A stretch of 64,000 nt of DNA from Lachnospiraceae bacterium (lineage in GTDB: Bacteria > Bacillota > Clostridia > Lachnospirales > Lachnospiraceae). The DNA lies in NCBI GenBank assembly GCA_017521605.1, contig JAFXCD010000028.1, forward strand, positions 1 through 64,000, read 5' to 3'. How positions within the stretch are numbered: position 1 is the stretch's first letter; the number at the start of each line of letters is the position of its first letter. A program made the translations under genes and the position numbers. Positions 1 through 64,000 of the stretch are shown here, piece by piece. The notes under the pieces were generated by a model. It was not told where the DNA came from. It did no database searches and was given only the letters and a program-made list of their open reading frames with translations.

Positions 1-518
1 ATTCTGTAAGCTTCTGCAGCCTTGATGTTTCTTGCAGTGTAAATCATCTGCTTAGCCATACCTGCGCCTACCAGACGAGCAAGTCTCTGGGTACCGCCGA
101 AACCGGGGGTAATACCAAGGCCTACTTCAGGCTGACCGAATACTGCGTTGTCAGAACAGATTCTGATATCACAGCTCATAGCGATTTCACATCCGCCACC
201 CAAAGCGAAGCCGTTGATTGCTGCAATTACGGGGATGGGGAATACTTCCAACTTACGGAAAACGTCGTTACCCTTCTTACCGAAAGCTTCGCCTTCTGCC
301 TTAGTAAGGGTGCTCATTTCTCCGATATCTGCACCTGCTACGAAGGATTTTGCGCCTGCACCTGTTAAAACAAGGCATCTTACTTCATCAAGGTTTACAG
401 CATCCAAAGTCTTGTCAAGTTCTTCCAGAACCTGAGAGTTCAGTGCGTTCAGTGCCTTCTCACGATTGATGGTAACCACTGCGTACTGACCTTTTTGTTC
501 GTACAAAATGTAATCCAT
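1..518 (-). CDS. crt: Enoyl-CoA hydratase/crotonase, C-terminus outside window
   Basis: Crotonase-fold enzyme, most likely 3-hydroxybutyryl-CoA dehydratase, which interconverts 3-hydroxybutyryl-CoA and crotonyl-CoA in cytoplasmic butyrate synthesis. About 172 N-terminal codons are present and the rest lies left of position 1. Visible family features are the oxyanion-hole segment SFVAGADIGEM, the GGGCEIAM stretch with the first catalytic Glu, and GQPEVGLGITPGFGGTQR with the second. The ATG at 518 follows GGAG-type Shine-Dalgarno (SD) bases. The gene sits 75 bp downstream of the thiolase gene on the same strand, the usual thl-crt order of clostridial butyrate operons. Narrower substrate assignment rests on this context. 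Confidence 0.93.
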   Translation of the reverse strand, partial: MDYILYEQKGQYAVVTINREKALNALNSQVLEELDKTLDAVNLDEVRCLVLTGAGAKSFVAGADIGEMSTLTKAEGEAFGKKGNDVFRKLEVFPIPVIAAINGFALGGGCEIAMSCDIRICSDNAVFGQPEVGLGITPGFGGTQRLARLVGAGMAKQMIYTARNIKAAEAYR

Positions 519-544
519 TTTTATTTCTCCTTATTCATAACTCA

Positions 545-571
545 CTGCCGACATGGAAACCATTCCGGCAG
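545..571 (-). other. Intercistronic hairpin between thl and crt
   Basis: CTGCCG and CGGCAG (545-550 and 566-571) flank an inner CATGG/CCAT stem with an AAA loop. No T-run follows, so this is more likely an mRNA processing or stability element than a terminator. The role is inferred. Confidence 0.4.
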
Positions 572-593
572 GAGCAAAATTTACTATATAACT

Positions 594-1778
594 TTAGTCT
601 TCAATCTTAACGATGGTTGAGCAGCCCATACCACCACCGATACACAGGGTAGCAAGACCGGTCTTAGCGCCCTTAGCCTGCATCTCATGAAGCAGAGTAA
701 CAAGGATACGGCAACCGGAAGCACCTACAGGGTGACCAAGTGCGATAGCACCACCGTTAGGGTTAAGCTGCTTATCAACATCAATACCAAGGTCGCGACC
801 TACAGCGATTGACTGAGCTGCGAAAGCTTCGTTTGCTTCGATGATATCGAAGTCTTCAATCTTCATACCGGTCTTCTCCATAACCTTTCTGGTAGAGTAA
901 ACAGGACCGATACCCATAACTTCAGGACGGCAACCTGCAAGAGCACCAGCTACGAAAGTAGCCATAGGCTTAACGCCAAGTTCCTTAGCCTTTTCTTCGC
1001 TCATAACAACGATTGCTGCTGCACCGTCGTTGATACCGGAAGCGTTACCTGCAGTTACATACTTATCCTTGTTGATAGGACGAAGCTTTGCAAGACCTTC
1101 CATGGTAGAACCGGGACGAGGACCTTCATCAACCTTGAATTCAACCATTTCTTTTTTCTTCTTAACCATTACAGGTACGATTTCTGCATCAAAAGCACCT
1201 GAAGCCTGAGCTGCTTCTGCCTTCTGCTGACTCTTTAATGCAAAAGCATCCAATTCTTCACGGGTAATACCCCATTCATCACAGATATTGTCTGCTGTCT
1301 GAATCATATGATAGTTGTTGAATGCATCCCAAAGTGCATCATTTACCATGGTATCTACTAAAGTACCATTGTTCATTCTATAACCGAAACGAGCCTGAGG
1401 CATAGCATAAGGAGCCATTGACATGTTCTCCATACCACCTGCTACTACGATGTCAGCGTCACCGGCCATAATCATCTGTGCAGCCTGATTTACACAGTTA
1501 AGACCCGAACCACATACAACGTTCATGGTAACTGCGGGTACTTCAATAGGAAGACCAGCCTTGATAGATGCCTGACGAGCTACGTTCTGACCCTGACCGG
1601 CCTGGATTACACAACCCATGTATACCTGGTCAACCTGCTCAGGTGCAACACCTGCCCTGTTTAAAGCTTCTTTGATAACGATAGCGCCCAACTCTGCTGC
1701 TGGAACTGCGCTAAGAGAACCACCCATGGTTCCAATTGCGGTACGGCAAGCACCTGCTAAAACTACTTTCTTTGCCAT
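594..1778 (-). CDS. thl: Acetyl-CoA acetyltransferase (thiolase)
   Basis: Condenses two acetyl-CoA to acetoacetyl-CoA, the first step of butyrate synthesis (reversible). The 394-residue product has normal thiolase length. The acyl-accepting Cys89 lies in NVVCGSGLN, the catalytic His in [10 protein letters not shown] near residue 350, and the second Cys in [11 protein letters not shown] near 380. The ATG at 1778 is preferred over an in-frame TTG five codons upstream, because the GGAGG there is the ribosome binding site. A sigma-A-type promoter lies upstream at 1901-1929 and crt follows downstream. All catalytic residues are present. Confidence 0.97.
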
Positions 1779-1900
1779 TTTCGTTTCCTCCAACCTTTTA
1801 ATTGAAAATAATTAGTGACATGTATTTTCACACTAAATAGCAGTGTTACAAATCATGCTTTGCAATGATTGTTATTTTTTTATCATTTGCATTTGAAGTT

Positions 1901-1929
1901 ATTGTAACATAGGCTTAAAGCTTTTGCAA
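1901..1929 (-). promoter_or_regulatory. Sigma-A-type promoter for thl-crt
   Basis: Read on the minus strand: TTGCAA (1924-1929), a 17-bp spacer, then TACAAT (1901-1906). This leaves a leader of roughly 115 nt before the thl start codon. Confidence 0.6.
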
Positions 1930-1989
1930 CGACTTTTGCAGAAATTTGACAAAAAAATAACAGAGTATCCAAAAACCCAAAGTGATACC

Positions 1990-2843
1990 TTAAATTTCCT
2001 TCCTTCCAATGGACTGTGCAACCACAATTATCACCTGCAATATCTGAAAATCATATATTTTTCCCAAGTATGCACTATTCATATCAAAACTACTCCAAAC
2101 CATAACCAGTCCCACCAGTAGTATTACATTCCAGACAATATGATACCCCCAAAACAGCTTACCCTTCGATTCACTCTTATGCTTACTTAATTCCAGATAC
2201 TTCACCACAAAACGAAACTGTACACATAAGAAGCTTAAGGACAAAGCAATCCACAATTTTGTTAATCCTTCACCAACAGGAAGTTGCCTTGTCCTTTTTG
2301 ACAATATCAAAACCGCTTCCATAAAAAACACATACACTCCAGCCAAAATCGAAAGTATACTTAATACATTCCACGATATCTTTATAGCCGGTCGTTCATC
2401 CCTGGTTATTTCTGCATTGCTCCATAAGACACATTCCTCTTCAAACAGTTTTTTTCCAAACCACTGTATGACTATCATTCCTACTAAAAAACGTGATATA
2501 TCAAATAAAACCTGAGTTCATCGTCCGATAAGCTAAAACCACTCATGATTAAAGTCCGTAATAGACGACCTATAGTTACCAAGGTCCAAAAACCTGTATA
2601 CAGCAATCCCAACCACTTCTTCACAGCATTATTTTGCTGATACATTCTGAACAACTGCAGTCCTAACCGAAACAGTGTACATAAAAAGCTGCCACCAAAG
2701 CATGCCCAAAAGCTAAATTTCACACCACCTATAAGAGCTTCATTTTCAGCCTGTGCATTTAGCACAATAAGGGTTATCGGGGTTAATGTCAAAAAAATAT
2801 ATTACGCCGACATCTTATCAACAATGGAAAAACTCCTTTTCAT
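1990..2843 (-). pseudogene. Decayed multi-pass membrane protein gene
   Basis: Three in-line pieces read as one hydrophobic protein of about 280 residues. It begins at ATG 2843 with an AGGAGT ribosome binding site (MKRSFSIVDKMSA), then meets an in-frame TAA. The same frame resumes as ...LTLTPITLIVLNA and runs to a TAG inside a T6 run near 2484. Adding one T there restores the frame from LIYHVF into LVGMIVIQWFGKKL and on to the final stop at 1990. The pieces contain about six membrane-like segments. A nonsense codon plus a homopolymer frameshift argues for a dead gene rather than one sequencing error. The family was not recognised. Confidence 0.6.
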
Positions 2844-2872
2844 GGGTACTCCTTTCATTCACACAATATATA

Positions 2873-2904
2873 CAAAAAACTCCGCCTGCATACCGCAAGC
2901 GGAA
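2873..2904 (-). terminator. Rho-independent terminator of the MCP-like gene
   Basis: On the minus strand CCGCTTGC pairs with GCAGGCGG (one G-T wobble) across a 5-nt loop, followed by TTTTTTG. It lies about 35 bp after the stop at 2940. Confidence 0.8.
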
Positions 2905-2939
2905 TTTCTACGTCACTATAAATAATCCCGGTATATAAC

Positions 2940-3770
2940 TTACAACTGCTGTACGTAATCATCAATTACCTTCACGTTTGCATTTAAGTTCTGCATGGTT
3001 GCCGCAATTTCTTCCAAGGAAGCTGCCTGTTGCATAAAGGTATCTGTTGTCTCCTTGGACCTTTCACTAATGTTGTTCAGCTGCACCTCAATACTGCCCA
3101 GCATATCCCCGATTTCCTTGGCAGACTGGGTGGTACTGGATGACAGACGCTCGATTTCCTTTGCCACTACAGAGAATCCACGTCCGGCCGCACCGGCTCT
3201 TGCAGATTCGATAGAAGCATTCAAACCTAAAATCTTGGTAGAATTACTTAGCTTATTAATGGCTGTCAGGATATGATTCATCTTCTGGGTTTCTTCCAGT
3301 AATGCACCCATCAAGCGGTATACCTCATGATTGTTTTCGGAGGATTTCTGTACTCCCTCTGCAATCTCGTTCACCGCCGCAGTTACCTGTTCGATTTCAT
3401 CGGACAGATTAGTAATAGCTTCCTTAGAATTCTTGATAACCGTAATACTTTTGGCAATCATCAGACATCCTACTACTCTGCCGTTTTCCTTCAAAGGAAT
3501 AGCATAGGACTTAAAGGGAATACCATATACCTTTTCAGACACCTCGCGTACTATTCTTTCGCCCGATTTCATAACCAACGATGGTGTATTCCCATCCGGA
3601 AAGGGTACACCCAGGTTACATTTCACCGGCAATTCTGCACAGGGCTGATTATAAATAAATGTCTCTCTATTGGTGATAGCCACGGACACAGGCTCCTCTA
3701 TAAACATGGGTATGTACGGTGCCATTTCTACAAATTGTTGCAATACCTTGCTTTCATTTGAAATATCCAT
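2940..3770 (-). CDS. Soluble methyl-accepting chemotaxis-like protein
   Basis: A 276-residue protein with no membrane segment or signal peptide. Residues 1-110 look like a small PAS-like sensor (PCAELPVKCNLGVPF, SYAIPLKENGRVVGCLMIAKS). Residues from about 115 form a coiled-coil signalling domain with the receptor hairpin-tip region ILGLNASIESARAGAAGRGFSVVAKEIERLS. The canonical tip Glu is changed to AG-A-AGRG, as in other short cytoplasmic receptors. It presumably feeds a CheA/CheW complex, but no chemotaxis genes are nearby. ATG at 3770 follows AGGAGG. It is monocistronic with its own terminator. Alternative: a CheA-independent PAS-coiled-coil sensor. Confidence 0.85.
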   Translation of the reverse strand: MDISNESKVLQQFVEMAPYIPMFIEEPVSVAITNRETFIYNQPCAELPVKCNLGVPFPDGNTPSLVMKSGERIVREVSEKVYGIPFKSYAIPLKENGRVVGCLMIAKSITVIKNSKEAITNLSDEIEQVTAAVNEIAEGVQKSSENNHEVYRLMGALLEETQKMNHILTAINKLSNSTKILGLNASIESARAGAAGRGFSVVAKEIERLSSSTTQSAKEIGDMLGSIEVQLNNISERSKETTDTFMQQAASLEEIAATMQNLNANVKVIDDYVQQL

Positions 3771-3862
3771 CGAACTTCCTCCTACACATCTTAATCTTTA
3801 TTTAAGTATACCACATATCGACAAAAAAACAAAGTAAATTAACCTATTTTACACACTTTTTC

Positions 3863-6856
3863 TTACTTTTTTCGTGGGTCAATATGGTATATTTTTCCTT
3901 CTTCCAAACTCATAAAAGGTCCCGGTATCCGACCAAACATTGCACGGGTTCCGTAGAAGTCCGTTTCCACACCATCCTGACATCCCACAAGACCTACACC
4001 GGCAGGATTTTCCAAGTATCCATCCTCTTCTCCCGGGAAGCTTCTGAATTTCAACTTATCATCAGCTGCTCCAAAGCATACTGTATAATTTTCTGTATCT
4101 ACCCGGATATCAAACCAGCCCTGTTGTCCGTCTGCATCGAAGCCATAGAACTCCTGCCATCCCTGTAAATCCATAAGTGCTTCCGGTGCCGGATACATCA
4201 CTCTTAAGAATCCACCCGGCATCTTTACATAAAGGTTACCCTGGGCATCATTCTCTTTGGTAGGGAATTTGATGGCTGCTTCCTTACAGTCATAGAAAAT
4301 ATTGTTGTAAATACAAGCTTCTCTGGACGTTCCACCACGCTTATTCCGATCGATTCTGAATGCCACCGGCTTCGCGAAATAGCCTGCACTACGGCAATTA
4401 CCAATCAGATTATTTACTATATGTAAACGGTCTGTGCCTTCACCATATACTGCATAGCCGTTTACCACATTATGCTCTTCCATCTTATACCAGCCTGAAG
4501 AACCGGGCTCTGCCGGCACCTGTGCAGGGTCAAAGCGTCCTTCAATATTCCAGAAAATATTATTATCAATCAGGTTTATACCATCCCTGCTGCATTCGAT
4601 AAAAATCGCTTCTCTTTGTTCAATACCGTCCAAAAACAAATTGCCTGTAATACGGTTATTTTCATTACCGCAATCCAGCCACAAATGGTCTGCTCTGAAG
4701 GTCTTTTCAAAAATATTACGACGAATCAGACTGTCTATGGTGTTATGCGTCTTAATGGCACCTGCCTCCCAGGACAGCTCCATCTTCTGCCAGCCGGTAC
4801 CGCTAATCAGATTGTCTTCAATCAACAGATGGGTAGCAAACATGCCCGCAATGCCACACACACCCACATCCCGGATTGCGCAACCACGGATTATGGTATA
4901 TCCCAAAGGCACAGAAGGGTCGAACGTGTGGTGCCAGCATTCATTGCCGATATCAATACCCACACCATTGGACCAGTCAATCTTACAATTTTCTATAATC
5001 CAGTGATGTCCTCTATAGCAGGAAATAGCACCTCTCTGTGGTACAGGTGCTCCCGTAGCCGCGTGTGCACAGGTTAATCCTTTCACCTTAACATAGGACA
5101 GGAATGGTTTTGCAGGTGCGAAGCACTGTTCTCTTACTGTCAGCTCTATACAATGGTCTGCTGGATTTGCATCTCCTGCCAGTCTGAAATGTACAGTCTG
5201 TCCATTGGCTTCTACCCAGTAAGAACCAGGAGTCTTGGCTATCTGGTTATACAAAGCCACCTGCTGTAAAGGCTTACCATCACAGAACACCATACCTCTG
5301 CGATTCAAATAAGTAGTCATATCTGTTTTATCATATTCAATAAACAATCTGTCATGCAAAATATTCACGGCGCAGAAAGGATTGTACCCCTTAAACATCT
5401 CCGGATTCAGCTTTATTTCCCAGATTTTTATATCGGCGGCGTCCTGTGCCGGTACTCCCCAGCCCAGACTCCAGCCTTCACTGGGAGCAAACTCCTCAAC
5501 GATTTCAGAAGCCTTGATAACAACCTCTCCGTCACCATATGCCTCATAGCTTACCATTTTGTCCGGACCTTCTCCGCCAAAAGCAGGTTGTACACACTCT
5601 CTGTATACACCTCCATGAATCAGCACTCTTTCTCCGGCCTTTACCACATTGGCTGCAGCCTGAATAGTAGCAAAAGGTTTCTCTGCACTACCGATATTTT
5701 CATCTGAAGCTCCTGCCGCAGAAGGATTTACATGATATTCCTTTGTAAATTCCGTTTCCTTTTCCCAGAAATCAAAACATTCTCCCTCGGGCAATCTTTC
5801 CTCCGTGTCACCCTCCATCTGACCGGGAATACGTGCTACTGCATAATATGCTTCCTTCTTCTTATAACCTTCTCCAAACAAAAGAGGATAACTCTTTTCT
5901 CTACGGAAGCCTGTAAGCCAGCTCTCATCATCCTTCATCCCCCAGATAGTTACATTGGTTATATTAGCCTTACCTTCTTTCTTAGCCTTTACCAGCATCC
6001 GAAACAGCATACCATAGGTAAATGCCAGGCTCTTCATACCACTTTTGGAAGGATCGGTGGCATGAATATCCAGCTCTGTCAAATGTACCTCCAGCCCCAG
6101 TCCTCCATATGTGTGCAAGGCTTTTTCAAATTCCCACATATTGAAATCCTTCTGTACCAAATGAGCCTGCATACCCATACCATCGATTAAGCCTTCTTCC
6201 AGCAAAGGCTTCAAAATCAGGTCACAGATATTATCTCTCTTAAAAGGCATAAAAGTATTGTAATCATTATAAAACAGCTTTACATCCTTATCTGCATACT
6301 TTCTGGCAAAGCGGAAGGCATACTTGATAAAGTCCGTTCCCACGGTCTGATACCAGGGTGAACGCTTTCTCCAGCAATCAGGTTCGTTTTCTTCCATGGC
6401 TTCATTTACCACATCCCAGGCATAAATCACACCGGGATACTCTGTCTGGACAAACCCAAGTACTCCCTTTATATACGCTTCCATACGGGCCAGCATGGTT
6501 TCTTTGTCTGCAAAAGGAGCATTCATATCTTTGCTGTAATCCTTCTTAAAAAACCAAAATGGGGTCTGATTATGCCATACGAGAGTATGTCCTCTCAAAC
6601 CGATACCATTCTCCTTAGCAAATTCCAGATAAGGTCTTGCCTTCTCAAAGGTCAATGCCGGACACAGATCATACTTCTGAGGATTTTCTGTATTTTCCTT
6701 TTCATCCAGAAAATACATGGGCTTCATATCATTTTCACAAGTAAAACTGCTATAATGCTTTTTTAACTCCTGCTTTGCTTTTGCTGAACCTATATTCTTA
6801 TACGAAACTGAGGTTCCGATTTTGAAATAGGGCTCATATACCTTCTTTAAACTCAT
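3863..6856 (-). CDS. Bifunctional GH10 xylanase - GH120-like beta-xylosidase, cytoplasmic
   Basis: Two glycosidase modules in one 997-residue chain. Residues 5-345 are a GH10 barrel: RGHTLVWHNQTP, acid/base Glu152 in WDVVNEAM, nucleophile Glu261 in HLTELDIHA. Residues about 372-990 resemble GH120 beta-xylosidases (right-handed parallel beta-helix plus beta-sandwich): YHVNPSA start, GGVYRECVQPAFGG, KGLTCAHAATGAP, and the helix motifs LWLDCG (Asp728) and IFIECSRDG (Glu754). The last two correspond to the Asp/Glu catalytic pair of that family. There is no signal peptide, so it likely trims imported xylo-oligosaccharides in the cytoplasm. ATG 6856 follows GGAGG with 8-nt spacing. The GH10 call is firm; the GH120 call is from remembered family motifs. 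Confidence 0.88.
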   Translation of the reverse strand: MSLKKVYEPYFKIGTSVSYKNIGSAKAKQELKKHYSSFTCENDMKPMYFLDEKENTENPQKYDLCPALTFEKARPYLEFAKENGIGLRGHTLVWHNQTPFWFFKKDYSKDMNAPFADKETMLARMEAYIKGVLGFVQTEYPGVIYAWDVVNEAMEENEPDCWRKRSPWYQTVGTDFIKYAFRFARKYADKDVKLFYNDYNTFMPFKRDNICDLILKPLLEEGLIDGMGMQAHLVQKDFNMWEFEKALHTYGGLGLEVHLTELDIHATDPSKSGMKSLAFTYGMLFRMLVKAKKEGKANITNVTIWGMKDDESWLTGFRREKSYPLLFGEGYKKKEAYYAVARIPGQMEGDTEERLPEGECFDFWEKETEFTKEYHVNPSAAGASDENIGSAEKPFATIQAAANVVKAGERVLIHGGVYRECVQPAFGGEGPDKMVSYEAYGDGEVVIKASEIVEEFAPSEGWSLGWGVPAQDAADIKIWEIKLNPEMFKGYNPFCAVNILHDRLFIEYDKTDMTTYLNRRGMVFCDGKPLQQVALYNQIAKTPGSYWVEANGQTVHFRLAGDANPADHCIELTVREQCFAPAKPFLSYVKVKGLTCAHAATGAPVPQRGAISCYRGHHWIIENCKIDWSNGVGIDIGNECWHHTFDPSVPLGYTIIRGCAIRDVGVCGIAGMFATHLLIEDNLISGTGWQKMELSWEAGAIKTHNTIDSLIRRNIFEKTFRADHLWLDCGNENNRITGNLFLDGIEQREAIFIECSRDGINLIDNNIFWNIEGRFDPAQVPAEPGSSGWYKMEEHNVVNGYAVYGEGTDRLHIVNNLIGNCRSAGYFAKPVAFRIDRNKRGGTSREACIYNNIFYDCKEAAIKFPTKENDAQGNLYVKMPGGFLRVMYPAPEALMDLQGWQEFYGFDADGQQGWFDIRVDTENYTVCFGAADDKLKFRSFPGEEDGYLENPAGVGLVGCQDGVETDFYGTRAMFGRIPGPFMSLEEGKIYHIDPRKK

Positions 6857-6882
6857 TCATTATTCCTCCAATACACTATATT

Positions 6883-6910
6883 AAAAACCCGCACACTCAT
6901 GTGTGCGGGT
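6883..6910 (-). terminator. Rho-independent terminator after hpf
   Basis: On the minus strand ACCCGCACAC pairs with GTGTGCGGGT across a 4-nt loop, followed by TTTTT. It starts about 12 bp after the hpf stop. Confidence 0.88.
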
Positions 6911-6922
6911 TATCATCACACT

Positions 6923-7450
6923 TTATTCTTCCGGTTCAATCAAACCGTAAGTATCGCCTTTTCTCTTGTATACTACATTAACCTGATCTGTTTCTGCATT
7001 ACAGAATACATAGAAGCTGTGTCCCAAAAGTTCCATCTGGATGCAAGCATCTTCAGGATACATGGGTTTAATATCAAACTTCTTGGTTCGTACAATCTTA
7101 ATGTCGTCATCAGTATCCTCTACTGTTTCAATAAAGGCCTGACTAAAAGAACTTGCGCTTTGCTTCTTATCAACTATTTTCTTACGATACTTCTTCAACT
7201 GTCTTTCAATAACTTCTTCTACCAGATCAATAGATACATACATATCATTGCTTACCTGCTCTGAACGAATAATACTACCCTTCACCGGTATGGTTACCTC
7301 TATTTTCTGTCTCTCCTTTTCTACGCTTAATGTTACATGTACTTCCGTATCGGGATTAAAATACTTATCAAGCTTACTTAATTTGTCCTGTACAGCACCC
7401 TTTAAACCGGGTGTTAATTCGATGTTTTTTCCTACAATAATAAATTTCAT
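6923..7450 (-). CDS. hpf: Long-form ribosome hibernation promoting factor
   Basis: Binds the 30S decoding region and drives 100S ribosome dimer formation in stationary phase. The 175-residue length is the long Firmicute form. The N-terminal RaiA/YfiA fold (about residues 1-100: IIVGKNIELTPGLKGAVQDKLSKLDKYF) is followed by a linker and the C-terminal dimerisation domain (IVRTKKFDIKPMYPEDACIQMELLGHSFYVFCNAET). ATG 7450 is chosen over one 9 bp upstream because AAAGGG then has correct spacing. It has its own promoter at 7486-7514 and terminator at 6883-6910. Confidence 0.96.
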   Translation of the reverse strand: MKFIIVGKNIELTPGLKGAVQDKLSKLDKYFNPDTEVHVTLSVEKERQKIEVTIPVKGSIIRSEQVSNDMYVSIDLVEEVIERQLKKYRKKIVDKKQSASSFSQAFIETVEDTDDDIKIVRTKKFDIKPMYPEDACIQMELLGHSFYVFCNAETDQVNVVYKRKGDTYGLIEPEE

Positions 7451-7485
7451 GCAAATCATCCCTTTCAGTCTTTTATTGTAGATTC

Positions 7486-7514
7486 ATTATAGCATTTTTT
7501 AAATCATTTTGCAA
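7486..7514 (-). promoter_or_regulatory. Sigma-A-type promoter of hpf
   Basis: Minus-strand TTGCAA (7509-7514), 17-bp spacer, TATAAT (7486-7491), about 35 bp upstream of the hpf start. Confidence 0.75.
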
Positions 7515-7870
7515 CAATTTAACAATTTTTTTACATGTTTTTGACTATGAAAATGTCAACAGCTTTTCTGTTTTTTTTCACATATTTTCTAATTTTATGA
7601 GAACTATACAAAACAGACGTTCAAATGGTTACCATAATAATTCCACCTGATTTACATAAAAAACCTGTGGATAATGTGTATAACTTCGTGCATAAATCAA
7701 TTTTTATTGAAAATACGCTCTTTTCAATGTGGATAACTTTCTACTTATAAACATTAACCATTCTAACGTTTTTACGTAAACGTTTTCGCTTTTGTTAAAA
7801 ATGCACAAGCATAAGTTTGTCAATATCCTTTTTCATCAAAAAAAGATTTTAGACAATTTGTCTCAAAACT
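7515..7870. other. AT-rich intergenic region with three DnaA-box-like sites
   Basis: This 356-bp stretch has no credible gene. It holds two exact DnaA-box consensus 9-mers in the same orientation, TGTGGATAA at 7666-7674 and 7728-7736, plus a one-mismatch copy TGTGTATAA at 7675-7683 directly abutting the first. The surroundings are very AT-rich. dnaA, dnaN and rpmH are not adjacent, so a replication origin is not supported. DnaA titration or regulation is possible. Confidence 0.45.
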
Positions 7871-7904
7871 AAAAAGAGGACAATTCTGTTCAAATTGTCC
7901 TCTT
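7871..7904 (-). terminator. Rho-independent terminator of the first NlpC/P60 gene
   Basis: On the minus strand AAGAGGACAATT pairs with AATTGTCCTCTT (perfect 12-bp arms), followed by TTT. It begins a few bases after the stop at 7911. Confidence 0.88.
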
Positions 7905-7910
7905 GTGTTC

Positions 7911-9020
7911 TTAAAATATTCTTCTGATTGCCAATATCTTACGATATGTTGCATCCGACACCTTAATACCATCCTTTTCATTGGAAGCATGTACTATCAT
8001 ACCATCTCCGATATAAATTGCCACATGACCGGAATAACAAATCAAATCTCCCGGCTGAGCATTTTCCAATCCATCCACTGCGTAACCCAGCTTTCTCTGA
8101 GCTGCTGATGAATGAGGTAATGCCACACCATATGATTCATATATCTTCATGGTAAATCCGGAACAATCCACACCATTAGTTAAGCTGGTGCCACCCCAAG
8201 CATAAGGGTTACCCACAAACTGTACTGCATACTCTGCTACTGCAATACCTGACGCGTTTCCTTCTGAAGACACTACAACCGGCACTGTGTTCTGTGCATT
8301 CTTTGCGTTCTGCTGTGCCAAACGTCGACGCTCTTCTGCTTCCTTCTGCAGACGGGCTGCTTCTTCTTCTCTGGATTCTGCATACTTAAATTCTGTATAT
8401 ATGGTTATGAAATCTTTTGATATCCAACCAAAACCTTCTTCAATATCTACCTTAACCCATTCCTCGGTTTCTTCTGTGATTACCAATTCATCATCCAGTA
8501 CTACCATCCCTAATACAGCACCTTCTGCAGTCGCTTCACTCCGAACCAGCAATCGGTCTACACGAACCTTTGCCATACGGGTTCCTAATTCTTTAATCAA
8601 TTCCTCTGCTTCCTTACCGGTAGCACAGTACTCTGCTTTTACAAAACCGGTTACATTACCGGACTGTATTTCATACCAATCACCCTGCTTAGATAAAATG
8701 GTACCCGCTGAATCTTTATAAAGCTTACCAAGTACTTCACTCTCCTGATTAGGATTACTTCTAATGTTTATATAATCATGGGCTATGGAAATTGCAATAT
8801 TCTCGCAGGATTCTTCCCTCTCCCATTCCTTTTCCGTAATCATTTCTGTTTCATCCAGCTGCAATACTTCCAATGCAGAATCCTGGGTAAACATAATATT
8901 AATACCGCCTTCCGGAAGCACAGAGGATAAATTTGCCGCATCTGCCTGCAGACTGAAACTACTGCAAAAAAGCATCGCCGATAATGTAATTGTGGTTGCT
9001 TTTACAAATCCTTTCCTCAT
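7911..9020 (-). CDS. Secreted SH3-domain NlpC/P60 peptidoglycan endopeptidase
   Basis: Predicted gamma-D-glutamyl-diamino acid endopeptidase acting on cell-wall peptides. The N-terminal signal peptide (MRKGFVKATT... ending near SLQADA) is followed by two bacterial SH3 domains (about 70-130 and 145-205). A Glu/Arg-rich helical linker spans about 210-245, and the NlpC/P60 domain about 255-369. The catalytic triad is visible: Cys286 in DCSGF, His332 in GHVAIYIG, His344 in MIVHAS. ATG 9020 follows GGAGG. Promoter at 9064-9092. It is a paralogue of the gene at 35693-36775 with the same layout. Confidence 0.95.
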   Translation of the reverse strand: MRKGFVKATTITLSAMLFCSSFSLQADAANLSSVLPEGGINIMFTQDSALEVLQLDETEMITEKEWEREESCENIAISIAHDYINIRSNPNQESEVLGKLYKDSAGTILSKQGDWYEIQSGNVTGFVKAEYCATGKEAEELIKELGTRMAKVRVDRLLVRSEATAEGAVLGMVVLDDELVITEETEEWVKVDIEEGFGWISKDFITIYTEFKYAESREEEAARLQKEAEERRRLAQQNAKNAQNTVPVVVSSEGNASGIAVAEYAVQFVGNPYAWGGTSLTNGVDCSGFTMKIYESYGVALPHSSAAQRKLGYAVDGLENAQPGDLICYSGHVAIYIGDGMIVHASNEKDGIKVSDATYRKILAIRRIF

Positions 9021-9063
9021 AATTCCTCCAGAATTGTTACAATTTTGTTACACCTGTTAACTA

Positions 9064-9092
9064 CTATAGCATTGGAAACCGTTTTTGTCAAG
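9064..9092 (-). promoter_or_regulatory. Sigma-A-type promoter of the first NlpC/P60 gene
   Basis: Minus-strand TTGACA (9087-9092), 17-bp spacer, TATAGT (9064-9069), about 45 bp upstream of the start codon. Confidence 0.75.
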
Positions 9093-9107
9093 TTTTTCCA
9101 ATCAAGT

Positions 9108-9144
9108 AAAAGAGTGCGAAAACCATCGGTTTTACGCACTCTTT
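9108..9144 (-). terminator. Rho-independent terminator of trxB
   Basis: On the minus strand AAGAGTGCG pairs with CGCACTCTT, with an inner AAAACC/GGTTTT stem, then a T-rich tail. It lies about 30 bp after the trxB stop. Confidence 0.82.
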
Positions 9145-9172
9145 CGACTTTTTACAATCTATTAACACTTTG

Positions 9173-10096
9173 TTAACATTTATTTTTCAGTCGTCCCACA
9201 TAGGTTGCTGCACTGATTGCTGCATTGGCTCCATCAGAAACGGCTGTAATAATCTGGCGCAAATGTTTGGTTCGGGCATCTCCTGCCACATAGATTCCCT
9301 CCACATTTGTGACACCCTCTTCACAGGCTCTGATATAGCCCTTTTCGTCCTGTTCTATCCAATTGGGGACCCATCCCGTATTCGGCAACATCCCCACTGC
9401 AATAAAAATACCGCCAACAGGTAATTCTTTCGAAGTTCCGGCCTTCTTATTCCGCAGTTTCAGCATCTCCACCTGCTCTTCCCCACAGATTTCTTCCACT
9501 GTATGAGAATACAGAATTTCCACATTCTCCAAGGCTTCTAACTGCTTCTGCAAAATCTTTGCACCACGAAACTCATCTCTCCGATGAATCACATATACCT
9601 TATTACAATATCCGGCCAGAAATGCTGCATCCTCTAATGCTACATCACCACCACCCACTACAGCTACATCCTTTCCTTTATAAAAAGCTCCGTCACAGGT
9701 AGCACAATAGGACACACCTCTGCCTGATAAGCCTGCCTCCCCGGGCGCTCCTAACTTGGCATGTTCTGCCCCCATAGCCAGTATAACCGTATGGGCTTCA
9801 TAATCTCCGGCCGTGGTATGGACGATTTTGGTCTCACCATTATCAAGTCCCGTCACCTCGCCTTCCGCAAATTCCACCTCCAGTTTATCCGCATGAGCCC
9901 GAAACTGCATCCCCATATCAAAGCCGTTTATTCCCGGCAAACCCAGATAGTTGTCCACCTCGTAGGTATTTAAAATCTGCCCGCCACTCATATAGTTTTT
10001 TTCTATTACTAAAGTTTCCAAACCGGCTCTTTTGGCATACACTGCAGCCGAAAGCCCGGCTGGTCCTGACCCGATAATGACACAATCGTAAATCAT
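9173..10096 (-). CDS. trxB: Thioredoxin reductase
   Basis: FAD flavoprotein that reduces thioredoxin with NAD(P)H. The 307 residues match the low-Mr bacterial family. Features are the FAD-binding GSGPAGLSAAVYAKRAG at 9-25, the redox pair Cys131-x-x-Cys134 in YCATCDG, the nucleotide-binding VVGGGDVALEDAA, and the C-terminal FAD motif GIYVAGDAR. It stands alone between its terminator and a divergent gene at 10227. No thioredoxin gene is seen nearby. Confidence 0.96.
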   Translation of the reverse strand: MIYDCVIIGSGPAGLSAAVYAKRAGLETLVIEKNYMSGGQILNTYEVDNYLGLPGINGFDMGMQFRAHADKLEVEFAEGEVTGLDNGETKIVHTTAGDYEAHTVILAMGAEHAKLGAPGEAGLSGRGVSYCATCDGAFYKGKDVAVVGGGDVALEDAAFLAGYCNKVYVIHRRDEFRGAKILQKQLEALENVEILYSHTVEEICGEEQVEMLKLRNKKAGTSKELPVGGIFIAVGMLPNTGWVPNWIEQDEKGYIRACEEGVTNVEGIYVAGDARTKHLRQIITAVSDGANAAISAATYVGRLKNKC

Positions 10097-10226
10097 ATAC
10101 TTCCTCCTATTTTAAATATAAATAACACAATGATTATATCACAAATCTAAGGATTTTGATATACCTCTCCACAATTTTAATGATATTTATACCATGTAAT
10201 ATACATTTATGAAAGGAATTGCATTT

Positions 10227-12326
10227 ATGAATTATGTGATATACATATACTACCCTCTTTTAATCCTTCTTATCCTATGGGGATGTAAATGGTTTAACAA
10301 AGGAAATTGGAACGAAGAAGCTCTTAGCCTGTCTCAAACCAAGGCATTACAAGGCTTCTGCTCTGTTTGTATCATGCTTCACCATATCGCTCAAAAAACC
10401 TGTGCCCCTTGGTTACCCTCAGAGGTAATAACCCATGGTTTAGACTGCTTTGTTCCCATAGGTTATCTTTTGGTAGGTATATTCCTCTTTTTCTCAGGCT
10501 TCGGCCTTTACAAAAGCTACCGGGCGAAACCGGACTATTTACAGGGCTTCTTTGGTCGACGCTGTTTCCATCCCTTACTCGTTTTACTTCTTACCACTTT
10601 GATAATGGTAGCTGTTCGAAGCAGGATGTGTGAAAAAATATCCTTTTCCGGACCTTTTCATCTGACCGGTCCTATCATGCTTAACGGCTACTCCTGGTTC
10701 GTATACACACTCCTGATTTTTTATGTCCTTTTCTATCTTGCATTTCAGTACTGCAAGTCAGAAAAATCAGCAACATTTTTTGTGCTTATAGGAGTATTGC
10801 TGTACATTTTTTTCTGTGACTGGTGGATGTACGGAAGCTGGTGGTACAACTCTGTCATCCTTTTTGTTGTGGGGATTCTTTTTGCACGTTATGAAAACCG
10901 ACTGCTCCAATACATGCAAAAAGCTTATCTTCTATTCCTGCCCACTGCATTAGTAGCCACATGTATCTTTTTCCTCCTTGGTGAACATACACAGAATGCC
11001 TTTGTTCAAATGTCAGCCTCTTGTGCCTTTGTCATTTCATTATTATTACTGGGCATGAAAATCAAAATTGGCAATAAAGCTCTCTCCTTCTTAGGAAACA
11101 TAACTTTAGAATTTTATTTATTACATGGAGTTTTTCTTCAGATTTTTGGGTACAACGAAACAATATCTAACCCTAACCAAATCCATAACATAGCTCTGCT
11201 TATATTGGTTGTGTTCCTTTGCACTTTCATAACTGCATATCCAATTCATAAACTATTCAGTGCACTAACTGCTTCCCTTCCAAAACATAGTGAGATGACA
11301 GCTCTCCTATGGAAAGATTTTAAGAAATTCCTAAAATGGTCTTTCCTTTTCCTCTTAAGTATCACACTGTTTAGTATCCTCAAACACAATCACACCCGCC
11401 AAAGCATGCAACCGCTCGTTGATGATTATATTGCTGAAAACATTACCTTCGCAAATGTGGATGGGGAAAAAATGTCTGCATACATAACCGGAAAAGGTGA
11501 GCATACCATCGTACTTTTACGCGGTCATGATGACCCCTGTCCAACGCTTACCCTGTCTCCATTAGCAGATGCACTTGCTACTCAAAACAAGGTAATCATC
11601 CTGGACTACTTTGGTTGCGGATTCAGTGATACTACCAACAAAGAAAGGACCGCAGTAAATTACGTTTATGAAATCCGAACAGCCTTACAAGACCTTGGTG
11701 TAGAGGGACCTTATATTTTTGCAGCACATGAGCTTTCCGGATTGTATGCACAGCTTTATGCAGAGATGTATCAGGAAGAAGTAGAGGCCATTGTGGGTTT
11801 AGATTCTTCTGTAGCAGCACAGCCTCAGGATTTATTACTTGTAAATAATATCACTCCCCAAATTTATCAGGAACAATTAAAAAAACAGGGCATGCTAAAT
11901 TATACTTTACGACAAACACTATACTTTTCCGGATATGGCAGAATACTTTCTCCTCTGTATACAAATAGTATCAAAGCAGAACTTAGCAGGCAGGAATTTA
12001 CCATTCTGGGGGAACAATTTATAGAAAACTATTACAGCCTTAATTCTGTGGATGAGACGGCACATAGATACGAAAATCACCAGCTCCTGCTTCAGCATAA
12101 ATACCCGGAAAACTTGCCGGTATTATTCATATTAACCGATTATGCCCGTGACGGACCTCTTTATCCCGGGTCCGACTGGTTACAATTACATCAGGATTTA
12201 TGTACCAATCCTTCCATTCAACATACTTTATTGATAGATGGCAATCCTTATTTTGTATATTATGCTCCGGATGAAACAGCCGATACCATACAGAAATTTA
12301 TAGATTCACTGGACACAAGGGAATAA
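10227..12326 (+). CDS. Acyltransferase-3-like membrane protein fused to a degenerate alpha/beta-hydrolase domain
   Basis: A 699-residue fusion. Residues about 1-375 contain some ten membrane segments with acyltransferase-3 features (MLHHIAQ near the N-terminus, FLFFSGFGLYKSY, LEFYLLHGVFLQ), suggesting O-acylation of a surface glycan. Residues about 395-699 have an alpha/beta-hydrolase layout (TIVLLRGHDD, VIILDYFGCGFSD, YIFAAHELSGLYAQLYA). The nucleophile-elbow Ser is Glu502 (AHELSG), and the expected GH near the C-terminus reads G672-N673-P, so the usual Ser and His are both missing. The second ATG (10227) is preferred because AAAGGA then has good spacing. Substrate unknown. Confidence 0.82.
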   Translation: MNYVIYIYYPLLILLILWGCKWFNKGNWNEEALSLSQTKALQGFCSVCIMLHHIAQKTCAPWLPSEVITHGLDCFVPIGYLLVGIFLFFSGFGLYKSYRAKPDYLQGFFGRRCFHPLLVLLLTTLIMVAVRSRMCEKISFSGPFHLTGPIMLNGYSWFVYTLLIFYVLFYLAFQYCKSEKSATFFVLIGVLLYIFFCDWWMYGSWWYNSVILFVVGILFARYENRLLQYMQKAYLLFLPTALVATCIFFLLGEHTQNAFVQMSASCAFVISLLLLGMKIKIGNKALSFLGNITLEFYLLHGVFLQIFGYNETISNPNQIHNIALLILVVFLCTFITAYPIHKLFSALTASLPKHSEMTALLWKDFKKFLKWSFLFLLSITLFSILKHNHTRQSMQPLVDDYIAENITFANVDGEKMSAYITGKGEHTIVLLRGHDDPCPTLTLSPLADALATQNKVIILDYFGCGFSDTTNKERTAVNYVYEIRTALQDLGVEGPYIFAAHELSGLYAQLYAEMYQEEVEAIVGLDSSVAAQPQDLLLVNNITPQIYQEQLKKQGMLNYTLRQTLYFSGYGRILSPLYTNSIKAELSRQEFTILGEQFIENYYSLNSVDETAHRYENHQLLLQHKYPENLPVLFILTDYARDGPLYPGSDWLQLHQDLCTNPSIQHTLLIDGNPYFVYYAPDETADTIQKFIDSLDTRE

Positions 12327-12387
12327 GTACGTTACACTACTATTGTATGAGTTTGAAACCCTACAATATAGATAAAGAGGTGTTCCC

Positions 12388-13107
12388 ATGAACAAAACTG
12401 CACTGATTACCGGCGCCTCACGAGGTATCGGCAAAGCAATTGCAAAAGAATTTGCTATACAGGGGTATGATTTGTACCTAATCTGTGTTTCTTCTATAGA
12501 ATTATTAAAAGAATATGCATTGGAACTAGAACAAGCTCACGGCATACGCTGTCTTGCCATTCAAGCGGATATGGGACATTATGATGATGTGGCAAAAGTC
12601 TTTGAGCAAATTCCCACTCTGGATGTGCTAATTAATAACGCCGGCATCTCCTATGTGGGTCTACTGTCCGACATGACACCGAACGAGTGGCATAAGGTGA
12701 TGCACACCAATCTGGATGCCTGCTTTTATACCTCTAAGCTGGCCATTCCCCTGATGCTTAAGAGTCATAATGGCCGCATCATCAACATCAGCTCTGTCTG
12801 GGGCAATGTAGGAGCTTCCATGGAGGTAGCCTACTCCACTTCCAAGGGTGGAGTAAATACCTTCACCAAAGCTTTGGCTAAAGAGCTTGCACCAAGTAAC
12901 ATCCAAGTCAATGCTATCGCCTGCGGCCTCATTGACACCGATATGAACAAATGCTTTTCCCCTGAAGATTTAGACGCGGTAACTGCGGAAATCCCGGCAG
13001 ACCGCATGGGTTCCCCGGAAGAAATCGCCCGATTGGCGTACCAGCTGGCTACCGCCCCTACTTATCTGACCGGACAAATCCTTACAATAGACGGAGGCTG
13101 GACCTAA
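12388..13107 (+). CDS. Short-chain dehydrogenase/reductase, FabG-like
   Basis: NAD(P)-dependent oxidoreductase of 239 residues. The cofactor motif TGASRGIG is at 8-15, NNAG at 83-86, and the catalytic Ser135/136, Tyr149 and Lys153 lie in INISSVWG and YSTSKGG. The C-terminus LTIDGGWT is typical of 3-oxoacyl-ACP reductases. It lies 61 bp after the acyltransferase fusion with its own AGAGGTG ribosome binding site, away from any fatty-acid cluster, so FabG function is not assured. Its stop codon overlaps that of the convergent gene at 13104. Confidence 0.9.
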   Translation: MNKTALITGASRGIGKAIAKEFAIQGYDLYLICVSSIELLKEYALELEQAHGIRCLAIQADMGHYDDVAKVFEQIPTLDVLINNAGISYVGLLSDMTPNEWHKVMHTNLDACFYTSKLAIPLMLKSHNGRIINISSVWGNVGASMEVAYSTSKGGVNTFTKALAKELAPSNIQVNAIACGLIDTDMNKCFSPEDLDAVTAEIPADRMGSPEEIARLAYQLATAPTYLTGQILTIDGGWT

Positions 13108-13118
13108 AGTCCAGCCTC
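13094..13118. terminator. Perfect hairpin over two convergent, overlapping stop codons
   Basis: GAGGCTGGAC (13094-13103) and GTCCAGCCTC (13109-13118) form a perfect 10-bp stem with loop CTAAA. The loop carries both the plus-strand TAA (13105-13107) and the minus-strand TAG (13104-13106). No T-run follows on either strand, so termination is plausible but not certain. Confidence 0.55.
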
Positions 13119-15521
13119 TGCTTCGTCTAATCCTTCATAACCGTACAACCATACAGACTCTTCCATAATATCTCTGGCCGGATTTTTGCCGACTCTTGCA
13201 TATTCCACAATATACTTGGCATATAGCTCCAGCATCTTGTCCGAATAGGTGCTAAGCTCCCCCCGCAAATAGGTTTCGTAAGAGGTATTCCACAAATGAT
13301 CCTCATAGGTGTGAATACTACGGGCATTGCCTGCCAGTTTCGGATACTCTTTAGCAAACTCTTCCATCCACTTCACCTGCAAAACCACCACTTCCTCTAT
13401 AATCTGCTTTTTCTGTGGAGATATAACCGGGAAATGATCCTTTATCTTTTCATATTCGGAAGGTGCCGTACTTTCCTCCATTCTGCCGTACTTCTCCTCT
13501 ATCAGGTTATGCCCCCTAGAAAGCTCCCTGTCAAAATCGTAGGCATACTGAAGCAGCATGGTCCGGTTCCAGGTCAGATACTGACTCTTACGCATGATGG
13601 AGAAGGTAAACCAATCATCCTGACAATCCGCGCGTCCTCCCTGATTTTTCACCTTATCAAAAGCCTGAAATTCCTGTCTTGCAATCTGCTCCGCCAGCTC
13701 CTCTTTCGTTTTCTCCACACAGCCTGCCTTGTAAAGTAATTCGCTTACATGCTCCTGCAGAAAAGGATTTACATCACTGATAATATCCGCTCCGTAGAGA
13801 ATATAAGCCATTTTTTCGCCTATGGTTTCTATCTGTGCTTCCTTGTCTGCGGCCGATTCCAGCAACAGTTTTTCTAAAAGCGCCAACACTTCGCTATATG
13901 CAGGTTTCTTTCGAAGCCCAGCCCACAGCCATTTATCATGAGGTGCATAGTCACCTGCTATCAGGTATAACAATTTCAGGGCTTCCTTTATACCATCGGA
14001 CAATATCATCTGTGCCGTAGCCTTGTTTCCCCTCTTTAGCATCCGTCCGTAATTGTACTGTAAATCCTGGGAAAACTTAGCCACTCCTTCTGCTATCTCC
14101 AGATAACAAAGTCTTTCCGGATAACCGGTCTTCAATTGGTTCCGTATAGCAGTGAAGGTACCTTCCTCATCCCGGAACACCTCACCATTTACAGCAGCTG
14201 CCAGGCGATGCTTGGAGATATCCGCCCAATGTAAGTTGCTATGCTGCTCATCGGCATCGGTATTTTCCTGATGAACTCCACTAAACGCCTCCCAATCTTT
14301 TGGACAATTTTCCTTGCCCAGTAACCCTTCATAAAAGTCAGAAATCCGTAATACACCCCGTCTGCCCTGCCCCTGCGGGGATTCCTTGTACACATATCCT
14401 TTATATTCCTTGGGAAGTGCCTCATAGGCTTCCTGTAATTCTTCTCCAATCTCTACATAAGTCTCGTCACTGACCCACATGCAAAAGCTTGGACCCCAAT
14501 CATGGTCCATAGAAAGAGCATCATCAAAGCCAAAACAATCTGAGCCTTCCCCTACCAGACCTACTGCGATTCTATCCGCATACTTAGGGAATCTACTCTC
14601 TATCATGGGCTTTCCGTAGGTCTCGTAATACTCTTTGGAAAGAGTGAGACCGTTGACAAAATCTTCTTGTGGATCTAGCCCTTCGTTCGGCGTACCCGCC
14701 TTCTTGTCAGTTATATCCTGTGCTCCTCTCTGCAAAGCACCTAACTCCCTACACAGCCCGGCATTCTCCTGCATTCTATAGTAATACTCATTCCTGCCCA
14801 GATGTGCCTCGATGCCCTCCATGGCCTTTACGAAATACTCTTGTGCCATTTCATACTCCTTCTTTTGGAAATAATAAGTCCCCAGAGAAGAAAGTGCCGC
14901 ACAATAATGAGTATCCCTGATATCATACTTCTCAAACAATAATATAGCTCCTGTAAAATACTGTTTTGCTTCCTCTCCCTGTCCCAGCTGCAGACAAGTA
15001 TTGGCCAGATTGGTATAAGTAACCGCCTGCTCGAAGATGGTATCCTTCTTTTTCACCACGATTTCCAAAGCCTTTAATAAAGCTTCCTTAGCCAAATCAA
15101 ACCGCCCCATCTCCTGGTATAAGAGACTACTGTTGTTGTGTAGACTGGCCCAAAGCATATCATCCTCTGCCAATAATTCCTTATAAATCTCTGCCACCTG
15201 CCCATACTTTTCCAGAGAATCCTCCAAGCGTCCACCTGCCCGATATGCATTAGCAATGTTTAACAGCGTGGTTCCATGGTGCAAAGAGCCCTCTAATCCT
15301 AAATTTTGCAGGATTTCCTGCACTTCCTCTGCGTAACTGTAGGAACGCTCCACCTGGCTGGTTTCCCTGCAATACCCGATAAGCTCGTTTAAAATAGGCA
15401 CTGCATCTAAAAAATACTGATTTTCATAAGCCTCTGCCAAAGCCTGCTCCAAAAGCTTCTCCGCCTCAGCACCTCTATTTTCTGCAAATAATCTGTCAAT
15501 TTGTTCTGTCAGGTTGTCCAT
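13104..15521 (-). CDS. TPR repeat protein with DUF4037 domain
   Basis: 805 residues. About 1-250 are TPR-like helical pairs (TTLLNIANAYRAGGRLEDSLEKYGQVAEIYKELL, AVTYTNLANTCLQLGQGEEAKQYF, LSSLGTYYFQKKEYEMAQEYF). From about 290 comes a DUF4037-type domain with VGEGSDCFGFDDALSMDHDWGP, which resembles a nucleotidyltransferase active-site strand, followed by a helical C-terminal half. Enzyme activity is unproven. It is the last gene of a minus-strand operon starting at 17795, 28 bp after the secreted protein gene. It meets the dehydrogenase gene tail to tail. Confidence 0.85.
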   Translation of the reverse strand: MDNLTEQIDRLFAENRGAEAEKLLEQALAEAYENQYFLDAVPILNELIGYCRETSQVERSYSYAEEVQEILQNLGLEGSLHHGTTLLNIANAYRAGGRLEDSLEKYGQVAEIYKELLAEDDMLWASLHNNSSLLYQEMGRFDLAKEALLKALEIVVKKKDTIFEQAVTYTNLANTCLQLGQGEEAKQYFTGAILLFEKYDIRDTHYCAALSSLGTYYFQKKEYEMAQEYFVKAMEGIEAHLGRNEYYYRMQENAGLCRELGALQRGAQDITDKKAGTPNEGLDPQEDFVNGLTLSKEYYETYGKPMIESRFPKYADRIAVGLVGEGSDCFGFDDALSMDHDWGPSFCMWVSDETYVEIGEELQEAYEALPKEYKGYVYKESPQGQGRRGVLRISDFYEGLLGKENCPKDWEAFSGVHQENTDADEQHSNLHWADISKHRLAAAVNGEVFRDEEGTFTAIRNQLKTGYPERLCYLEIAEGVAKFSQDLQYNYGRMLKRGNKATAQMILSDGIKEALKLLYLIAGDYAPHDKWLWAGLRKKPAYSEVLALLEKLLLESAADKEAQIETIGEKMAYILYGADIISDVNPFLQEHVSELLYKAGCVEKTKEELAEQIARQEFQAFDKVKNQGGRADCQDDWFTFSIMRKSQYLTWNRTMLLQYAYDFDRELSRGHNLIEEKYGRMEESTAPSEYEKIKDHFPVISPQKKQIIEEVVVLQVKWMEEFAKEYPKLAGNARSIHTYEDHLWNTSYETYLRGELSTYSDKMLELYAKYIVEYARVGKNPARDIMEESVWLYGYEGLDEAEAGL

Positions 15522-15549
15522 TTATATTCTCCTGCACTCTCTCTTCCTC

Positions 15550-16416
15550 TTATTTCTTATCCTTTTTCTTCTTCATCCCTACTAAGGCTCCGCCGGTTGC
15601 TCCGCATACGCCCAGCACCAGGCATATGATTAACCCTACAGTCCCACCATCCGCAGTCGGTTCAATACGTTCTTCCTCCAAAACATGTTCCTCTTCCAAA
15701 ACAGGTTTCACTTCCAAAACAGGTTCCTCCTCCGAATAGACTTCTTCTGTAACCTCTTGTGGTATTCTTACCGGCGGCTCCTCCGGATACAAGGTACTAA
15801 AATCCGCTGCAGGTTCATCCAGGCATACCCATTTATTTCTGATGCCACGGAAATAGCCAAGATATCCCCACTTACGCCCCCCTTCATCCACAAAGGTTGG
15901 GCTACACTGGGGCATATCTGCTGCCGTTTCCGGCATGGGTATTTCCAGATAAGTTTCCGCTCCGGGATAGGACCAGAAATAAACACCTGTGCCAGCACAT
16001 TCTTCCGGAATCGCTACCGATTCATCCACAAAGTGCTCTCCAAACTCCTCTTCAAAACAGATATAATCATACACCACTTCCATATATTCCATAGGCACCC
16101 AGCCGGTTTCATTGGTCTCCCAATCATTATACATTCCCCAGACAATACCCTTTTCATCCGTCCATGTATAATAAATATTTGCCACATGCCCGTTTTCCCA
16201 GGTGTCCACCACGGAAGGATTCTCCGGGCTCTTATACACGATTACCTTGTCCTCCGGCCCATCTGCTGTATAACTTCGATTCACAAGCCGACAATTCTCC
16301 CTGTTCTTTGTATAAAAATCATCATTGTGGGGCTCCCAAATCACATCCGCCCTTACCGGAAGCACAAACACCACCCAACATAACATAACCATTAAAATAC
16401 GCGTCATCTTTTTCAT
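15550..16416 (-). CDS. Secreted, C-terminally membrane-anchored protein with two SH3-like repeats
   Basis: 288 residues from ATG 16416 (GGAGG upstream; ATGA overlap with the preceding stop). A signal peptide (MKKMTRILMVMLCWVVFVLPVRA) is followed by an acidic extracellular region. Two similar segments, DEKGIVWGMYNDWE..GWVPMEYM and DEGGRKWGYLGYFRG..KWVCLDEP, look like SH3-type repeats. A Glu/Pro-rich stalk with repeated EPVLE/HVLEE units leads to one transmembrane helix (GTVGLIICLVLGVCGATGGALVG) and a KKKKDKK tail. Probably displayed at the cell surface. No enzymatic motif is visible. Confidence 0.75.
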   Translation of the reverse strand: MKKMTRILMVMLCWVVFVLPVRADVIWEPHNDDFYTKNRENCRLVNRSYTADGPEDKVIVYKSPENPSVVDTWENGHVANIYYTWTDEKGIVWGMYNDWETNETGWVPMEYMEVVYDYICFEEEFGEHFVDESVAIPEECAGTGVYFWSYPGAETYLEIPMPETAADMPQCSPTFVDEGGRKWGYLGYFRGIRNKWVCLDEPAADFSTLYPEEPPVRIPQEVTEEVYSEEEPVLEVKPVLEEEHVLEEERIEPTADGGTVGLIICLVLGVCGATGGALVGMKKKKDKK

Positions 16417-16766
16417 AAAAACCTCCCTATTCCCCAAGAGAACACATTGGCTACTATGGCCAATCGTATGGGTCTTGGTATCTGAAATCTGTCATCCTCA
16501 GCAAAGCTTCTATAAATATAAGCCTCTACTGTCACAACTATAAGCTCAATTACGACCTGCACCGGCAGGGAGTGCTCCCCTGCATATACCTGATATAACC
16601 AATATACCAGCACTGCTGCCGGATTTGTCAACACATTTACCAGCAGAACCAGCAAAAAACTTTTCTTCCCCCTAAGCCCCCACAAGAGAGCTACCAGTCC
16701 CTCTATAAGTACGGTCAAAAGCAGGGACATCCCAAACATCCTCATCAAATAGATCCCCATATCCAC
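16413..16766 (-). CDS. Small integral membrane protein
   Basis: 117 residues with about four hydrophobic segments (LLLTVLIEGLVALLWG, FLLVLLVNVLTNPAAVLVYWLYQ, VVIELIVVTVEAYIY, IRLAIVANVFSWGIG). GTG 16766 directly follows the TGA of the MFS gene, and the stop overlaps the next start as ATGA. This means tight translational coupling within the operon. An internal ATG two codons later could also start. Family not recognised. Confidence 0.7.
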   Translation of the reverse strand: MDMGIYLMRMFGMSLLLTVLIEGLVALLWGLRGKKSFLLVLLVNVLTNPAAVLVYWLYQVYAGEHSLPVQVVIELIVVTVEAYIYRSFAEDDRFQIPRPIRLAIVANVFSWGIGRFL

Positions 16767-17795
16767 TCACCCTTTACTATAGCGCTTCACACAAAGCCAC
16801 AAAATCACCAGCGACAAAAGGCTTCCCATAGCACCTAAGACTCTGTCATCCACCAAAAGCTCCATACCAAGGTATGTGGGCAGAAAACCAATAAATAATC
16901 CAAAGGTCAGCAAGCCAAAGGAAAACCCCTCAAGCCCCTTTAGCTTCTGCACCAGCAAATATAAGGTAATCGGCATAGTCATGTTGAAAAGGAACAAGGC
17001 CAGTATCCCTGCCAACATATTTTCTGAGAGCATATAGCATACAGTAGCAAGCAAAAGCGATACCACTACTGTCCGGCGTATTCCTGCCCCGGCGGCTGCA
17101 AATCCTCCTGCCACTTTGCCAAACACGACCGCCAGTACCGCTATCGTACCGGCCAAAACAGTAGTCTTCCAGGAAAAGCCCACCGCCATACCTATGTAAG
17201 AACGCAGAATCACTACCACCAAACAACCAAGCAGAAGTAAGAGTCCATCTTTTTCTATGTTAGCTTCCGCCATTGTGGCCGGCATTTTCTTTTGTGATAG
17301 CATAAGGTAACAGCACCATCCCAGACAACATACCGCTACCAGGCCAATGACTATCAACACAGGAAGCATCCGAATCACTTCTCCCTTTGCCAGCAGCGTC
17401 CCCAGATACAGTCCTAAGGCGCCCGGTGCCACAAACACACCTAAGCCTCTGCCCTTCCAGACTTTTGCCTCATCCTCATGAATGGTTCCTACACCGCCAC
17501 CCAGATGAAACAGGGCATTTCCAATCCCCAATATCACCGGATGTGTTACTGCACCTAAACAGGTAAGCATCACACCCACTGCGGCGAACCCAAAGGAGGG
17601 CTCATATTTTCGCTCACACTGACGCCTGTTCCATCCATCCAAAACCACACCCAAGGGCATCTGCAATGCAAAGGCACAGAAGTTATAAAGCAACACATTC
17701 AGATACCAGTTTTCCCTAACGGAAAAAGTCCCAAACATAGCAAAGGCGCACAGACCATCTACCAGAAAATGTAATATCGCATATGGAGCTGTCAT
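16767..17795 (-). CDS. MFS-type transporter
   Basis: 342 residues with about ten to eleven hydrophobic segments. The stretch HPVILGIGNALFHLGGGVGTIHE resembles the conserved GxGxxxFHPxGG motif of fosmidomycin-resistance-type permeases (MFS). It is shorter than a typical 12-helix MFS protein. It heads the operon 17795 to 13104 with no gap to the next gene. The substrate is unknown; the co-transcribed secreted and TPR-DUF4037 proteins suggest a shared surface-related process. Confidence 0.7.
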   Translation of the reverse strand: MTAPYAILHFLVDGLCAFAMFGTFSVRENWYLNVLLYNFCAFALQMPLGVVLDGWNRRQCERKYEPSFGFAAVGVMLTCLGAVTHPVILGIGNALFHLGGGVGTIHEDEAKVWKGRGLGVFVAPGALGLYLGTLLAKGEVIRMLPVLIVIGLVAVCCLGWCCYLMLSQKKMPATMAEANIEKDGLLLLLGCLVVVILRSYIGMAVGFSWKTTVLAGTIAVLAVVFGKVAGGFAAAGAGIRRTVVVSLLLATVCYMLSENMLAGILALFLFNMTMPITLYLLVQKLKGLEGFSFGLLTFGLFIGFLPTYLGMELLVDDRVLGAMGSLLSLVILWLCVKRYSKG

Positions 17796-17865
17796 ATTTT
17801 ACCTCCATCAAATAATCTTATCTACTGGGTTGTCCCCCAATTAACGGCATGGAATCTGAAGCAAT

Positions 17866-18951
17866 TTATTCCGGGATTTCACATCCTCCCCACTCTACAA
17901 CAGTAAATCCGGTTCTTGCAGGCGTTGTAATCTCCTCCGGTTCAATATCCACATATACTTCACTTGCTGTATAAGTCATAAAAACTCTTATGATTGTATC
18001 CGGCTTAGGGGTAATCTCTAACCCAAAATGTTCTTCATATTCATCTGTTTGGAATGAAATCACATTATACGGATTATCCTGCATCTTGGGGAGCCAATAT
18101 GTAATAAAATCATCTTGCTCCTTATCACTAAGTCCCAATTGTGTCAGTTTTTCTTCCAGGAACTTACAAGTATCCTTTCCTTCTACACAAGTACCACTTT
18201 TTAATGTAAATGGGAAAAGTGCTTCCGCCTCCCAGAATAAGTAATTATATTCTCTTCCATCTGCATAAAGAGTTCCATCCGGTTGTGCTATTACCTTCCA
18301 GCCATCTTTGTATTCAGGATATGTACACTTAAGTATCGCATCCTTCATCTTAAGACTTACAGAAACCTCTTTTTCTTCTTCCGGATATAAATAGATTACT
18401 GGTTTGTCAACTGCCGGCCTCCCAAATTCAAATCTATATGCATCTCCTACTCCTGCAGATACAATGCTTCCTTTTTCTACAGGAATGATGATTGCTCTTC
18501 CTGACTTAGCTTTACCTCGTAAAATATTTACTGTTCCTTTTAAATAAACCATTGCCACATCGTCTCTGGCAATTACATTCACCACATCCCAACGAATTTT
18601 AGGACTTCCTGAATTCTTCCACACAATATAATCTGCGTCAGAATTTGTATAAGTTTGTCTGATTTCCAGTTCCTCACACATTTCGCAGTATGCCTCATAA
18701 TCCATAACAGTCGTATTATAAGACTCGTCAATCTTCTGACTATATTGCACATCATAAGGGCCCTTAATTATCTTGTCATATTTTATTTCAGCCTTAGGAA
18801 TCCAAGCTTCTCTCCTTTCTATGGGGTATACTTCATCATCACTCTTAGCTTTTCTCCCTTCCGGCAAAACCAAAGTAATTACCTGATGCATAAGTACTCC
18901 CACAACTGCTAACAGCAATATCCATTTCAATAGTTTAATTGCTTTTTTCAT
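17866..18951 (-). CDS. Membrane-anchored extracellular protein with PVIYLYPE motif
   Basis: 361 residues from ATG 18951 (AAGGG upstream). One N-terminal membrane segment (LLKWILLLAVVGVLMHQVITLV) is followed by a large extracellular part. The motif DKPVIYLYPEEEKEVSVSLK at about 190-210 and the segment YNYLFWEAEALFPF recur, as I recall, in uncharacterised clostridial surface proteins. The domain mixes beta-strands and acidic helices. No catalytic signature was identified. Monocistronic. Confidence 0.7.
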   Translation of the reverse strand: MKKAIKLLKWILLLAVVGVLMHQVITLVLPEGRKAKSDDEVYPIERREAWIPKAEIKYDKIIKGPYDVQYSQKIDESYNTTVMDYEAYCEMCEELEIRQTYTNSDADYIVWKNSGSPKIRWDVVNVIARDDVAMVYLKGTVNILRGKAKSGRAIIIPVEKGSIVSAGVGDAYRFEFGRPAVDKPVIYLYPEEEKEVSVSLKMKDAILKCTYPEYKDGWKVIAQPDGTLYADGREYNYLFWEAEALFPFTLKSGTCVEGKDTCKFLEEKLTQLGLSDKEQDDFITYWLPKMQDNPYNVISFQTDEYEEHFGLEITPKPDTIIRVFMTYTASEVYVDIEPEEITTPARTGFTVVEWGGCEIPE

Positions 18952-19008
18952 ACTTACCCTTCCCACTCCTCATTTAAGTAATTTAATGCACTTAAAATGC
19001 ATGGCCTA

Positions 19009-19785
19009 TTATGCATATAGTCTCTTAACATACTTTACAACCTTATCATTCCACTCCTGTAAACTAATCCCTTTTTGAGATAAATAATGAACCTTTTGTG
19101 ATATGTTTTCAGGAATACAACCACCAATCTGTTCTTTATATTGTTCAGGTACTATACAAGCAAATAAATACTCCGAGAGAATGACTTCCTCTTTTACTTT
19201 GATTGGATGATACCCATCAAAAACATGTCCCTTGTGTTTAATAATGTCCTCATATTTAAAGTAAAAACGTACCCCCGCATCAAAGTCACCTTTTTGTAGC
19301 TCTTCTTCGCCGGGAAACTTCTCTGAAAGAACAACATAATCCCCTACCAGGTGCGTCCCCCATCCAAACATTATATACTCATAAAAATCTTCCGGGGCTT
19401 TCCATTCACTTTCTCTTCTTTCAAATGCAATCTCTTCTCCCGTTTTTCCATATACTTTTGTGGCAGAAAGCAGTTTCCCACCAGACAATATTTTCTTAGC
19501 TGCATTTAAATCAGTTGCATGATAAACAAACTCCTCAATAGCACTTTCATTTGGTGGAATATACTCTGTACCCTTAAGATTATGTGCCGCATCTTGAACT
19601 AACGATAATATATCCTCATTTTCGCATACTACTTCAACTGCTCTCCCCTTGGACTTCTCATAGCACAAAAAGGCTAATATGTTATTCCACTCCCACTCTT
19701 GAATATGCGGATATTCTATCAAGCCCAAATGATATGTATGATTTTTAATAACCAATTCTTTATCATCAGTAATTTCAAGCATCAT
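19009..19785 (-). CDS. Uncharacterised protein, possibly ADP-ribosyltransferase-like fold
   Basis: 258 residues, no signal or membrane segment. The central stretch FVYHATDLNAAKKILSGGKLLSATKVYGK resembles the start of ART-type folds (YHxTxxxxxxxIL..GGLLS, as in DarT/RNA 2'-phosphotransferase relatives). A later EVILSEYLFACIVPEQY could be the strand carrying the catalytic Glu. This comparison is from motif memory only. It lies 28 bp downstream of a P-loop kinase gene on the same strand, so the two are probably co-transcribed. SD GAGGA precedes the start. Confidence 0.55.
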   Translation of the reverse strand: MMLEITDDKELVIKNHTYHLGLIEYPHIQEWEWNNILAFLCYEKSKGRAVEVVCENEDILSLVQDAAHNLKGTEYIPPNESAIEEFVYHATDLNAAKKILSGGKLLSATKVYGKTGEEIAFERRESEWKAPEDFYEYIMFGWGTHLVGDYVVLSEKFPGEEELQKGDFDAGVRFYFKYEDIIKHKGHVFDGYHPIKVKEEVILSEYLFACIVPEQYKEQIGGCIPENISQKVHYLSQKGISLQEWNDKVVKYVKRLYA

Positions 19786-19813
19786 GGGTATTGATCCTCA
19801 TAAATTCTTTTTT

Positions 19814-20386
19814 CTACTCCAATCTATCAACAAATTCATCAATCACATTTTCTCTATTATACGTAGTATCAACAAAGGGCAAATTGCATTCAATACACTG
19901 CGTTTTGAGCCAATTGCTTATTTCTACAATATCTATGCAATCATTCATATTATCTTCATCTGAGTGAAAATATGTATAATCATCAGGAGTATCATATTGT
20001 TTCAAAATTTGAAAGCGCTCTTTCGGGGTTATATCGGGCGTTATGATAAAATATACTTCTGACTTATCGTCAGTAATATATTTTAAATAATCTCCGGGCG
20101 TTAACTGATGAACATCTATCACTACACCATAATCACACTCATCATATTCACCACTATCCATCATCGCTCTGATAAACGGTGCCGCCTTAGAACTGATAAA
20201 CTTGAAATTATTCATTACATCATCTGAATTGTCTGTATTAACTTCTGTTTCAGGAAATACTTTTTCAATTCCGGCAAGAATAGAATCCATACTAATGTGT
20301 TGATACCCTTTTTCCTTTGCTATTCTCTTGGAAATTGTGCTCTTCCCCGCCCTCGGAACACCTGCAATAATTATGTATTTTTTCAT
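19814..20386 (-). CDS. P-loop kinase-like protein
   Basis: 190 residues with Walker A GVPRAGKST (residues 9-17) at the N-terminus, HISMDSILAG in the substrate-binding position, and VVIDVHQLTPGDYL and EVYFIITPDITPKERFQ strands. This matches the general nucleoside/small-molecule kinase superfamily (AAA_33/zeta-toxin-like fold). The substrate is unknown. It appears to be the first gene of a two-gene unit with the possible ART-like gene at 19009-19785. Confidence 0.75.
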   Translation of the reverse strand: MKKYIIIAGVPRAGKSTISKRIAKEKGYQHISMDSILAGIEKVFPETEVNTDNSDDVMNNFKFISSKAAPFIRAMMDSGEYDECDYGVVIDVHQLTPGDYLKYITDDKSEVYFIITPDITPKERFQILKQYDTPDDYTYFHSDEDNMNDCIDIVEISNWLKTQCIECNLPFVDTTYNRENVIDEFVDRLE

Positions 20387-20565
20387 ATGCTTAATTTCTC
20401 TCTTTTTATTGTAGTTGCTTCACCAAATACTATGACCTTGCCAATTGAAAATTATGTAGTACTAGTGCATTTATCATATTTCAAAAACCTTATCCTCTAT
20501 CATCCATTTCGCCTCACCTCCGTATAGTTAATGTTATCACCTAATCATTTCCCTACCTTTACATG

Positions 20566-21033
20566 CTATAACAATTTATCTAACTCCTCGTTCAGCCTCC
20601 TCTTCAACTCTTCCAGTTCGGCATCCGTAGGAAGATATCTCTTATGATTCATCTCTGCTCCACCTAATTGCCAAACCGGACCGGGTTTGGGCGTATCGCC
20701 TGCTCGTCTAGGGAAAAAGTGCCAATGCATATGTACACCACTTCCCACTCCAAGCAATTCATAATTCAGCTTATCCGGCTGAAAAGCCTTATAAACTGCC
20801 TCTGCTACCAGAGACATTTCTTCCAAAAACTTACTTCTAAAATCCTTCTCCAGATAATGAATTTCCGTAGCATGTTCTTTACACAAAAACAAACTATAAC
20901 CCTTAAATCTCTGATGATCTCCAATCACAACATAGCCTGTTTCCAATTCTCTGACAAAATATTTGTTTTTACCTTGCTTCGTAAGGTAAATTCTTGCACA
21001 AACTCCACAATCACAAGTCTGATTCTCTTTCAT
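20566..21033 (-). CDS. HIT-family hydrolase
   Basis: 155 residues from ATG 21033, which has GGAGG at good spacing (an in-frame ATG at 21093 lacks it). The HIT signature reads GSGVHMHWHFFPRR, with the His triad as H-M-H-W-H. An N-terminal CDCGVC cluster and a downstream FLCKEH suggest a zinc-binding site. HIT proteins hydrolyse nucleotide phosphoanhydrides or phosphoramidates such as Ap4A. Cytoplasmic. It is single-gene, following the terminator of the upstream lipoprotein gene. Confidence 0.9.
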   Translation of the reverse strand: MKENQTCDCGVCARIYLTKQGKNKYFVRELETGYVVIGDHQRFKGYSLFLCKEHATEIHYLEKDFRSKFLEEMSLVAEAVYKAFQPDKLNYELLGVGSGVHMHWHFFPRRAGDTPKPGPVWQLGGAEMNHKRYLPTDAELEELKRRLNEELDKLL

Positions 21034-21071
21034 GACAGTACCTCCTTCAACAACCCCTCTTCCATTATACC

Positions 21072-21102
21072 AAAAACACTCCCGGATTTCCACCGAGAGT
21101 GT
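21072..21102 (-). terminator. Rho-independent terminator of the lipoprotein gene
   Basis: On the minus strand ACACTCTCGG pairs with CCGGGAGTGT (one G-T wobble), followed by TTTTTGG. It starts 7 bp after the stop at 21109. A TATAAT (21064-21069) follows immediately and may serve the HIT gene. Confidence 0.82.
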
Positions 21103-21108
21103 TCCTTA

Positions 21109-22734
21109 TTAATCTTCCCTTGTCCAAACCTTTTCAAAATATGTATTTGCATCCATCACTTCATCTGTTGTACTATACAAAGCAGTATCCTCATTAACAT
21201 CCATTGATAACAGCAAAACGGACTCACTTAAAAATGGTGATATCTTAGTGCTAAACTCACCAATCACATCTTCTCTATGTACCAGCTCGTCCCAATCTGC
21301 ATGACTTTCCTTATCAACAGAGAATTTAACCTTGGACTGTTCTTCCACTACTATCCCATTCTTGCTGTCCACATAAAAAGCTGCAAACCGATAAGCTGCT
21401 TCTCCCTGTCCTTCGCTAATTTCTGCCGTCAATAAATACTTTTCTCCATTCACTTCGGACATACAAATAGTTCCATTTCCCATGTGAGCCATATGGTAAT
21501 TGCGACTGATAAAAATAGGGGATTCTTCAAAGTTACCATCTGACTTACCTTCAAATACCTTAACATAGCACCCATCTGAATTAAAGCTTGTTACGGTCTC
21601 TATACTCGGTGATTCCTCCACAGAATAGCCCACCACCTGAATCAAATCATCATATCCATCATGGGTCAAATCTCCTGTAAACTCAGAGATGACAACTTCC
21701 TTTCCTGTTGGATAAACACTTGAAAAATAAACACCTTCTTCGCCGGTTTGCCCGATCCAATCATTGTTATTGGTATCTATTATCTCCGGCCGAAACTCCA
21801 TATCTAATATCTTTATTTTCCCATTTTCATCATAGTTAAAATACACATCCGCCTCACCGTAGTAATCATACTTTTCCCAAGGACCACCTAAACCATGCAG
21901 CGCAATCAGGCAATTTTCACCATGATAAGTCCCGGACCGGATTTCCCAGACTCCCCAGGACAAGGGCATTCCTACCACATCTCCCTCTTTATACTGACCT
22001 TCCATAAATGCTTCATAAGCATAATTTCCGGCCTCCAGCTCTGCCTTCATCCATTCATAATGTGCGGTAGCATCAAAAGCAATTTCACCATCCCAGCCTT
22101 CACAACGGATGGAGAGTCCAAAATCCTTTTTATCCATAACAACCGTTATTGGAAATGCATTGGATAACATATTGCCTTCCTCATGATACATCTCCAACAT
22201 TTCCCAGCCATCCTCTGTCTTCCCTAATACAAACCACTCTGCCAAAGGCATGGAATTGACTGCAGGATAGAAAGAAACAAAAATCTCCTCCTGACCGTCC
22301 CCATTCAAATCCAAATAGGCCTTATCACCCACACCGGTAATCCGAAGCTCTTCCGCGTACTGATATACCGGCTCATCATTCACATACATGGTTATCCTGC
22401 CGTTAACCACATTTTGCCCTAAGAAATCTCCGGATTCCAGCAAAATATACTCCTGCGTACCATCACCATCCAAATCTCCCCACGGAATCTTCTCACTCCA
22501 TTCAACACTAAATTCCTCTACAGCTTCTTCAGTAGCTTCCGGCGTTGTTTCTACCTCGGATATACTCTCTGGGCTCTCACTTGACAGCGTTTTATCATCA
22601 GCTGTATTTGTACTTAAGGCAACCTCACCACTTTCCATCTTTTCCTCTTCTTTTTTTCTTTGACAAGCAGTGAAACTCAACACTATAACGACTAATAATA
22701 TGAAATATAAATAATACTTAATTGATTTTTCCAT
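21109..22734 (-). CDS. Lipoprotein with Asp/Gly calcium-loop-like repeats
   Basis: 541 residues. The signal peptide ends in lipobox LSFTAC near residue 24, followed by a charged linker rich in Ser/Thr/Glu. The globular part contains several DxDGDG-like loops (DLDGDGTQEYIL, DLNGDGQEEIFV, DLTHDGYDDLIQ), as in VCBS/FG-GAP beta-propeller proteins that bind calcium. Outer face of the cytoplasmic membrane. ATG 22734 follows GGAGGAG. It has its own terminator and no recognisable enzymatic motif. A similar DLDGDGISEL loop occurs in the membrane protein at 56018-57127. Confidence 0.8.
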   Translation of the reverse strand: MEKSIKYYLYFILLVVIVLSFTACQRKKEEEKMESGEVALSTNTADDKTLSSESPESISEVETTPEATEEAVEEFSVEWSEKIPWGDLDGDGTQEYILLESGDFLGQNVVNGRITMYVNDEPVYQYAEELRITGVGDKAYLDLNGDGQEEIFVSFYPAVNSMPLAEWFVLGKTEDGWEMLEMYHEEGNMLSNAFPITVVMDKKDFGLSIRCEGWDGEIAFDATAHYEWMKAELEAGNYAYEAFMEGQYKEGDVVGMPLSWGVWEIRSGTYHGENCLIALHGLGGPWEKYDYYGEADVYFNYDENGKIKILDMEFRPEIIDTNNNDWIGQTGEEGVYFSSVYPTGKEVVISEFTGDLTHDGYDDLIQVVGYSVEESPSIETVTSFNSDGCYVKVFEGKSDGNFEESPIFISRNYHMAHMGNGTICMSEVNGEKYLLTAEISEGQGEAAYRFAAFYVDSKNGIVVEEQSKVKFSVDKESHADWDELVHREDVIGEFSTKISPFLSESVLLLSMDVNEDTALYSTTDEVMDANTYFEKVWTRED

Positions 22735-22927
22735 TTTTCTCCTCCCATATATACAGATACCCTTACTTCTACAAAACCACCTTATATTATCATACTCAAA
22801 TTATATCTGTATCCTACGCATTGTACAACCTTTCCATCTGCATCATTTTTGCATATTTTACATTAATGCATAATCTCCAGTTCTTTTACACACAATACCC
22901 ACATCAACTATAATGTGAGGTATGACT

Positions 22928-24358
22928 ATGCTTCTTTCCACCCGTTTAACAGATAACATTGACCAAATAAAAAAGCTCCTTCCCATTGGAAAGAGTTTCG
23001 ATATCGTAGCCCGTGAGCTCTATCTAGGAAATACCCGTGCTTATTTTGTTACCGTAAATGGCATGTGTAGGACGGAGGTTTTGCAGAGGATTTTTTCTGA
23101 CCTGCAAAATCCCCTATTCACAACCGATTCCACCATAGAAAACATCCAAAAGTACATTGCGTCGAAAATCGGCTATGCCCAGGTGGAGCTGAGCAATGAC
23201 ATGGACAATGCCCTAAAACAGCTACTCAGCGGTCCTTCCGTACTGTTTGTGGATGGTTTTGATCAGGCCATCATTATGGATGTGCGTAGCTACCAGACCC
23301 GAAGTGTGGAGGAACCGGACACGGAGCATGTGACCAAGGGGGCAAGGGATGGTTTCGTAGAAACCATGCTTTTTAATACCAATCTGATACGTCGTCGCAT
23401 CCGCTCTCCCAGACTGACCTTTGAACTGACTTCCGTAGGCGAAGACAGTCAGACGGATATCGCCATTGCTTATCTTGACAATCTGGTGAACGAAGACTTT
23501 GTAGAAAAAGTGCGTCAGAAGCTGCAAAGCTTAAAAGTCACATCTCTGACCATGGGTTCCAAAAGCTTGGAGGAATTATTAGTTCGCAAATCCTGGTTCC
23601 ATCCCATGCCCAGTATGCACAGCACAGAGCGCCCTGATGTTGCCAGCAGCTATTTGGCAGAGGGTCATGTACTGATTATTGTGGACAATACGCCCTCTGT
23701 ACTCATCCTGCCCTGCTCCCTGTTTCAGTTTACCCAGAGCCCGGCAGATTATTATAATGCTCCTTTAACAGGCTGTTATTTCCGATTCATTCGGTTTTTA
23801 TGCATTCCCGTAAGTTTATTTTTGTTGCCTGCTTTTTATCTGGTATCCGCTTATTATCCGGAAACCGCCCTACAATACCGACTCCTTTCCAAGGAGGTCA
23901 GTTGGCTGGAATTAACTATATTTGTCTTTGCTGCAGAATTTTTACTGGATTTATTTAAATACTCTTCCTCCCACAGTTCCTCCCACTTCTCCGGCTCTCT
24001 TTCCATCATCGGTGGTCTCATCATCGGTGATATTGCAGTAAACCTTCAGTGGGTCACGGAAGAAATCCTCTTCTATGCAGCTGTTACTATGTTGGCCACT
24101 TTGTCCCTTGCCAGCCTGGAGCTTGGAGAAGCCTTACGTCTTTACCGATTATTTTTGTTGGTCGCCACTGTCATATTTGGTGTTTGGGGCTTTGTAGGTG
24201 CATCACTGCTGGTATTCCTCTCCATGATTACCACACCCACCTTCGGCAAAACCAGCTACCTGTGGCCACTTATCCCCTTCCGGTGGCGGGCACTGAAAAC
24301 TTTACTCTTTCGCTATCCTACCTTCAAGGCACAACCCAGCAATGTGTGGAAACGCTAG
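22928..24358 (+). CDS. GerA/SpoVAF-type spore membrane protein
   Basis: About 476 residues. A soluble N-terminal GerA domain (SFDIVARELYLGNTRAYFVTVNGM, GPSVLFVDGFDQAIIMDVRSY, RGARDGFVETMLFNTNLIRRRIR-like stretch) is followed by four to five membrane segments and the typical tail PLIPFRWRALKTLLFRYP. This family forms germinant receptor A subunits or SpoVAF of the SpoVA channel. The TRSVEEPDTEHVTKGARDGF region favours SpoVAF-like. The usual partners (gerB, gerC, spoVA genes) are not adjacent. The second ATG (22928) fits the GAGG better than 22922. Suggests a sporulating ancestor or host. Confidence 0.85.
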   Translation: MLLSTRLTDNIDQIKKLLPIGKSFDIVARELYLGNTRAYFVTVNGMCRTEVLQRIFSDLQNPLFTTDSTIENIQKYIASKIGYAQVELSNDMDNALKQLLSGPSVLFVDGFDQAIIMDVRSYQTRSVEEPDTEHVTKGARDGFVETMLFNTNLIRRRIRSPRLTFELTSVGEDSQTDIAIAYLDNLVNEDFVEKVRQKLQSLKVTSLTMGSKSLEELLVRKSWFHPMPSMHSTERPDVASSYLAEGHVLIIVDNTPSVLILPCSLFQFTQSPADYYNAPLTGCYFRFIRFLCIPVSLFLLPAFYLVSAYYPETALQYRLLSKEVSWLELTIFVFAAEFLLDLFKYSSSHSSSHFSGSLSIIGGLIIGDIAVNLQWVTEEILFYAAVTMLATLSLASLELGEALRLYRLFLLVATVIFGVWGFVGASLLVFLSMITTPTFGKTSYLWPLIPFRWRALKTLLFRYPTFKAQPSNVWKR

Positions 24359-24461
24359 AGACTCCCACCAACAAAACGGGGCGGCATATGCTCTGCAATT
24401 GTTGCTTGCGAATTTAATTTGTGGGAGCCCCTACTTCTCAGATCAAAAAGTGCTGCCGCAC

Positions 24462-25409
24462 CTACGATTTTTCAATCGTAATTGCGACAGCTTCTTTATT
24501 CTCCAAGGTTCTTCCGCAAGGGTCCCTCTTTATCCGATTTTTCTCCCTGTATTCACTGGGTGTCATTCCAACTGTTTTTGTAAACTGCGTAATAAAGTAA
24601 GAGCAATAACGGTAACCTAACGCATCTGCAAGTTCCTCCAGCTTTAACTCTGTGTGAATCAAAGATTGCTTTGCAAGGGTAAGCCGGTATTCATTTAAAT
24701 ACCTGATAATGGTAGATCCGGTCTTTGTTTTAAAGTCCTGATTCAGCTTAGTCCGATTGACGCCGGCAACATTGCAGACATCGGAAAGCTCGATACAGCT
24801 GGAATAATTAGTATGAATATAGCTCAGTGCTTTATCAACCGGGGAACTCTTCCCTTCCTGTTGTTCGCACCATTGCTCCATGTAAATGTCATCTAGTAAA
24901 TAAAGGGTCTGTAATAGATATCTCCGAATACGACAGGTCCACATCCCATCGCTCTGAGTAATGCATTCTGCGCCCATCAGTTTAATCCACTGACTTGCCT
25001 TTAAGTAGGAAGAAGCCGGAAGCTTGAGTACTCCGTTACAACCGTGGCTATGATTAAAAAGGGACATCATATTCCGATCGTGTTGTTCGTTCAGTTCTTT
25101 GAATTCATCGATTTTAAGGGCATCAAAATCCAAAGAGCGATTTACAAATAGTGGGTGGAAACAAATGGTTTGTGCCTTAAATTGAGAAGACTCTAACAGT
25201 TCAAACCGGTCATCATAACAGGTGCAGAGCACAATCGGAGCTTCCAGGCTAAACTCTTCTTCATTCAAGCGGAAAGAAAGGCTTCCCTGAGTAAGAAGTG
25301 TCAGACTGTAGCGTTCCTTATACGGATATATGGTAAAGGCTTCATTAGGCTCATATTCCAGTAAAATACGTTGGTTGTTTCTTAAACGGTCATAGGTTTC
25401 CAACAGCAT
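24462..25409 (-). CDS. AraC-family transcriptional regulator
   Basis: 316 residues from ATG 25409, preceded by GGAGT. The N-terminal about 190 residues are a cupin-like sensing domain. The C-terminal double helix-turn-helix spans about 210-310 (ELSDVCNVAGVNRTKLNQDF, ELADALGYRYCSYFITQFTKTVGMTPSEYR). It is divergent from the ABC exporter pair starting at 25570 with about 160 bp between, so regulation of that exporter by a ligand-sensing activator is likely. Ligand unknown. Its 3' end contains the short palindrome ACGATT-TTTC-AATCGT (24463-24478). Confidence 0.92.
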   Translation of the reverse strand: MLLETYDRLRNNQRILLEYEPNEAFTIYPYKERYSLTLLTQGSLSFRLNEEEFSLEAPIVLCTCYDDRFELLESSQFKAQTICFHPLFVNRSLDFDALKIDEFKELNEQHDRNMMSLFNHSHGCNGVLKLPASSYLKASQWIKLMGAECITQSDGMWTCRIRRYLLQTLYLLDDIYMEQWCEQQEGKSSPVDKALSYIHTNYSSCIELSDVCNVAGVNRTKLNQDFKTKTGSTIIRYLNEYRLTLAKQSLIHTELKLEELADALGYRYCSYFITQFTKTVGMTPSEYREKNRIKRDPCGRTLENKEAVAITIEKS

Positions 25410-25569
25410 ACAATCACTCCTTTTCTTTGATAGGCACATTTTATCAGAATCTATACAGGTTTGCAACATACTGCAAATTATATAGTTAATTTGTGCAGAA
25501 AGTGAATTTTCAAACAAAAAAATATTTGTAGAATAAGGAGTATCAAAAATACGGAAGGGAAGGGATCGG

Positions 25570-27345
25570 ATGAATCAAAAGAATAAGACAGCATCGGGAG
25601 CAAAGAAAAAATCGTTAAACTTTTTTACCACCATGAAATTTCTGTGGTCACTTATGGACGGCTTGAAGAAGCACTATCTGTTATTTTACCTTTGTTGGCT
25701 GTTCCATACCATAACAGGAGTGATGTCACCACTCATTTTCGGTGAAATGATTGACTGTGTAATTTACGAAAACGATTTGCCCGGCTTTCTAAAAATCGGC
25801 ATGGGATTTTTCTCAATCACAGTATTCGGTATTGCATTGCACTATGTAACTTATGAGTTGTACTGTGTGGTAGGGCACGGCATTCACAGGAGACTTCGTG
25901 TAAGGATATTCCGAAAGCTACAATCTTTGACGGCAGAGGAAATGACTGCGTTGCAGCATGGAGATACCGGCAACATGATTTTGTTCCAGACAACGGAAGG
26001 CTTGCACTTTATGGTGCGAAATGTGATACATAATGCCAACAATACTTTGCGCATTCTGTTTTGTCTGATTGTTATGTTTATGATAAATCCGGTGTTTGGA
26101 CTGGTTTCGGTTGTAATTGTACCGTTATCCGTAATTGCCACCTTTACCATCGGAAAAAGAATCCGTGCCAACAGCGGAAAAGGCAATGATATTTATGCAA
26201 AGTATGTCAATCGTTTATTTGAAATTGCAGGTGCATTTGCGGAGATTAAGGTTTGGGGTGCAAGGGATTATGTTCTGAAAAAATATGATGGGGATTTAAA
26301 GAAAATGAATGGTGTCCGGGCAAAAATCGAAATGGATAATTGTGTCGGAAACGAGGTGTTAGCTAATATTAAAAATGTAATTTTGGTGATTCAGTATGGG
26401 GTACTGGCATATTATGCACTCACCCAAAATCTTCAGGTTGGAACCATTACCGTAATGCTTGCCTATTTCAATACCATGTCTGAGTCTCTGGCAGAAGTGG
26501 CAAAATATTATATGGATGCTCAGCAGAGAATTTCTATTATCGAACGTATTTATCGTTTCCTTGGGAAGAAGGGAATGGACAAGGACAGGACAAACGTACA
26601 TCCGGGAAAACAGATAAAAGAGATAAAGGTTACCAATTGCAGTTTTCAGTATCCAAACAACGAAACTGAGGTGCTGCACGGAATTAACTTTTCCATGAGG
26701 CGCGGAGAAAAGGTTGCAGTGGTGGGTGGCTCCGGTGCCGGAAAAAGTACATTTCTTAATCTGTTACTAGGATTATATGAACCGCAACAGGGGGATATTC
26801 TATTGGATGGCATATCCATGGCACAGGTAGACCGGGATGTGTTGTACCACCATTTTGGTGCCGCATTTCAACATGTATTATTGTTTAGCGGCACGATTCG
26901 GGAGAATCTTGAAATGGGAGAAACCATACCTGAGGATGAGCTGAGAAAGGCTTGCCTCAATGCAGGTATTTCCGATTATATTTCGGGGCAAAAGGAGGGT
27001 CTGGATACGGTCTTGGAACGTTGGGGCAGCAATTTGTCGGGTGGACAAAGACAGCGGTTCGGTATTGCAAGAGCCTATGTACAGGGAGCCGACTTCGTGT
27101 TTCTGGATGAGGTTACCGCTGCGCTTGATACAGAGACGGAGGAATTGGTGCTGAGCAAGCTGGAGGATGGCTTACAGGGCAGAGGCTGTGTAATGGTTTC
27201 CCATAGGCTAAAAACCGTGGAGGCCTGTGACCGGGTAATTGTGTTGAAGGACGGTAAAATTTGTGCAGAGGGAACCCCGCAGACATTGTGGGAACAGTGT
27301 GAAGAGTACCAAAGCTTATTTGGCTTGGAGCAGAAAGGAGCATAA
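25570..27345 (+). CDS. ABC exporter half-transporter (permease-ATPase)
   Basis: 591 residues. Six membrane helices (about 30-325) precede a nucleotide-binding domain: Walker A GGSGAGKST, Q-loop, signature LSGGQRQR, Walker B VFLDEVTAALD, H-loop MVSHR. The domain order and lengths match MDR/lipid-type exporters. SD GGAAGGGA precedes ATG 25570. The stop is one base before the start of the next half-transporter, so the two probably form a heterodimer. Divergent AraC regulator upstream. Confidence 0.95.
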   Translation: MNQKNKTASGAKKKSLNFFTTMKFLWSLMDGLKKHYLLFYLCWLFHTITGVMSPLIFGEMIDCVIYENDLPGFLKIGMGFFSITVFGIALHYVTYELYCVVGHGIHRRLRVRIFRKLQSLTAEEMTALQHGDTGNMILFQTTEGLHFMVRNVIHNANNTLRILFCLIVMFMINPVFGLVSVVIVPLSVIATFTIGKRIRANSGKGNDIYAKYVNRLFEIAGAFAEIKVWGARDYVLKKYDGDLKKMNGVRAKIEMDNCVGNEVLANIKNVILVIQYGVLAYYALTQNLQVGTITVMLAYFNTMSESLAEVAKYYMDAQQRISIIERIYRFLGKKGMDKDRTNVHPGKQIKEIKVTNCSFQYPNNETEVLHGINFSMRRGEKVAVVGGSGAGKSTFLNLLLGLYEPQQGDILLDGISMAQVDRDVLYHHFGAAFQHVLLFSGTIRENLEMGETIPEDELRKACLNAGISDYISGQKEGLDTVLERWGSNLSGGQRQRFGIARAYVQGADFVFLDEVTAALDTETEELVLSKLEDGLQGRGCVMVSHRLKTVEACDRVIVLKDGKICAEGTPQTLWEQCEEYQSLFGLEQKGA

Positions 27346-27346
27346 A

Positions 27347-28996
27347 ATGGAGAAATTCAGATATCGTTTGACGATTTGGAAAGGGTTGCTCCCCTTTTTT
27401 GACAGAGTAAAATGGTCCTATGTGGGCGATATTGTTTCGGAATTACTGATTCGTGTACTGGACATGCTGTTTCCGGTAGTTTATGGTATTTTGCTGGAAA
27501 AAATAATAATTCAAAAGCAAAAAAATTTGTTGGGATGGGTGTTAGGCGCGTATCTTGCGTTACAAATTGTTAAATCTTTATGCAAGGTACTACAGACCCA
27601 TTGTCAAAACAAGGTAAATCATAAGGTGTATCGGAAACTGCGAGTTGCGATTATGGAAAAGTATTTCGGCAGAAAGTTTCCTGCGTATCAGTCATTGACA
27701 ACCGGTGATATAAAAATGACGGTGGAGGATGCAGTAAATAAGCTGAACGGTTTTCAGACCCAGTTTTCCGGGTATTGCCTTAACTGCTTCTTCGGCATTC
27801 TGATGGTAACGGTATTGTTCGAAATTGATTGGAGAATGGCACTTGTAAGCTTCGTATCCATTCCTCTTACTTTTCTTATGGATCATGCTGTAAGCAAGGC
27901 AGAGAAGGACCATATTGAAAGGATGAACCAAAACTATGCTTCCTGGGCATCCTGGCTGGATGAAACCATTAAATCCTGGAGAGAAATCCGGATTAATCGT
28001 TGTGAAGCAAAGCGTGAGACAGAGTTTACAGTATTTCAGACAAATGAGGATATTTATCACGGAAGATGGATACGATTCTGGGTTACAAGAGTGTTGGTAA
28101 TTCCTCAGATTAAAGATGAATTTATCATGCAGTTTGTTTTATATTTTCTTGGTGGTATTTTGATTTATTACAATCAACTTACCATCGGTGTGTTGCTGGT
28201 GTTTGTAAAGTATTTCGGAATTCTTTCCGACAGCGTAAAGGCGGTGTCGGAATCCGATGCAAATTTACAATCGGAACAGGTACACTATGAAAGAATTCTC
28301 CGTCATTTACGAGAGGAAACTATAATGGAAACAGACGGAACCGAACTTCCCGAAGCGTTTACCATACATTTTAATGAAGTATCCTTCTCATACGGAGAAA
28401 AGGAGAAAAAGATACTTGACAGAAAAAGCTTTTTTATAAAAAAGGGCGAGAAAGTCGGTATTTGCGGTGCCAGCGGTACAGGAAAGAGTACACTGGTAAA
28501 ACTCCTTTTGGGACAATTGGAACCTACAGAGGGCAGTGTTTTGTACGATGGTATTCCGTTTAGTGAGATTTGTAAGGAAGAGTTCTATAAGAAAATCGCT
28601 TATATCAGTCAGGATGCAAAACTATTCCAGGAGTCCGTTGCTGAAAACTTGCGGTTAGGAAAAACGGAGGCTTCAGAGGATGAAATGAAAGAAGCCTGTG
28701 AAAAGGCCAAAATTCTTGATGTTATTTCCCAATTACCGGAAGGACTGGAAACAGACATCGGAGAAAACGGTTCCATGCTGTCAGGGGGACAACGACAACG
28801 GATTTTGCTTGCAAAAGCATTTCTGCGTGATGCACAGTTATATGTCTTTGATGAAGCAACCGGTGCATTGGACGGTCAAGTGGGTGCAGAAATCGAAGAG
28901 GCAATAGAAAGTCTTCCACAGGATAAGACGGTAATACTTGTTTCTCATAAGAAGAGTCTCTTGAACCGTTGTGACAGGGTAATAAGTGTATTGTAG
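27347..28996 (+). CDS. ABC exporter half-transporter (permease-ATPase), partner
   Basis: 549 residues from ATG 27347 (AGAAAGGAG upstream), adjacent to the first half-transporter. Six membrane segments are followed by an ATPase domain with Walker A GASGTGKST, signature LSGGQRQR, Walker B YVFDEATGALD and H-loop LVSHK. After Walker B the catalytic Glu is present (DEAT). In the partner, the position reads DEVT, also with Glu, so both sites look competent. Substrate unknown; drug, lipid or peptide export are possible. Confidence 0.95.
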   Translation: MEKFRYRLTIWKGLLPFFDRVKWSYVGDIVSELLIRVLDMLFPVVYGILLEKIIIQKQKNLLGWVLGAYLALQIVKSLCKVLQTHCQNKVNHKVYRKLRVAIMEKYFGRKFPAYQSLTTGDIKMTVEDAVNKLNGFQTQFSGYCLNCFFGILMVTVLFEIDWRMALVSFVSIPLTFLMDHAVSKAEKDHIERMNQNYASWASWLDETIKSWREIRINRCEAKRETEFTVFQTNEDIYHGRWIRFWVTRVLVIPQIKDEFIMQFVLYFLGGILIYYNQLTIGVLLVFVKYFGILSDSVKAVSESDANLQSEQVHYERILRHLREETIMETDGTELPEAFTIHFNEVSFSYGEKEKKILDRKSFFIKKGEKVGICGASGTGKSTLVKLLLGQLEPTEGSVLYDGIPFSEICKEEFYKKIAYISQDAKLFQESVAENLRLGKTEASEDEMKEACEKAKILDVISQLPEGLETDIGENGSMLSGGQRQRILLAKAFLRDAQLYVFDEATGALDGQVGAEIEEAIESLPQDKTVILVSHKKSLLNRCDRVISVL

Positions 28997-29000
28997 GAAA

Positions 29001-29037
29001 AACAAGGGGCAGTATATAATCTGTATATATTGCCCCT
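29001..29037. terminator. Bidirectional terminator between convergent genes
   Basis: GGGGCA and TGCCCC arms with an inner ATATA-rich stem (29006-29036). Minus-strand transcripts end in TTGTTTTT, the better tail; the plus-strand tail is TGATTATTT. It serves the ABC exporter operon and the ribosome-protection fusion gene. Confidence 0.75.
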
Positions 29038-29058
29038 GATTATTTACCAAAACCGTTC

Positions 29059-31710
29059 CTACTCTTCTTCCTTCTTTAGTAGTTCCTCAAAAGGGAAATA
29101 CCTCTCTCCTGGATTTTCAGCCTTCCACTCAGCCTGCCGCTCCCTGTCCACAGACTGTACTTCCTCAAGGAGTCCCTGGGCTGAAAGTCTGGTGGCGCCC
29201 TGGCCCCAAATTATCATTTGCTCCAAGGCATCAGAGGTAGCTACCGTCACATGGTATTTCCGACCGATTTCGTGGACTGTTTTCTCGATGTATTGGTCCG
29301 CGGTTTCCGCTTCCTTGGTATACACCACATAAATGTTGTGATATTTAGAAACACTTCCGGGATTTCCTTTCACCTTGTAAGCATCGAATACTACTATCAG
29401 TGTATTTTTTATATATCCCTGATAGTTGCACAAAATATCCAAAAGCTTACTTCTTGCCGACTCTATATTGGTCTTTGCCAGTTCCTTTAAATCTTCCCAT
29501 GCAAAGATAATGTTATAGCCATCCACCAACAAATATTCCTTCAGTTTCTCCTGTTTCTTAGAATTGTAAACTACTTCCTTAGGTGGTGCTGTTACCGTAC
29601 GTCTCACCGGTCGGTTCCAGGGATTCTTATCCTTAGCACGATGCCCGTAGGTACGCTCAAAAATCTCTTCTATTTCTTCCTGACTGATAAACCGGTCATC
29701 GTAGGAGGACATGTTTATAGAAAGCTGCTCCGGCTCCCCACATTCTGACTCTTGCCGTTCCGTTCCAACCCAGCCACTGTCCACATGGGCATAGTCTGCC
29801 ACCTGCTGCCAGTCCACATAAAAGCCTGCTCCGTGAGCACAGAATACAGAACCCGTTGGATTCTCTAAATCATGCTCGGAGTCATACCCATAAGCTTCTA
29901 TGATTTCCTCCTCATTATGACAGGGCTGATAACACTTAAACCGACATGCCAGCCTCCCCCTGCCACGGCTATAGGAAATCACCTCTGACTGGTAACCATT
30001 CATATTCACTACCGGTGCTGTGCCGGTTAACACAGATATTTCTCCGTAAGTCTGTGGGTCCTCAAATGTGCCCTTCATCCGTTGGACATCATTCATAGCT
30101 CTTCCTAAACATTCCGTAGGAATCTCCAACGTATATTCATAAACCGGCTCTAACAATCTACACTTGCCACTCTTTAATCCATGACGCACTGCACGATAGG
30201 TAGCCTGACGGAAATCACCGCCTTCTGTATGCTTCAAATGTGCTCTGCCGGCTATCAGAGTAATCTTCATATCCGTAATCTCTGAACCGGTAAGTACGCC
30301 CACATGAACCTTCTCCTCCAGATGGGTCAGTATCAGTCTCTGCCAGTTTTTATCCAGCTCATCCTCGCTGCAATCCGTAGCAAACACAAGACCACTACCG
30401 GCTTCCAAAGGCTCCAACAGTAGATGTACTTCCGCATAATGACGCAGGGGTTCAAAATGGCCGATGCCTTCCACCGGCTCCAGTATGGTTTCCTTATACA
30501 CGATACTTCCATCCCCAAACTCTACCGCCACACCAAATCGCTTCTCAATTATATCCTTTAAAATCTCTACCTGTACTTCCCCCATAACCTGAGCATGAAT
30601 TTCACTACTCTGCTCACGCCACACAATATGAAGCTCAGGAATTTCTTCTTCCAGTACATACAGATTTTTCAGCATTTTGTGGACATCACAACCTTCCGGA
30701 AGTTCTAAACGATAATTTAGTACCGGCACCATCACCGGCGCTTCTCCTTCTCCTACTGCCCCCAGACCCTGTCCACAGAAAGTGTCCGACAAACCGGTAA
30801 CCGCACAGATTCCACCTGCATTTACCACATCTGCCAATTGAAAGGAAGTTCCGTTGTAAATACGTAGTTGGTCCGCTTTCTCTTCACCAATCAGTTGCTT
30901 TACCTTTAATGCACCACCCAATACCTTCAAATGAGTCAGACGGCTTCCATTGTTATCCCGACTGATTTTATAGACTCTGGCCGCAAAATCCTCCCCATAT
31001 TCCGGCAAGGTGGTATACTTCACCATCCCATCCAAAAAGTCTTCTACACCCACACCTTTTAATGCAGAACCAAAGAAACAGGGAAACAGCCTTCTTTTCA
31101 CTATAGCCTTTTTCAGGCTTTCCACCTCTACCATGCCACTTCCCAAATACTGCTCCATCAGCTCTTCCGAACACATAGCCACAGTTTCCAGAACAACATC
31201 GTCTCCTGCTTCAAGCTGTTCAAAATCCACACAATTCTCATCCAGCTTGCATCTCAACTCTTCCAGTAATGCCTCTTTTTCCGTACCGGCCTGGTCCATT
31301 TTGTTTACAAACAAAAACACCGGTATTTCATAACGTTTCAATAGCTTCCACAGCGTCTCTACATGCCCCTGCACACCATCTGCACCACTGATGACCAGTA
31401 ACCCAAAATCCAACACTTGTAGAGTGCGCTCTGTTTCTGCCGAAAAATCCACATGCCCCGGTGTATCCAGCAAAGTAAGTTTTCTATCACCACTTTCCCT
31501 TTTCAAAAGCACCTCTGCCTGCTTGGAGAAAATGGTAATCCCCCTACTCCTTTCCAATTCATGGGAATCCAAAAAAGCATCCCCATGGTCCACACGTCCC
31601 AGCTTACGGATGCCTCCCGATAAATACAATATTTGTTCTGCCAGCGTGGTTTTCCCGGCATCTACATGGGCCAGTATACCCACCACTAATTTTTCAGACT
31701 GTCTGCTCAT
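29059..31710 (-). CDS. EF-G-like ribosome-protection GTPase fused to Rae1/YacP-type NYN ribonuclease
   Basis: 883 residues. About 1-650 follow the Tet(M)/EF-G layout: G1 AHVDAGKTTL (14-23), G3 DTPGHVDF, G4 NKMDQ, G5 SALKG, then domains II-V (GRAHLKHTEGGDFRQATYRAVRHGL, PVYEYTLEIPTECLGRAMNDVQ). A variable linker leads at about 725 to an NYN/PIN-like domain: LVDGYN (Asp730), VVFDAYK (Asp776), EAETADQYIE (Asp805), ATSD (Asp827), GQGATRLSAQGLLEEV. This closely follows B. subtilis Rae1 (YacP), which cuts mRNA in the ribosomal A site. The predicted protein could bring a nuclease to the A site with a translational GTPase. Tetracycline resistance cannot be assumed. SD GAGAGGAAA precedes ATG 31710. Confidence 0.9.
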   Translation of the reverse strand: MSRQSEKLVVGILAHVDAGKTTLAEQILYLSGGIRKLGRVDHGDAFLDSHELERSRGITIFSKQAEVLLKRESGDRKLTLLDTPGHVDFSAETERTLQVLDFGLLVISGADGVQGHVETLWKLLKRYEIPVFLFVNKMDQAGTEKEALLEELRCKLDENCVDFEQLEAGDDVVLETVAMCSEELMEQYLGSGMVEVESLKKAIVKRRLFPCFFGSALKGVGVEDFLDGMVKYTTLPEYGEDFAARVYKISRDNNGSRLTHLKVLGGALKVKQLIGEEKADQLRIYNGTSFQLADVVNAGGICAVTGLSDTFCGQGLGAVGEGEAPVMVPVLNYRLELPEGCDVHKMLKNLYVLEEEIPELHIVWREQSSEIHAQVMGEVQVEILKDIIEKRFGVAVEFGDGSIVYKETILEPVEGIGHFEPLRHYAEVHLLLEPLEAGSGLVFATDCSEDELDKNWQRLILTHLEEKVHVGVLTGSEITDMKITLIAGRAHLKHTEGGDFRQATYRAVRHGLKSGKCRLLEPVYEYTLEIPTECLGRAMNDVQRMKGTFEDPQTYGEISVLTGTAPVVNMNGYQSEVISYSRGRGRLACRFKCYQPCHNEEEIIEAYGYDSEHDLENPTGSVFCAHGAGFYVDWQQVADYAHVDSGWVGTERQESECGEPEQLSINMSSYDDRFISQEEIEEIFERTYGHRAKDKNPWNRPVRRTVTAPPKEVVYNSKKQEKLKEYLLVDGYNIIFAWEDLKELAKTNIESARSKLLDILCNYQGYIKNTLIVVFDAYKVKGNPGSVSKYHNIYVVYTKEAETADQYIEKTVHEIGRKYHVTVATSDALEQMIIWGQGATRLSAQGLLEEVQSVDRERQAEWKAENPGERYFPFEELLKKEEE

Positions 31711-31732
31711 GATTTCCTCTCATACATAATTT

Positions 31733-31768
31733 ACCCAAGACCCTGATAAATACTAACCAAAGTCTTGG
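31733..31768 (-). terminator. Hairpin between the LUD gene and the GTPase-nuclease gene
   Basis: ACCCAAGAC and GTCTTGGGT (9-bp arms) across a long AT-rich loop. Only a weak T-content follows on the minus strand, so read-through into the fusion gene is possible. Confidence 0.4.
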
Positions 31769-31780
31769 GTATCCTTTTTC

Positions 31781-32419
31781 TTAGAATCCTAAATCCTCTC
31801 CTACCAGTACCACCTTGATTCTGCCTTCGTGACGAGAGAAACGTGTTACCAGAAACTGACAACAAATGGTATCCTTGGACATACAGTTGGCACAGGAACC
31901 GCTTTTCTTACAGGGAGTGTCCAAATCAAATCTCTGAGCGTTAATAGGTGCTGCCTCATTTCTCGCACGGGAAATAGCTGCATCCACATCCTTAACCACC
32001 TTGTTCATACCTACTACCATAATCACATGGGTTGGACCATATGCAATGGCCGCCACACGATTAGAATTTCCATCAATATTAACCAAAATACCATCCTCTG
32101 TAATGGCATTGGAGCTGCATAAATAATAATCACATCCAAAGGTCTGGATTTCTACCTGACGCTTTTCGATAGGGTTCTTGCAATTCTCTCTGTCAAACAC
32201 TACATAATCGCCGGTTTTTGCCACAACCTTTAAACCCACCTCATCCACAGATGCGGAGCCTCCCCAACCAATACTGCTACCTCTGGGAATCAGGGAGAAT
32301 ACCTTTTTTAAAGCTTCCTCCTTGTTTTTCACATAATATCCTTCCATATTACGTGACTGCAGACCTTTAATCACCTTTTCTGCCAATAGTTTGTTGCGTT
32401 TTGTCTTGTTCTGGTCCAT
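31781..32419 (-). CDS. LUD-domain (LutC/YkgG-like) protein
   Basis: 212 residues of the LUD superfamily, related to lactate-utilisation protein C: PRGSSIGWGGSASVDEVGL, CDYYLCSSNAITEDGILVNIDGNSNRVAAIAYGP and VVGMNKVV are the recognisable blocks. The C-terminal cluster CKKSGSCANCMSKDTICC is Cys-rich and may bind a metal or Fe-S cluster, unlike plain LutC. It lies 12 bp after the MotB-like gene on the same strand, possibly co-transcribed. lutA/lutB partners are absent, so a lactate role is not supported here. Confidence 0.88.
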   Translation of the reverse strand: MDQNKTKRNKLLAEKVIKGLQSRNMEGYYVKNKEEALKKVFSLIPRGSSIGWGGSASVDEVGLKVVAKTGDYVVFDRENCKNPIEKRQVEIQTFGCDYYLCSSNAITEDGILVNIDGNSNRVAAIAYGPTHVIMVVGMNKVVKDVDAAISRARNEAAPINAQRFDLDTPCKKSGSCANCMSKDTICCQFLVTRFSRHEGRIKVVLVGEDLGF

Positions 32420-32431
32420 TTGTAAGCTCCT

Positions 32432-33358
32432 TTACTGTCCTAATATTTCTGCTATTTTTTCTATCATTTCATCTTCCTTCAAACGGAACTTGATTTCCAC
32501 TCGTCTGGAAGCTTCCATATCAATTACTTGGGAATTGGTTTTATATACCGGTGAACTGAAGGAACGTCCATTTACTGTCAGCATGGTTTGCAGACGGGCA
32601 ATCTGTGATTCATTCAGTCCGTTCTTTTGATCCAGACAAAACTGTGCTACTGCCATGGCACGCTCTGTGGAAAGCTCCATATTGGTCTTATAGCTTCCGG
32701 AGGTGTCAGTATGTCCTTCAATAATAATCTCAGCAATATAATCCTTGTATGCATCCTGTAACAAAACATCCAGATAAACAGGTATAATCTCCTTTAAGGA
32801 CTCCTTACTTGGGTCCGTCAGTGTGGACTTACCATATTCAAATAATACGTCGGAAGAAAAGGTAATAGAACCGTTCACCGGATCCACTCTCATACTGGAA
32901 TTATTAAACTTGCTCTGCAACTCACCGATAATATCCGTTCGAATTCCTACGATATTTTTCAGCTCTGTTTTCGTATAAGCCAGCTCTGCCTTTGCATTAT
33001 CAATTTCCAAATAAGCAGCATCCAACTCTTCCTTGGTCAGCTGTGCTGCCTGATAAGCATCCTGCAGCTTAATCAGTGAATTCTCCAACTCTGTTTTTGA
33101 GGCATCAATCTCCAGCCGGTAGCTCTCAAGATCCAGCTTGGCCAGCTCCAGCTCGTCCGAAGCTGCTTTCAGGGCAATGGAAGCCTTGTCCAGTTTCGTC
33201 TGCGTCAACTCCAGAGTGTTGGTCTTTTGCTTGTAAATTGCTAATGTAATAGCAATAATCAATATAAATATTAATAGCAATGCCGCCATCATGTCTGAGT
33301 AAGACTGCCAATAGCTTTCCTCTCCATAAGCGGCTTTACTTCTTCTGTTCTTTCTCAT
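32432..33358 (-). CDS. MotB/ZorB-like protein with OmpA peptidoglycan-binding domain
   Basis: 308 residues from ATG 33358. A cytoplasmic N-terminus leads to one membrane helix (MMAALLLIFILIIAITLAIY) with Asp22 in SYSDMM, where MotB-type stators carry the ion-binding Asp. A long coiled coil follows (about 45-150, heptads rich in Leu/Glu/Lys). The OmpA-like domain is at about 170-300 (SDVLFEYGKSTL, IIEGHTDTSGSYKTNMELSTERAMAV). It is 36 bp after the MotA-like gene. Flagellar genes are absent nearby. The periplasmic-equivalent coiled coil is longer than in MotB. Confidence 0.85.
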   Translation of the reverse strand: MRKNRRSKAAYGEESYWQSYSDMMAALLLIFILIIAITLAIYKQKTNTLELTQTKLDKASIALKAASDELELAKLDLESYRLEIDASKTELENSLIKLQDAYQAAQLTKEELDAAYLEIDNAKAELAYTKTELKNIVGIRTDIIGELQSKFNNSSMRVDPVNGSITFSSDVLFEYGKSTLTDPSKESLKEIIPVYLDVLLQDAYKDYIAEIIIEGHTDTSGSYKTNMELSTERAMAVAQFCLDQKNGLNESQIARLQTMLTVNGRSFSSPVYKTNSQVIDMEASRRVEIKFRLKEDEMIEKIAEILGQ

Positions 33359-33394
33359 AAAGCCTCTCAATCTGCTGCAAATGTGCAACTGCTT

Positions 33395-34546
33395 CTACAC
33401 GTCCTTCAATAGACCGAAGGTATACAACTGACTGCTGATTTCATCATTAATGGTATCGCAGGTCTCATCAATCTTTTCCTGCTGAGCCTTTAACTCTCTT
33501 GCCAGAGCCTCCTGGTTCGCCATAGTGGTCTCCAGGGTTTGCTGTAAGGTCAGGCTGGCACCTAAAAGCTGTCTGGTGGTATCTTCCATACTCTTGTAAT
33601 TTTCTGCATAAATCTGCTGTGCATCGCAAGCCTTGGAAAGAGTATTACCCAGCTTAGCGAAATCACTTCCCATGCTTTGTTCCAGCTGCTGCAGAAACTG
33701 ATGTACAATCACTTCCACCCCTCTGGTCTGTTCCATGGCATTCCCCTGCAACAGTTCTGTAATCTGCTTCAAATAATTGGCGGTATTAGCCTGATATATC
33801 AGCATGGCTTTGCTGTTTTCATCAGCAGTAACCACTACCGGCTCCACACACTCCCTGAAGCAGTCCAAAAACTCTGCCAGCTTTTCATAGGCATCGGACA
33901 TAATTCCACGATACACAAATGTAAAAATCAGCGAGAAGAAAATACCATACACCGAGGTATGGAAGGCCACCTTCATACCTTCCAGTAAAGGTCCGATATT
34001 CTCTGAAATGGTATAAATATCATTTCCGCTAAAGGAACCTAAACCGATGGATAAACCAATAAAGGTACCCAGAATACCTAATCCTGTCATAGTGCCGGAA
34101 ATAGCTGAATTAAAATAGGTTTTACCTACTCTGTTAATCACTTCTTCATTAATATAATCTTCAATATCGCAACCACCTACCATACCACGCTTAGTGTAAT
34201 AGTTTCTCATACGCTTCTGATAACGCAGGAATGCATCATCCAATACTTCATCCCCGAAAGGTTGTTTTTTCTTTGCATACTCTTCCCAAAGCTTGTGATT
34301 ACCGGAATCATAAGCCTTATAAATCTGATCCGTTACCAACAACAAAGAATCTGTACAACGATTCAAGCGAATAAAGCTAATTGTAGAAATTAGAAATAAA
34401 ATACCGATAATCACCAAAAAACCAATATTAATCACTAAATTCCACGGATCTGTTGCCTGTCCCGTAAAAATCCCATTGATGTACAAAATTACAATCACCA
34501 TTGCTATGTACATTAAAAACAGAAAATAATACAGTTTGTTTTTCAT
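33395..34546 (-). CDS. MotA/TolQ/ExbB-like (ZorA-like) channel protein
   Basis: 383 residues. Membrane segments at about 6-25 and 38-60 are followed by a soluble stretch and two conserved helices at about 150-225: SAISGTMTGLGILGTFIGLSIGLGSF and VAFHTSVYGIFFSLIFTFVYRGI, the MotA/ExbB signature region. The C-terminal 150 residues are a predicted cytoplasmic coiled coil. This architecture, with the OmpA-type partner directly downstream, recalls ZorA/ZorB of Zorya defence systems and other non-flagellar ion-driven motors. No zorC, zorD or zorE homologue is visible. SD AAAGGAGGAG is strong. Confidence 0.85.
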   Translation of the reverse strand: MKNKLYYFLFLMYIAMVIVILYINGIFTGQATDPWNLVINIGFLVIIGILFLISTISFIRLNRCTDSLLLVTDQIYKAYDSGNHKLWEEYAKKKQPFGDEVLDDAFLRYQKRMRNYYTKRGMVGGCDIEDYINEEVINRVGKTYFNSAISGTMTGLGILGTFIGLSIGLGSFSGNDIYTISENIGPLLEGMKVAFHTSVYGIFFSLIFTFVYRGIMSDAYEKLAEFLDCFRECVEPVVVTADENSKAMLIYQANTANYLKQITELLQGNAMEQTRGVEVIVHQFLQQLEQSMGSDFAKLGNTLSKACDAQQIYAENYKSMEDTTRQLLGASLTLQQTLETTMANQEALARELKAQQEKIDETCDTINDEISSQLYTFGLLKDV

Positions 34547-34562
34547 AACTCTCCTCCTTTAC

Positions 34563-34587
34563 AAAAAAAGTGCCCCCCGGCACTTTT
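34563..34587 (-). terminator. Rho-independent terminator between the HEQEH protein and motor genes
   Basis: On the minus strand AAAAGTGCC pairs with GGCACTTTT across a 4-nt loop, with a run of seven T. It ends the 34595 gene just before the MotA-like ribosome binding site. Confidence 0.9.
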
Positions 34588-34594
34588 CCTTGTG

Positions 34595-35059
34595 TTAACA
34601 ATCCTTGTCCACATGGTTTCCCTTAAATGCCTCTGCCTGTAATGCCTTATTATTCTTTCCATAAGGATTGTCTTCACGGTATTGAATCTTAGTGGTGGTG
34701 GTGCCCCCTGCCACATAGCTTCTGCCACATTCCGGACAAATAGCTGTCTGCAAACGCACACTTGCCTGCAATACCTTGCCCTCCCCCTTTGTAGCTTTTT
34801 TATATGCATTGGATACATGTTCCTGCTCATGGGAACGTACTGTAGCTGCTGAAGCTTCCGGCGAAATATGGGACGGAGCCTTAAAACTTACCATTTCGTC
34901 GGAGCCATCCTGATATTTCCGTTCCTTACAGGTCTGGCATTCAGCCTTTTGTGTTCCCTGCACTTTACCGGTGGTCTTCTCATGCTCCACACCCATAGGT
35001 GCCATCACACCCTGTACCTGTGGATTCATAGAAATATAACCATTTCCCTCAATTCTCAT
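34595..35059 (-). CDS. Small protein with HEQEH zinc-protease-like motif
   Basis: 154 residues, hydrophilic, no signal peptide. The motif ATVRSHEQEHVSNAYKKA contains HExxH, as in SprA-related and zincin-like proteins. A CxxC pair (CQTCKERK) and CPECGRSYVAGGTTTTK add possible metal sites. The protease call rests on HExxH alone; a third ligand could not be identified. SD GGAAGGAGGAG precedes ATG 35059. It is separated from the motor genes by a terminator. Confidence 0.7.
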   Translation of the reverse strand: MRIEGNGYISMNPQVQGVMAPMGVEHEKTTGKVQGTQKAECQTCKERKYQDGSDEMVSFKAPSHISPEASAATVRSHEQEHVSNAYKKATKGEGKVLQASVRLQTAICPECGRSYVAGGTTTTKIQYREDNPYGKNNKALQAEAFKGNHVDKDC

Positions 35060-35188
35060 ACGGCTCCTCCTTCCTTGGTTATGTCATTTTTCTTTTCGAC
35101 TAAATTATAACATTTCTGTACTACTATTTTAACATATTTATAGAATTTTAACAATTGAATTTCCATACAATAATCGGATACTTCTATC

Positions 35189-35518
35189 CTACTCCACCAA
35201 TTTATCATAATAAGTATACAGCTTCTGCACACCATTCTCTAATATGTAGTAATGTCTGATGTAAGGCACCAGCAAAATGATTAACAATCCGCTTAGTAAC
35301 AATAATCCAATCTGTGCCAGTGACAGAAAAGTAAAAATGGATATAACAGTCAATAAAGCAAAAGTAACCGTCACAATTAAATGAATCAATCTCTCATGCT
35401 GGAAAAACTGAATCTGTATGAGCATTTTAGCGGCCATACATTCACGTTCTTCTTCTGTCAGCTCATCTGTTTTCAGTGCTTCCATATACTGTAGATAATC
35501 CTTCAATCTTTTTTCCAT
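35189..35518 (-). CDS. Small two-helix membrane protein
   Basis: 109 residues: a charged N-terminal helix (MEKRLKDYLQYMEALKTDELTEEERE, in part), two adjacent membrane segments (LIVTVTFALLTVISIFTFL and IGLLLLSGLLIILLVPYI) and a short tail. Monocistronic. No family recognised. Confidence 0.7.
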   Translation of the reverse strand: MEKRLKDYLQYMEALKTDELTEEERECMAAKMLIQIQFFQHERLIHLIVTVTFALLTVISIFTFLSLAQIGLLLLSGLLIILLVPYIRHYYILENGVQKLYTYYDKLVE

Positions 35519-35692
35519 AACCTATCCACCCTTTCCTGCCGCTTCTGCGTCGTATGGTTTTCTCTTCGCGTATATTATATCATATTTCTCTTTCTTTTTC
35601 ACCTATCCTGTGCTATGATTATAAATGTTACAATTTTATTACAAATGGTCACCTTGTTTATCTGCCAAAACTTGAAATCATATGGAGTTTAT

Positions 35693-36775
35693 ATGAAGAG
35701 AATTTTGCAATATTATCTGCCACTTTATATATCAATGGCTTTCCTTACCATAATTCCTCAAGAATATTTACCAAGAATAGATGCTTTCTCCTTTGTTTCC
35801 GAGCATCAGGATTTATTGCCTCCACCGAAGCCAAAACAACCTGAGTTTGCCATCGCACAGGTAAACGATTATGTGAATGTCCGCTCACTCCCCTGCACAG
35901 ATGGGGAAGTTGTAGGTACTCTTGTAAACAATGCTGTGGCTGAAATTCAGGCAACTGCCGGCGAAAATGGGGATTGGTTTCAGATTGTTTCCGGCAATTT
36001 AACCGGCTATATCAAAGCAGAATACTTCCTCTTTGGAGAAGAAGCTGATATCTTATTGGAGCAATCCGTCTGCACCTATGCCACCATTTTGGCAGATCAA
36101 TTAAATGTGCGCAAAGAAGCCTCTTCCTCCGCTCAAAAAAGTGGTTATCTGAAAACTGGTGAACAAGTTCTGGTTTTGGAAGATTTGGGAGAATGGCTTC
36201 TCATTAGGTATACGGATACCATAGACGGTTACATTGCAAAAGAATATACCCAACTGACAGAAAGCTATATTTATGCCCAGTCTATAGAAGAAGCCAAAGA
36301 AGAAAAAGCACTTTATAATACCCGTCGCAGCCGTATACAGACCACCCGGTATGTTAAGCCGGAAAATACCAATATTACTTTCCCGGTTACCACTTACACC
36401 AGTAACGAAGAACTGCGAAAGGCAATCGTAGAAAACGCCATGCAGTATCTGGGAAACAAATACGTGCACGGCGGCAACAGCTTACAAACCGGTACGGACT
36501 GTTCCGGCTTTACTATGTTACTTTTTGCAGAGTATGGTTATTCCATCAGCCGTACTCCCCAAGGCCAGCTGGAAAAAGCCGGTCGTAGCATCGACTATAG
36601 TGAGATCCAGCCGGGAGACATTATCTGCTATACCTCCAACGGCTCCACCTGTACTCATGTAGCCCTTTATATTGGGGATGGTCAGATTATTCATGCCGCC
36701 AATTCCCGTAAGGGCGTAGTTATTTATAATGCAGATTATGATACTATTATGGGTATCAAAAATGTTATTGATTAA
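35693..36775 (+). CDS. Secreted SH3-domain NlpC/P60 endopeptidase (second copy)
   Basis: 360 residues from ATG 35693 (GGAG with 6-nt spacing). A hydrophobic N-terminus (ILQYYLPLYISMAFLTII) serves as signal or anchor. Two SH3 domains (about 55-115 and 130-195), a short linker, and an NlpC/P60 domain follow, with Cys270 in TDCSGF, His322 in THVALYIG and His334 in IIHAAN. It cleaves peptidoglycan stem peptides. It is a paralogue of 7911-9020 but lacks the long Glu/Arg linker and has TCTH instead of SGH before the first His. It overlaps the convergent capA-like stop by 4 bp. Confidence 0.94.
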   Translation: MKRILQYYLPLYISMAFLTIIPQEYLPRIDAFSFVSEHQDLLPPPKPKQPEFAIAQVNDYVNVRSLPCTDGEVVGTLVNNAVAEIQATAGENGDWFQIVSGNLTGYIKAEYFLFGEEADILLEQSVCTYATILADQLNVRKEASSSAQKSGYLKTGEQVLVLEDLGEWLLIRYTDTIDGYIAKEYTQLTESYIYAQSIEEAKEEKALYNTRRSRIQTTRYVKPENTNITFPVTTYTSNEELRKAIVENAMQYLGNKYVHGGNSLQTGTDCSGFTMLLFAEYGYSISRTPQGQLEKAGRSIDYSEIQPGDIICYTSNGSTCTHVALYIGDGQIIHAANSRKGVVIYNADYDTIMGIKNVID

Positions 36776-38079
36776 TCCCCCAAAATTTGGTCAGATGTCA
36801 GAATCTGACCCTCAAACACTTCGTTCGTCCACTTTTGCAGGTCGCTTAACCGTAATTTAACACCTCCATAGGTCTTAATACCATGGGAAGCGGCCTGTTC
36901 TTCAGTATAATCCTCCAGGATGTAAACACTTTCCATACGCACCGGCATGGCATTATAATGGCACACCAGAGGTATCACACCGGTTTCCTCCACCTCTATG
37001 AATGGACCTTCTTCATCCACATGAATAGTGACCCAGGCCATGGCTTCCAGCATGCAGAGTGCCTGTTTCTGTGTAGATACATAATTCCCTAAAGAATAAT
37101 AACAAAGGGATTTATTACCATTTTCAGCTTCTACCCATTCCACAGGCTGCACCACATGAGGATGAGTTCCGATAATAATATCCGCTCCGGCCTCCGTCAT
37201 CTGGCGGGCAAATTTCTCCTGATACTTGGAAGGTGTAGTGGTATATTCCGTACCCCAATGAGGACAAACTACTACAAAATCAACCAACTTGTCTGCTTCT
37301 GCTATCTCTACCAAAACTTCTTCCCGCAAAGTAGTAAAATCAATCATTCGAGATTTAGGATTATAATCACAAAGCATATCCATATGCCCCTCATATTCCT
37401 TAGGAAAACTACCCATATTGGGTGCATAGGTATAGTTTAATATGGCAAAGGTAACTCCTTCTATCTCCAGTACTTTTATTTTATCAGTACTATCACCTTC
37501 CGAAACCGTATCCTTGCCATCGATTCCTGCAACCAGTATTTGCGGATACTGGCGCCAATAATCCACACAATTTAAGATGCCCTTTAGCCCTTTATCTGCC
37601 GTATGATTGGAGGAATGCAGCACCACATTGAAGCCTGCATCCACAATAGCATCTCCCACCTCTGTAGGAGAATTAAAATGAGGATAACCGGAAAAGCCCA
37701 ATTGATTACCTCCCAGGATGGTCTCCTGGTTAATCATCTTCACTTCTGCTTCTGTTAGGAAATCCTCTATTCCTTCAAACAAAAAGTCATAATTGTAACT
37801 GCCATCCTCCTGCTTACCGGTGGCAACAATCCCCATATGCATAAGATTATCGCCTACCATCATCAGGTTAATATCATACTCCGGAAAAGGTGTAGGGGTA
37901 GGTATAGGTGTTGCAGTAGGCTCTGGAGTGGGTTCCGGGGTAGCAATAGGTTCCTGCTCCACCTCCACAACGTCTTCCTGTAACGCACTACTCTCTGTAC
38001 TCTTACCACAGCCGGTCAACACCACTAATATTATGTATAAAATTGCCATGTTAATCACTTTATGTCGTCTATTCATCAT
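36772..38079 (-). CDS. CapA-family lipoprotein
   Basis: About 435 residues from ATG 38079 (GGAGG upstream). The signal peptide ends in lipobox VLTGC, then comes a Pro/Thr-rich linker (PEPTPEPTATPIPTPTPFP). The CapA-like metallophosphoesterase-type domain has INLMMVGDNLMH, MINQETILGG, SSNHTADKG, VCPHWGTEY and IIGTHPHVVQP. CapA proteins take part in poly-gamma-glutamate capsule synthesis or retention. capB and capC are not nearby, so a capsule role is uncertain. Stop codons overlap those of the convergent NlpC gene. Confidence 0.92.
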   Translation of the reverse strand: MMNRRHKVINMAILYIILVVLTGCGKSTESSALQEDVVEVEQEPIATPEPTPEPTATPIPTPTPFPEYDINLMMVGDNLMHMGIVATGKQEDGSYNYDFLFEGIEDFLTEAEVKMINQETILGGNQLGFSGYPHFNSPTEVGDAIVDAGFNVVLHSSNHTADKGLKGILNCVDYWRQYPQILVAGIDGKDTVSEGDSTDKIKVLEIEGVTFAILNYTYAPNMGSFPKEYEGHMDMLCDYNPKSRMIDFTTLREEVLVEIAEADKLVDFVVVCPHWGTEYTTTPSKYQEKFARQMTEAGADIIIGTHPHVVQPVEWVEAENGNKSLCYYSLGNYVSTQKQALCMLEAMAWVTIHVDEEGPFIEVEETGVIPLVCHYNAMPVRMESVYILEDYTEEQAASHGIKTYGGVKLRLSDLQKWTNEVFEGQILTSDQILGD

Positions 38080-38167
38080 TATCCTCCGGTATTTACACAA
38101 TTTCTGGCGGAATCTATCATCCTCTGTTTCCTCTACTGTACCACAAAAAATCACTCAGGCAATTTGA

Positions 38168-38347
38168 TTAGCCCCAAACCTCACTTATACTTTCATACAA
38201 TTCTTTTGACTCTTCTGTTTCCTCGGTTGCTTCCTCTTCGCTTTCCACGCTTGTCTGCTCAGAAATTTCCTTCTTCACATCCTCATGCTTCTTATTACAA
38301 CCTGTCAGCAGAAGGGCTAATGTCAAAATCACTAACCATTTTTTCAT
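38168..38347 (-). CDS. Small 59-residue lipoprotein
   Basis: A short frame with strong signals: SD GAGGAGAG before ATG 38347, a signal peptide MKKWLVILTLALLLTGC with lipobox LTGC (Cys17), then a highly acidic tail (NKKHEDVKKEISEQT, ESEEEATEETEES) ending ISEVWG. The Cys would be lipidated and the tail exposed on the outer face. It lies upstream of the CapA-like gene on the same strand with about 90 bp between them. Function unknown. Confidence 0.7.
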   Translation of the reverse strand: MKKWLVILTLALLLTGCNKKHEDVKKEISEQTSVESEEEATEETEESKELYESISEVWG

Positions 38348-38453
38348 ATTCTCTCCTCACTCTCATAAGCAAATAATAACTCGTTTTCATTATATATTGG
38401 GGGTAATCTATTGTCAACCTCTCTGTAGCTTTGTAACCACCTATATACAAACA

Positions 38454-38475
38454 GACCGTGGATTTCTCCACGGTC
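38454..38475 (-). terminator. Rho-independent terminator of the aldolase-type gene
   Basis: On the minus strand GACCGTGGA-GAAA-TCCACGGTC, perfect 9-bp stem with a GAAA tetraloop, followed by TGTTTGT. It lies 25 bp after the stop at 38500. Confidence 0.8.
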
Positions 38476-38499
38476 CCCATTTTGATTCTCAACTATAAT

Positions 38500-39480
38500 T
38501 TACAATGCATCATCCAATAGCTCCTGATAAAACATAGCATAATCGTTACGATGTTCCTTAATAAATTGAATCGCTGCTGATGGATGGGAATTTAAAATGC
38601 CGGTCAGCAGATATGCTATATCATATCCCCAAATTACACCCTCTGCTCTCAATTTGTCTATCTGCTTCTCCACAAAGCTCATAACCGCAATTTTATTGTA
38701 CTTGGGATTCTTTAAAAAGCTTAACAGAAGCTCCATGTAACAATTTCCTGCACCACGTCCCATACCACTTACGGTAGCATCCAAGTAACTGGCTCCTCTG
38801 GAAAGCGCCTCGATAGTATTGGCGAATGCCAGCTGCTGATTATTGTGAGCATGAATACCAATGATTTTATTGTACTTTTGAGCCACATCCATGTACTTCT
38901 TGGTCAGGCGCTCTATCTGCTCCGGATAAAATGCGCCAAAGCTGTCCACCAAGTAAATAACATCTACATTGCTCTGTGCCAATAGCTCCAAACCTGCGTC
39001 CAAATCCGCCTCATGTACCTTGGAAATAGCCATGATATTTACAGTTACTTCATAGCCCTTTTCTTTAGCATCCTCTATCATTTCAATAGCCGCAGGTATA
39101 GTATTGATATAAGTTGCCACACGAATCATATCAATAACACTCTCCTCTTTAGGCAGGATATCCTTATGGAAATCTGTACGTCCCACATCTGCCATGACAG
39201 CAATCTTCATGTCTGTTTTATTGTCACCTACGATATTGCGAATATCCTGCTCATCACAGAATTTCCACTTACCGAAATTCTCCGGATTAAAAATCTCCTT
39301 GGATGCCTTATAACCAAACTCCATATAATCTACACCGGCTTTGATATTTGTCAGATACAAATCTCTGACAAACTCATCCGAAAACCGGAAATTATTCACC
39401 AAACCACCATCTCTTAATGTACAATCTACTACTCTGACGTCGGGACGAACCGAAACCAAAGAACCATATCTCTCTCCCAT
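38500..39480 (-). CDS. HMGL-like/4-hydroxy-2-oxovalerate-aldolase-type enzyme
   Basis: 326 residues with a DRE-TIM metallolyase barrel. Metal ligand Asp lies in VVDCTLRDGG, and the two His in GIHAHNN. VYLVDSFGAFYPEQ-like and SGMGRGAGN blocks are conserved. Enzymes of this group cleave or form C-C bonds with divalent metals. The substrate here is unknown and there is no dmpF/bphJ-type acetaldehyde dehydrogenase partner. SD AGGAGG precedes ATG 39480. Single gene with its own terminator and an upstream palindrome at 39549-39569. Confidence 0.88.
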   Translation of the reverse strand: MGERYGSLVSVRPDVRVVDCTLRDGGLVNNFRFSDEFVRDLYLTNIKAGVDYMEFGYKASKEIFNPENFGKWKFCDEQDIRNIVGDNKTDMKIAVMADVGRTDFHKDILPKEESVIDMIRVATYINTIPAAIEMIEDAKEKGYEVTVNIMAISKVHEADLDAGLELLAQSNVDVIYLVDSFGAFYPEQIERLTKKYMDVAQKYNKIIGIHAHNNQQLAFANTIEALSRGASYLDATVSGMGRGAGNCYMELLLSFLKNPKYNKIAVMSFVEKQIDKLRAEGVIWGYDIAYLLTGILNSHPSAAIQFIKEHRNDYAMFYQELLDDAL

Positions 39481-39548
39481 ACTGCCTCCTAACCAAGTCT
39501 GCTATTACAATATCACAGCTTCGCATTTCTTCTATAATACTTTATCAA

Positions 39549-39569
39549 TTTAAAGTGCAACACTTTAAA
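39549..39569. promoter_or_regulatory. Palindrome upstream of the aldolase-type gene
   Basis: TTTAAAGTG-CAA-CACTTTAAA, perfect 9-bp arms, about 70 bp upstream of the start at 39480. It looks like an operator. The regulator is unknown. Confidence 0.4.
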
Positions 39570-39738
39570 CCGTTAAATTATTCTTAGAATACTCCTGTTC
39601 AGCAGATTTGTCAACCACTTTTTTCAACTATCTCCTTGTTTCTTTGCCTTACTTCCTGTCCACTTCCACTGAATCAGCACTACCGGGGAGGTAAAGAACA
39701 AACTTGATTACTCTTCCTGCTCTTTTCAGATAAAGCTC

Positions 39739-40263
39739 TTACTGTATTTCGTGCAGACAGATTTCACCTTCCTGTCTTGTTTTATACAAATCTATAATTC
39801 TCTGATTAGCAGATCCTCTGAATTTCAGACGAATATCCTTCTGCTTCTCCACAAAGGGACCGTCTACCAAAATGTCTATAAGCTCCAGCATCCTGTCCGT
39901 ACATTCACAATATGCCCTGCCCCCTTGGCATAGGTCCTTTTCATAAAGATACCCTGTATAGCACCAAACATTCTTATGGGGGAACCGTTTCCGCAGCTTC
40001 TCCAAAAAAGGTAATAACCCTCTCTGATTCTGTGGCTCAAAGGGTTCTCCTCCCAGAAAGGTCATTCCGGCAATATAGGCCGGCTCCAATGTCTCTAACA
40101 GGTATTGCTCCACCTGTTCGTCAAACACCTTACCATAATCAAAATCCCATGCAATTTCATTAAAGCACCCTTTGCAACGGTGGGTACAACCGGACACAAA
40201 AAGGGAAGTCCTTACGCCTTCCCCATTTGCTATATCACATGTTTTTATTTCTGCATAATTCAT
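39739..40263 (-). CDS. nrdG: Anaerobic ribonucleotide reductase activating protein
   Basis: Radical-SAM enzyme that installs the glycyl radical on NrdD. 174 residues with the Fe-S motif Cys26-x3-Cys30-x2-Cys33 in SGCTHRCKGCF, followed by TFLGGEPFEPQN. ATG 40263 directly follows the nrdD stop. Forms the nrdDG operon, a marker of strict or facultative anaerobes. Confidence 0.97.
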   Translation of the reverse strand: MNYAEIKTCDIANGEGVRTSLFVSGCTHRCKGCFNEIAWDFDYGKVFDEQVEQYLLETLEPAYIAGMTFLGGEPFEPQNQRGLLPFLEKLRKRFPHKNVWCYTGYLYEKDLCQGGRAYCECTDRMLELIDILVDGPFVEKQKDIRLKFRGSANQRIIDLYKTRQEGEICLHEIQ

Positions 40264-42420
40264 TTACAGATGTAACACCCTTTCCTTGATTTCCTGGGTT
40301 CTGCCCTGATTCCAGAACTGAGTACCGATATAACCACAGGTTCTGCGAGCTACATTCAGCATATTCTGGTCGCGATTGTGACAGTGCGGGCATTCCCAAA
40401 TCAGCTTGCCATCCTCTTCGATAATCTGGATTTCTCCATCATATCCACACACCTGACAATAATCACTCTTGGTATTGAGCTCTGCATACATAATATTATC
40501 ATAAATGAACTGAATCACGCTGATAACTGCCGGAATATTATCCTGCATATTAGGTACTTCTACATAGCTGATAGCTCCACCGGTAGAAAGTGATTGGAAT
40601 TCAGACTCAAATTTCAACTTGGTAAAAGCATCGATGGGTTCAGTGACATTTACATGGTAGCTATTAGTAATATAGCCTTTGTCTGTTACACCTTCGATAA
40701 TACCAAAGCGCTGCTGTAAACATTTTGCAAATTTGTAGGTAGTACTCTCAATAGGAGAACCGTAAATGCCAAAGCCAATGGTGGTCTCCTCTTTCCAGAT
40801 ATTGCAGACATCATTCATATGCTGCATAACCTCCAAAGCAAAAGGCTTTGCTGTGGGGTCTGTATGGGATTTACCGGTCATATACTTCACACATTCGCAA
40901 AGTCCTGCATATCCAAGTGAAATAGTAGAATAACCACCATACAATAATTTATCAATGGGTTCACCTTTTTTTAAACGTGCCAATGCTCCATACTGCCATA
41001 AAATAGGGGCTGCATCGGACAAGGTGCCCTTTAAACGATTATGACGGATCATTAATGCCTTAAAGCAAAGTGCCAGTCTTTCATCAAATATTTTCCAAAA
41101 TTTATCAAAATTTCCACCGGAAGAAAGTGCCACATCCACCAGATTGATGGTCACTACACCCTGATTAAATCTTCCATAAAACTGATAATTACCACTCTCA
41201 TCCTTCCAAGGCGTCAACGCACTACGGCAACCCATTACAGGGAAGCAGTTACCTTCTTTCAGTTCCTTCATCTTTTTCTCTGAAATATAGTCGGGAACCA
41301 TTCTCTTGGCGGTACATCTTGCTGCCAACTCGGTCAAGTAGAAATACTTGGTATCTTCGTAAATATTATCCTCTTCCAGTACGTAAATCAATTTAGGGAA
41401 TGCCGGAGTAATCCAGATACCTTCTTCATTCTTTACACCCTGAATACGTTGATGAAGCATTTCTTCAATAATCAATGCCAGATCAGCCTTTTCCTGCTCA
41501 TTCTTGGCTTCATTGAGATACATAAATACAGTCAAAAACGGTGCTTGTCCATTGGTTGTCATGAGGGTTATAACCTGATACTGAATGGTTTGTACACCCT
41601 TCTCGATTTCTTTTTTCAATCGCTTTTCTACAATTTGTGTCAGTATCTCTTCGGAAGGGGATTGTCCCATCGTTGCAGCATCATCCAGTACTTCCTTGCG
41701 AATCTTCTCTCTGGAAATCTGAATAAATGGAGCCAGATGTGACAAACTGATACTTTGACCACCGTACTGGTTACTTGCCACCTGGGCAATAATCTGTGTG
41801 GCTATATTACATGCTGTAGAAAAACTGTGTGGCTTATCGATATAAGTTTCACTGATAACAGTACCATTCTGAAGCATATCCTCCAGATTTACCAAATCAC
41901 AGTTATGCATATGCTGGGCAAAATAGTCAGAATCATGGAAATGGATAATACCTTCCTTATCTGCCTTTACCACATCTTCAGGGAGAAGAATACGTCTGGT
42001 CAAATCACGGCTCACTTCCCCTGCCATATAATCACGCTGTACACTGTTGATTATAGGATCCTTATTAGAATTTTCCTGCATAACTTCTTCATTATTACAT
42101 TCTATCAAAGAGAGAATACGGTCATCTGTGGTATTGCTTTTACGGACCAGAAAACGGGTATAACGATACTTCACATAACATCTTGCCACATTAAATGCTC
42201 CCTGAGCCATAATCTGATTCTCTACCATATCCTGCATTTCTTCTACGGAAATGGCACGATTCATCTTAGTACATTTAAAATTAATATACTCTGCAATCTC
42301 CTCTATCTGTGCAGGAGTCAGTTCTTGACGAATCGCAGCTTTATTCGCCTTCGTAATCGCACTAATGATCTTCTCCAGATCAAAATCTACTTCCGAACCG
42401 TTTCTCTTAATAACCTTCAT
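40264..42420 (-). CDS. nrdD: Anaerobic ribonucleoside-triphosphate reductase (class III)
   Basis: Reduces NTPs to dNTPs with a glycyl radical. 718 residues: an N-terminal ATP-cone (about 1-90, IKRNGSEVDFDLEKI), the catalytic barrel, a C-terminal Zn site (CQVCGYDGE and CPHCHN), and the glycyl loop RTCGYIG with Gly696 as the predicted radical site. nrdG follows with no gap. Paired NrdR-box-like palindromes lie upstream at 42459-42516. No class I or II reductase is in the window. Confidence 0.98.
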   Translation of the reverse strand: MKVIKRNGSEVDFDLEKIISAITKANKAAIRQELTPAQIEEIAEYINFKCTKMNRAISVEEMQDMVENQIMAQGAFNVARCYVKYRYTRFLVRKSNTTDDRILSLIECNNEEVMQENSNKDPIINSVQRDYMAGEVSRDLTRRILLPEDVVKADKEGIIHFHDSDYFAQHMHNCDLVNLEDMLQNGTVISETYIDKPHSFSTACNIATQIIAQVASNQYGGQSISLSHLAPFIQISREKIRKEVLDDAATMGQSPSEEILTQIVEKRLKKEIEKGVQTIQYQVITLMTTNGQAPFLTVFMYLNEAKNEQEKADLALIIEEMLHQRIQGVKNEEGIWITPAFPKLIYVLEEDNIYEDTKYFYLTELAARCTAKRMVPDYISEKKMKELKEGNCFPVMGCRSALTPWKDESGNYQFYGRFNQGVVTINLVDVALSSGGNFDKFWKIFDERLALCFKALMIRHNRLKGTLSDAAPILWQYGALARLKKGEPIDKLLYGGYSTISLGYAGLCECVKYMTGKSHTDPTAKPFALEVMQHMNDVCNIWKEETTIGFGIYGSPIESTTYKFAKCLQQRFGIIEGVTDKGYITNSYHVNVTEPIDAFTKLKFESEFQSLSTGGAISYVEVPNMQDNIPAVISVIQFIYDNIMYAELNTKSDYCQVCGYDGEIQIIEEDGKLIWECPHCHNRDQNMLNVARRTCGYIGTQFWNQGRTQEIKERVLHL

Positions 42421-42458
42421 ATTGTCTCTCCTTCTTTCAAAACTACACGATTATTTTA

Positions 42459-42516
42459 ACACTAAATCTTGTGTTTGTATAGTATGAATTTCAATTTTTC
42501 GTACAATATGTTGTAT
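42459..42516 (-). promoter_or_regulatory. Paired NrdR-box-like sites upstream of nrdD
   Basis: Two 16-bp near-palindromes, ACACTAAATCTTGTGT (42459-42474) and GTACAATATGTTGTAT (42501-42516), with centres 42 bp apart (four helical turns). This fits the tandem arrangement known for NrdR, the ATP/dATP-sensing repressor of ribonucleotide reductase genes. Confidence 0.65.
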
Positions 42517-42542
42517 TTCGTTTTTTGATTTTTCTAAACAAT

Positions 42543-43583
42543 TTATACTTTTAATACAGATTCACGATATACCATCTCACAGGGTATCTTAATAACGTCT
42601 GCTTTACCGCCCACTTCTTCATTTGACTCCAGCATACCTATCAAAATCTCTGAGGCTTTATGTCCGATTTTCTTCAGCGGCAGTTCGTTGGTGGTAAGTC
42701 TCGGACGCAAATAGTCGGATAAATCTTTATTATCATATCCAACAATAGAGATATCATTTCCCACCTCCATGCCCCTTTCATATACAAAATCATATACACC
42801 TGCTGCCATGGAGTCATTCATACAAAAAATTGCTGTAATATTCTTTTCAAACAGGTATGGCACTTCACGATAACCCGATTCACGATTCCACTCGCCATAT
42901 CGTACAAGCTCCTCGTCAAAGGCAATATCCGCTTCTGCTAAAGCTCTTTTAAATCCGGCAAGTCGGGCCTTTGTATGGAGGTTGTCATCTGCACCGGCAA
43001 TCACACCGACTCTTTTATGTCCCATGGAAAGCAGATATGTTCCCATATCGTATCCTCCCTTTTCATCATCAATCACCACTGCCGGGAATTTAGCGTCCTT
43101 GGACAATCCATACGCAAATACAGTAGGAATCTTAAACTGTTCCGGGAAATAATCTATATACCGACAATGTCCTGCAATATAAATCAGACCATCCACACGT
43201 ATGGATTGCAACTCCTGTATTGCCGGCTTCAAAACTTCCCTTACCTTTTCATCATCATCATACCAGGTTGCTTTCCACTTATCATACAAACGCATATTCA
43301 TCAAAATGGTACGATATCCCATATCATCACAGTAAGCCATTGCTGCTTCTACAATAGGAGCCGTACTAAATTCATCCAGGTCTTCTACAATAATGCTAAT
43401 CATCCGATTACTTTGTTTACGCATACTCTGAGCAAAGTAATTGGGCTGATATCCTGTTTGCGCCACTACCTCAAGAACCCTTTTTTTAGTTTCTTCACCC
43501 ACATTGGGTTTACCATTCAATATATTGGAAACAGTACTTGCTGATACATTACACATTTGTGCGATTTCTTTAACCGTTATCAT
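42543..43583 (-). CDS. LacI-family transcriptional regulator
   Basis: 346 residues. The N-terminal helix-turn-helix (TVKEIAQMCNVSASTVSNILNGKPNVGEETKKRV) is followed by a periplasmic-binding-protein-like sugar sensor (about 60-340). It lies downstream of, and in the same direction as, the sugar ABC operon, separated from it by a terminator. The LacI-type sites at 47433-47474 and 47862-47888, with central CG and GTAAA/TTTAC arms, are good candidate operators for it. ATG 43583 follows GAGGAGTGGAG. Confidence 0.93.
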   Translation of the reverse strand: MITVKEIAQMCNVSASTVSNILNGKPNVGEETKKRVLEVVAQTGYQPNYFAQSMRKQSNRMISIIVEDLDEFSTAPIVEAAMAYCDDMGYRTILMNMRLYDKWKATWYDDDEKVREVLKPAIQELQSIRVDGLIYIAGHCRYIDYFPEQFKIPTVFAYGLSKDAKFPAVVIDDEKGGYDMGTYLLSMGHKRVGVIAGADDNLHTKARLAGFKRALAEADIAFDEELVRYGEWNRESGYREVPYLFEKNITAIFCMNDSMAAGVYDFVYERGMEVGNDISIVGYDNKDLSDYLRPRLTTNELPLKKIGHKASEILIGMLESNEEVGGKADVIKIPCEMVYRESVLKV

Positions 43584-43698
43584 GTATCTCCACTCCTCTT
43601 CTTAAGCATAAATATAATGCATATCATATCATAATCCGTTACAAAAGTATAGACATACCTTCCATAAAACCATAATCGTATTATTTTATACCAAAGAA

Positions 43699-43731
43699 AT
43701 TGCCCGGAGAACTCATTTTTCTCCGGGCAAT
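43699..43731 (-). terminator. Rho-independent terminator of the sugar ABC operon
   Basis: On the minus strand ATTGCCCGGAGAA pairs with TTCTCCGGGCAAT across a 7-nt loop, followed by TTCTTT. It begins about 12 bp after the binding-protein stop. Confidence 0.9.
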
Positions 43732-43742
43732 ACTACTTTACA

Positions 43743-45461
43743 TTATTTTGCTGCCTGCTTAGCCTTTAATTCAATGGTATGCTTTTCGGTATCAAACTTC
43801 ACCAAATCACCATAACCAAATCCCTCTAACTGAGTAGTCATTTCATCCCAAAGCTTATCGAATTCTGCATCATCTGCTGCAAAAATCATTCTCCAAGAGT
43901 AATCACACAAAGTGGTGTTACACTGGTTACGTACAACCGCGATATCGGCACTGTCTGTCGGAAGAGATACGCTTACGTTAGGACTTACCAACAGCTTGTT
44001 GTTTGCCTTCATCCAATCTACAGGTTCTGCTGCACCAAACTTCGCTGCCCAATCCTTCTTCATCTGGGTCATAGTTGCTTCTTTGTAAGAACTCCAGTAC
44101 TGGCTTGCATAAGTTTCACCGGTGTTAGGGTTGGTACTGTAAGAAGAAACAATCCACTGGTTAATAGCGTTGTTACCATCTGAGTATCCACCACCGCCAT
44201 ACTCTGCAGGAACAGGAAGGTTATCCATAAGTGCGTTATCGTTCTTGATGGTAAATTTTCCGTCTTCACCAACAGTGTAGTTGAAATCTTTGATACCTGC
44301 ATGCTGATATACACAGCCTTCAGGAGAAGCGTACCAATCTAAAAATTCCATAATCTTAGCATACTTCGCATCGTCAACCTGAGAACCTACTGCAAATACA
44401 CGTCCACTACCATAGTAACTGTCTGAATCTGCATAATACTGCTGATCCTCTACAGGGATAAAGATAAATGCAGAACCATCTGCCAATCTGTCCTGGGTAT
44501 TCCAGAAACCTACCTGCCAGCTATACCACATTAAGTAAACCTGACCTGCTGACATCTTAGCGCATGCTGCATTCCAGTCCTGAGTACCGGAATCAGGGTC
44601 AACCAGTCCACGCTGATAAGCATCATTTAAGAACTTCAAAATCTTGTAGTAAGAAGCTGACTTATCAGTAATGGTGGTGAAGGTCTCATCGGGCTTTAAG
44701 ATAACAGAGCCCTTAATCTTTTCACCATACCAGGTTGTTAACTGAACAACGTTTGCGATACCAAGCATACCGTCACCGCCGTCCCAATCCTTCCAAAGAG
44801 AGAAAGGATATGCTGCATCACCTGCATCATTAGTAGGATGCTTATCCTTCATATCTTCCAATACATCCAAAAGTCCATCCAAATTCTTGATGTCAGGACA
44901 TCCTAATTCTGAATATAAATCCCAACGAAGCAGAGGGCTGGAATAAATAACATCCTGTGAGTAAGAGGTAGGAGAAGTATTGGTCATTTCTGTAGGAATA
45001 CCATAAGTTTTTCCTGCTTCATTCCCCCTCAAACCATTATTAAATACTGCAATCTGATCCTTATAGGTCATTAAATTTGAGCAATTAGCAATTTCAGTGG
45101 TAATATCCTTTACCAAGCCAGCTTCTACACAGTCTGCGAAATCACCTGCTTCCAAAAGTAAAAGATCACCTAAGTTACCAGTACTTGCTCTGGTCTGGAA
45201 TACAGCCTCACCTGCAACCTGAGGTGCAATAATATTTAATTCCAAGCCAAACTTGTCTTTTACTACCTGTCCAAACCATCCGGTCTGTGTACCCTGATAG
45301 TTTGCTGCCACATCGTATACTTCGATGATCATGGTATCAGCACCACCTGCTGCGCCCTGTCCATCACTGCCGGTTGACTCTGCTTTCTTTCCACAACCTG
45401 CGAGAGTGGAAACTGCCATAGCACCGATTAACAATGAAGCGATTAATTTTTTCATTCTCAT
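43743..45461 (-). CDS. Sugar ABC transporter substrate-binding lipoprotein
   Basis: 572 residues, signal peptide with lipobox STLAGC (Cys near 23). The large size, the GADTMIIEVYDVAANYQGTQTGWFG-type start, and partner permeases place it in the LplA/YtcQ group of oligosaccharide-binding proteins typical of clostridia and bacilli. It captures sugar outside the membrane and delivers it to the two permeases encoded upstream. No ATPase is in the operon, so a shared MsmX-type ATPase elsewhere is expected. ATG 45461 follows GGGAGG. The substrate is not evident; xylan-derived sugars would fit the GH10-GH120 enzyme, but that link is inference. Confidence 0.93.
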   Translation of the reverse strand: MRMKKLIASLLIGAMAVSTLAGCGKKAESTGSDGQGAAGGADTMIIEVYDVAANYQGTQTGWFGQVVKDKFGLELNIIAPQVAGEAVFQTRASTGNLGDLLLLEAGDFADCVEAGLVKDITTEIANCSNLMTYKDQIAVFNNGLRGNEAGKTYGIPTEMTNTSPTSYSQDVIYSSPLLRWDLYSELGCPDIKNLDGLLDVLEDMKDKHPTNDAGDAAYPFSLWKDWDGGDGMLGIANVVQLTTWYGEKIKGSVILKPDETFTTITDKSASYYKILKFLNDAYQRGLVDPDSGTQDWNAACAKMSAGQVYLMWYSWQVGFWNTQDRLADGSAFIFIPVEDQQYYADSDSYYGSGRVFAVGSQVDDAKYAKIMEFLDWYASPEGCVYQHAGIKDFNYTVGEDGKFTIKNDNALMDNLPVPAEYGGGGYSDGNNAINQWIVSSYSTNPNTGETYASQYWSSYKEATMTQMKKDWAAKFGAAEPVDWMKANNKLLVSPNVSVSLPTDSADIAVVRNQCNTTLCDYSWRMIFAADDAEFDKLWDEMTTQLEGFGYGDLVKFDTEKHTIELKAKQAAK

Positions 45462-45523
45462 CTTTTTTTCCTCCCTATCATGAAAATGTTTACTCTATAA
45501 TATGTACTCCCTCTGAGCACTTA

Positions 45524-46444
45524 TTATCCCTTCACCGCACCAATCATAATACCCTTAGTAAAATATTTCTGGAAGAATGGATACACCAGCATAATGGGGG
45601 TTACAACGATAATAGTAACCGTCATACGAATGGACGTTGCAGTCTGTGCATGTGCCAGACTGGCCGCCATACTTGCCGAAGAAGAAGTACTGTTTACCAG
45701 TCCTGCCAGAGAACTTGCCTGGTTGATATAGTTATATAACAAGTATTGTAATGTATAAAGTTTCTTATCTGTTATCAAAAGCAAGGTATCCTGGAAAGCA
45801 TTCCATTGGTTTACAGCCGAGAAAATTGCTACCGTTGCTACAATGGGTTTAATAACCGGAACGATAATCTTAAAGAAAATTGTCAGCGTTCCCGCACCAT
45901 CAATAACTGCCGCTTCCTGTAATTCCTTAGGCAAAGCTTCCACAAAGGTTTTACAAAGAATAATGTTAAAAGGTACTACTGCCATGGGCAGAATATATAC
46001 CCAGAAATTATTTCTAAGTCCCAGCTTATCCATGGTTAAAAACCAGGGAATAATACCGGCATTGAAATACATGGTAATTGCCACAAAACGATACCAGAAC
46101 TTTCTTCCCCACATAGTCTCTCTAGTAAACATATATCCTAAAAATGCTGCAATCATTACTGCCACCACTGTACCAATCACGGTTCTGGCTATGGATATCT
46201 TCAACGCATCAAACAATTCCGGAATCTGAAGTACCTGTTCGTAATTTGTCCAATGCAGTTCCTTGGGCCAAAAGAGTACCTTTCCTCTTTTACTTAGGTC
46301 ATTAGAACTGATGGTATTGATAAATATGTAATAAAACGGATAAGCACATACAAAAGCAAACATGGTATATACGGCATATATAATCAAACTAATGATTTTG
46401 TCCGTAGTGCTCATCTTAATCTTGTTCTTTTTCTTCGCATTCAT
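45524..46444 (-). CDS. Carbohydrate ABC transporter permease (LplC/YtcP-like)
   Basis: 306 residues with six membrane helices and the EAA-type cytoplasmic loop LPKELQEAAVIDGAGTLTIFFKIIVPVIKPI that contacts the ATPase. The stretch LVNSTSSSASMAASLAHAQTATSIRMT and the end YFTKGIMIGAVKG are typical of the group. Starts 16 bp after the upstream permease (SD GGGAGGAG). Confidence 0.95.
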   Translation of the reverse strand: MNAKKKNKIKMSTTDKIISLIIYAVYTMFAFVCAYPFYYIFINTISSNDLSKRGKVLFWPKELHWTNYEQVLQIPELFDALKISIARTVIGTVVAVMIAAFLGYMFTRETMWGRKFWYRFVAITMYFNAGIIPWFLTMDKLGLRNNFWVYILPMAVVPFNIILCKTFVEALPKELQEAAVIDGAGTLTIFFKIIVPVIKPIVATVAIFSAVNQWNAFQDTLLLITDKKLYTLQYLLYNYINQASSLAGLVNSTSSSASMAASLAHAQTATSIRMTVTIIVVTPIMLVYPFFQKYFTKGIMIGAVKG

Positions 46445-46460
46445 CCTGACTCCTCCCTGC

Positions 46461-47396
46461 TTAAATAAATCCTTCGCCTCTGGTCAGCTTGGAAATCAAA
46501 TTAGTTACAAACAACAGAGCAATACTTACAATACTCTTTAAAATGCTGATTGCAACAGATAAGGAATAACCGCCACCTTTCATTGCCAAATTGTATACAT
46601 ACAAGTCTAATACCTGAATGTAATTTGTATTGAAGGCGTTTTCAAATACAAAGTACTGTTCCATACCATTGGTCAGGAAATTCGCCAGATTCAACATTAC
46701 TAACACAAAATAGGTAGGTAAAATACTAGGAATAGTAATATGTCTGATAACCTGCATACGAGAAGCACCATCCACCTTAGCTGCTTCAATTAACTCTTCA
46801 TCAATACTGGTAATTGCTGCTATGTACATAATAGCGGACCAGCCTGCATTCTTCCAGGTAAGCCATAACCACATCTCAAACCACACATGATCACTGGATT
46901 GTAAGAATAACTGAGGTGACTCAATCAGACCCATGTTCATCAATATGGTATTCACAGGTCCTGTACTATTGAAAATACAGAAAGCAATAGCATATACCAG
47001 AACCCAGCTGATAAAGTTCGGCAATGTGGTTACTGTCTGCACAAACTTTCGGAAAGGTTTACACTTTATTTCATTTAAGAAAATTGCAAAAAACATGGGG
47101 AACCATGAGAAAAGTAAACTCAGAGCACTCATGGCAAAGGTGTTTCGTAAAACCTCTAAAAGTTTAGCCAAACGTACCTCATTACCTACCATGTACTTAA
47201 ACCATTTTAATCCCACGAAATTATCCATGGAAAGTGGAAATGGTGGTTTGTAATCAAAGAACGCATAAATCCAACCATATAGCGGATAGTATGCAAAAAC
47301 TGCTACCATTGCAATAAATGGTAAAACATAGAGAAATTCTCTATAGGAATTCATCTTTCTTTTCTTTTTTGCACTTACTACTTTTGTCTTATCCAT
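46461..47396 (-). CDS. Carbohydrate ABC transporter permease (LplB/YteP-like), first gene of operon
   Basis: 311 residues from ATG 47396, preceded by GGAGGG (longer in-frame starts at 47414 or 47432 exist but have weaker signals). Six membrane helices with EAA loop DEELIEAAKVDGASRMQVIRHITIPSILPT. Forms the heteromeric channel with the downstream permease. Its promoter (47479-47507) and three operator-like sites (47433-47474) lie immediately upstream. Confidence 0.93.
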   Translation of the reverse strand: MDKTKVVSAKKKRKMNSYREFLYVLPFIAMVAVFAYYPLYGWIYAFFDYKPPFPLSMDNFVGLKWFKYMVGNEVRLAKLLEVLRNTFAMSALSLLFSWFPMFFAIFLNEIKCKPFRKFVQTVTTLPNFISWVLVYAIAFCIFNSTGPVNTILMNMGLIESPQLFLQSSDHVWFEMWLWLTWKNAGWSAIMYIAAITSIDEELIEAAKVDGASRMQVIRHITIPSILPTYFVLVMLNLANFLTNGMEQYFVFENAFNTNYIQVLDLYVYNLAMKGGGYSLSVAISILKSIVSIALLFVTNLISKLTRGEGFI

Positions 47397-47432
47397 TGTC
47401 AAACGTCCCTCCATAAACTCAATAAGTCTCAA

Positions 47433-47474
47433 ATAAAACGTTTTGGTAAAACGTTCCAGTAAATCGTTTTACTA
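47433..47474 (-). promoter_or_regulatory. Three tandem LacI-type operator-like sites
   Basis: ATAAAACGTTTTGG (47433-47446), GGTAAAACGTTCCA (47445-47458) and AGTAAATCGTTTTACT (47459-47474) share the palindromic core (T)AAAWCGWTTT with a central CG. They begin at the expected transcription start and run downstream, so a bound repressor would block initiation or elongation. Confidence 0.65.
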
Positions 47475-47478
47475 TTTA

Positions 47479-47507
47479 TTTATAACTTAATCTTACTTAA
47501 TAGTCAA
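47479..47507 (-). promoter_or_regulatory. Promoter of the sugar ABC operon
   Basis: Minus-strand TTGACT (47502-47507), 17-bp spacer, TATAAA (47479-47484). Confidence 0.7.
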
Positions 47508-47625
47508 TTGTTTTTTGTTTATTTTTTATATTTTGGTACTTTTATAAGTATTTTTTATGTGGGTTTTGTACAATTTTACATATTGACTTATGTTGGAATA
47601 ATTATTAATTCAGAATTCTTTAGAC

Positions 47626-47659
47626 AAAAAATATCCGGAATACAAAAAGTTATCCGGAT
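47626..47659 (-). terminator. Terminator-like hairpin of the short LacI-type-controlled transcript
   Basis: On the minus strand ATCCGGA pairs with TCCGGAT across a 13-nt loop, followed by ATTTTTTG. It begins a few bases after the TAA at 47666. Confidence 0.55.
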
Positions 47660-47665
47660 GTCAGA

Positions 47666-47851
47666 TTACGCGTTTGCGATTTGTTGAGAAAGGGGGAGCA
47701 TATTATCAAAGGAGGTATCTAATAATAGACTTTGGGAGAAAACAACTTCTTTGGTAAAACCATCCGGGAAACTCCCTATGAGATCTACATCTCTTTCCCA
47801 TTCTGTTATACCAAATTCTGATTGTTTCAGGGAATAGGCTCCCCTCCTCAC
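47666..47851 (-). CDS. Possible 61-residue small protein or gene remnant under LacI-type control
   Basis: A GTG-initiated frame of 61 codons (MRRGAYSLKQSEF... LPLSQQIANA) with no similarity I recognise. It has no good ribosome binding site before the GTG; the AGGAGG lies just inside the frame and would better serve a start a few codons later, where only CTG is found. A consensus-like promoter, a 27-bp palindromic operator and a terminator surround it, so the transcript is probably real even if the protein is not. Alternatives: a small regulatory RNA, or the fossil start of a deleted sugar-utilisation gene. Confidence 0.35.
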   Translation of the reverse strand: MRRGAYSLKQSEFGITEWERDVDLIGSFPDGFTKEVVFSQSLLLDTSFDNMLPLSQQIANA

Positions 47852-47861
47852 AAGCGTGTCG

Positions 47862-47888
47862 GTAAATCGTTTTAGTAAAACGATTTAC
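47862..47888 (-). promoter_or_regulatory. 27-bp perfect palindromic LacI-type operator
   Basis: GTAAATCGTTTTA (47862-47874), one central G, TAAAACGATTTAC (47876-47888). It reads as two overlapping copies of the motif found at 47459-47474 before the sugar ABC operon. Confidence 0.7.
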
Positions 47889-47892
47889 AATA

Positions 47893-47921
47893 TTTATAAC
47901 GCATTTTTACGAAATAGTCAA
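47893..47921 (-). promoter_or_regulatory. Promoter of the short transcript
   Basis: Minus-strand TTGACT (47916-47921), 17-bp spacer, TATAAA (47893-47898). Same hexamers, spacing and relation to the operator as the promoter at 47479-47507. Confidence 0.65.
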
Positions 47922-48064
47922 GAATTTTTTAAGTGATTTCACGCATTTTGTTAGATTTATAAATATTTTCATTTGTATTTTTATGCAATTTATACAATGA
48001 GATTGTTTTGTTAAGCCCTCCATGACTTAATAAAACAACCCTGATGTCAATAAGCTCAATCCGT

Positions 48065-48360
48065 TTAATACTTTACTTCTTTTTCTGTCATATCATTAAG
48101 ATAATCATATTTATTCTTTTCAGTGATAGAATACACATACAACGCTACCGGTCCCGGCTCCTTGGGAAGCTCCAAAGCCCCAGACTGCACAGTGCAACCT
48201 CCCACCAGTCCTACGCTACGAAAATAAATGGTACGTGCAATCACATAAGGAATCCATTCTGCAAAATAGCCAGTATAATATCCCCGGCCAGATCCTTGCC
48301 TTCTTCCTTCCTGCTCACTCCGGAAAGTGCATAAGCATAAATTGTTTTGATGAAATCCAC
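48065..48360 (-). pseudogene. Probable frameshifted small gene downstream of the Lgt-like gene
   Basis: A GTG at 48360 opens VDFIKTIYAYALSGVSRKE followed by EGKDLAGDIILAIL and soon stops. The next frame continues as GYFAEWIPYVIARTIYFRSV, then a stretch ending YDYLNDMTEKEVKY with its stop at 48065. Neither piece alone is a good gene, and the joined product would be about 95 residues. It follows the Lgt-like stop by 9 bp. Family unknown; a shift near 48270-48290 is inferred, not proven. Confidence 0.35.
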
Positions 48361-48368
48361 GAAAGCAA

Positions 48369-49067
48369 TTATACTTCGTGGACCTTCTTCTTTTTCCTAT
48401 ACATCGTAATAACTCCCCAGACAAAAAATGTTGCACACACTAACTGGTTGGCTGATATGATTTTATCTAAATGCTCTTCTCTAAGGTATTCTAAAGAGAA
48501 CTTGGTAACTGCACATAAAATCATCACTATGGAAATCAGGTGTTCTCTTTTTTCCCTTAAATATAGCAGAAATACCACCAGAAAAATACAGGCAAACGCC
48601 ATACTTTCCACCAGCTGAACGGGAAAATAAGGCCCTCCCTGTACATATTTTCCATCATAGGTTACTGCCCAAGGTCCCAAGTAGGGAATGCCATGACAAC
48701 AGCCCACCAGATAACAGCCAAATTTTGAAATCGCATACAATAACGGCAAAACTGTTATATAACTTTCCCATAAAGCCGTCCGACCTTCTTTATACATAAA
48801 TCCAAAAATATAAATACCCAACAATAAGCCTATTGCTCCACCCAGACTGGAAATGCCTGCCTCCCAAAGAGTTACTTTAAATCCCCCGGTAATCATGGTA
48901 AACAGTTTTGCCCCATATAAAATCAATATAACATTCAGGAAAATAGAATATCCTATATAATTAGCCGGAACTCCGCGCTTCCTTAAAAGTACAAATACCA
49001 CTGCAAAGCTCACAACAAAGGACAGCAAAAAGGTAACAGCATATGGTGATATGGATAATCCGTTCAT
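48369..49067 (-). CDS. Prolipoprotein diacylglyceryl transferase-like membrane protein
   Basis: 232 residues with about seven membrane helices. The Lgt-like features are ISKFGCYLVGCCHGIPYLGPWAV and GGPYFPVQLVESMAF (the FPxQLxE block). It is shorter than true Lgt (about 260-280 residues), and the central conserved Arg/Gly motif of Lgt is only partly recognisable. It may therefore be a paralogue with a different acceptor rather than the housekeeping enzyme. Weak ribosome binding site. Confidence 0.75.
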   Translation of the reverse strand: MNGLSISPYAVTFLLSFVVSFAVVFVLLRKRGVPANYIGYSIFLNVILILYGAKLFTMITGGFKVTLWEAGISSLGGAIGLLLGIYIFGFMYKEGRTALWESYITVLPLLYAISKFGCYLVGCCHGIPYLGPWAVTYDGKYVQGGPYFPVQLVESMAFACIFLVVFLLYLREKREHLISIVMILCAVTKFSLEYLREEHLDKIISANQLVCATFFVWGVITMYRKKKKVHEV

Positions 49068-49112
49068 ATTCTTACAGCTCCATTCTCAATCAGTTATCGC
49101 TCAACAGCTCTC

Positions 49113-49490
49113 TTAACTACAAAAGCTTCTGGCATTTGCACAATTTTCTATCCCACCAATACAACCATTGCATAACACTACAACAAAGATAAAGAATAAT
49201 ATGATTACTACCAAAATAATAATATAAATCCACATCAACACTTTACCAAATACATTTTGCGGGTGATTAATGCGAACATATATCATAAGTACCACACCTG
49301 ATATTCGGGCGACGACAAAAAGGATATCCATCAAAGAGTTTATAAAAACAATCAGCCCTCCTATTATGCTACCACCAGTGGCCAAAACCAGTTTTGCCAT
49401 AAGTGTTGATAGAATAAATGGTGCTATCAGACATATCAACGATATCCAACATAAGGTGTTTGCATTTTTATCAGCGTTTTTTCTACTCAT
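49113..49490 (-). CDS. Small four-helix membrane protein, tandem paralogue A
   Basis: 125 residues from ATG 49490 (GGGGAGGGA upstream). The charged N-terminus MSRKNADKNANTLCWI leads to about three or four membrane helices, with YVRINHPQNVFGKVLMWI between the last two and a Cys-containing tail. It is similar throughout to the upstream neighbour 49507-49866 (KKANILCWIAL, YVRIKYPKNLFGKILMWI). Function unknown. Confidence 0.7.
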   Translation of the reverse strand: MSRKNADKNANTLCWISLICLIAPFILSTLMAKLVLATGGSIIGGLIVFINSLMDILFVVARISGVVLMIYVRINHPQNVFGKVLMWIYIIILVVIILFFIFVVVLCNGCIGGIENCANARSFCS

Positions 49491-49506
49491 ACTTCCCTCC
49501 CCGAAC

Positions 49507-49866
49507 TTATAAGCATAAGCAACAGTTGTTAATATCATTCACACACTTTACACACGCAAGTATGCTTAAAACTATCATTAACACAACACTGACAGCCATG
49601 AGTATTAGAATCCACATTAATATCTTTCCAAACAGGTTCTTTGGATATTTTATCCTGACATAAATCACAAGTGCCACACTGACTCCGGGACTTAATCCTA
49701 CAATAATGGACAATATAGAGCCTACAACTAATAATATAGTATCGTCAGCCATAATTGTGAACCATCCTGCAATAGATGCTATTATCGCTAAACAGAATAC
49801 TACTATATTAATCAATGCTATCCAGCAGAGTATATTGGCTTTTTTATTGTCCTTCTTTTCATTCAT
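49507..49866 (-). CDS. Small four-helix membrane protein, tandem paralogue B
   Basis: 119 residues from ATG 49866. Same layout as the downstream gene: MNEKKDNKKANILCWIALI at the N-terminus, internal YVRIKYPKNLFGKILMWILI, Cys-rich end (NNCCLCL). The 16-bp spacing implies co-transcription. The pair arose by tandem duplication. Confidence 0.7.
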   Translation of the reverse strand: MNEKKDNKKANILCWIALINIVVFCLAIIASIAGWFTIMADDTILLVVGSILSIIVGLSPGVSVALVIYVRIKYPKNLFGKILMWILILMAVSVVLMIVLSILACVKCVNDINNCCLCL

Positions 49867-50015
49867 ATTCTTCCACACCCTATCTTTTATAAAAACAAAT
49901 CAAAATAATATTAGCATATTTCCATTTATTTGCCAAGTTTCTAGTGTTTCCCTCTATAATATAGGCGCATTATGATATAATATAGATTGTAATATCTCAG
50001 ACAGGAGAAGGATTT

Positions 50016-51485
50016 ATGAAGAAGAATTTTGCATATGTATTGTTTATAATTTCTATATTACTGAGTGGTTGCTCTGTTTCTCAAAATAATCCCCCCGGAC
50101 AAACACCCTCACCTTCCCCTGAGTTTATGGACGCTACTGTAGATAATGCGTCAGCACCTACTGGCACTCCACTTATGAACATAGATGAATACAAACCTTC
50201 CGAAGACTTAAAAACTCCCATTCGTGAGTATGGTGAAAGTACTGCTTTCATCCAGATGGAAGAGGATTTGGTAGTACGCATTCTGTATCCGGAAAGTCAG
50301 ATTCCTGCTTTGAACGACGCTTTGGAAAATTGGGTAACTGAAATCGTTTCAGAGTATCAGACAGAATGTATTGATTGCCATATAAATGGGGACTGCGGAG
50401 AATTAACAGCTGAATATGAAAGTTTTCTTGTAAATGAACATTTTGTAAGCATTAAAATCAGTGGTGTTTTTGATAAACCCTATCTGGCACATCCCATTGA
50501 TATTATTGCAACATTCCATGGTGACTTAACAACAAACAGCCTGCTTACTTTGGACAGCCTGCTTTTGCCGGATGGCCGCTTAGCACTGGAATCCAAAGTA
50601 GCTACAGATGCAGGAGTAGAATCCGAATTTATTGATGAACACTTTTTAGACCACTGGGTATTAACCTCTAAAGGTTTGGAAATCACTTTGGCTCGTGGGG
50701 ATTATCTTCCCATGTCAGAGGGCACCAAAACTTATATGTATACTTATTCAGAGTTAGAAGGAATCTTGTACCTTGATAATCTTAGTGTGCCGAAAGAAAC
50801 TCCTATAGAAGAGTACACCGATTCTCCTAATCCGGACACTGTACTAAATATACCCCCTGACACCCCAATCAATCCGGACATGCCTATGGTGGCACTTACC
50901 TTTGATGATGGTCCCGGTACTCATACTGACAGACTTCTAAATGTATTCGCTACCCATGGCGGAAAGGGCACCTTTTTTGTTGTAGGAAATATTTTAGAAA
51001 ACCGTTCAGATGTTCTTAATCGCATGGTTGCAGAAGGACATGAAATTGGTGGACACAGTTGGGATCATCGTCAGCTGACCAAGTTAAATTCTTCTGATTT
51101 GAGAAATCAAGTGCTTGGTACCCATTCTAAAATTCAGGAACTTACCGGTATGGATGCTACTTTGCTACGTCCTCCTTATGGTTCCTACAATAGTGATGTA
51201 CAAAATCTATGTGCTGATCTGGGAATTGTGATGGCAAACTGGTCGCTGGACACTTTAGATTGGAAGTATAAGGATGCGGATAAAATTTATAATACGATTT
51301 TGACAGAGGTACAGGACGGAGATATCATCCTCTGTCATGATTTACATGGTACCACTGTGGATGCTATGGAACAGGTAATACCTGAGCTGATAGCCAAGGG
51401 ATATCAGCTGGTAACTGTGTCGGAATTACTGGACCAAAAGGGTGAAGAGATTAGGGCCGGAGAAGTGTATTTTAGGGGAAAATAG
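50016..51485 (+). CDS. Polysaccharide deacetylase lipoprotein (NodB domain)
   Basis: 489 residues with lipobox LLSGC (Cys19) and a Pro/Ser-rich linker. A beta-rich DUF3298-like region at about 70-255 leads to a NodB carbohydrate esterase domain (CE4) at about 285-475: MVALTFDDGPG (motif 1, metal-binding Asp), GHEIGGHSWDH (motif 2 His), LLRPPYGSYN (motif 3), WSLDTLDW (motif 4), IILCHDLHG (motif 5). It likely removes acetyl groups from peptidoglycan or surface glycans, which resists lysozyme. SD AGGAGAAGG precedes ATG 50016. Confidence 0.94.
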   Translation: MKKNFAYVLFIISILLSGCSVSQNNPPGQTPSPSPEFMDATVDNASAPTGTPLMNIDEYKPSEDLKTPIREYGESTAFIQMEEDLVVRILYPESQIPALNDALENWVTEIVSEYQTECIDCHINGDCGELTAEYESFLVNEHFVSIKISGVFDKPYLAHPIDIIATFHGDLTTNSLLTLDSLLLPDGRLALESKVATDAGVESEFIDEHFLDHWVLTSKGLEITLARGDYLPMSEGTKTYMYTYSELEGILYLDNLSVPKETPIEEYTDSPNPDTVLNIPPDTPINPDMPMVALTFDDGPGTHTDRLLNVFATHGGKGTFFVVGNILENRSDVLNRMVAEGHEIGGHSWDHRQLTKLNSSDLRNQVLGTHSKIQELTGMDATLLRPPYGSYNSDVQNLCADLGIVMANWSLDTLDWKYKDADKIYNTILTEVQDGDIILCHDLHGTTVDAMEQVIPELIAKGYQLVTVSELLDQKGEEIRAGEVYFRGK

Positions 51486-51556
51486 GTAACTAACCAGTAT
51501 GCATGTTTCTTGTTTATTCTTCATTTAGTAAAACGTAATCATTAAAATTTCATTCT

Positions 51557-52771
51557 CTAGTTTTTTTGTCCTATGCACCAAATAGTCAGGACTTCTGCCA
51601 CCAAAAGCCCAACCACTACCCACACAAAGCTACTCCACAGGCTGACAAAACCTGCTAAAAGCATCATCATCGCAGGTACAATATACTTTCTGGGATGATG
51701 GTACAAATCACTTTCCAACTGCCAGTTACGTAGAGGATATACCCACTCCAACACCACGGAACACAACGCACTTTGCAGGGCAAAAACCACCACTACCAAA
51801 ATCATCTGTCGTCCCACATTTGCAAACTGCAGCTGCCAGCTTACCAAATAAATACTGCTTAACAACAGATTTACAAAAGCCAAGAAAACACAGTATTTCG
51901 CACCGAAGCGTAAACCTTGTCCCGGAAGCATTCTCACCGCCTGTTCCAAATCTCTGTCTACTGACAACAAAATACACAAAGGTGTATTCAGGCTCAATAT
52001 GGCTAATCCCATGGGCAAAGCATTAAAGTCTCCAAGCTGATTCAAAATCATGGGTAGCACACAAGCTATTACACCTAACCCGGCTGTATTTATCAGATAA
52101 TTCTTATTTGCCAAAAGATACCGCAATAAATATACAAAAAAGCTTCCTCTTTTTCCATTACTTTTTAGTATTGTTTTTGAAATGTTTGGGCAATAGAAAG
52201 CATACGCATCCACTATGAAAAGCAATACTACTGCAAGCAACAGACTGATACCTGCAATTCCTCCAAATAGTGGGAGATTTTTCAAACAAAAAATGGATGT
52301 GACATAACCTGCCAGCCATAATAATACAAGGATACCCTTTGCTTTTTTACGGAACAAATATCCGATTACTGCAAATAAACAGCCATTGCATGCACATAAT
52401 AATGCTATCATAATCTCTGCTATGTTCCAGTTTCCAACTGCAAAGAAAAGTACCAGAATCAGTGCACTTTTACTTAGAAGAGTATAAGCACTAAGAGAAA
52501 ATACATATGCAAATACCAGTTGTCTGTTTTCAAAGGGCTGAACCAATACCCCCTGTAAATTTTCCATACTGCTTTTTGAGTTTAAGGTCTGCCCCATAAC
52601 GCCTGCTGTAAAAAGCGTAGCTGTCAAAAATAATACGGAAGGAGCTATTGTCATTTTAATTTCTGCTGCATATATGGCAAAAAAGATAATTGCCACTATA
52701 AATACATTCTTCTTTACCCCTTCATATTTTGCTCCAAAGACATGCTTCAAAAATACTTTATACAGATTCAT
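51557..52771 (-). CDS. ABC transporter membrane subunit
   Basis: 404 residues with about ten to twelve hydrophobic segments and no ATPase domain. It resembles permeases paired with single ATP-binding subunits (bacteriocin/peptide or lipid export). Overlaps the ATPase gene by 14 bp. The substrate is unknown; the AgrC/A-like pair upstream may control it. Confidence 0.8.
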   Translation of the reverse strand: MNLYKVFLKHVFGAKYEGVKKNVFIVAIIFFAIYAAEIKMTIAPSVLFLTATLFTAGVMGQTLNSKSSMENLQGVLVQPFENRQLVFAYVFSLSAYTLLSKSALILVLFFAVGNWNIAEIMIALLCACNGCLFAVIGYLFRKKAKGILVLLWLAGYVTSIFCLKNLPLFGGIAGISLLLAVVLLFIVDAYAFYCPNISKTILKSNGKRGSFFVYLLRYLLANKNYLINTAGLGVIACVLPMILNQLGDFNALPMGLAILSLNTPLCILLSVDRDLEQAVRMLPGQGLRFGAKYCVFLAFVNLLLSSIYLVSWQLQFANVGRQMILVVVVFALQSALCSVVLEWVYPLRNWQLESDLYHHPRKYIVPAMMMLLAGFVSLWSSFVWVVVGLLVAEVLTIWCIGQKN

Positions 52772-53468
52772 TCTCCGAAAGTACCTCCCTGATATTCTGT
52801 GCTATAATCTCCTCTTTTTCAAAGGCTCGCGCTATCTGACCCTCATCCAACACCAACACCCTGTCTGAAGTAAGGCAAATGCTCTCCAAAATGTGGGACG
52901 AAAACAACAATGTTCCATGTTCCTTATACGCTTCCATCAATTTATACAAATATTCTGTGCTCTGAAAATCCAGCCCGTTTACAGGCTCATCCAAAAGCAA
53001 TAGCTCAGGCTTTAAGGCAAAAGCCGTTATTAAATAGGCCTTTTTCAAATTACCTGTAGACAGTTCCTTTAATAACACATCTGTATACTCTTCAAAATGA
53101 AAGCCTGCTACCAGCTCTTCCACATCTGTCAATTCCTTTCCATAGGAAGCCGCCACATAATCACTATACTCCCGAAAGGTAAAATACTGAAAAGAATGTT
53201 CCTCCGCAAAAACTACATATCTTTTTTTCTTAAATGCCTTGTCGCGAAAGGTAAACTTTTTTCCTAAACAGGCCGCTTCCTCTACCCGGCAGGTAGGCAA
53301 TAGCCCTGCCAAAGTTTTCATAAAAGTAGTCTTTCCGGCACCATTCAAACCAATTAATCCAACCACCTCATGGGTACCCAATTCTATACTAAAATCTGTA
53401 AGGATTTTTTTCTCCTTAGAATACCAGGCCACTAATTTTCGTATGATTAATAATTTTTGCTGATTCAT
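52758..53468 (-). CDS. ABC transporter ATP-binding protein
   Basis: 236 residues: Walker A GLNGAGKTTFMKTL, Q-loop FAEE, a signature variant LSTGNLKKAYL (canonical LSGGQ is changed to LSTGN), Walker B LLLLDEPVNGLD, H-loop SSHILES. Starts 3 bp after the small membrane protein gene and overlaps the permease gene. Changed signature sequences of this kind occur in export-type ABC-2 ATPases. Confidence 0.93.
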   Translation of the reverse strand: MNQQKLLIIRKLVAWYSKEKKILTDFSIELGTHEVVGLIGLNGAGKTTFMKTLAGLLPTCRVEEAACLGKKFTFRDKAFKKKRYVVFAEEHSFQYFTFREYSDYVAASYGKELTDVEELVAGFHFEEYTDVLLKELSTGNLKKAYLITAFALKPELLLLDEPVNGLDFQSTEYLYKLMEAYKEHGTLLFSSHILESICLTSDRVLVLDEGQIARAFEKEEIIAQNIREVLSENESV

Positions 53469-53471
53469 GTT

Positions 53472-53642
53472 CTATCTCCTGTCTGCCTTTTCCTTTTTCC
53501 ACAAGGTATACGCTGTATAAATAAACACCACACCCAACACTCCATACATGGCTGTCATGGAAATATTTCCTTTTACACCACTTACTACTGCTGCTACCAA
53601 CCAAATCAATCCCATCACAATTCTAAAATAACAATGTCTCAT
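53472..53642 (-). CDS. 56-residue two-helix membrane protein
   Basis: Small frame with a strong ribosome binding site (GGGAGGATATAAAG) before ATG 53642. The product MRHCYFRIVMGLIWLVAAVV... has two hydrophobic segments (IVMGLIWLVAAVVSG and MYGVLGVVFIYTAYTLW) and a KKEKADRR tail. The stop lies 3 bp before the ATPase start, so it is the first gene of the ABC operon and may be a small subunit or modulator. Confidence 0.72.
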   Translation of the reverse strand: MRHCYFRIVMGLIWLVAAVVSGVKGNISMTAMYGVLGVVFIYTAYTLWKKEKADRR

Positions 53643-53740
53643 TCTTTATATCCTCCCTGTTCACTTGTTTACAGGTACATCTTATCACGCAATAATACTT
53701 TATGCATAAATGTCCGCAAATGGTAGGTTTTTGTCCACGA

Positions 53741-53767
53741 AAAAATCTCCACAAGTGCGGAGATTTT
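53741..53767 (-). terminator. Rho-independent terminator after the sensor kinase
   Basis: On the minus strand AAAATCTCCGC-ACTT-GTGGAGATTTTTTC, a stem with a T-run. It lies 8-30 bp after the kinase stop and separates the two-component operon from the ABC operon. Confidence 0.85.
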
Positions 53768-53774
53768 AAAATTT

Positions 53775-55046
53775 CTAAAAAAACAATGTTGCTACCGCAC
53801 AAAAGACATTATCCCGGAAAGAAGTTTCCAGGCTTCCATCATAGCTTTCTGCTGCTGTTTTTGCACTTTTCAGCCCCCAGCCATGTCTTTGCTTATCTTC
53901 TTTGGAGCTTTGCAGCTCACCGGCCTCTGTAACCGGCTGCTCCCTGTAGCTGTTTTCTACCTTAATGATTAATATATTATTAATTCGTCTGACCGAAAGA
54001 TGAACAAAGCGCTGTCCCTCTTCGCATTTTAGAGCTGCCTCCATAGCATTGTCCAACAAATTACCTAATATGGTGGTCAGTGTTACACTGCGTATATTGG
54101 TATTTCGCGGAAATTCTATATTGGTCTTTACTGCAATCTGCATTTTCTGCATGACTGCCAGCTTACTGTTCAGCAAGTAATCAAGTGCTTCATCACCGGT
54201 CCACACTGTTTGTGTTATCTCTTGAATAGGCGTACGCAAATCCTCCAGATATTCAAGTGCTTCTCCTACCTTATCCCGGCTCAGATAACCATGCAGCATT
54301 TCCATATGATTGTGCAGATCGTGATACAACTTGGCATTTGCTGTATAAATTCGATTCAGATTCTGGTAATCATTTGTAATTAGCTCTGTCTGCTCTGCCT
54401 GCAGCCTGGCCAATTCCTTTTCCATTTCATACTGCCTGCCCATTTTATAAATCATAATAGCAAACAGAAATATAACTGTCATCATCATCCAGTTAAAGGT
54501 TATTTCCCTGTCTATAGGTAACAACTCCTGCTCCGATATTGTAACCATAGTAAAAAAAGTGATTATGGCAAACAGGGTGCTCACACGAAAACTATCGATT
54601 TTCTTCTCTCTGCCCCTATATAATATCAAAGCAGATATCAACAGCAGAACTCGTACTCCCCAGACTGGCGCCAAATATTCCATTGTTTGCGTATTCATAA
54701 ATGCTGTACTACCGGTAAGAATCGCCAATGCAGCCGAAATCAGAAATTCCCACAAGGAAATTGCCAACTCATAAAAGAATAATAAAAAACCACTCATCCT
54801 AAGATTTGTTTTGTCAAAATAGGCAAAAAATACCAGAGAAAGTATGATTTCTATTCCTAACAACTGATACTGCTGCAATGTGCTTGCCCCTTGTATGGCA
54901 GTGATTGCAACAGCTATTCCTATAAAACAAGGGATAATCTTTTTTAGGGCCACCTGTAATCCCTGCACCTGCACTATCAATAAAACACCAACTATGACTC
55001 GTATGGTATTAGTTAGAAAATAAGAAATTAACTGATATCCTTCCAT
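53775..55046 (-). CDS. GHKL-type sensor histidine kinase (AgrC-like)
   Basis: 423 residues from ATG 55046, which overlaps the response-regulator stop as TAATG. Six membrane segments (1-200) are followed by a coiled-coil dimerisation part. The phospho-acceptor His lies in KLYHDLHNHMEML, and a GHKL ATPase domain follows (N-box TTILGNLLDNAMEAAL, G-box GWGLKSAKTAAESYDG). AgrC-type kinases sense peptides. No agrB/agrD-like genes are visible nearby, so the signal source is elsewhere or foreign. Confidence 0.93.
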   Translation of the reverse strand: MEGYQLISYFLTNTIRVIVGVLLIVQVQGLQVALKKIIPCFIGIAVAITAIQGASTLQQYQLLGIEIILSLVFFAYFDKTNLRMSGFLLFFYELAISLWEFLISAALAILTGSTAFMNTQTMEYLAPVWGVRVLLLISALILYRGREKKIDSFRVSTLFAIITFFTMVTISEQELLPIDREITFNWMMMTVIFLFAIMIYKMGRQYEMEKELARLQAEQTELITNDYQNLNRIYTANAKLYHDLHNHMEMLHGYLSRDKVGEALEYLEDLRTPIQEITQTVWTGDEALDYLLNSKLAVMQKMQIAVKTNIEFPRNTNIRSVTLTTILGNLLDNAMEAALKCEEGQRFVHLSVRRINNILIIKVENSYREQPVTEAGELQSSKEDKQRHGWGLKSAKTAAESYDGSLETSFRDNVFCAVATLFF

Positions 55047-55765
55047 TAGATATGTGCCCCCCAAAATTGTGCTATTTTTTGCTTTACCTCTTGTAAATGT
55101 GAACGACTGACAGGCAAAGTATCCTGATTTTTCAAATATATCATCCCCTCATGCACCTTCATAATATGTATAATATTGACAATGCAGCCTCGTTCAATAA
55201 AAATAAACTCAGGCGCATTTAGCTCCTCATACACCTGCTGCAGGCTTTTTCGCACCTTTGAAACACCTTGGTTAGAAGTAATTTCCGCGTTTTTACCATC
55301 CCGCATAATATAAAAAATATCTCTGTAATTAATACGTTCTAATCGATTATTAGTTTGTATGGTATATTCCTGTCCGGCTTCCAGCTCAATCAGCTTCGCT
55401 GCATCCTGTATGGCCTGCTCCAGCTTTTCCTCCCTATTCCCTTTAGGTACATACCTGAAAACAGATAATTCATAAGCATCTATGGCATACTCAATATGGG
55501 AAGTAATAAATATTATTTTCACATCCGGTAAATGTTTTTTTACCTTATCCACAAGCTCCATCCCTGAAATCTCCGGCATTTCAATATCTGACAAAATCAA
55601 ATCATAAAAAGATTCATCTTCAACAATATCACATAGCAAATTACTACTTTGTGTATAGGTAACTATTTCATAACCAATTCCCAAGGTCTGCAAACTGCTT
55701 CTCACCATTTCTTCATTTTGTTGTACCATGCTTGGCTCATCATCACAAATTGCTATTCTTATCAT
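55046..55765 (-). CDS. LytTR-family response regulator (AgrA-like)
   Basis: 239 residues. The receiver domain at 1-120 has acidic pocket CDDEP and phospho-acceptor Asp in DLILSDIEMPEISG. The LytTR DNA-binding domain at about 145-237 has YTIQTNNRLERINYRDIFYI and FIFIERGCIVNIIHI. It is translated ahead of its kinase with overlapping stop/start. Probable targets are the neighbouring ABC genes (inference). SD GAGGGA precedes ATG 55765. Confidence 0.94.
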   Translation of the reverse strand: MIRIAICDDEPSMVQQNEEMVRSSLQTLGIGYEIVTYTQSSNLLCDIVEDESFYDLILSDIEMPEISGMELVDKVKKHLPDVKIIFITSHIEYAIDAYELSVFRYVPKGNREEKLEQAIQDAAKLIELEAGQEYTIQTNNRLERINYRDIFYIMRDGKNAEITSNQGVSKVRKSLQQVYEELNAPEFIFIERGCIVNIIHIMKVHEGMIYLKNQDTLPVSRSHLQEVKQKIAQFWGAHI

Positions 55766-55804
55766 AAAAATCCCTCACAATTTTTTCTTTTAATAAGATA
55801 CAAC

Positions 55805-55838
55805 AAAAGCCCCAAGAATGCAAGCATTCCGGGGCTTT
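55805..55838 (-). terminator. Rho-independent terminator upstream of the two-component genes
   Basis: On the minus strand AAAGCCCC pairs with GGGGCTTTT, with an inner AATGC/GCATT stem, followed by TTGTT. It ends transcripts from the sigma/anti-sigma operon. Confidence 0.85.
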
Positions 55839-56017
55839 GTATATGCATTTTGATTCGCAAGTAACTGATTACCTTTTGGAGAAGTGCAACATACCAAAAA
55901 TACGGCATTCTTAAAATCTTTTGTTACCTACCTGTGTCTTACAGGGAACTGCCCAAGGCTCTCCAGGACTATGGTAGATAAAGGTGAAACCTGAAATTTT
56001 ACTTTGCTCCTGCAATC
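55839..56017 (-). other. Intergenic stretch with several short open frames
   Basis: About 180 bp between the anti-sigma stop and the terminator. On the minus strand, frames of about 35-50 codons are open. One starts MPYFWYVALLQKVI (through the terminator to the response-regulator start) and another ends QVGNKRF. None has a good ribosome binding site. No assignment is made. Confidence 0.25.
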
Positions 56018-57127
56018 TTAAAATTCTTCTACAAATTCCTCAAACTCAAACATATCCATGTCTTCTATGACAATCGTTTCAGAACCTGTCTCTGTCGGAT
56101 ACACAATTTCAAAAGTATTCGTTTCGGCTATATAATTTTCTTGAATATAAGAAGAACCTCTATTGGTGATACCGGGAAACATTGTCTCATCCCACAAATC
56201 ATAAGAAAGCTTCCCTTTTTCTATTACACCATCACGATTACGGAAAATGTTAACTCTCTCCGCTCCGGTACCAGCCATGCAATTACATATCAATTCACTT
56301 ATTCCATCCCCATCCAAATCTCTGCTATATACTTCCGGTTCCGGCACAGCATAACCATATACTTGTGCAATACATTTCTCTACACCATCTACTTCTACAT
56401 AATATTTTTGAATAATAAATCCTGGCATGGTTTGCTCCACCGTAACATAATAATCACTATAGCCTAAAACCTCAGTAAAATTGTGTTCACCATTGGAAGT
56501 ACTTTCAAGATTCTCCTCATTTGCACCCAATACAGCCTGTAATATCTCATAAATGCATTCTTTGTCATTGGAATAAGTTTTTAACTCATAAAAAACATTC
56601 TGATATTCAAAGACCGCATAATATGTTAACTCAAACTTCGGCGTAGTTTCACCCTGATAAATCTGTATGGTAGTATCTCCATATTGAATTGTATCAATCG
56701 CCTTTTCTCCGTTGGCGGTAAAGGTTTCTCCATTAAAAGCACAATTCAGTGTCATGTCGTAATCTTCATAACTGGCTGAAATGGACAATGTTTTCCACTC
56801 GTCACTGCTCAGTGGCAAATCATTTCCAGTATAGCACAACAGAATATTCGTATCACTTGCATCTTCATAAGATATCTTTTCAGCAAGAAGTTCTCCATCA
56901 TAAGCAGCCAAGACCTCGTCCATATTCGTGGTATAATATTTCTCTTCAACGGGTGCTTGCATAAAACGAGATACTCCCCATCCACCAATTAACAAAAGAC
57001 ACAGGCAAGCCGCTACAATAATCGGACTAAACTTAAATTTATGAATTTTCACATTTTGAGGAGATGCTTCATCTATATATTTCTCATCTACATTATTGAA
57101 TAATTCCAATATTCTTTTTTCACTCAT
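56018..57127 (-). CDS. Membrane-bound putative anti-sigma factor with extracellular domain
   Basis: 369 residues. The cytoplasmic N-terminus (about 1-32, ILELFNNVDEKYIDEA) is followed by one membrane helix (FSPIIVAACLCLLLIGGWGV) and a long extracellular region. That region has a DLDGDGISEL loop near residue 270, as in calcium-binding repeat proteins. Its start overlaps the ECF sigma stop as ATGA, the usual arrangement of sigma and cognate anti-sigma, with the cytoplasmic part binding sigma. Function is inferred from context; no ZAS-type HxxxCxxC zinc motif is seen. Confidence 0.72.
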   Translation of the reverse strand: MSEKRILELFNNVDEKYIDEASPQNVKIHKFKFSPIIVAACLCLLLIGGWGVSRFMQAPVEEKYYTTNMDEVLAAYDGELLAEKISYEDASDTNILLCYTGNDLPLSSDEWKTLSISASYEDYDMTLNCAFNGETFTANGEKAIDTIQYGDTTIQIYQGETTPKFELTYYAVFEYQNVFYELKTYSNDKECIYEILQAVLGANEENLESTSNGEHNFTEVLGYSDYYVTVEQTMPGFIIQKYYVEVDGVEKCIAQVYGYAVPEPEVYSRDLDGDGISELICNCMAGTGAERVNIFRNRDGVIEKGKLSYDLWDETMFPGITNRGSSYIQENYIAETNTFEIVYPTETGSETIVIEDMDMFEFEEFVEEF

Positions 57128-57684
57128 ACAGATATTCCTTCCTTTTCTAAATATACTCGAAAATCATTTCTCAACCGCATCAACATCATTTTTACTTTAC
57201 TTTCACTCATACCAAAATCAGCACATATTTCTTTTATAGAACTCATATACCAGTACCTACGCAAAAAAACGATTCTCTTTTGTTTTGGAAGTGATGCAAG
57301 AAAACTATTTAACGTATTGGCAAAATGAAGTTCATCAACTATCTTTTCCGTAGTATCTGCTGAGGAAATACACTCCTGTAATTCTTCAAGGACCAATAGA
57401 AATTGCCCTTTTCCTCTTTTACTTGCATTATAATAATCCCATTTATTTAGTGCCAAATTGCGGGTAATCTTCCCTAAATATGCAGACAGTTTGTCCGGAT
57501 TATGCGGTGGTATATTATCCCAAGCATTAAGATACGTGTCATTCACACACTCTTCACTATCCTGTTCGTTGTATAAGATGTTATACGCAATATAATGGCA
57601 ATACTTCCCATATTTTTTTGCCGTCTCATTTATTGCATCTTCGGAGCGTTTCCGGAATAAACCGATAATATCTCTATCTTCCAT
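57124..57684 (-). CDS. ECF-type RNA polymerase sigma factor
   Basis: 186 residues from ATG 57684 (GAAAGGAAA upstream). Region 2 (KKYGKYCHYIAYNILYNEQDSEECVNDTYLNAWDNIPP) and region 4 (LPKQKRIVFLRRYWYMSSIKEICADFGMSESKVKMMLMRLRNDFR) are both intact. It recruits RNA polymerase to alternative promoters when released by the downstream membrane protein. The target regulon is not evident in the window. Confidence 0.94.
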   Translation of the reverse strand: MEDRDIIGLFRKRSEDAINETAKKYGKYCHYIAYNILYNEQDSEECVNDTYLNAWDNIPPHNPDKLSAYLGKITRNLALNKWDYYNASKRGKGQFLLVLEELQECISSADTTEKIVDELHFANTLNSFLASLPKQKRIVFLRRYWYMSSIKEICADFGMSESKVKMMLMRLRNDFRVYLEKEGISV

Positions 57685-57775
57685 AATATTTCCTTTCTGT
57701 TTTATTAAGGCCTTATACATATATAAACAGAAAATGCACTAGCAAGGTCACGTCTTTTAATACAAATTCTAAATA

Positions 57776-57811
57776 AAAATGCCTACTTTATCAATTAGAT
57801 AAAATAGACAT
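57776..57811 (-). terminator. Rho-independent terminator overlapping the end of the 106-residue gene
   Basis: On the minus strand TGTCTATTTTATC pairs imperfectly with GATAAAGTAGGCA across TAATT, followed by TTTTTATTT. The stem begins within the last codons and covers the stop at 57795. Confidence 0.75.
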
Positions 57812-58115
57812 CTCTTGCAATATTTATCTCTTCGTCCGGATAACTTTCAATCTCATATTGAACCCATTCTATATATTCTTCAAGGCTACAATCTGTTCTT
57901 TCGCTAAGCCACCCACTTCTCTTATCAATTTCTAACAGTCTTTTATATCCATAATATTCTATTAGAAATTCCCATCCACGCCTTGTTATGTATCCCTCAA
58001 GAATTTGACAATAGTCAAAAAGTTCCTCTACTTTTTGTAGATTCATCAAGTCCTGTTTTGTATATTCTTTCAGTTCTTGTTCTGGTGCAAACGAATAAAG
58101 ATAATATGCTAACAT
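57795..58115 (-). CDS. Uncharacterised 106-residue acidic protein
   Basis: Soluble, mostly helical, with acidic/aromatic composition (LMNLQKVEELFDYCQILEGYITRRGWEFLIEYYGYKRLLEID, in part). No known motif. SD GGCAGGAG precedes ATG 58115. It is separated from the DUF6985-like gene upstream by the group II intron; with the intron removed the two would be about 93 nt apart in one transcript. Its size, charge and neighbours suggest an immunity-type protein, without direct proof. Confidence 0.6.
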   Translation of the reverse strand: MLAYYLYSFAPEQELKEYTKQDLMNLQKVEELFDYCQILEGYITRRGWEFLIEYYGYKRLLEIDKRSGWLSERTDCSLEEYIEWVQYEIESYPDEEINIARDVYFI

Positions 58116-58147
58116 TTTTATTCTCCTGCCACATTAACAATAAGACA

Positions 58148-58746
58148 GTCGAGTAGACTAGTGCCTCACGACACTAGCCCCTCACAAAACCGTACGTGCA
58201 GCTTTCCCGCATACGGCTTTTCATAATAGCATTCTTCTATACTTACCAATTTCGTTCCCATTATTTCCTCCGTCCCTGAGTACGGATAATGTGTCCTTGA
58301 TAAGAACGCTATTATGTAGCTCCCTTCCCTCCACTGGCATTACTCAGTTTCCTCGGTACTATGAAGCTATCCGACTGCCTACCACTCATCCGTCCACCCC
58401 ATCTTCTAGTTGGTGTAACGTACTTGTTTCCAAGAATCGATAGGCTCTCCCCAGTTGACTAATTAACCACAATGTCAAGCATGATTGGCTCTTTGACCCC
58501 GCAGTGCCATGCAGTTCTCGCCTTTAACGCTCTGCATGATGTTGCTTTCCGTGTGAAGTACCACATCTGCCCTCTGATTTAAGAAACCTTTCGAGGCTCA
58601 ATCGCATTGCAACCCTACTTGCTTGCTGTCTACGCTTAACTCCCACCATTGCTGATGACAGCTCAAGACTCGCTACTGTTGGTTGGCTAAACCTTAATCA
58701 GACAGGATTTCCACCTGTTAGGTTAATTGCCCTTGGCTGGGCGCAC
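58148..58746 (-). mobile_element. ORF-less group II intron
   Basis: A 599-nt minus-strand element. The 5' end GTGCGCCC at 58746 fits the GUGYG consensus. Near the 3' end there is a domain V hairpin with the AGC triad (58186-58219) and a domain VI stem (CTAGTG/CACTAG), then a CTACTCGAC end at 58148. A candidate EBS1, ACTTCA (58554-58559, minus), is complementary to TGAAGT, the six bases just before the 5' splice site (58747-58752). No reverse transcriptase/maturase frame is inside. Splicing would rely on a maturase elsewhere, or the intron may be inactive. It lies between two genes and in their orientation. Confidence 0.82.
58154..58220 (-). ncRNA. Group II intron domains V and VI
   Basis: Domain V, 58186-58219: AGCCGTATGC starts the 5' strand with the AGC catalytic triad, GAAA lies in the loop, and GCACGTACGGTT forms the 3' strand with a CG bulge. 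Domain VI follows with the CTAGTG/CACTAG stem (58158-58163 and 58172-58177) and a 3' A-containing segment as branch-point candidate. Confidence 0.8.
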
Positions 58747-58807
58747 ACTTCAAATCTTCTGTTGCTTTCAATCTCTCTGCAAGACTGAAATTTGTGAGTG
58801 CAATGAC

Positions 58808-59311
58808 TTATGCGAAACTAAACGCAATATCTTTATGTCCAACTCTGGACACTTCTCCGTCTTCAATAAAAACTGCAACACCATTGTCATCATAATCTTC
58901 TCCACCCCAGTCGCGGTCAAATAATACATATATTGGATTTTCACCCTTCATCTCCATCAAATAGTCTGCCTGAATAACAATACCATCCAAATGGATCTTC
59001 TTCACCATTTCTTCTTCACTATCAATACCCGGCCACCATTCTTCATACTCTTCGTCCTCCTCATCCGGACCCCAAGAGTATTTCTCTTTTTCATTGTAAA
59101 ATTCTAAAATTGCACTGACTATTTTATGCTGCATTTCTTCCCAATTCTGCATTAGTGCTTCAAACGCATCACGCTGAACCTGTTTTATCTCTTCCTCTTC
59201 TTCACAGTCAATCAGCACATCTACGTCCTGACGCTCTCCAAAAAATGCAATTTCCTTTTTCGCAACATATCCATAGTCATATTCTATTTCACCAAAAATC
59301 TCATCATACAT
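58808..59311 (-). CDS. DUF6985-like acidic protein
   Basis: 167 residues from ATG 59311 (TAGGAGAA upstream). Very acidic, with the block EKEKYSWGPDEEDEEYEEWWPG followed by LDGIVIQADY, and the C-terminus YVLFDRDWGGEDYDDNGVAVFIEDGE. This resembles the DUF6985 family, often met in immunity-gene-like clusters. The DUF name is from recalled motif pattern. Followed by the group II intron and the 106-residue gene. Confidence 0.65.
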   Translation of the reverse strand: MYDEIFGEIEYDYGYVAKKEIAFFGERQDVDVLIDCEEEEEIKQVQRDAFEALMQNWEEMQHKIVSAILEFYNEKEKYSWGPDEEDEEYEEWWPGIDSEEEMVKKIHLDGIVIQADYLMEMKGENPIYVLFDRDWGGEDYDDNGVAVFIEDGEVSRVGHKDIAFSFA

Positions 59312-59389
59312 ATTCTGTTCTCCTAGCACTAATTAATTAGATATTAACATTAAATACCGCAGATAGATTACCTTCCTCATGTGTACTTT

Positions 59390-60190
59390 TTATCCACAAA
59401 TATATGCTTTTTTCAAACCAGATTTTATAGAACCTTCTACTACTATACTATGACCTCCGAAAATTCCATTATCATCATAGTCAATTTCCACCTGCGAATT
59501 TATTATTGTAATTTGGCTAACTGATATTCTTTCAGCTATGTTTTCCCTTGTTATACCATTTTCATTATAATCACAGGCCAGCTTATATAATTTATTGGAC
59601 ACCAGCTCTTTGGCAAGTTTATCCGTATTCTCAAATGCACTATAAAAATCCGCCAGATGATTTATGTTTTTCTGCCAGTTTTTTTCCTTTCCTTCTTTTA
59701 CAAATACTGAAACACTGATATTACTTCCATTGAATGGCACTTTCCCATTTAAGGCATAGATTTCTTTATCCAAAGTAAGTTCACCTAAGATTTCGTGTTG
59801 AACAATTACAGGTTTTATAAATTCCTCATACATATCTTCTAATTCCCGGCACTTCTCCACAATCCCCATAACTTCTGTTACATACAAACACTCCACATCA
59901 TCCCGATATCCTCCTCCATTCCATTTCTTAGCCTTGATTCGATAGACTTTTCCTTCATGAAATCTTTTTTTATATTCTTGGTCATTATCTATATTCCAGA
60001 CAATTAACATATAACGTCCGGAAGTTGTAACCATTTTAGAACTAGCCACATCAATATATGCCAAAGTCCTTTGATGGGCATTACAATAATCCGGAGTATA
60101 TATGGCTCCAGCCTCCATAACCGGAAGAATTAAATACTCTTTCTCCTCTTTTGAATTACTTTCATTTTTATTTACATCATAAGCATCCAT
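59390..60190 (-). CDS. DUF2262-like protein
   Basis: 266 residues, soluble. The N-terminal half forms an uncharacterised domain (YLILPVMEAGAIYTPDYCNAHQRTLAYI). The C-terminal half has the DUF2262-type pattern EILGELTLDKEIYALNGKVPFNG followed by ISVSVFV, and ends with FGGHSIVVEGSIKSGLKKAYI. Such domains are common in polymorphic-toxin immunity neighbourhoods, but no toxin is visible. The IS91-type element begins about 65 bp upstream of the start, so part of its promoter region may have been displaced. Confidence 0.65.
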   Translation of the reverse strand: MDAYDVNKNESNSKEEKEYLILPVMEAGAIYTPDYCNAHQRTLAYIDVASSKMVTTSGRYMLIVWNIDNDQEYKKRFHEGKVYRIKAKKWNGGGYRDDVECLYVTEVMGIVEKCRELEDMYEEFIKPVIVQHEILGELTLDKEIYALNGKVPFNGSNISVSVFVKEGKEKNWQKNINHLADFYSAFENTDKLAKELVSNKLYKLACDYNENGITRENIAERISVSQITIINSQVEIDYDDNGIFGGHSIVVEGSIKSGLKKAYICG

Positions 60191-60421
60191 CTATGTGTCT
60201 TTCCTCTCCTCTATATTTCATTTTTCTGAATATTTTGATAAAGAAACTTCAAATTGAACAAAATCGCTGCGCGATGGCCTGCCAAGGCTGTGGCGCAGTT
60301 TTTCTAAAATAGGCAGTGACAGGATTGTCCCAAGATAGTATTGTTAAAGTGCGACCCAAAACAAACTTCATACACGGGCGTAGTCCCGACAACTGCCTAT
60401 GAAAATCATATCACTTTCAAG

Positions 60422-60446
60422 CTGCTTACACAAGCAGTTTTATTTT
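60422..60446 (+). terminator. Terminator-like hairpin upstream of the recombinase
   Basis: CTGCTT-ACAC-AAGCAG followed by TTTTATTTT, 68 bp before the recombinase start. It would block outside transcription from entering the element's genes. Confidence 0.6.
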
Positions 60447-60513
60447 GCAAATGCTCCTCCGTGATAGGTAGTTACTGTTTCTATTACTACTTTTATTTCA
60501 TGGAGGTTATTTT

Positions 60514-61355
60514 ATGTACGAAGATATTTTTGAATTAGTTACTATTGCTGCGCGGAAAAAGAATCTAAAGGAATCCACCGCACGGGCGTATTGTCATGCC
60601 CTTAGTCCGTTCCTGAATACCATTGGTAAACCCTGGCAGGAACTCACAATAGCGGATGTTGATGATTATCTTACTGCCAAAAGGCTTGCCGGCATTATGC
60701 CCGAAACCTACAATCACTACTATGGTGCGTTACGCTTTATGTACAAGCGGGTACTCAAACTCAACTGGGATGAAGATGAAATCCCCAGAATGAAACGTGA
60801 CCGTTCCCTGCCTACTGTTCTTTCAAGGGCAGAAGTGCATGCCATTCTTGATGTCACCACAAATCTGAAGTACAAGGCCATCTTTGCTGTTATGTACTCA
60901 GGTGGTCTTCGGGTATCTGAAGCAACCCATTTGCATTATGATGATATATCCCGAAGCAATCACTCCATTCACATCCACAACACCAAAAACAGGATGGACC
61001 GCTACACCATTCTTGCTGACCGTACTCTTGATATTCTTACTGAATACTGGTTCAGTGCGGAAAGCCCAGAAACATTCTCTTTCCCAGTCAGACAACCGGA
61101 GAATACCTGGATATCTCTGCGGTAAATCAGGTATTAAGAAGAAGCTCAGAACGGGCAGGTTTTGCCAAGCATGTCACTTCCCATGCATTCAGGCACAGCT
61201 TCGCAAGTCATCTTCTGGAATCCGGATGTGACATTAAATACATTCAGGCATTGTTAGGTCACTTGGATCCTAAGTCTACCGAGATTTATCTTCATGTCAG
61301 TAACAAAACTTTGCTTGGTATTAAAAGTCCCTTTGACATACAGGAGGATTCATAA
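60514..61355 (+). pseudogene. Tyrosine recombinase, frameshifted
   Basis: Frame 1 (60514-61125) encodes the SAM-like core-binding domain and the first half of the catalytic domain (YSGGLRVSEATHL with catalytic Arg) and stops after ENTWISLR. The remainder continues in the +1 frame: FPSQTTGEYLDISAV, then SHAFRHSFASHL (catalytic His-x-x-Arg), GHLDPKSTEIYLHV (His and the nucleophile Tyr), ending QEDS at TAA 61353-61355. All catalytic residues exist but in two frames; a lost base near 61070 would explain it. Programmed frameshifting cannot be excluded. SD GGAGG precedes ATG 60514. Confidence 0.8.
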
Positions 61356-62506
61356 TGGAGCGTCCTACTGTACAGGATATCTTTCTACGGTTTTATCCGA
61401 AATACCTCGATAAATATACACCTTCACCACTGCAGTCCAAGGTTGCTAACTGCATCATTAACTGCAAGACCGGTGCTTATGGTGCCAACGTAAGTAAATG
61501 TGAGGATTGTGGGCATCTGCTAATCCACTATAACTCCTGCCGGAACAGATGCTGTCCCATGTGTCAGGCTCTGCCCAAGGAAAAATGGACGGACAAGCGA
61601 CGTGAGGATGTGCTGGAAGCTCCTTACTTTCACGTTGTGTTTACTGTACCACAGGAGTTGAATCCTTTAATCTACAGTAACCAGCAGCTCCTCTATGACG
61701 CCATGTATCACTGCGTTTCAGCAACGATTGAAGAACTGACTTCCGACACAAAACATCTTGGTGCAAAGGTCGGATATATTTGCGTGTTACATACCTGGGG
61801 TTCTGAAATGAATTTCCATCCCCACATTCACGTCATTCTTCTTGGTGGTGGTCTGACTGTTAAAAATCAATGGCGCGATAAAGGTAACGAATTCTTTCTT
61901 CCGGTAAAGGTAATGTCAAAGCTGTTCCGTGGTAAATACATGGCTGAACTCAAATCCCTTTATGAAGCGAAAAAGCTTCAGTTTCATGGAAGCAGTGAAA
62001 AGTACCGCAACCGTTATGCATTCAAAGAACTCTTGAACATTTGTTATGACAAGGACTGGGTTCCCCATTGCAAGAAAACCTTCAACGGTGCGCAGTCCGT
62101 TATTAACTACCTTGGGAAATATACTCACAGGATTGCTATCAGTAACCACCGTATCATCCGCATGGATGAGGATACTGTTACCTATTACGTAAAAGACTAC
62201 CGCGAAGAGGGTAAGTGGAAAGAGTTTACCATCTCCGGCATTGAATTTATCCGCCGGTTTCTTATGCATGTGCCGCCAAAACGCTTTGTGAGAATCCGGC
62301 ATTATGGCTTACTGTGTACCAGAACCAAGACCAGACATCTGACATTATGCAGAAATCTCCTTGGCTGTAAACAGTATCTTTCCAGGCTGAAGGACATGGA
62401 AACTCCTCAAATGCTTGAAATTCTCTATGGTATCAAGGTTACTGTTTGTAAGTGCTGTGGCGGACACCTTGGAAAGCCTAGGCAGCGGATACCCCTGCGG
62501 TGTTAA
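61355..62506 (+). CDS. IS91-family Y2 transposase
   Basis: 383 residues. The N-terminal zinc-binding domain (CIINCKTGAYG, CEDCGHLLIHYNSCRNRCCPMC) precedes the HUH motif HPHIHV and the paired tyrosines in YLGKYTHR. This is a rolling-circle transposase of the IS91/IS801/IS1294 group. ATG 61355 overlaps the recombinase stop (TAATG). The C-terminal Cys cluster VCKCCGG is typical of the family tail. The frame appears intact, so it could be active even with a broken recombinase partner. Confidence 0.94.
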   Translation: MERPTVQDIFLRFYPKYLDKYTPSPLQSKVANCIINCKTGAYGANVSKCEDCGHLLIHYNSCRNRCCPMCQALPKEKWTDKRREDVLEAPYFHVVFTVPQELNPLIYSNQQLLYDAMYHCVSATIEELTSDTKHLGAKVGYICVLHTWGSEMNFHPHIHVILLGGGLTVKNQWRDKGNEFFLPVKVMSKLFRGKYMAELKSLYEAKKLQFHGSSEKYRNRYAFKELLNICYDKDWVPHCKKTFNGAQSVINYLGKYTHRIAISNHRIIRMDEDTVTYYVKDYREEGKWKEFTISGIEFIRRFLMHVPPKRFVRIRHYGLLCTRTKTRHLTLCRNLLGCKQYLSRLKDMETPQMLEILYGIKVTVCKCCGGHLGKPRQRIPLRC

Positions 62507-62680
62507 AACCGGGTCCCCATATCTTTTGTAAAACCTCAGAAATGAGGTCTATTTGTCATACCTATATTTCTAAAATGAGCTCGCAGAGGCACTGATTTAA
62601 CCTTTACATTTTAGAAAAGTGTAATCATTGAAAATCCATACATACCGGCTCCGGTGACGCGACTTTGTTCACTATAGAAA

Positions 62681-62756
62681 AATCGAAATTGATGTAAACG
62701 ATAGGGCAGTTTATCAAAGGATGTAAGCTGCTTTATCGTTTACACCAACTTCGATT
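62681..62756. repeat. Long imperfect inverted repeat
   Basis: Arms of 29 bp (62681-62709 and 62728-62756), 25 of 29 complementary, begin AATCGAA and end GGCAG/CTGC, with an 18-nt loop. It lies 10 bp outside the right end of the IS91-type element. On the minus strand it is followed by TTTTTC, so it can also act as a terminator. Confidence 0.75.
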
Positions 62757-62781
62757 GGTTTCTAATCAAGTTTCGCTCTCC

Positions 62782-62937
62782 TCAAGCATCATTAATTATA
62801 TCACGCCATCGCCAATCATTCCATTGCATTTTCCTTATAAACAATAAGCAGATGTATGTCACGCCCCTGCCATACTTACCGAAAAAATCTACTTGTACCC
62901 TACGAGTTACTTTTTCCCACTTTTCACAACCATCCAT
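62782..62937 (-). CDS. Possible 51-residue small protein
   Basis: ATG 62937 opens MDGCEKWEKVTRRVQVDFFG, continuing KYGRGVTYICLLFIRKM and WRWRDIINDA to TGA. The amino-acid pattern is protein-like (alternating basic, aromatic and hydrophobic), but no Shine-Dalgarno precedes it and no family is recognised. It ends just before the long inverted repeat. It may be a remnant of a larger gene. Confidence 0.3.
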   Translation of the reverse strand: MDGCEKWEKVTRRVQVDFFGKYGRGVTYICLLFIRKMQWNDWRWRDIINDA

Positions 62938-62953
62938 CACATTTCATATACAA

Positions 62954-62988
62954 AGAAAAACCCCAGAAACACTGATTTTCTGAGGTTT
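62954..62988 (-). terminator. Terminator-like hairpin (minus strand)
   Basis: On the minus strand AAACCTCAGAAA pairs with TTTCTGGGGTTT (one mismatch), followed by TTCTTTG. Likely ends transcripts from the AAA+ gene side, about 360 bp after its stop. Confidence 0.55.
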
Positions 62989-63138
62989 GTAAATTCTTTG
63001 ATATTCTCTTGAATTATCATTGTATGATAATTTATTATCTCTTTGAGTACTAATGACTACGATTTCTAAGATTTTATAGAGTTTTACAACATTCCATAAA
63101 ATCACGTATCTTTCGGTACTTCTACAATTATCTTAGTG

Positions 63139-63164
63139 TAACTTTTCATAACTTGTTGTAACTT
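63139..63164 (+). repeat. Three TAACTT repeats at exact 10-bp spacing
   Basis: TAACTT at 63139, 63149 and 63159. The period of one helical turn suggests protein-binding arm sites, for example of a recombinase or replication initiator. Function unknown. Confidence 0.45.
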
Positions 63165-63266
63165 TAAACACCAAATAAACACCAATAAGAACCAGTATAA
63201 GCATAAAATTTTATATACTCGCCGAGAGCACTTGGTTGTAAATACTTATTGTTTTCAAGCCGTTAT

Positions 63267-63300
63267 GAACCCCACCGTCATTGTATGAGGTTCTTTTTTT
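63267..63300 (+). terminator. Weak plus-strand terminator-like hairpin
   Basis: GAACC and GGTTC arms (5 bp) around a 17-nt loop, followed by seven or more T. The stem is short, and no plus-strand gene lies upstream within 700 bp, so this may be a relic. Confidence 0.3.
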
Positions 63301-63343
63301 ATGTCCTAAGCATGACAAAAAACTGCTTTTATAATTAGCACTT

Positions 63344-64000
63344 CTACAAACTAATGTTAATAACATCATCTACTTCTAATCTTGTTAATACTTCATCACT
63401 CATACTATCTAATAGAGATAATCTATTAGCTTGATTAACAATAGCATTTTCAAAGAAATTACGAACGTCTCTACCATTAGCAAAATTTTCCGTTCTTTCC
63501 TCATATCTTTTTTCAAAAAAACATTTTACATATTCTATACATGAATCACTCGCTTTATACGCAGACGAATTACACATGTTCTTAAATATATTGACTAACT
63601 CATCTGGCTTATAATCGTCAAAATATATAAATTTATTAAATCTCGAACGTAATCCAGGATTGGAACCCAAAAACTCATTCATTAAATCAGGATATCCTGC
63701 TACGATTACAATTAAGTCATCCCTGTTATCTTCCATAGCTTTTAATAGGGTATCAACCGTTTCCATTCCGTAATCACTTTCACCTCTATTTACAGTTAAT
63801 GAATATGCTTCATCGATAAACAACACTCCACCTAAAGCCTTTTTTATTACTTCTTGAACCTTAAGAGCAGTTTGTCCAACATATCCTCCCACCAATCCAG
63901 AACGGTCAACTTCTATCATATGCCCCTTTGTTAATACACCTAAATGATAATATATTTTTGCCAACAAACGAGCAACTGTAGTCTTTCCTGTTCCTGGATT
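63344..64000 (-). CDS. AAA+ ATPase, CbbX/SpoVK-like, N-terminus outside window
   Basis: C-terminal 218 codons of an AAA+ ATPase; the upstream part lies right of position 64000. Visible are Walker A NPGTGKTTVARLL at the edge, Walker B VLFIDEAYSL, sensor 1 VIVAGYPDLMNEFL, an arginine-finger region NPGLRSRFNKF, and the lid domain with NGRDVRNFFENAI. This is the SpoVK/CbbX/EccA-like clade, whose members remodel protein complexes or serve in secretion and sporulation. The client is unknown. Stop at 63344. Confidence 0.88.
   Translation of the reverse strand, partial: NPGTGKTTVARLLAKIYYHLGVLTKGHMIEVDRSGLVGGYVGQTALKVQEVIKKALGGVLFIDEAYSLTVNRGESDYGMETVDTLLKAMEDNRDDLIVIVAGYPDLMNEFLGSNPGLRSRFNKFIYFDDYKPDELVNIFKNMCNSSAYKASDSCIEYVKCFFEKRYEERTENFANGRDVRNFFENAIVNQANRLSLLDSMSDEVLTRLEVDDVINISL

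Follow-up and report, generated by a model that had tools for sequence, protein, structure and literature searches.

A translational GTPase fused to a predicted Rae1-type NYN nuclease is the usual form of YacP in a large sample of Lachnospiraceae genomes

In a sample of 298 Lachnospiraceae genomes, the usual form of the YacP nuclease is a fusion in which it follows an EF-G-like GTPase in one polypeptide chain. We describe this fusion starting from a gene on contig JAFXCD010000028.1 of a Lachnospiraceae bacterium (assembly GCA_017521605.1), of which the first 64,000 nucleotides (called the window for simplicity) were analysed. The architecture as such is already published: the excerpted passages of Atkinson 2015 (PMC4342817) describe Tet proteins of ten Clostridiales species that acquired a YacP-like NYN RNase domain, i.e. 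a Tet-like translational GTPase joined to a YacP-like NYN domain. Among the matches listed in the open-licence literature, no further paper on the fusion and no activity data for any such protein were found. New here relative to those passages are the extent of the fusion, the pattern in which it replaces YacP, the assignment of the GTPase to a separate clade with its own domain IV tip, and the joint retention of the two parts where they are separate genes.

The gene is an ATG-initiated open reading frame with zero internal stops (Table 1). The query contains domains G, III, IV and V and the GTP-binding motifs of a translational GTPase of the EF2 family; in EF-G and Tet proteins, domain IV is the part that reaches the ribosomal A site. 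Conservation was followed in an alignment of 81 fusions, consisting of the query and 80 named loci (the best 80 of 123 from a scan of named species, a choice that favours close relatives). These loci belong to Lachnospiraceae, Oscillospiraceae and others including Paradesulfitobacterium and Ruminiclostridium. Residues G19-K20-T21 and H86 were invariant in all 81 fusions. When 56 members were scanned one by one, GTP_EFTU, EFG_IV, EFG_C and NYN_YacP were found in all of them, and the model for EF-G domain II matched with E ≤ 0.001 in 41, the query falling below that level. The first-pass annotation had placed a GTPase in front of an NYN domain and had proposed a profile search for both; this order was borne out by Pfam, with EF-G and NYN_YacP models matching in one frame. 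Its NYN start at about residue 725 stood, and its EF-G part (about 1-650) had to be shortened: the actual end lies near residue 600 and is followed by a module up to about residue 645 and a linker of about 80 residues. A frame artefact joining two genes was excluded, as a single frame was present in 80 of 80 named loci (best 80 of 123) and long frames were likewise seen in the class-wide and family samples. At one locus (L047), the frame is cut by the contig end inside the NYN domain.

Table 1. Coordinates of the fusion gene and its parts within the window.
Feature	Position	Strand	Basis
Whole gene, EF-G-like GTPase with fused NYN_YacP	29059..31710	(-)	883 aa + stop, ORF and Pfam
GTPase (G) domain GTP_EFTU, residues 9-233, GTP-binding motifs intact	31012..31686	(-)	Pfam 1.2e-47
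EF-G domain III (EFG_III), residues 329-399	30514..30726	(-)	Pfam 9.3e-7
EF-G domain IV (EFG_IV), residues 402-515	30166..30507	(-)	Pfam 1e-16
Domain IV conserved segment GHFEPLRHYAEV, residues 417-428	30427..30462	(-)	Columns mostly invariant or near-invariant
Domain IV tip loop H-x-KHTEGGDFR, residues 491-501; Tet counterpart SPVSTPADFR	30208..30240	(-)	Alignment
EF-G domain V / C-terminus (EFG_C), residues 518-600	29911..30159	(-)	Pfam 1.1e-19
Conserved C-terminal module, residues 601-645, motif SVFCxHGAG	29776..29910	(-)	Alignment
Linker, residues 646-724, variable except E-I/L-x-x-IFxRTYG (about 679-689)	29539..29775	(-)	Alignment
NYN_YacP (Rae1-type) nuclease domain, residues 725-883	29062..29538	(-)	Pfam match 727-869, 1e-49
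Asp730 codon	29521..29523	(-)	81/81 fusions; 40/40 standalone YacPs
Asp776 codon	29383..29385	(-)	81/81 fusions; 40/40 standalone YacPs
Asp805 codon	29296..29298	(-)	81/81 fusions; 40/40 standalone YacPs
Asp827 codon	29230..29232	(-)	80/81 fusions + one contig-end row; 40/40 standalone YacPs

The C-terminal domain was confirmed by sequence as a Rae1/YacP-type NYN nuclease, as had been proposed in the first pass, and is predicted to be an active nuclease. The query scored 169 bits against the Pfam profile NYN_YacP (cut-off 24.6). The B. subtilis YacP structures 5mq8 and 5mq9 matched its last 164 residues with an E-value of 5e-31; YacP is the only solved match, with only two distinct sequences at E ≤ 1. 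The four acidic residues that had been picked out beforehand are kept throughout the alignment, the single gap at Asp827 being the contig-end row L047, and we take these four residues to be the active site. In the source genome (92.9% complete), the only NYN_YacP match is the fusion gene itself, and the GTPase profile gave one strong match with seven other rows at 152 bits or less. Compared with the 88%-identical locus L031, dN/dS amounted to 0.049 for the GTPase and 0.024 for the NYN domain, rough values from one pair with dS near saturation (1.5 and 1.9, respectively), which suggest that both halves are under strong constraint. One position departs from this conservation. Arg841 is present in 40 of 40 standalone YacPs, whereas the fused rows aligned with them have Arg in 32 of 64 and Leu or Val in the other 32; in the separate alignment of 81 fusions Arg was found in 48, the query among those that keep it. 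Most other columns that are invariant in standalone YacPs were at least 92% conserved in the fused copies, leaving Arg841 as the clear exception. A tether that replaces a binding contact could make this arginine dispensable.

The first-pass annotation had further called the N-terminal part a Tet(M)-type ribosome-protection GTPase, which held only in part. The best NCBIfam model was indeed tet_protect, yet the score of 395.4 bits did not reach its cut-off of 775, and identity to Tet(M/O/W) was 28-29% over about 585 residues. At the tip of domain IV the query reads HLKHTEGGDFR where Tet(M/O/W) have SPVSTPADFR, so that the drug-site proline loop SPVST is absent (the comparison set being four fetched Tet-type proteins, without TetB(P) of Clostridium perfringens). 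Residues 494-495 and 497-501 of the tip were invariant in the 81 fusions, and the column of the Tet(M/O/W) proline held Lys in 80 of 81 (Lys493 in the query). In the excerpts of PMC8161019, Pro509 of Tet(M) sits in the tetracycline site; the loop proline of the fetched Tet(M) sequence is numbered 512, and the two are probably the same residue. The SVFCxHGAG module beyond domain V is present in the fusions and absent from the compared Tet proteins. Unfused GTPases with a KHTxGGDFR-type tip also exist (for example in genomes G415, G480, G459, G381, G229 and G329), most of which end shortly after a similar C-terminal module. Their stop-to-stop frames span 651-706 residues, except in G142, where a frame of 541 residues ends after domain IV.

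Phylogenetic trees of the GTPase were quick and unrooted, carry SH-aLRT support only and have EF-G rows on long branches. In the first tree (86 rows), the 65 fused rows formed one clade with a support of 99, and nine unfused rows adjoined it, all of them apart from Tet (support 100). A wider tree of 76 rows, to which family and plasmid copies were added and from which 23 rows including EF-G and otr(A)-like ones were left out, again separated the clade from Tet (support 100). In this wider tree, eight of the nine unfused family GTPases grouped with other unfused copies, and the fused and unfused states required two changes, the Ligilactobacillus salivarius copy L205 standing beside one fused row and L214 being unplaced. 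Of the 94 NYN domains placed in a further tree (L123 left out), the 20 class-wide standalone copies fell on one side (100/98), and the ten standalone family copies formed one group on the fused side (97/90) with a loose placement there. The fused rows of the NYN tree also need two changes; one change sufficed in 67% of 200 bootstrap replicates, a number at which support had not yet settled. The first GTPase tree thus cleanly supports one origin of the fusion, and two changes are needed in the wider GTPase tree and in the NYN tree.

Score, tip and branching together indicate that the GTPase is a clade of its own, set apart from the Tet(M)-class resistance proteins. These data bear on the proposal that the protein protects ribosomes from antibiotics, a Tet-like factor being combined with an RNase step in which, following the 2015 proposal, the NYN domain acts on rRNA or tRNA. 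We regard this as improbable. It agrees with the tet_protect match and with the novel RNase-based resistance mechanism suggested in the excerpts of Atkinson 2015 (PMC4342817), and a fusion of Agathobacter rectalis is annotated as TetM/TetW/TetO/TetS resistance protein. The score far below the cut-off, the lysine in place of the tip proline and the separate clade speak against it, as do the presence of the gene in most genomes of the family and its lack of a conserved neighbourhood. Protection against another A-site ligand may be compatible with these points. The matter also concerns annotation. A public record gives at least one such fusion the name of a tetracycline resistance protein, although the clade is without the Tet tip loop and the query falls below the family cut-off; naming of this kind could inflate counts of resistance genes in gut commensals.

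The distribution of the two parts was determined in three nested taxonomic ranges. Phylum-wide, 15 of 199 genomes matched the GTPase profile at 1e-140: 12 of them (the source genome included) had frames of 857-909 residues, one had an unfused frame of 651 residues and two contained other factors scoring below 500 bits. In a class-wide sample of 137 genomes, searched with the GTPase profile and NYN_YacP and sorted by hand on frame length and place, the fusion was present in 51 genomes (including one split copy in G400 and partial copies in G417 and G426), a standalone YacP in 41 and an unfused GTPase in seven, three of which also had YacP. A further YacP passed the cut-off in none of the 51 fusion genomes, although one of them has a match of 21 bits, which falls short. 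Because 41 other genomes do have a standalone YacP, the fused domain seems to take the place of Rae1 in the genomes that carry the fusion. In a separate sample of 61 genomes there were two exceptions, G056 with a fusion-length frame plus an extra partial YacP match of 27 bits, just above the cut-off, and G008 with two fusion-type copies.

Within the family, YacP was detected in 270 of the 298 genomes and the GTPase, at 1e-160, in 262. The survey yielded the fusion or fragments of it in 257 genomes, separate pairs in 10, YacP alone in two, a match at a contig edge in one (G250) and neither part in 28. GTPase without YacP was found in 0 of 262 genomes, and 0 of the 28 genomes lacking YacP had the GTPase. 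Eight genomes with YacP fell below the GTPase threshold: G115, G141, G170 and G175 contain split, partial or shortened fusions, G065 and G114 true standalone YacPs, and G250 the contig-edge match, while G209 was counted as fused on a 931-residue frame around its NYN match alone, with no GTPase match at 1e-125. Split, frameshifted, shortened or contig-broken copies were included among the fused rows (G115, G138, G141, G170, G175, G179, G252 and G273). Many fusion calls are based on frame length, from which an in-frame NYN domain was deduced; for E = 0 genomes whose rows were not itemised, the score alone decided in favour of a fusion, given that no unfused copy there exceeded 873.6 bits. Two NYN_YacP matches occurred in five of 270 genomes (G090, G121, G170, G205 and G292), those of G170 being neighbouring pieces of one frame.

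The genomes without a fusion show how the parts behave when they are not linked. In the ten family genomes with separate genes, the two lie on different contigs, and the GTPase of G142 is truncated. The 40 non-fusion genomes of the family comprise 10 with both parts, two with YacP only, none with GTPase only and 28 with neither (Fisher p = 8e-8, kinship ignored; G250 left out and the truncated GTPase of G142 counted as present). The p-value becomes 8e-7 if the G142 GTPase is counted as lost and 2e-6 if in addition G250 is counted as YacP only, kinship again being ignored. The corresponding class-wide table contains three genomes with both, 38 with YacP only, four with GTPase only and 41 with neither (Fisher p = 1.0), i.e. 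outside fusions the two are not associated class-wide and each half can exist alone. The link is therefore strong in the own family and not seen across the class, and the family data favour a functional link between the GTPase and YacP. These counts bear on the alternative of simple tethering, in which the GTPase has another ribosome job (translocation aid, subunit splitting or biogenesis) and the NYN domain gains local concentration only, with no GTP gating. We consider this unlikely, though less so than resistance. It fits the class genomes in which either part occurs alone, the long and variable linker, and the unfused GTPase copies seen in plasmid records (Ligilactobacillus and Paenibacillus). 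Within the family, the two genes are kept as a pair where they are separate, which points the other way, and the maintenance of the fusion across many families, as one clade in the first tree, suggests more than convenience.

The genomic setting was examined at all 81 loci. No neighbour family was common to more than eight of them (some flanks being short), and an upstream LUD gene together with a gene with an OmpA-like end was shared by five loci, namely the query and its near relatives. A recent mobile resistance gene was rejected as an explanation: a neighbour family recurs at 8 of the 81 loci at most, and of 1234 matched plasmid records two cover 80% of the query. Rfam gave no family at threshold at the gene, and PADLOC gave no match. 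Elsewhere in the window, a group II intron was matched by Rfam. The 14 largest neighbour families, read by eye, contained no recognised rRNA-related gene, and SpoU-methylase matches were absent from the contig of the window (five were found elsewhere in the genome). The setting of Rae1, i.e. a free small protein beside a methyltransferase gene of the rlmB/yacO type, was accordingly not found here, the domain being fused. This matters for the distinctly improbable reading that the protein is an rRNA or tRNA processing factor, whose NYN domain would trim stable RNA while the GTPase recognises ribosomal particles. Maturation of rRNA or tRNA is an early proposal for NYN domains, as cited in the excerpts of PMC4342817, and the excerpts of PMC6613710 state that rae1 of B. 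subtilis is co-transcribed with yacO, which encodes a homologue of a 23S methyltransferase. Against it stand the neighbour families just described and the later report, in the same excerpts, of Rae1 as a ribosomal A-site endoribonuclease with mRNA as substrate. A known Rae1 substrate, S1025, is named in the excerpts of PMC11780869.

Our preferred reading, to which we give about as much belief as doubt, is that the fusion acts as a housekeeping ribosome-quality-control nuclease, in which the attached EF-G-like GTPase delivers a Rae1-type NYN domain to the A site when ribosomes are slow or stalled. It starts from the observed domains and intact motifs, the constraint on both halves, the sole YacP match in the source genome and the lack of a second YacP over the cut-off in the 51 fusion genomes; that the fusion binds ribosomes, selects stalled ones, is gated by GTP, follows a given order of steps, delivers the NYN domain and cleaves mRNA is what we infer. 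The pairing of the separate genes within the family and the loss of Arg841 in half of the fused rows agree with this reading, whereas the missing class-wide association, the additional YacP matches of some genomes and the arginine kept in the query speak against it. In the excerpts of PMC6613710, access of Rae1 to the A site is hypothesised to rise on stalled ribosomes, and those of PMC8161019 describe the binding site of Tet-type factors as overlapping with that of EF-G and with the A-site position of tetracycline. Put together most simply, the GTPase would locate the ribosome, and the NYN domain would cut the A-site mRNA. A more specific version, which we hold tentatively and with more doubt than belief, is a GTP-gated mRNA-cutting machine, in which the GTPase would check ribosomes for an A site that is empty and stalled and, once GTP is hydrolysed, pass this site on to the tethered Rae1 nuclease. 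In the cycle proposed for the preferred reading, the GTP form would bind the factor site and insert the domain IV tip into an empty A site, so that ribosomes already holding an accommodated tRNA or a factor would be passed over. Hydrolysis of GTP would then release domain IV or swing it out, and the NYN domain, held on its linker of about 80 residues at the C-terminal side of domain V, could enter the vacated A site and cut the mRNA codon there. Since the A site would not have room for Rae1 and domain IV at once, the order of these steps is a guess. If a GTP-gated machine of this kind exists, mRNA decay in many Clostridia would be a GTP-licensed step of ribosome surveillance and not the outcome of passive competition for the A site. 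How Rae1 picks its ribosomes is still framed as a hypothesis in the excerpts of PMC6613710, and a natural translational GTPase fusion in most sampled genomes of a family offers a built-in one, the GTP-gated delivery of Rae1.

The fusion can be compared with four known systems. The Tet-NYN proteins in the excerpts of Atkinson 2015 (PMC4342817) have the same architecture and come from the same host group as the query, a likeness drawn from their description and not from sequence. They were found in ten species and named Tet, whereas the fusion dominates the sample of 298 family genomes studied here and has a GTPase that branches separately from Tet(M/O/W). In B. subtilis Rae1/YacP (5mq8, 5mq9) the nuclease domain is homologous and has the four acidic residues in matching contexts; the protein is free (solved chain of 181 residues) and co-transcribed with yacO, whereas here the domain is the C-terminal part of a GTPase whose gene lacks conserved neighbours. 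With Tet(M), Tet(O) and Tet(W) the query has the EF-G-like domains in common, but it differs from them in the domain IV tip, in the extra SVFCxHGAG module, in its separate clade and in its score below the tet_protect cut-off. Closest to its N-terminal part are the unfused GTPases of the same clade, which have the KHTxGGDFR-type tip of the query and in most cases a similar C-terminal module, but no NYN domain.

In 5 of the 81 loci, a member of the same family as the neighbouring protein that ends in an OmpA-like domain is encoded upstream of the fusion. The 9-bp inverted repeat preceding the fusion gene recurs in L031, the locus carrying a fusion 88% identical to that of the window, and no such repeat was seen by eye in 12 other upstream regions. 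Elsewhere in the window, the two Rfam matches to a group II intron (RF02005 and RF00029) are separated by about 265 bases with no open reading frame of at least 100 aa between them, and the element therefore looks from its sequence like an intron lacking its own reverse transcriptase.

Features of the window surrounding the fusion gene and the group II intron
Feature	Window position	Strand	Basis or remark
MotA/ExbB-type protein and adjoining protein with OmpA-like C-terminus	32432-34546	-	MotA/ExbB by Pfam; OmpA-like by reading
Perfect inverted repeat, 9 bp, ACCCAAGAC / GTCTTGGGT	31733-31770		immediately 5' of the fusion start codon
Group II intron matches	58148-58711	-	RF02005, 149.8 bits; RF00029, 58.1 bits

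In the Lachnospiraceae genome G175, a 690-aa frame (C43:27866-29824) comprises GTPase residues 3-402 followed by the NYN domain; because the space is insufficient for domains IV and V, this frame may represent an internally shortened fusion.

Two unannotated records named 'Bacteriophage sp.' from human faeces, MT835563.1 and MT835514.1 (H31, H32), contain matches that span 95-97% of the fusion's length with 51-56% identity; these may reflect either true phage cargo or bacterial contamination. Unfused members of the fusion's GTPase group also occur in Bacilli, i.e. in Ligilactobacillus salivarius (L205) and Paenibacillus cellulosilyticus (L206), both on large plasmid records and both containing the SVFC/SIFC module, the conserved stretch after EF-G domain V. 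A Monoglobus fusion of the same kind is recorded as a translation factor GTPase family protein, and L207, a 933-aa fusion on plasmid record NZ_CP143948.1 of Agathobacter rectalis, carries the annotation of a tetracycline resistance protein of the TetM/TetW/TetO/TetS family.
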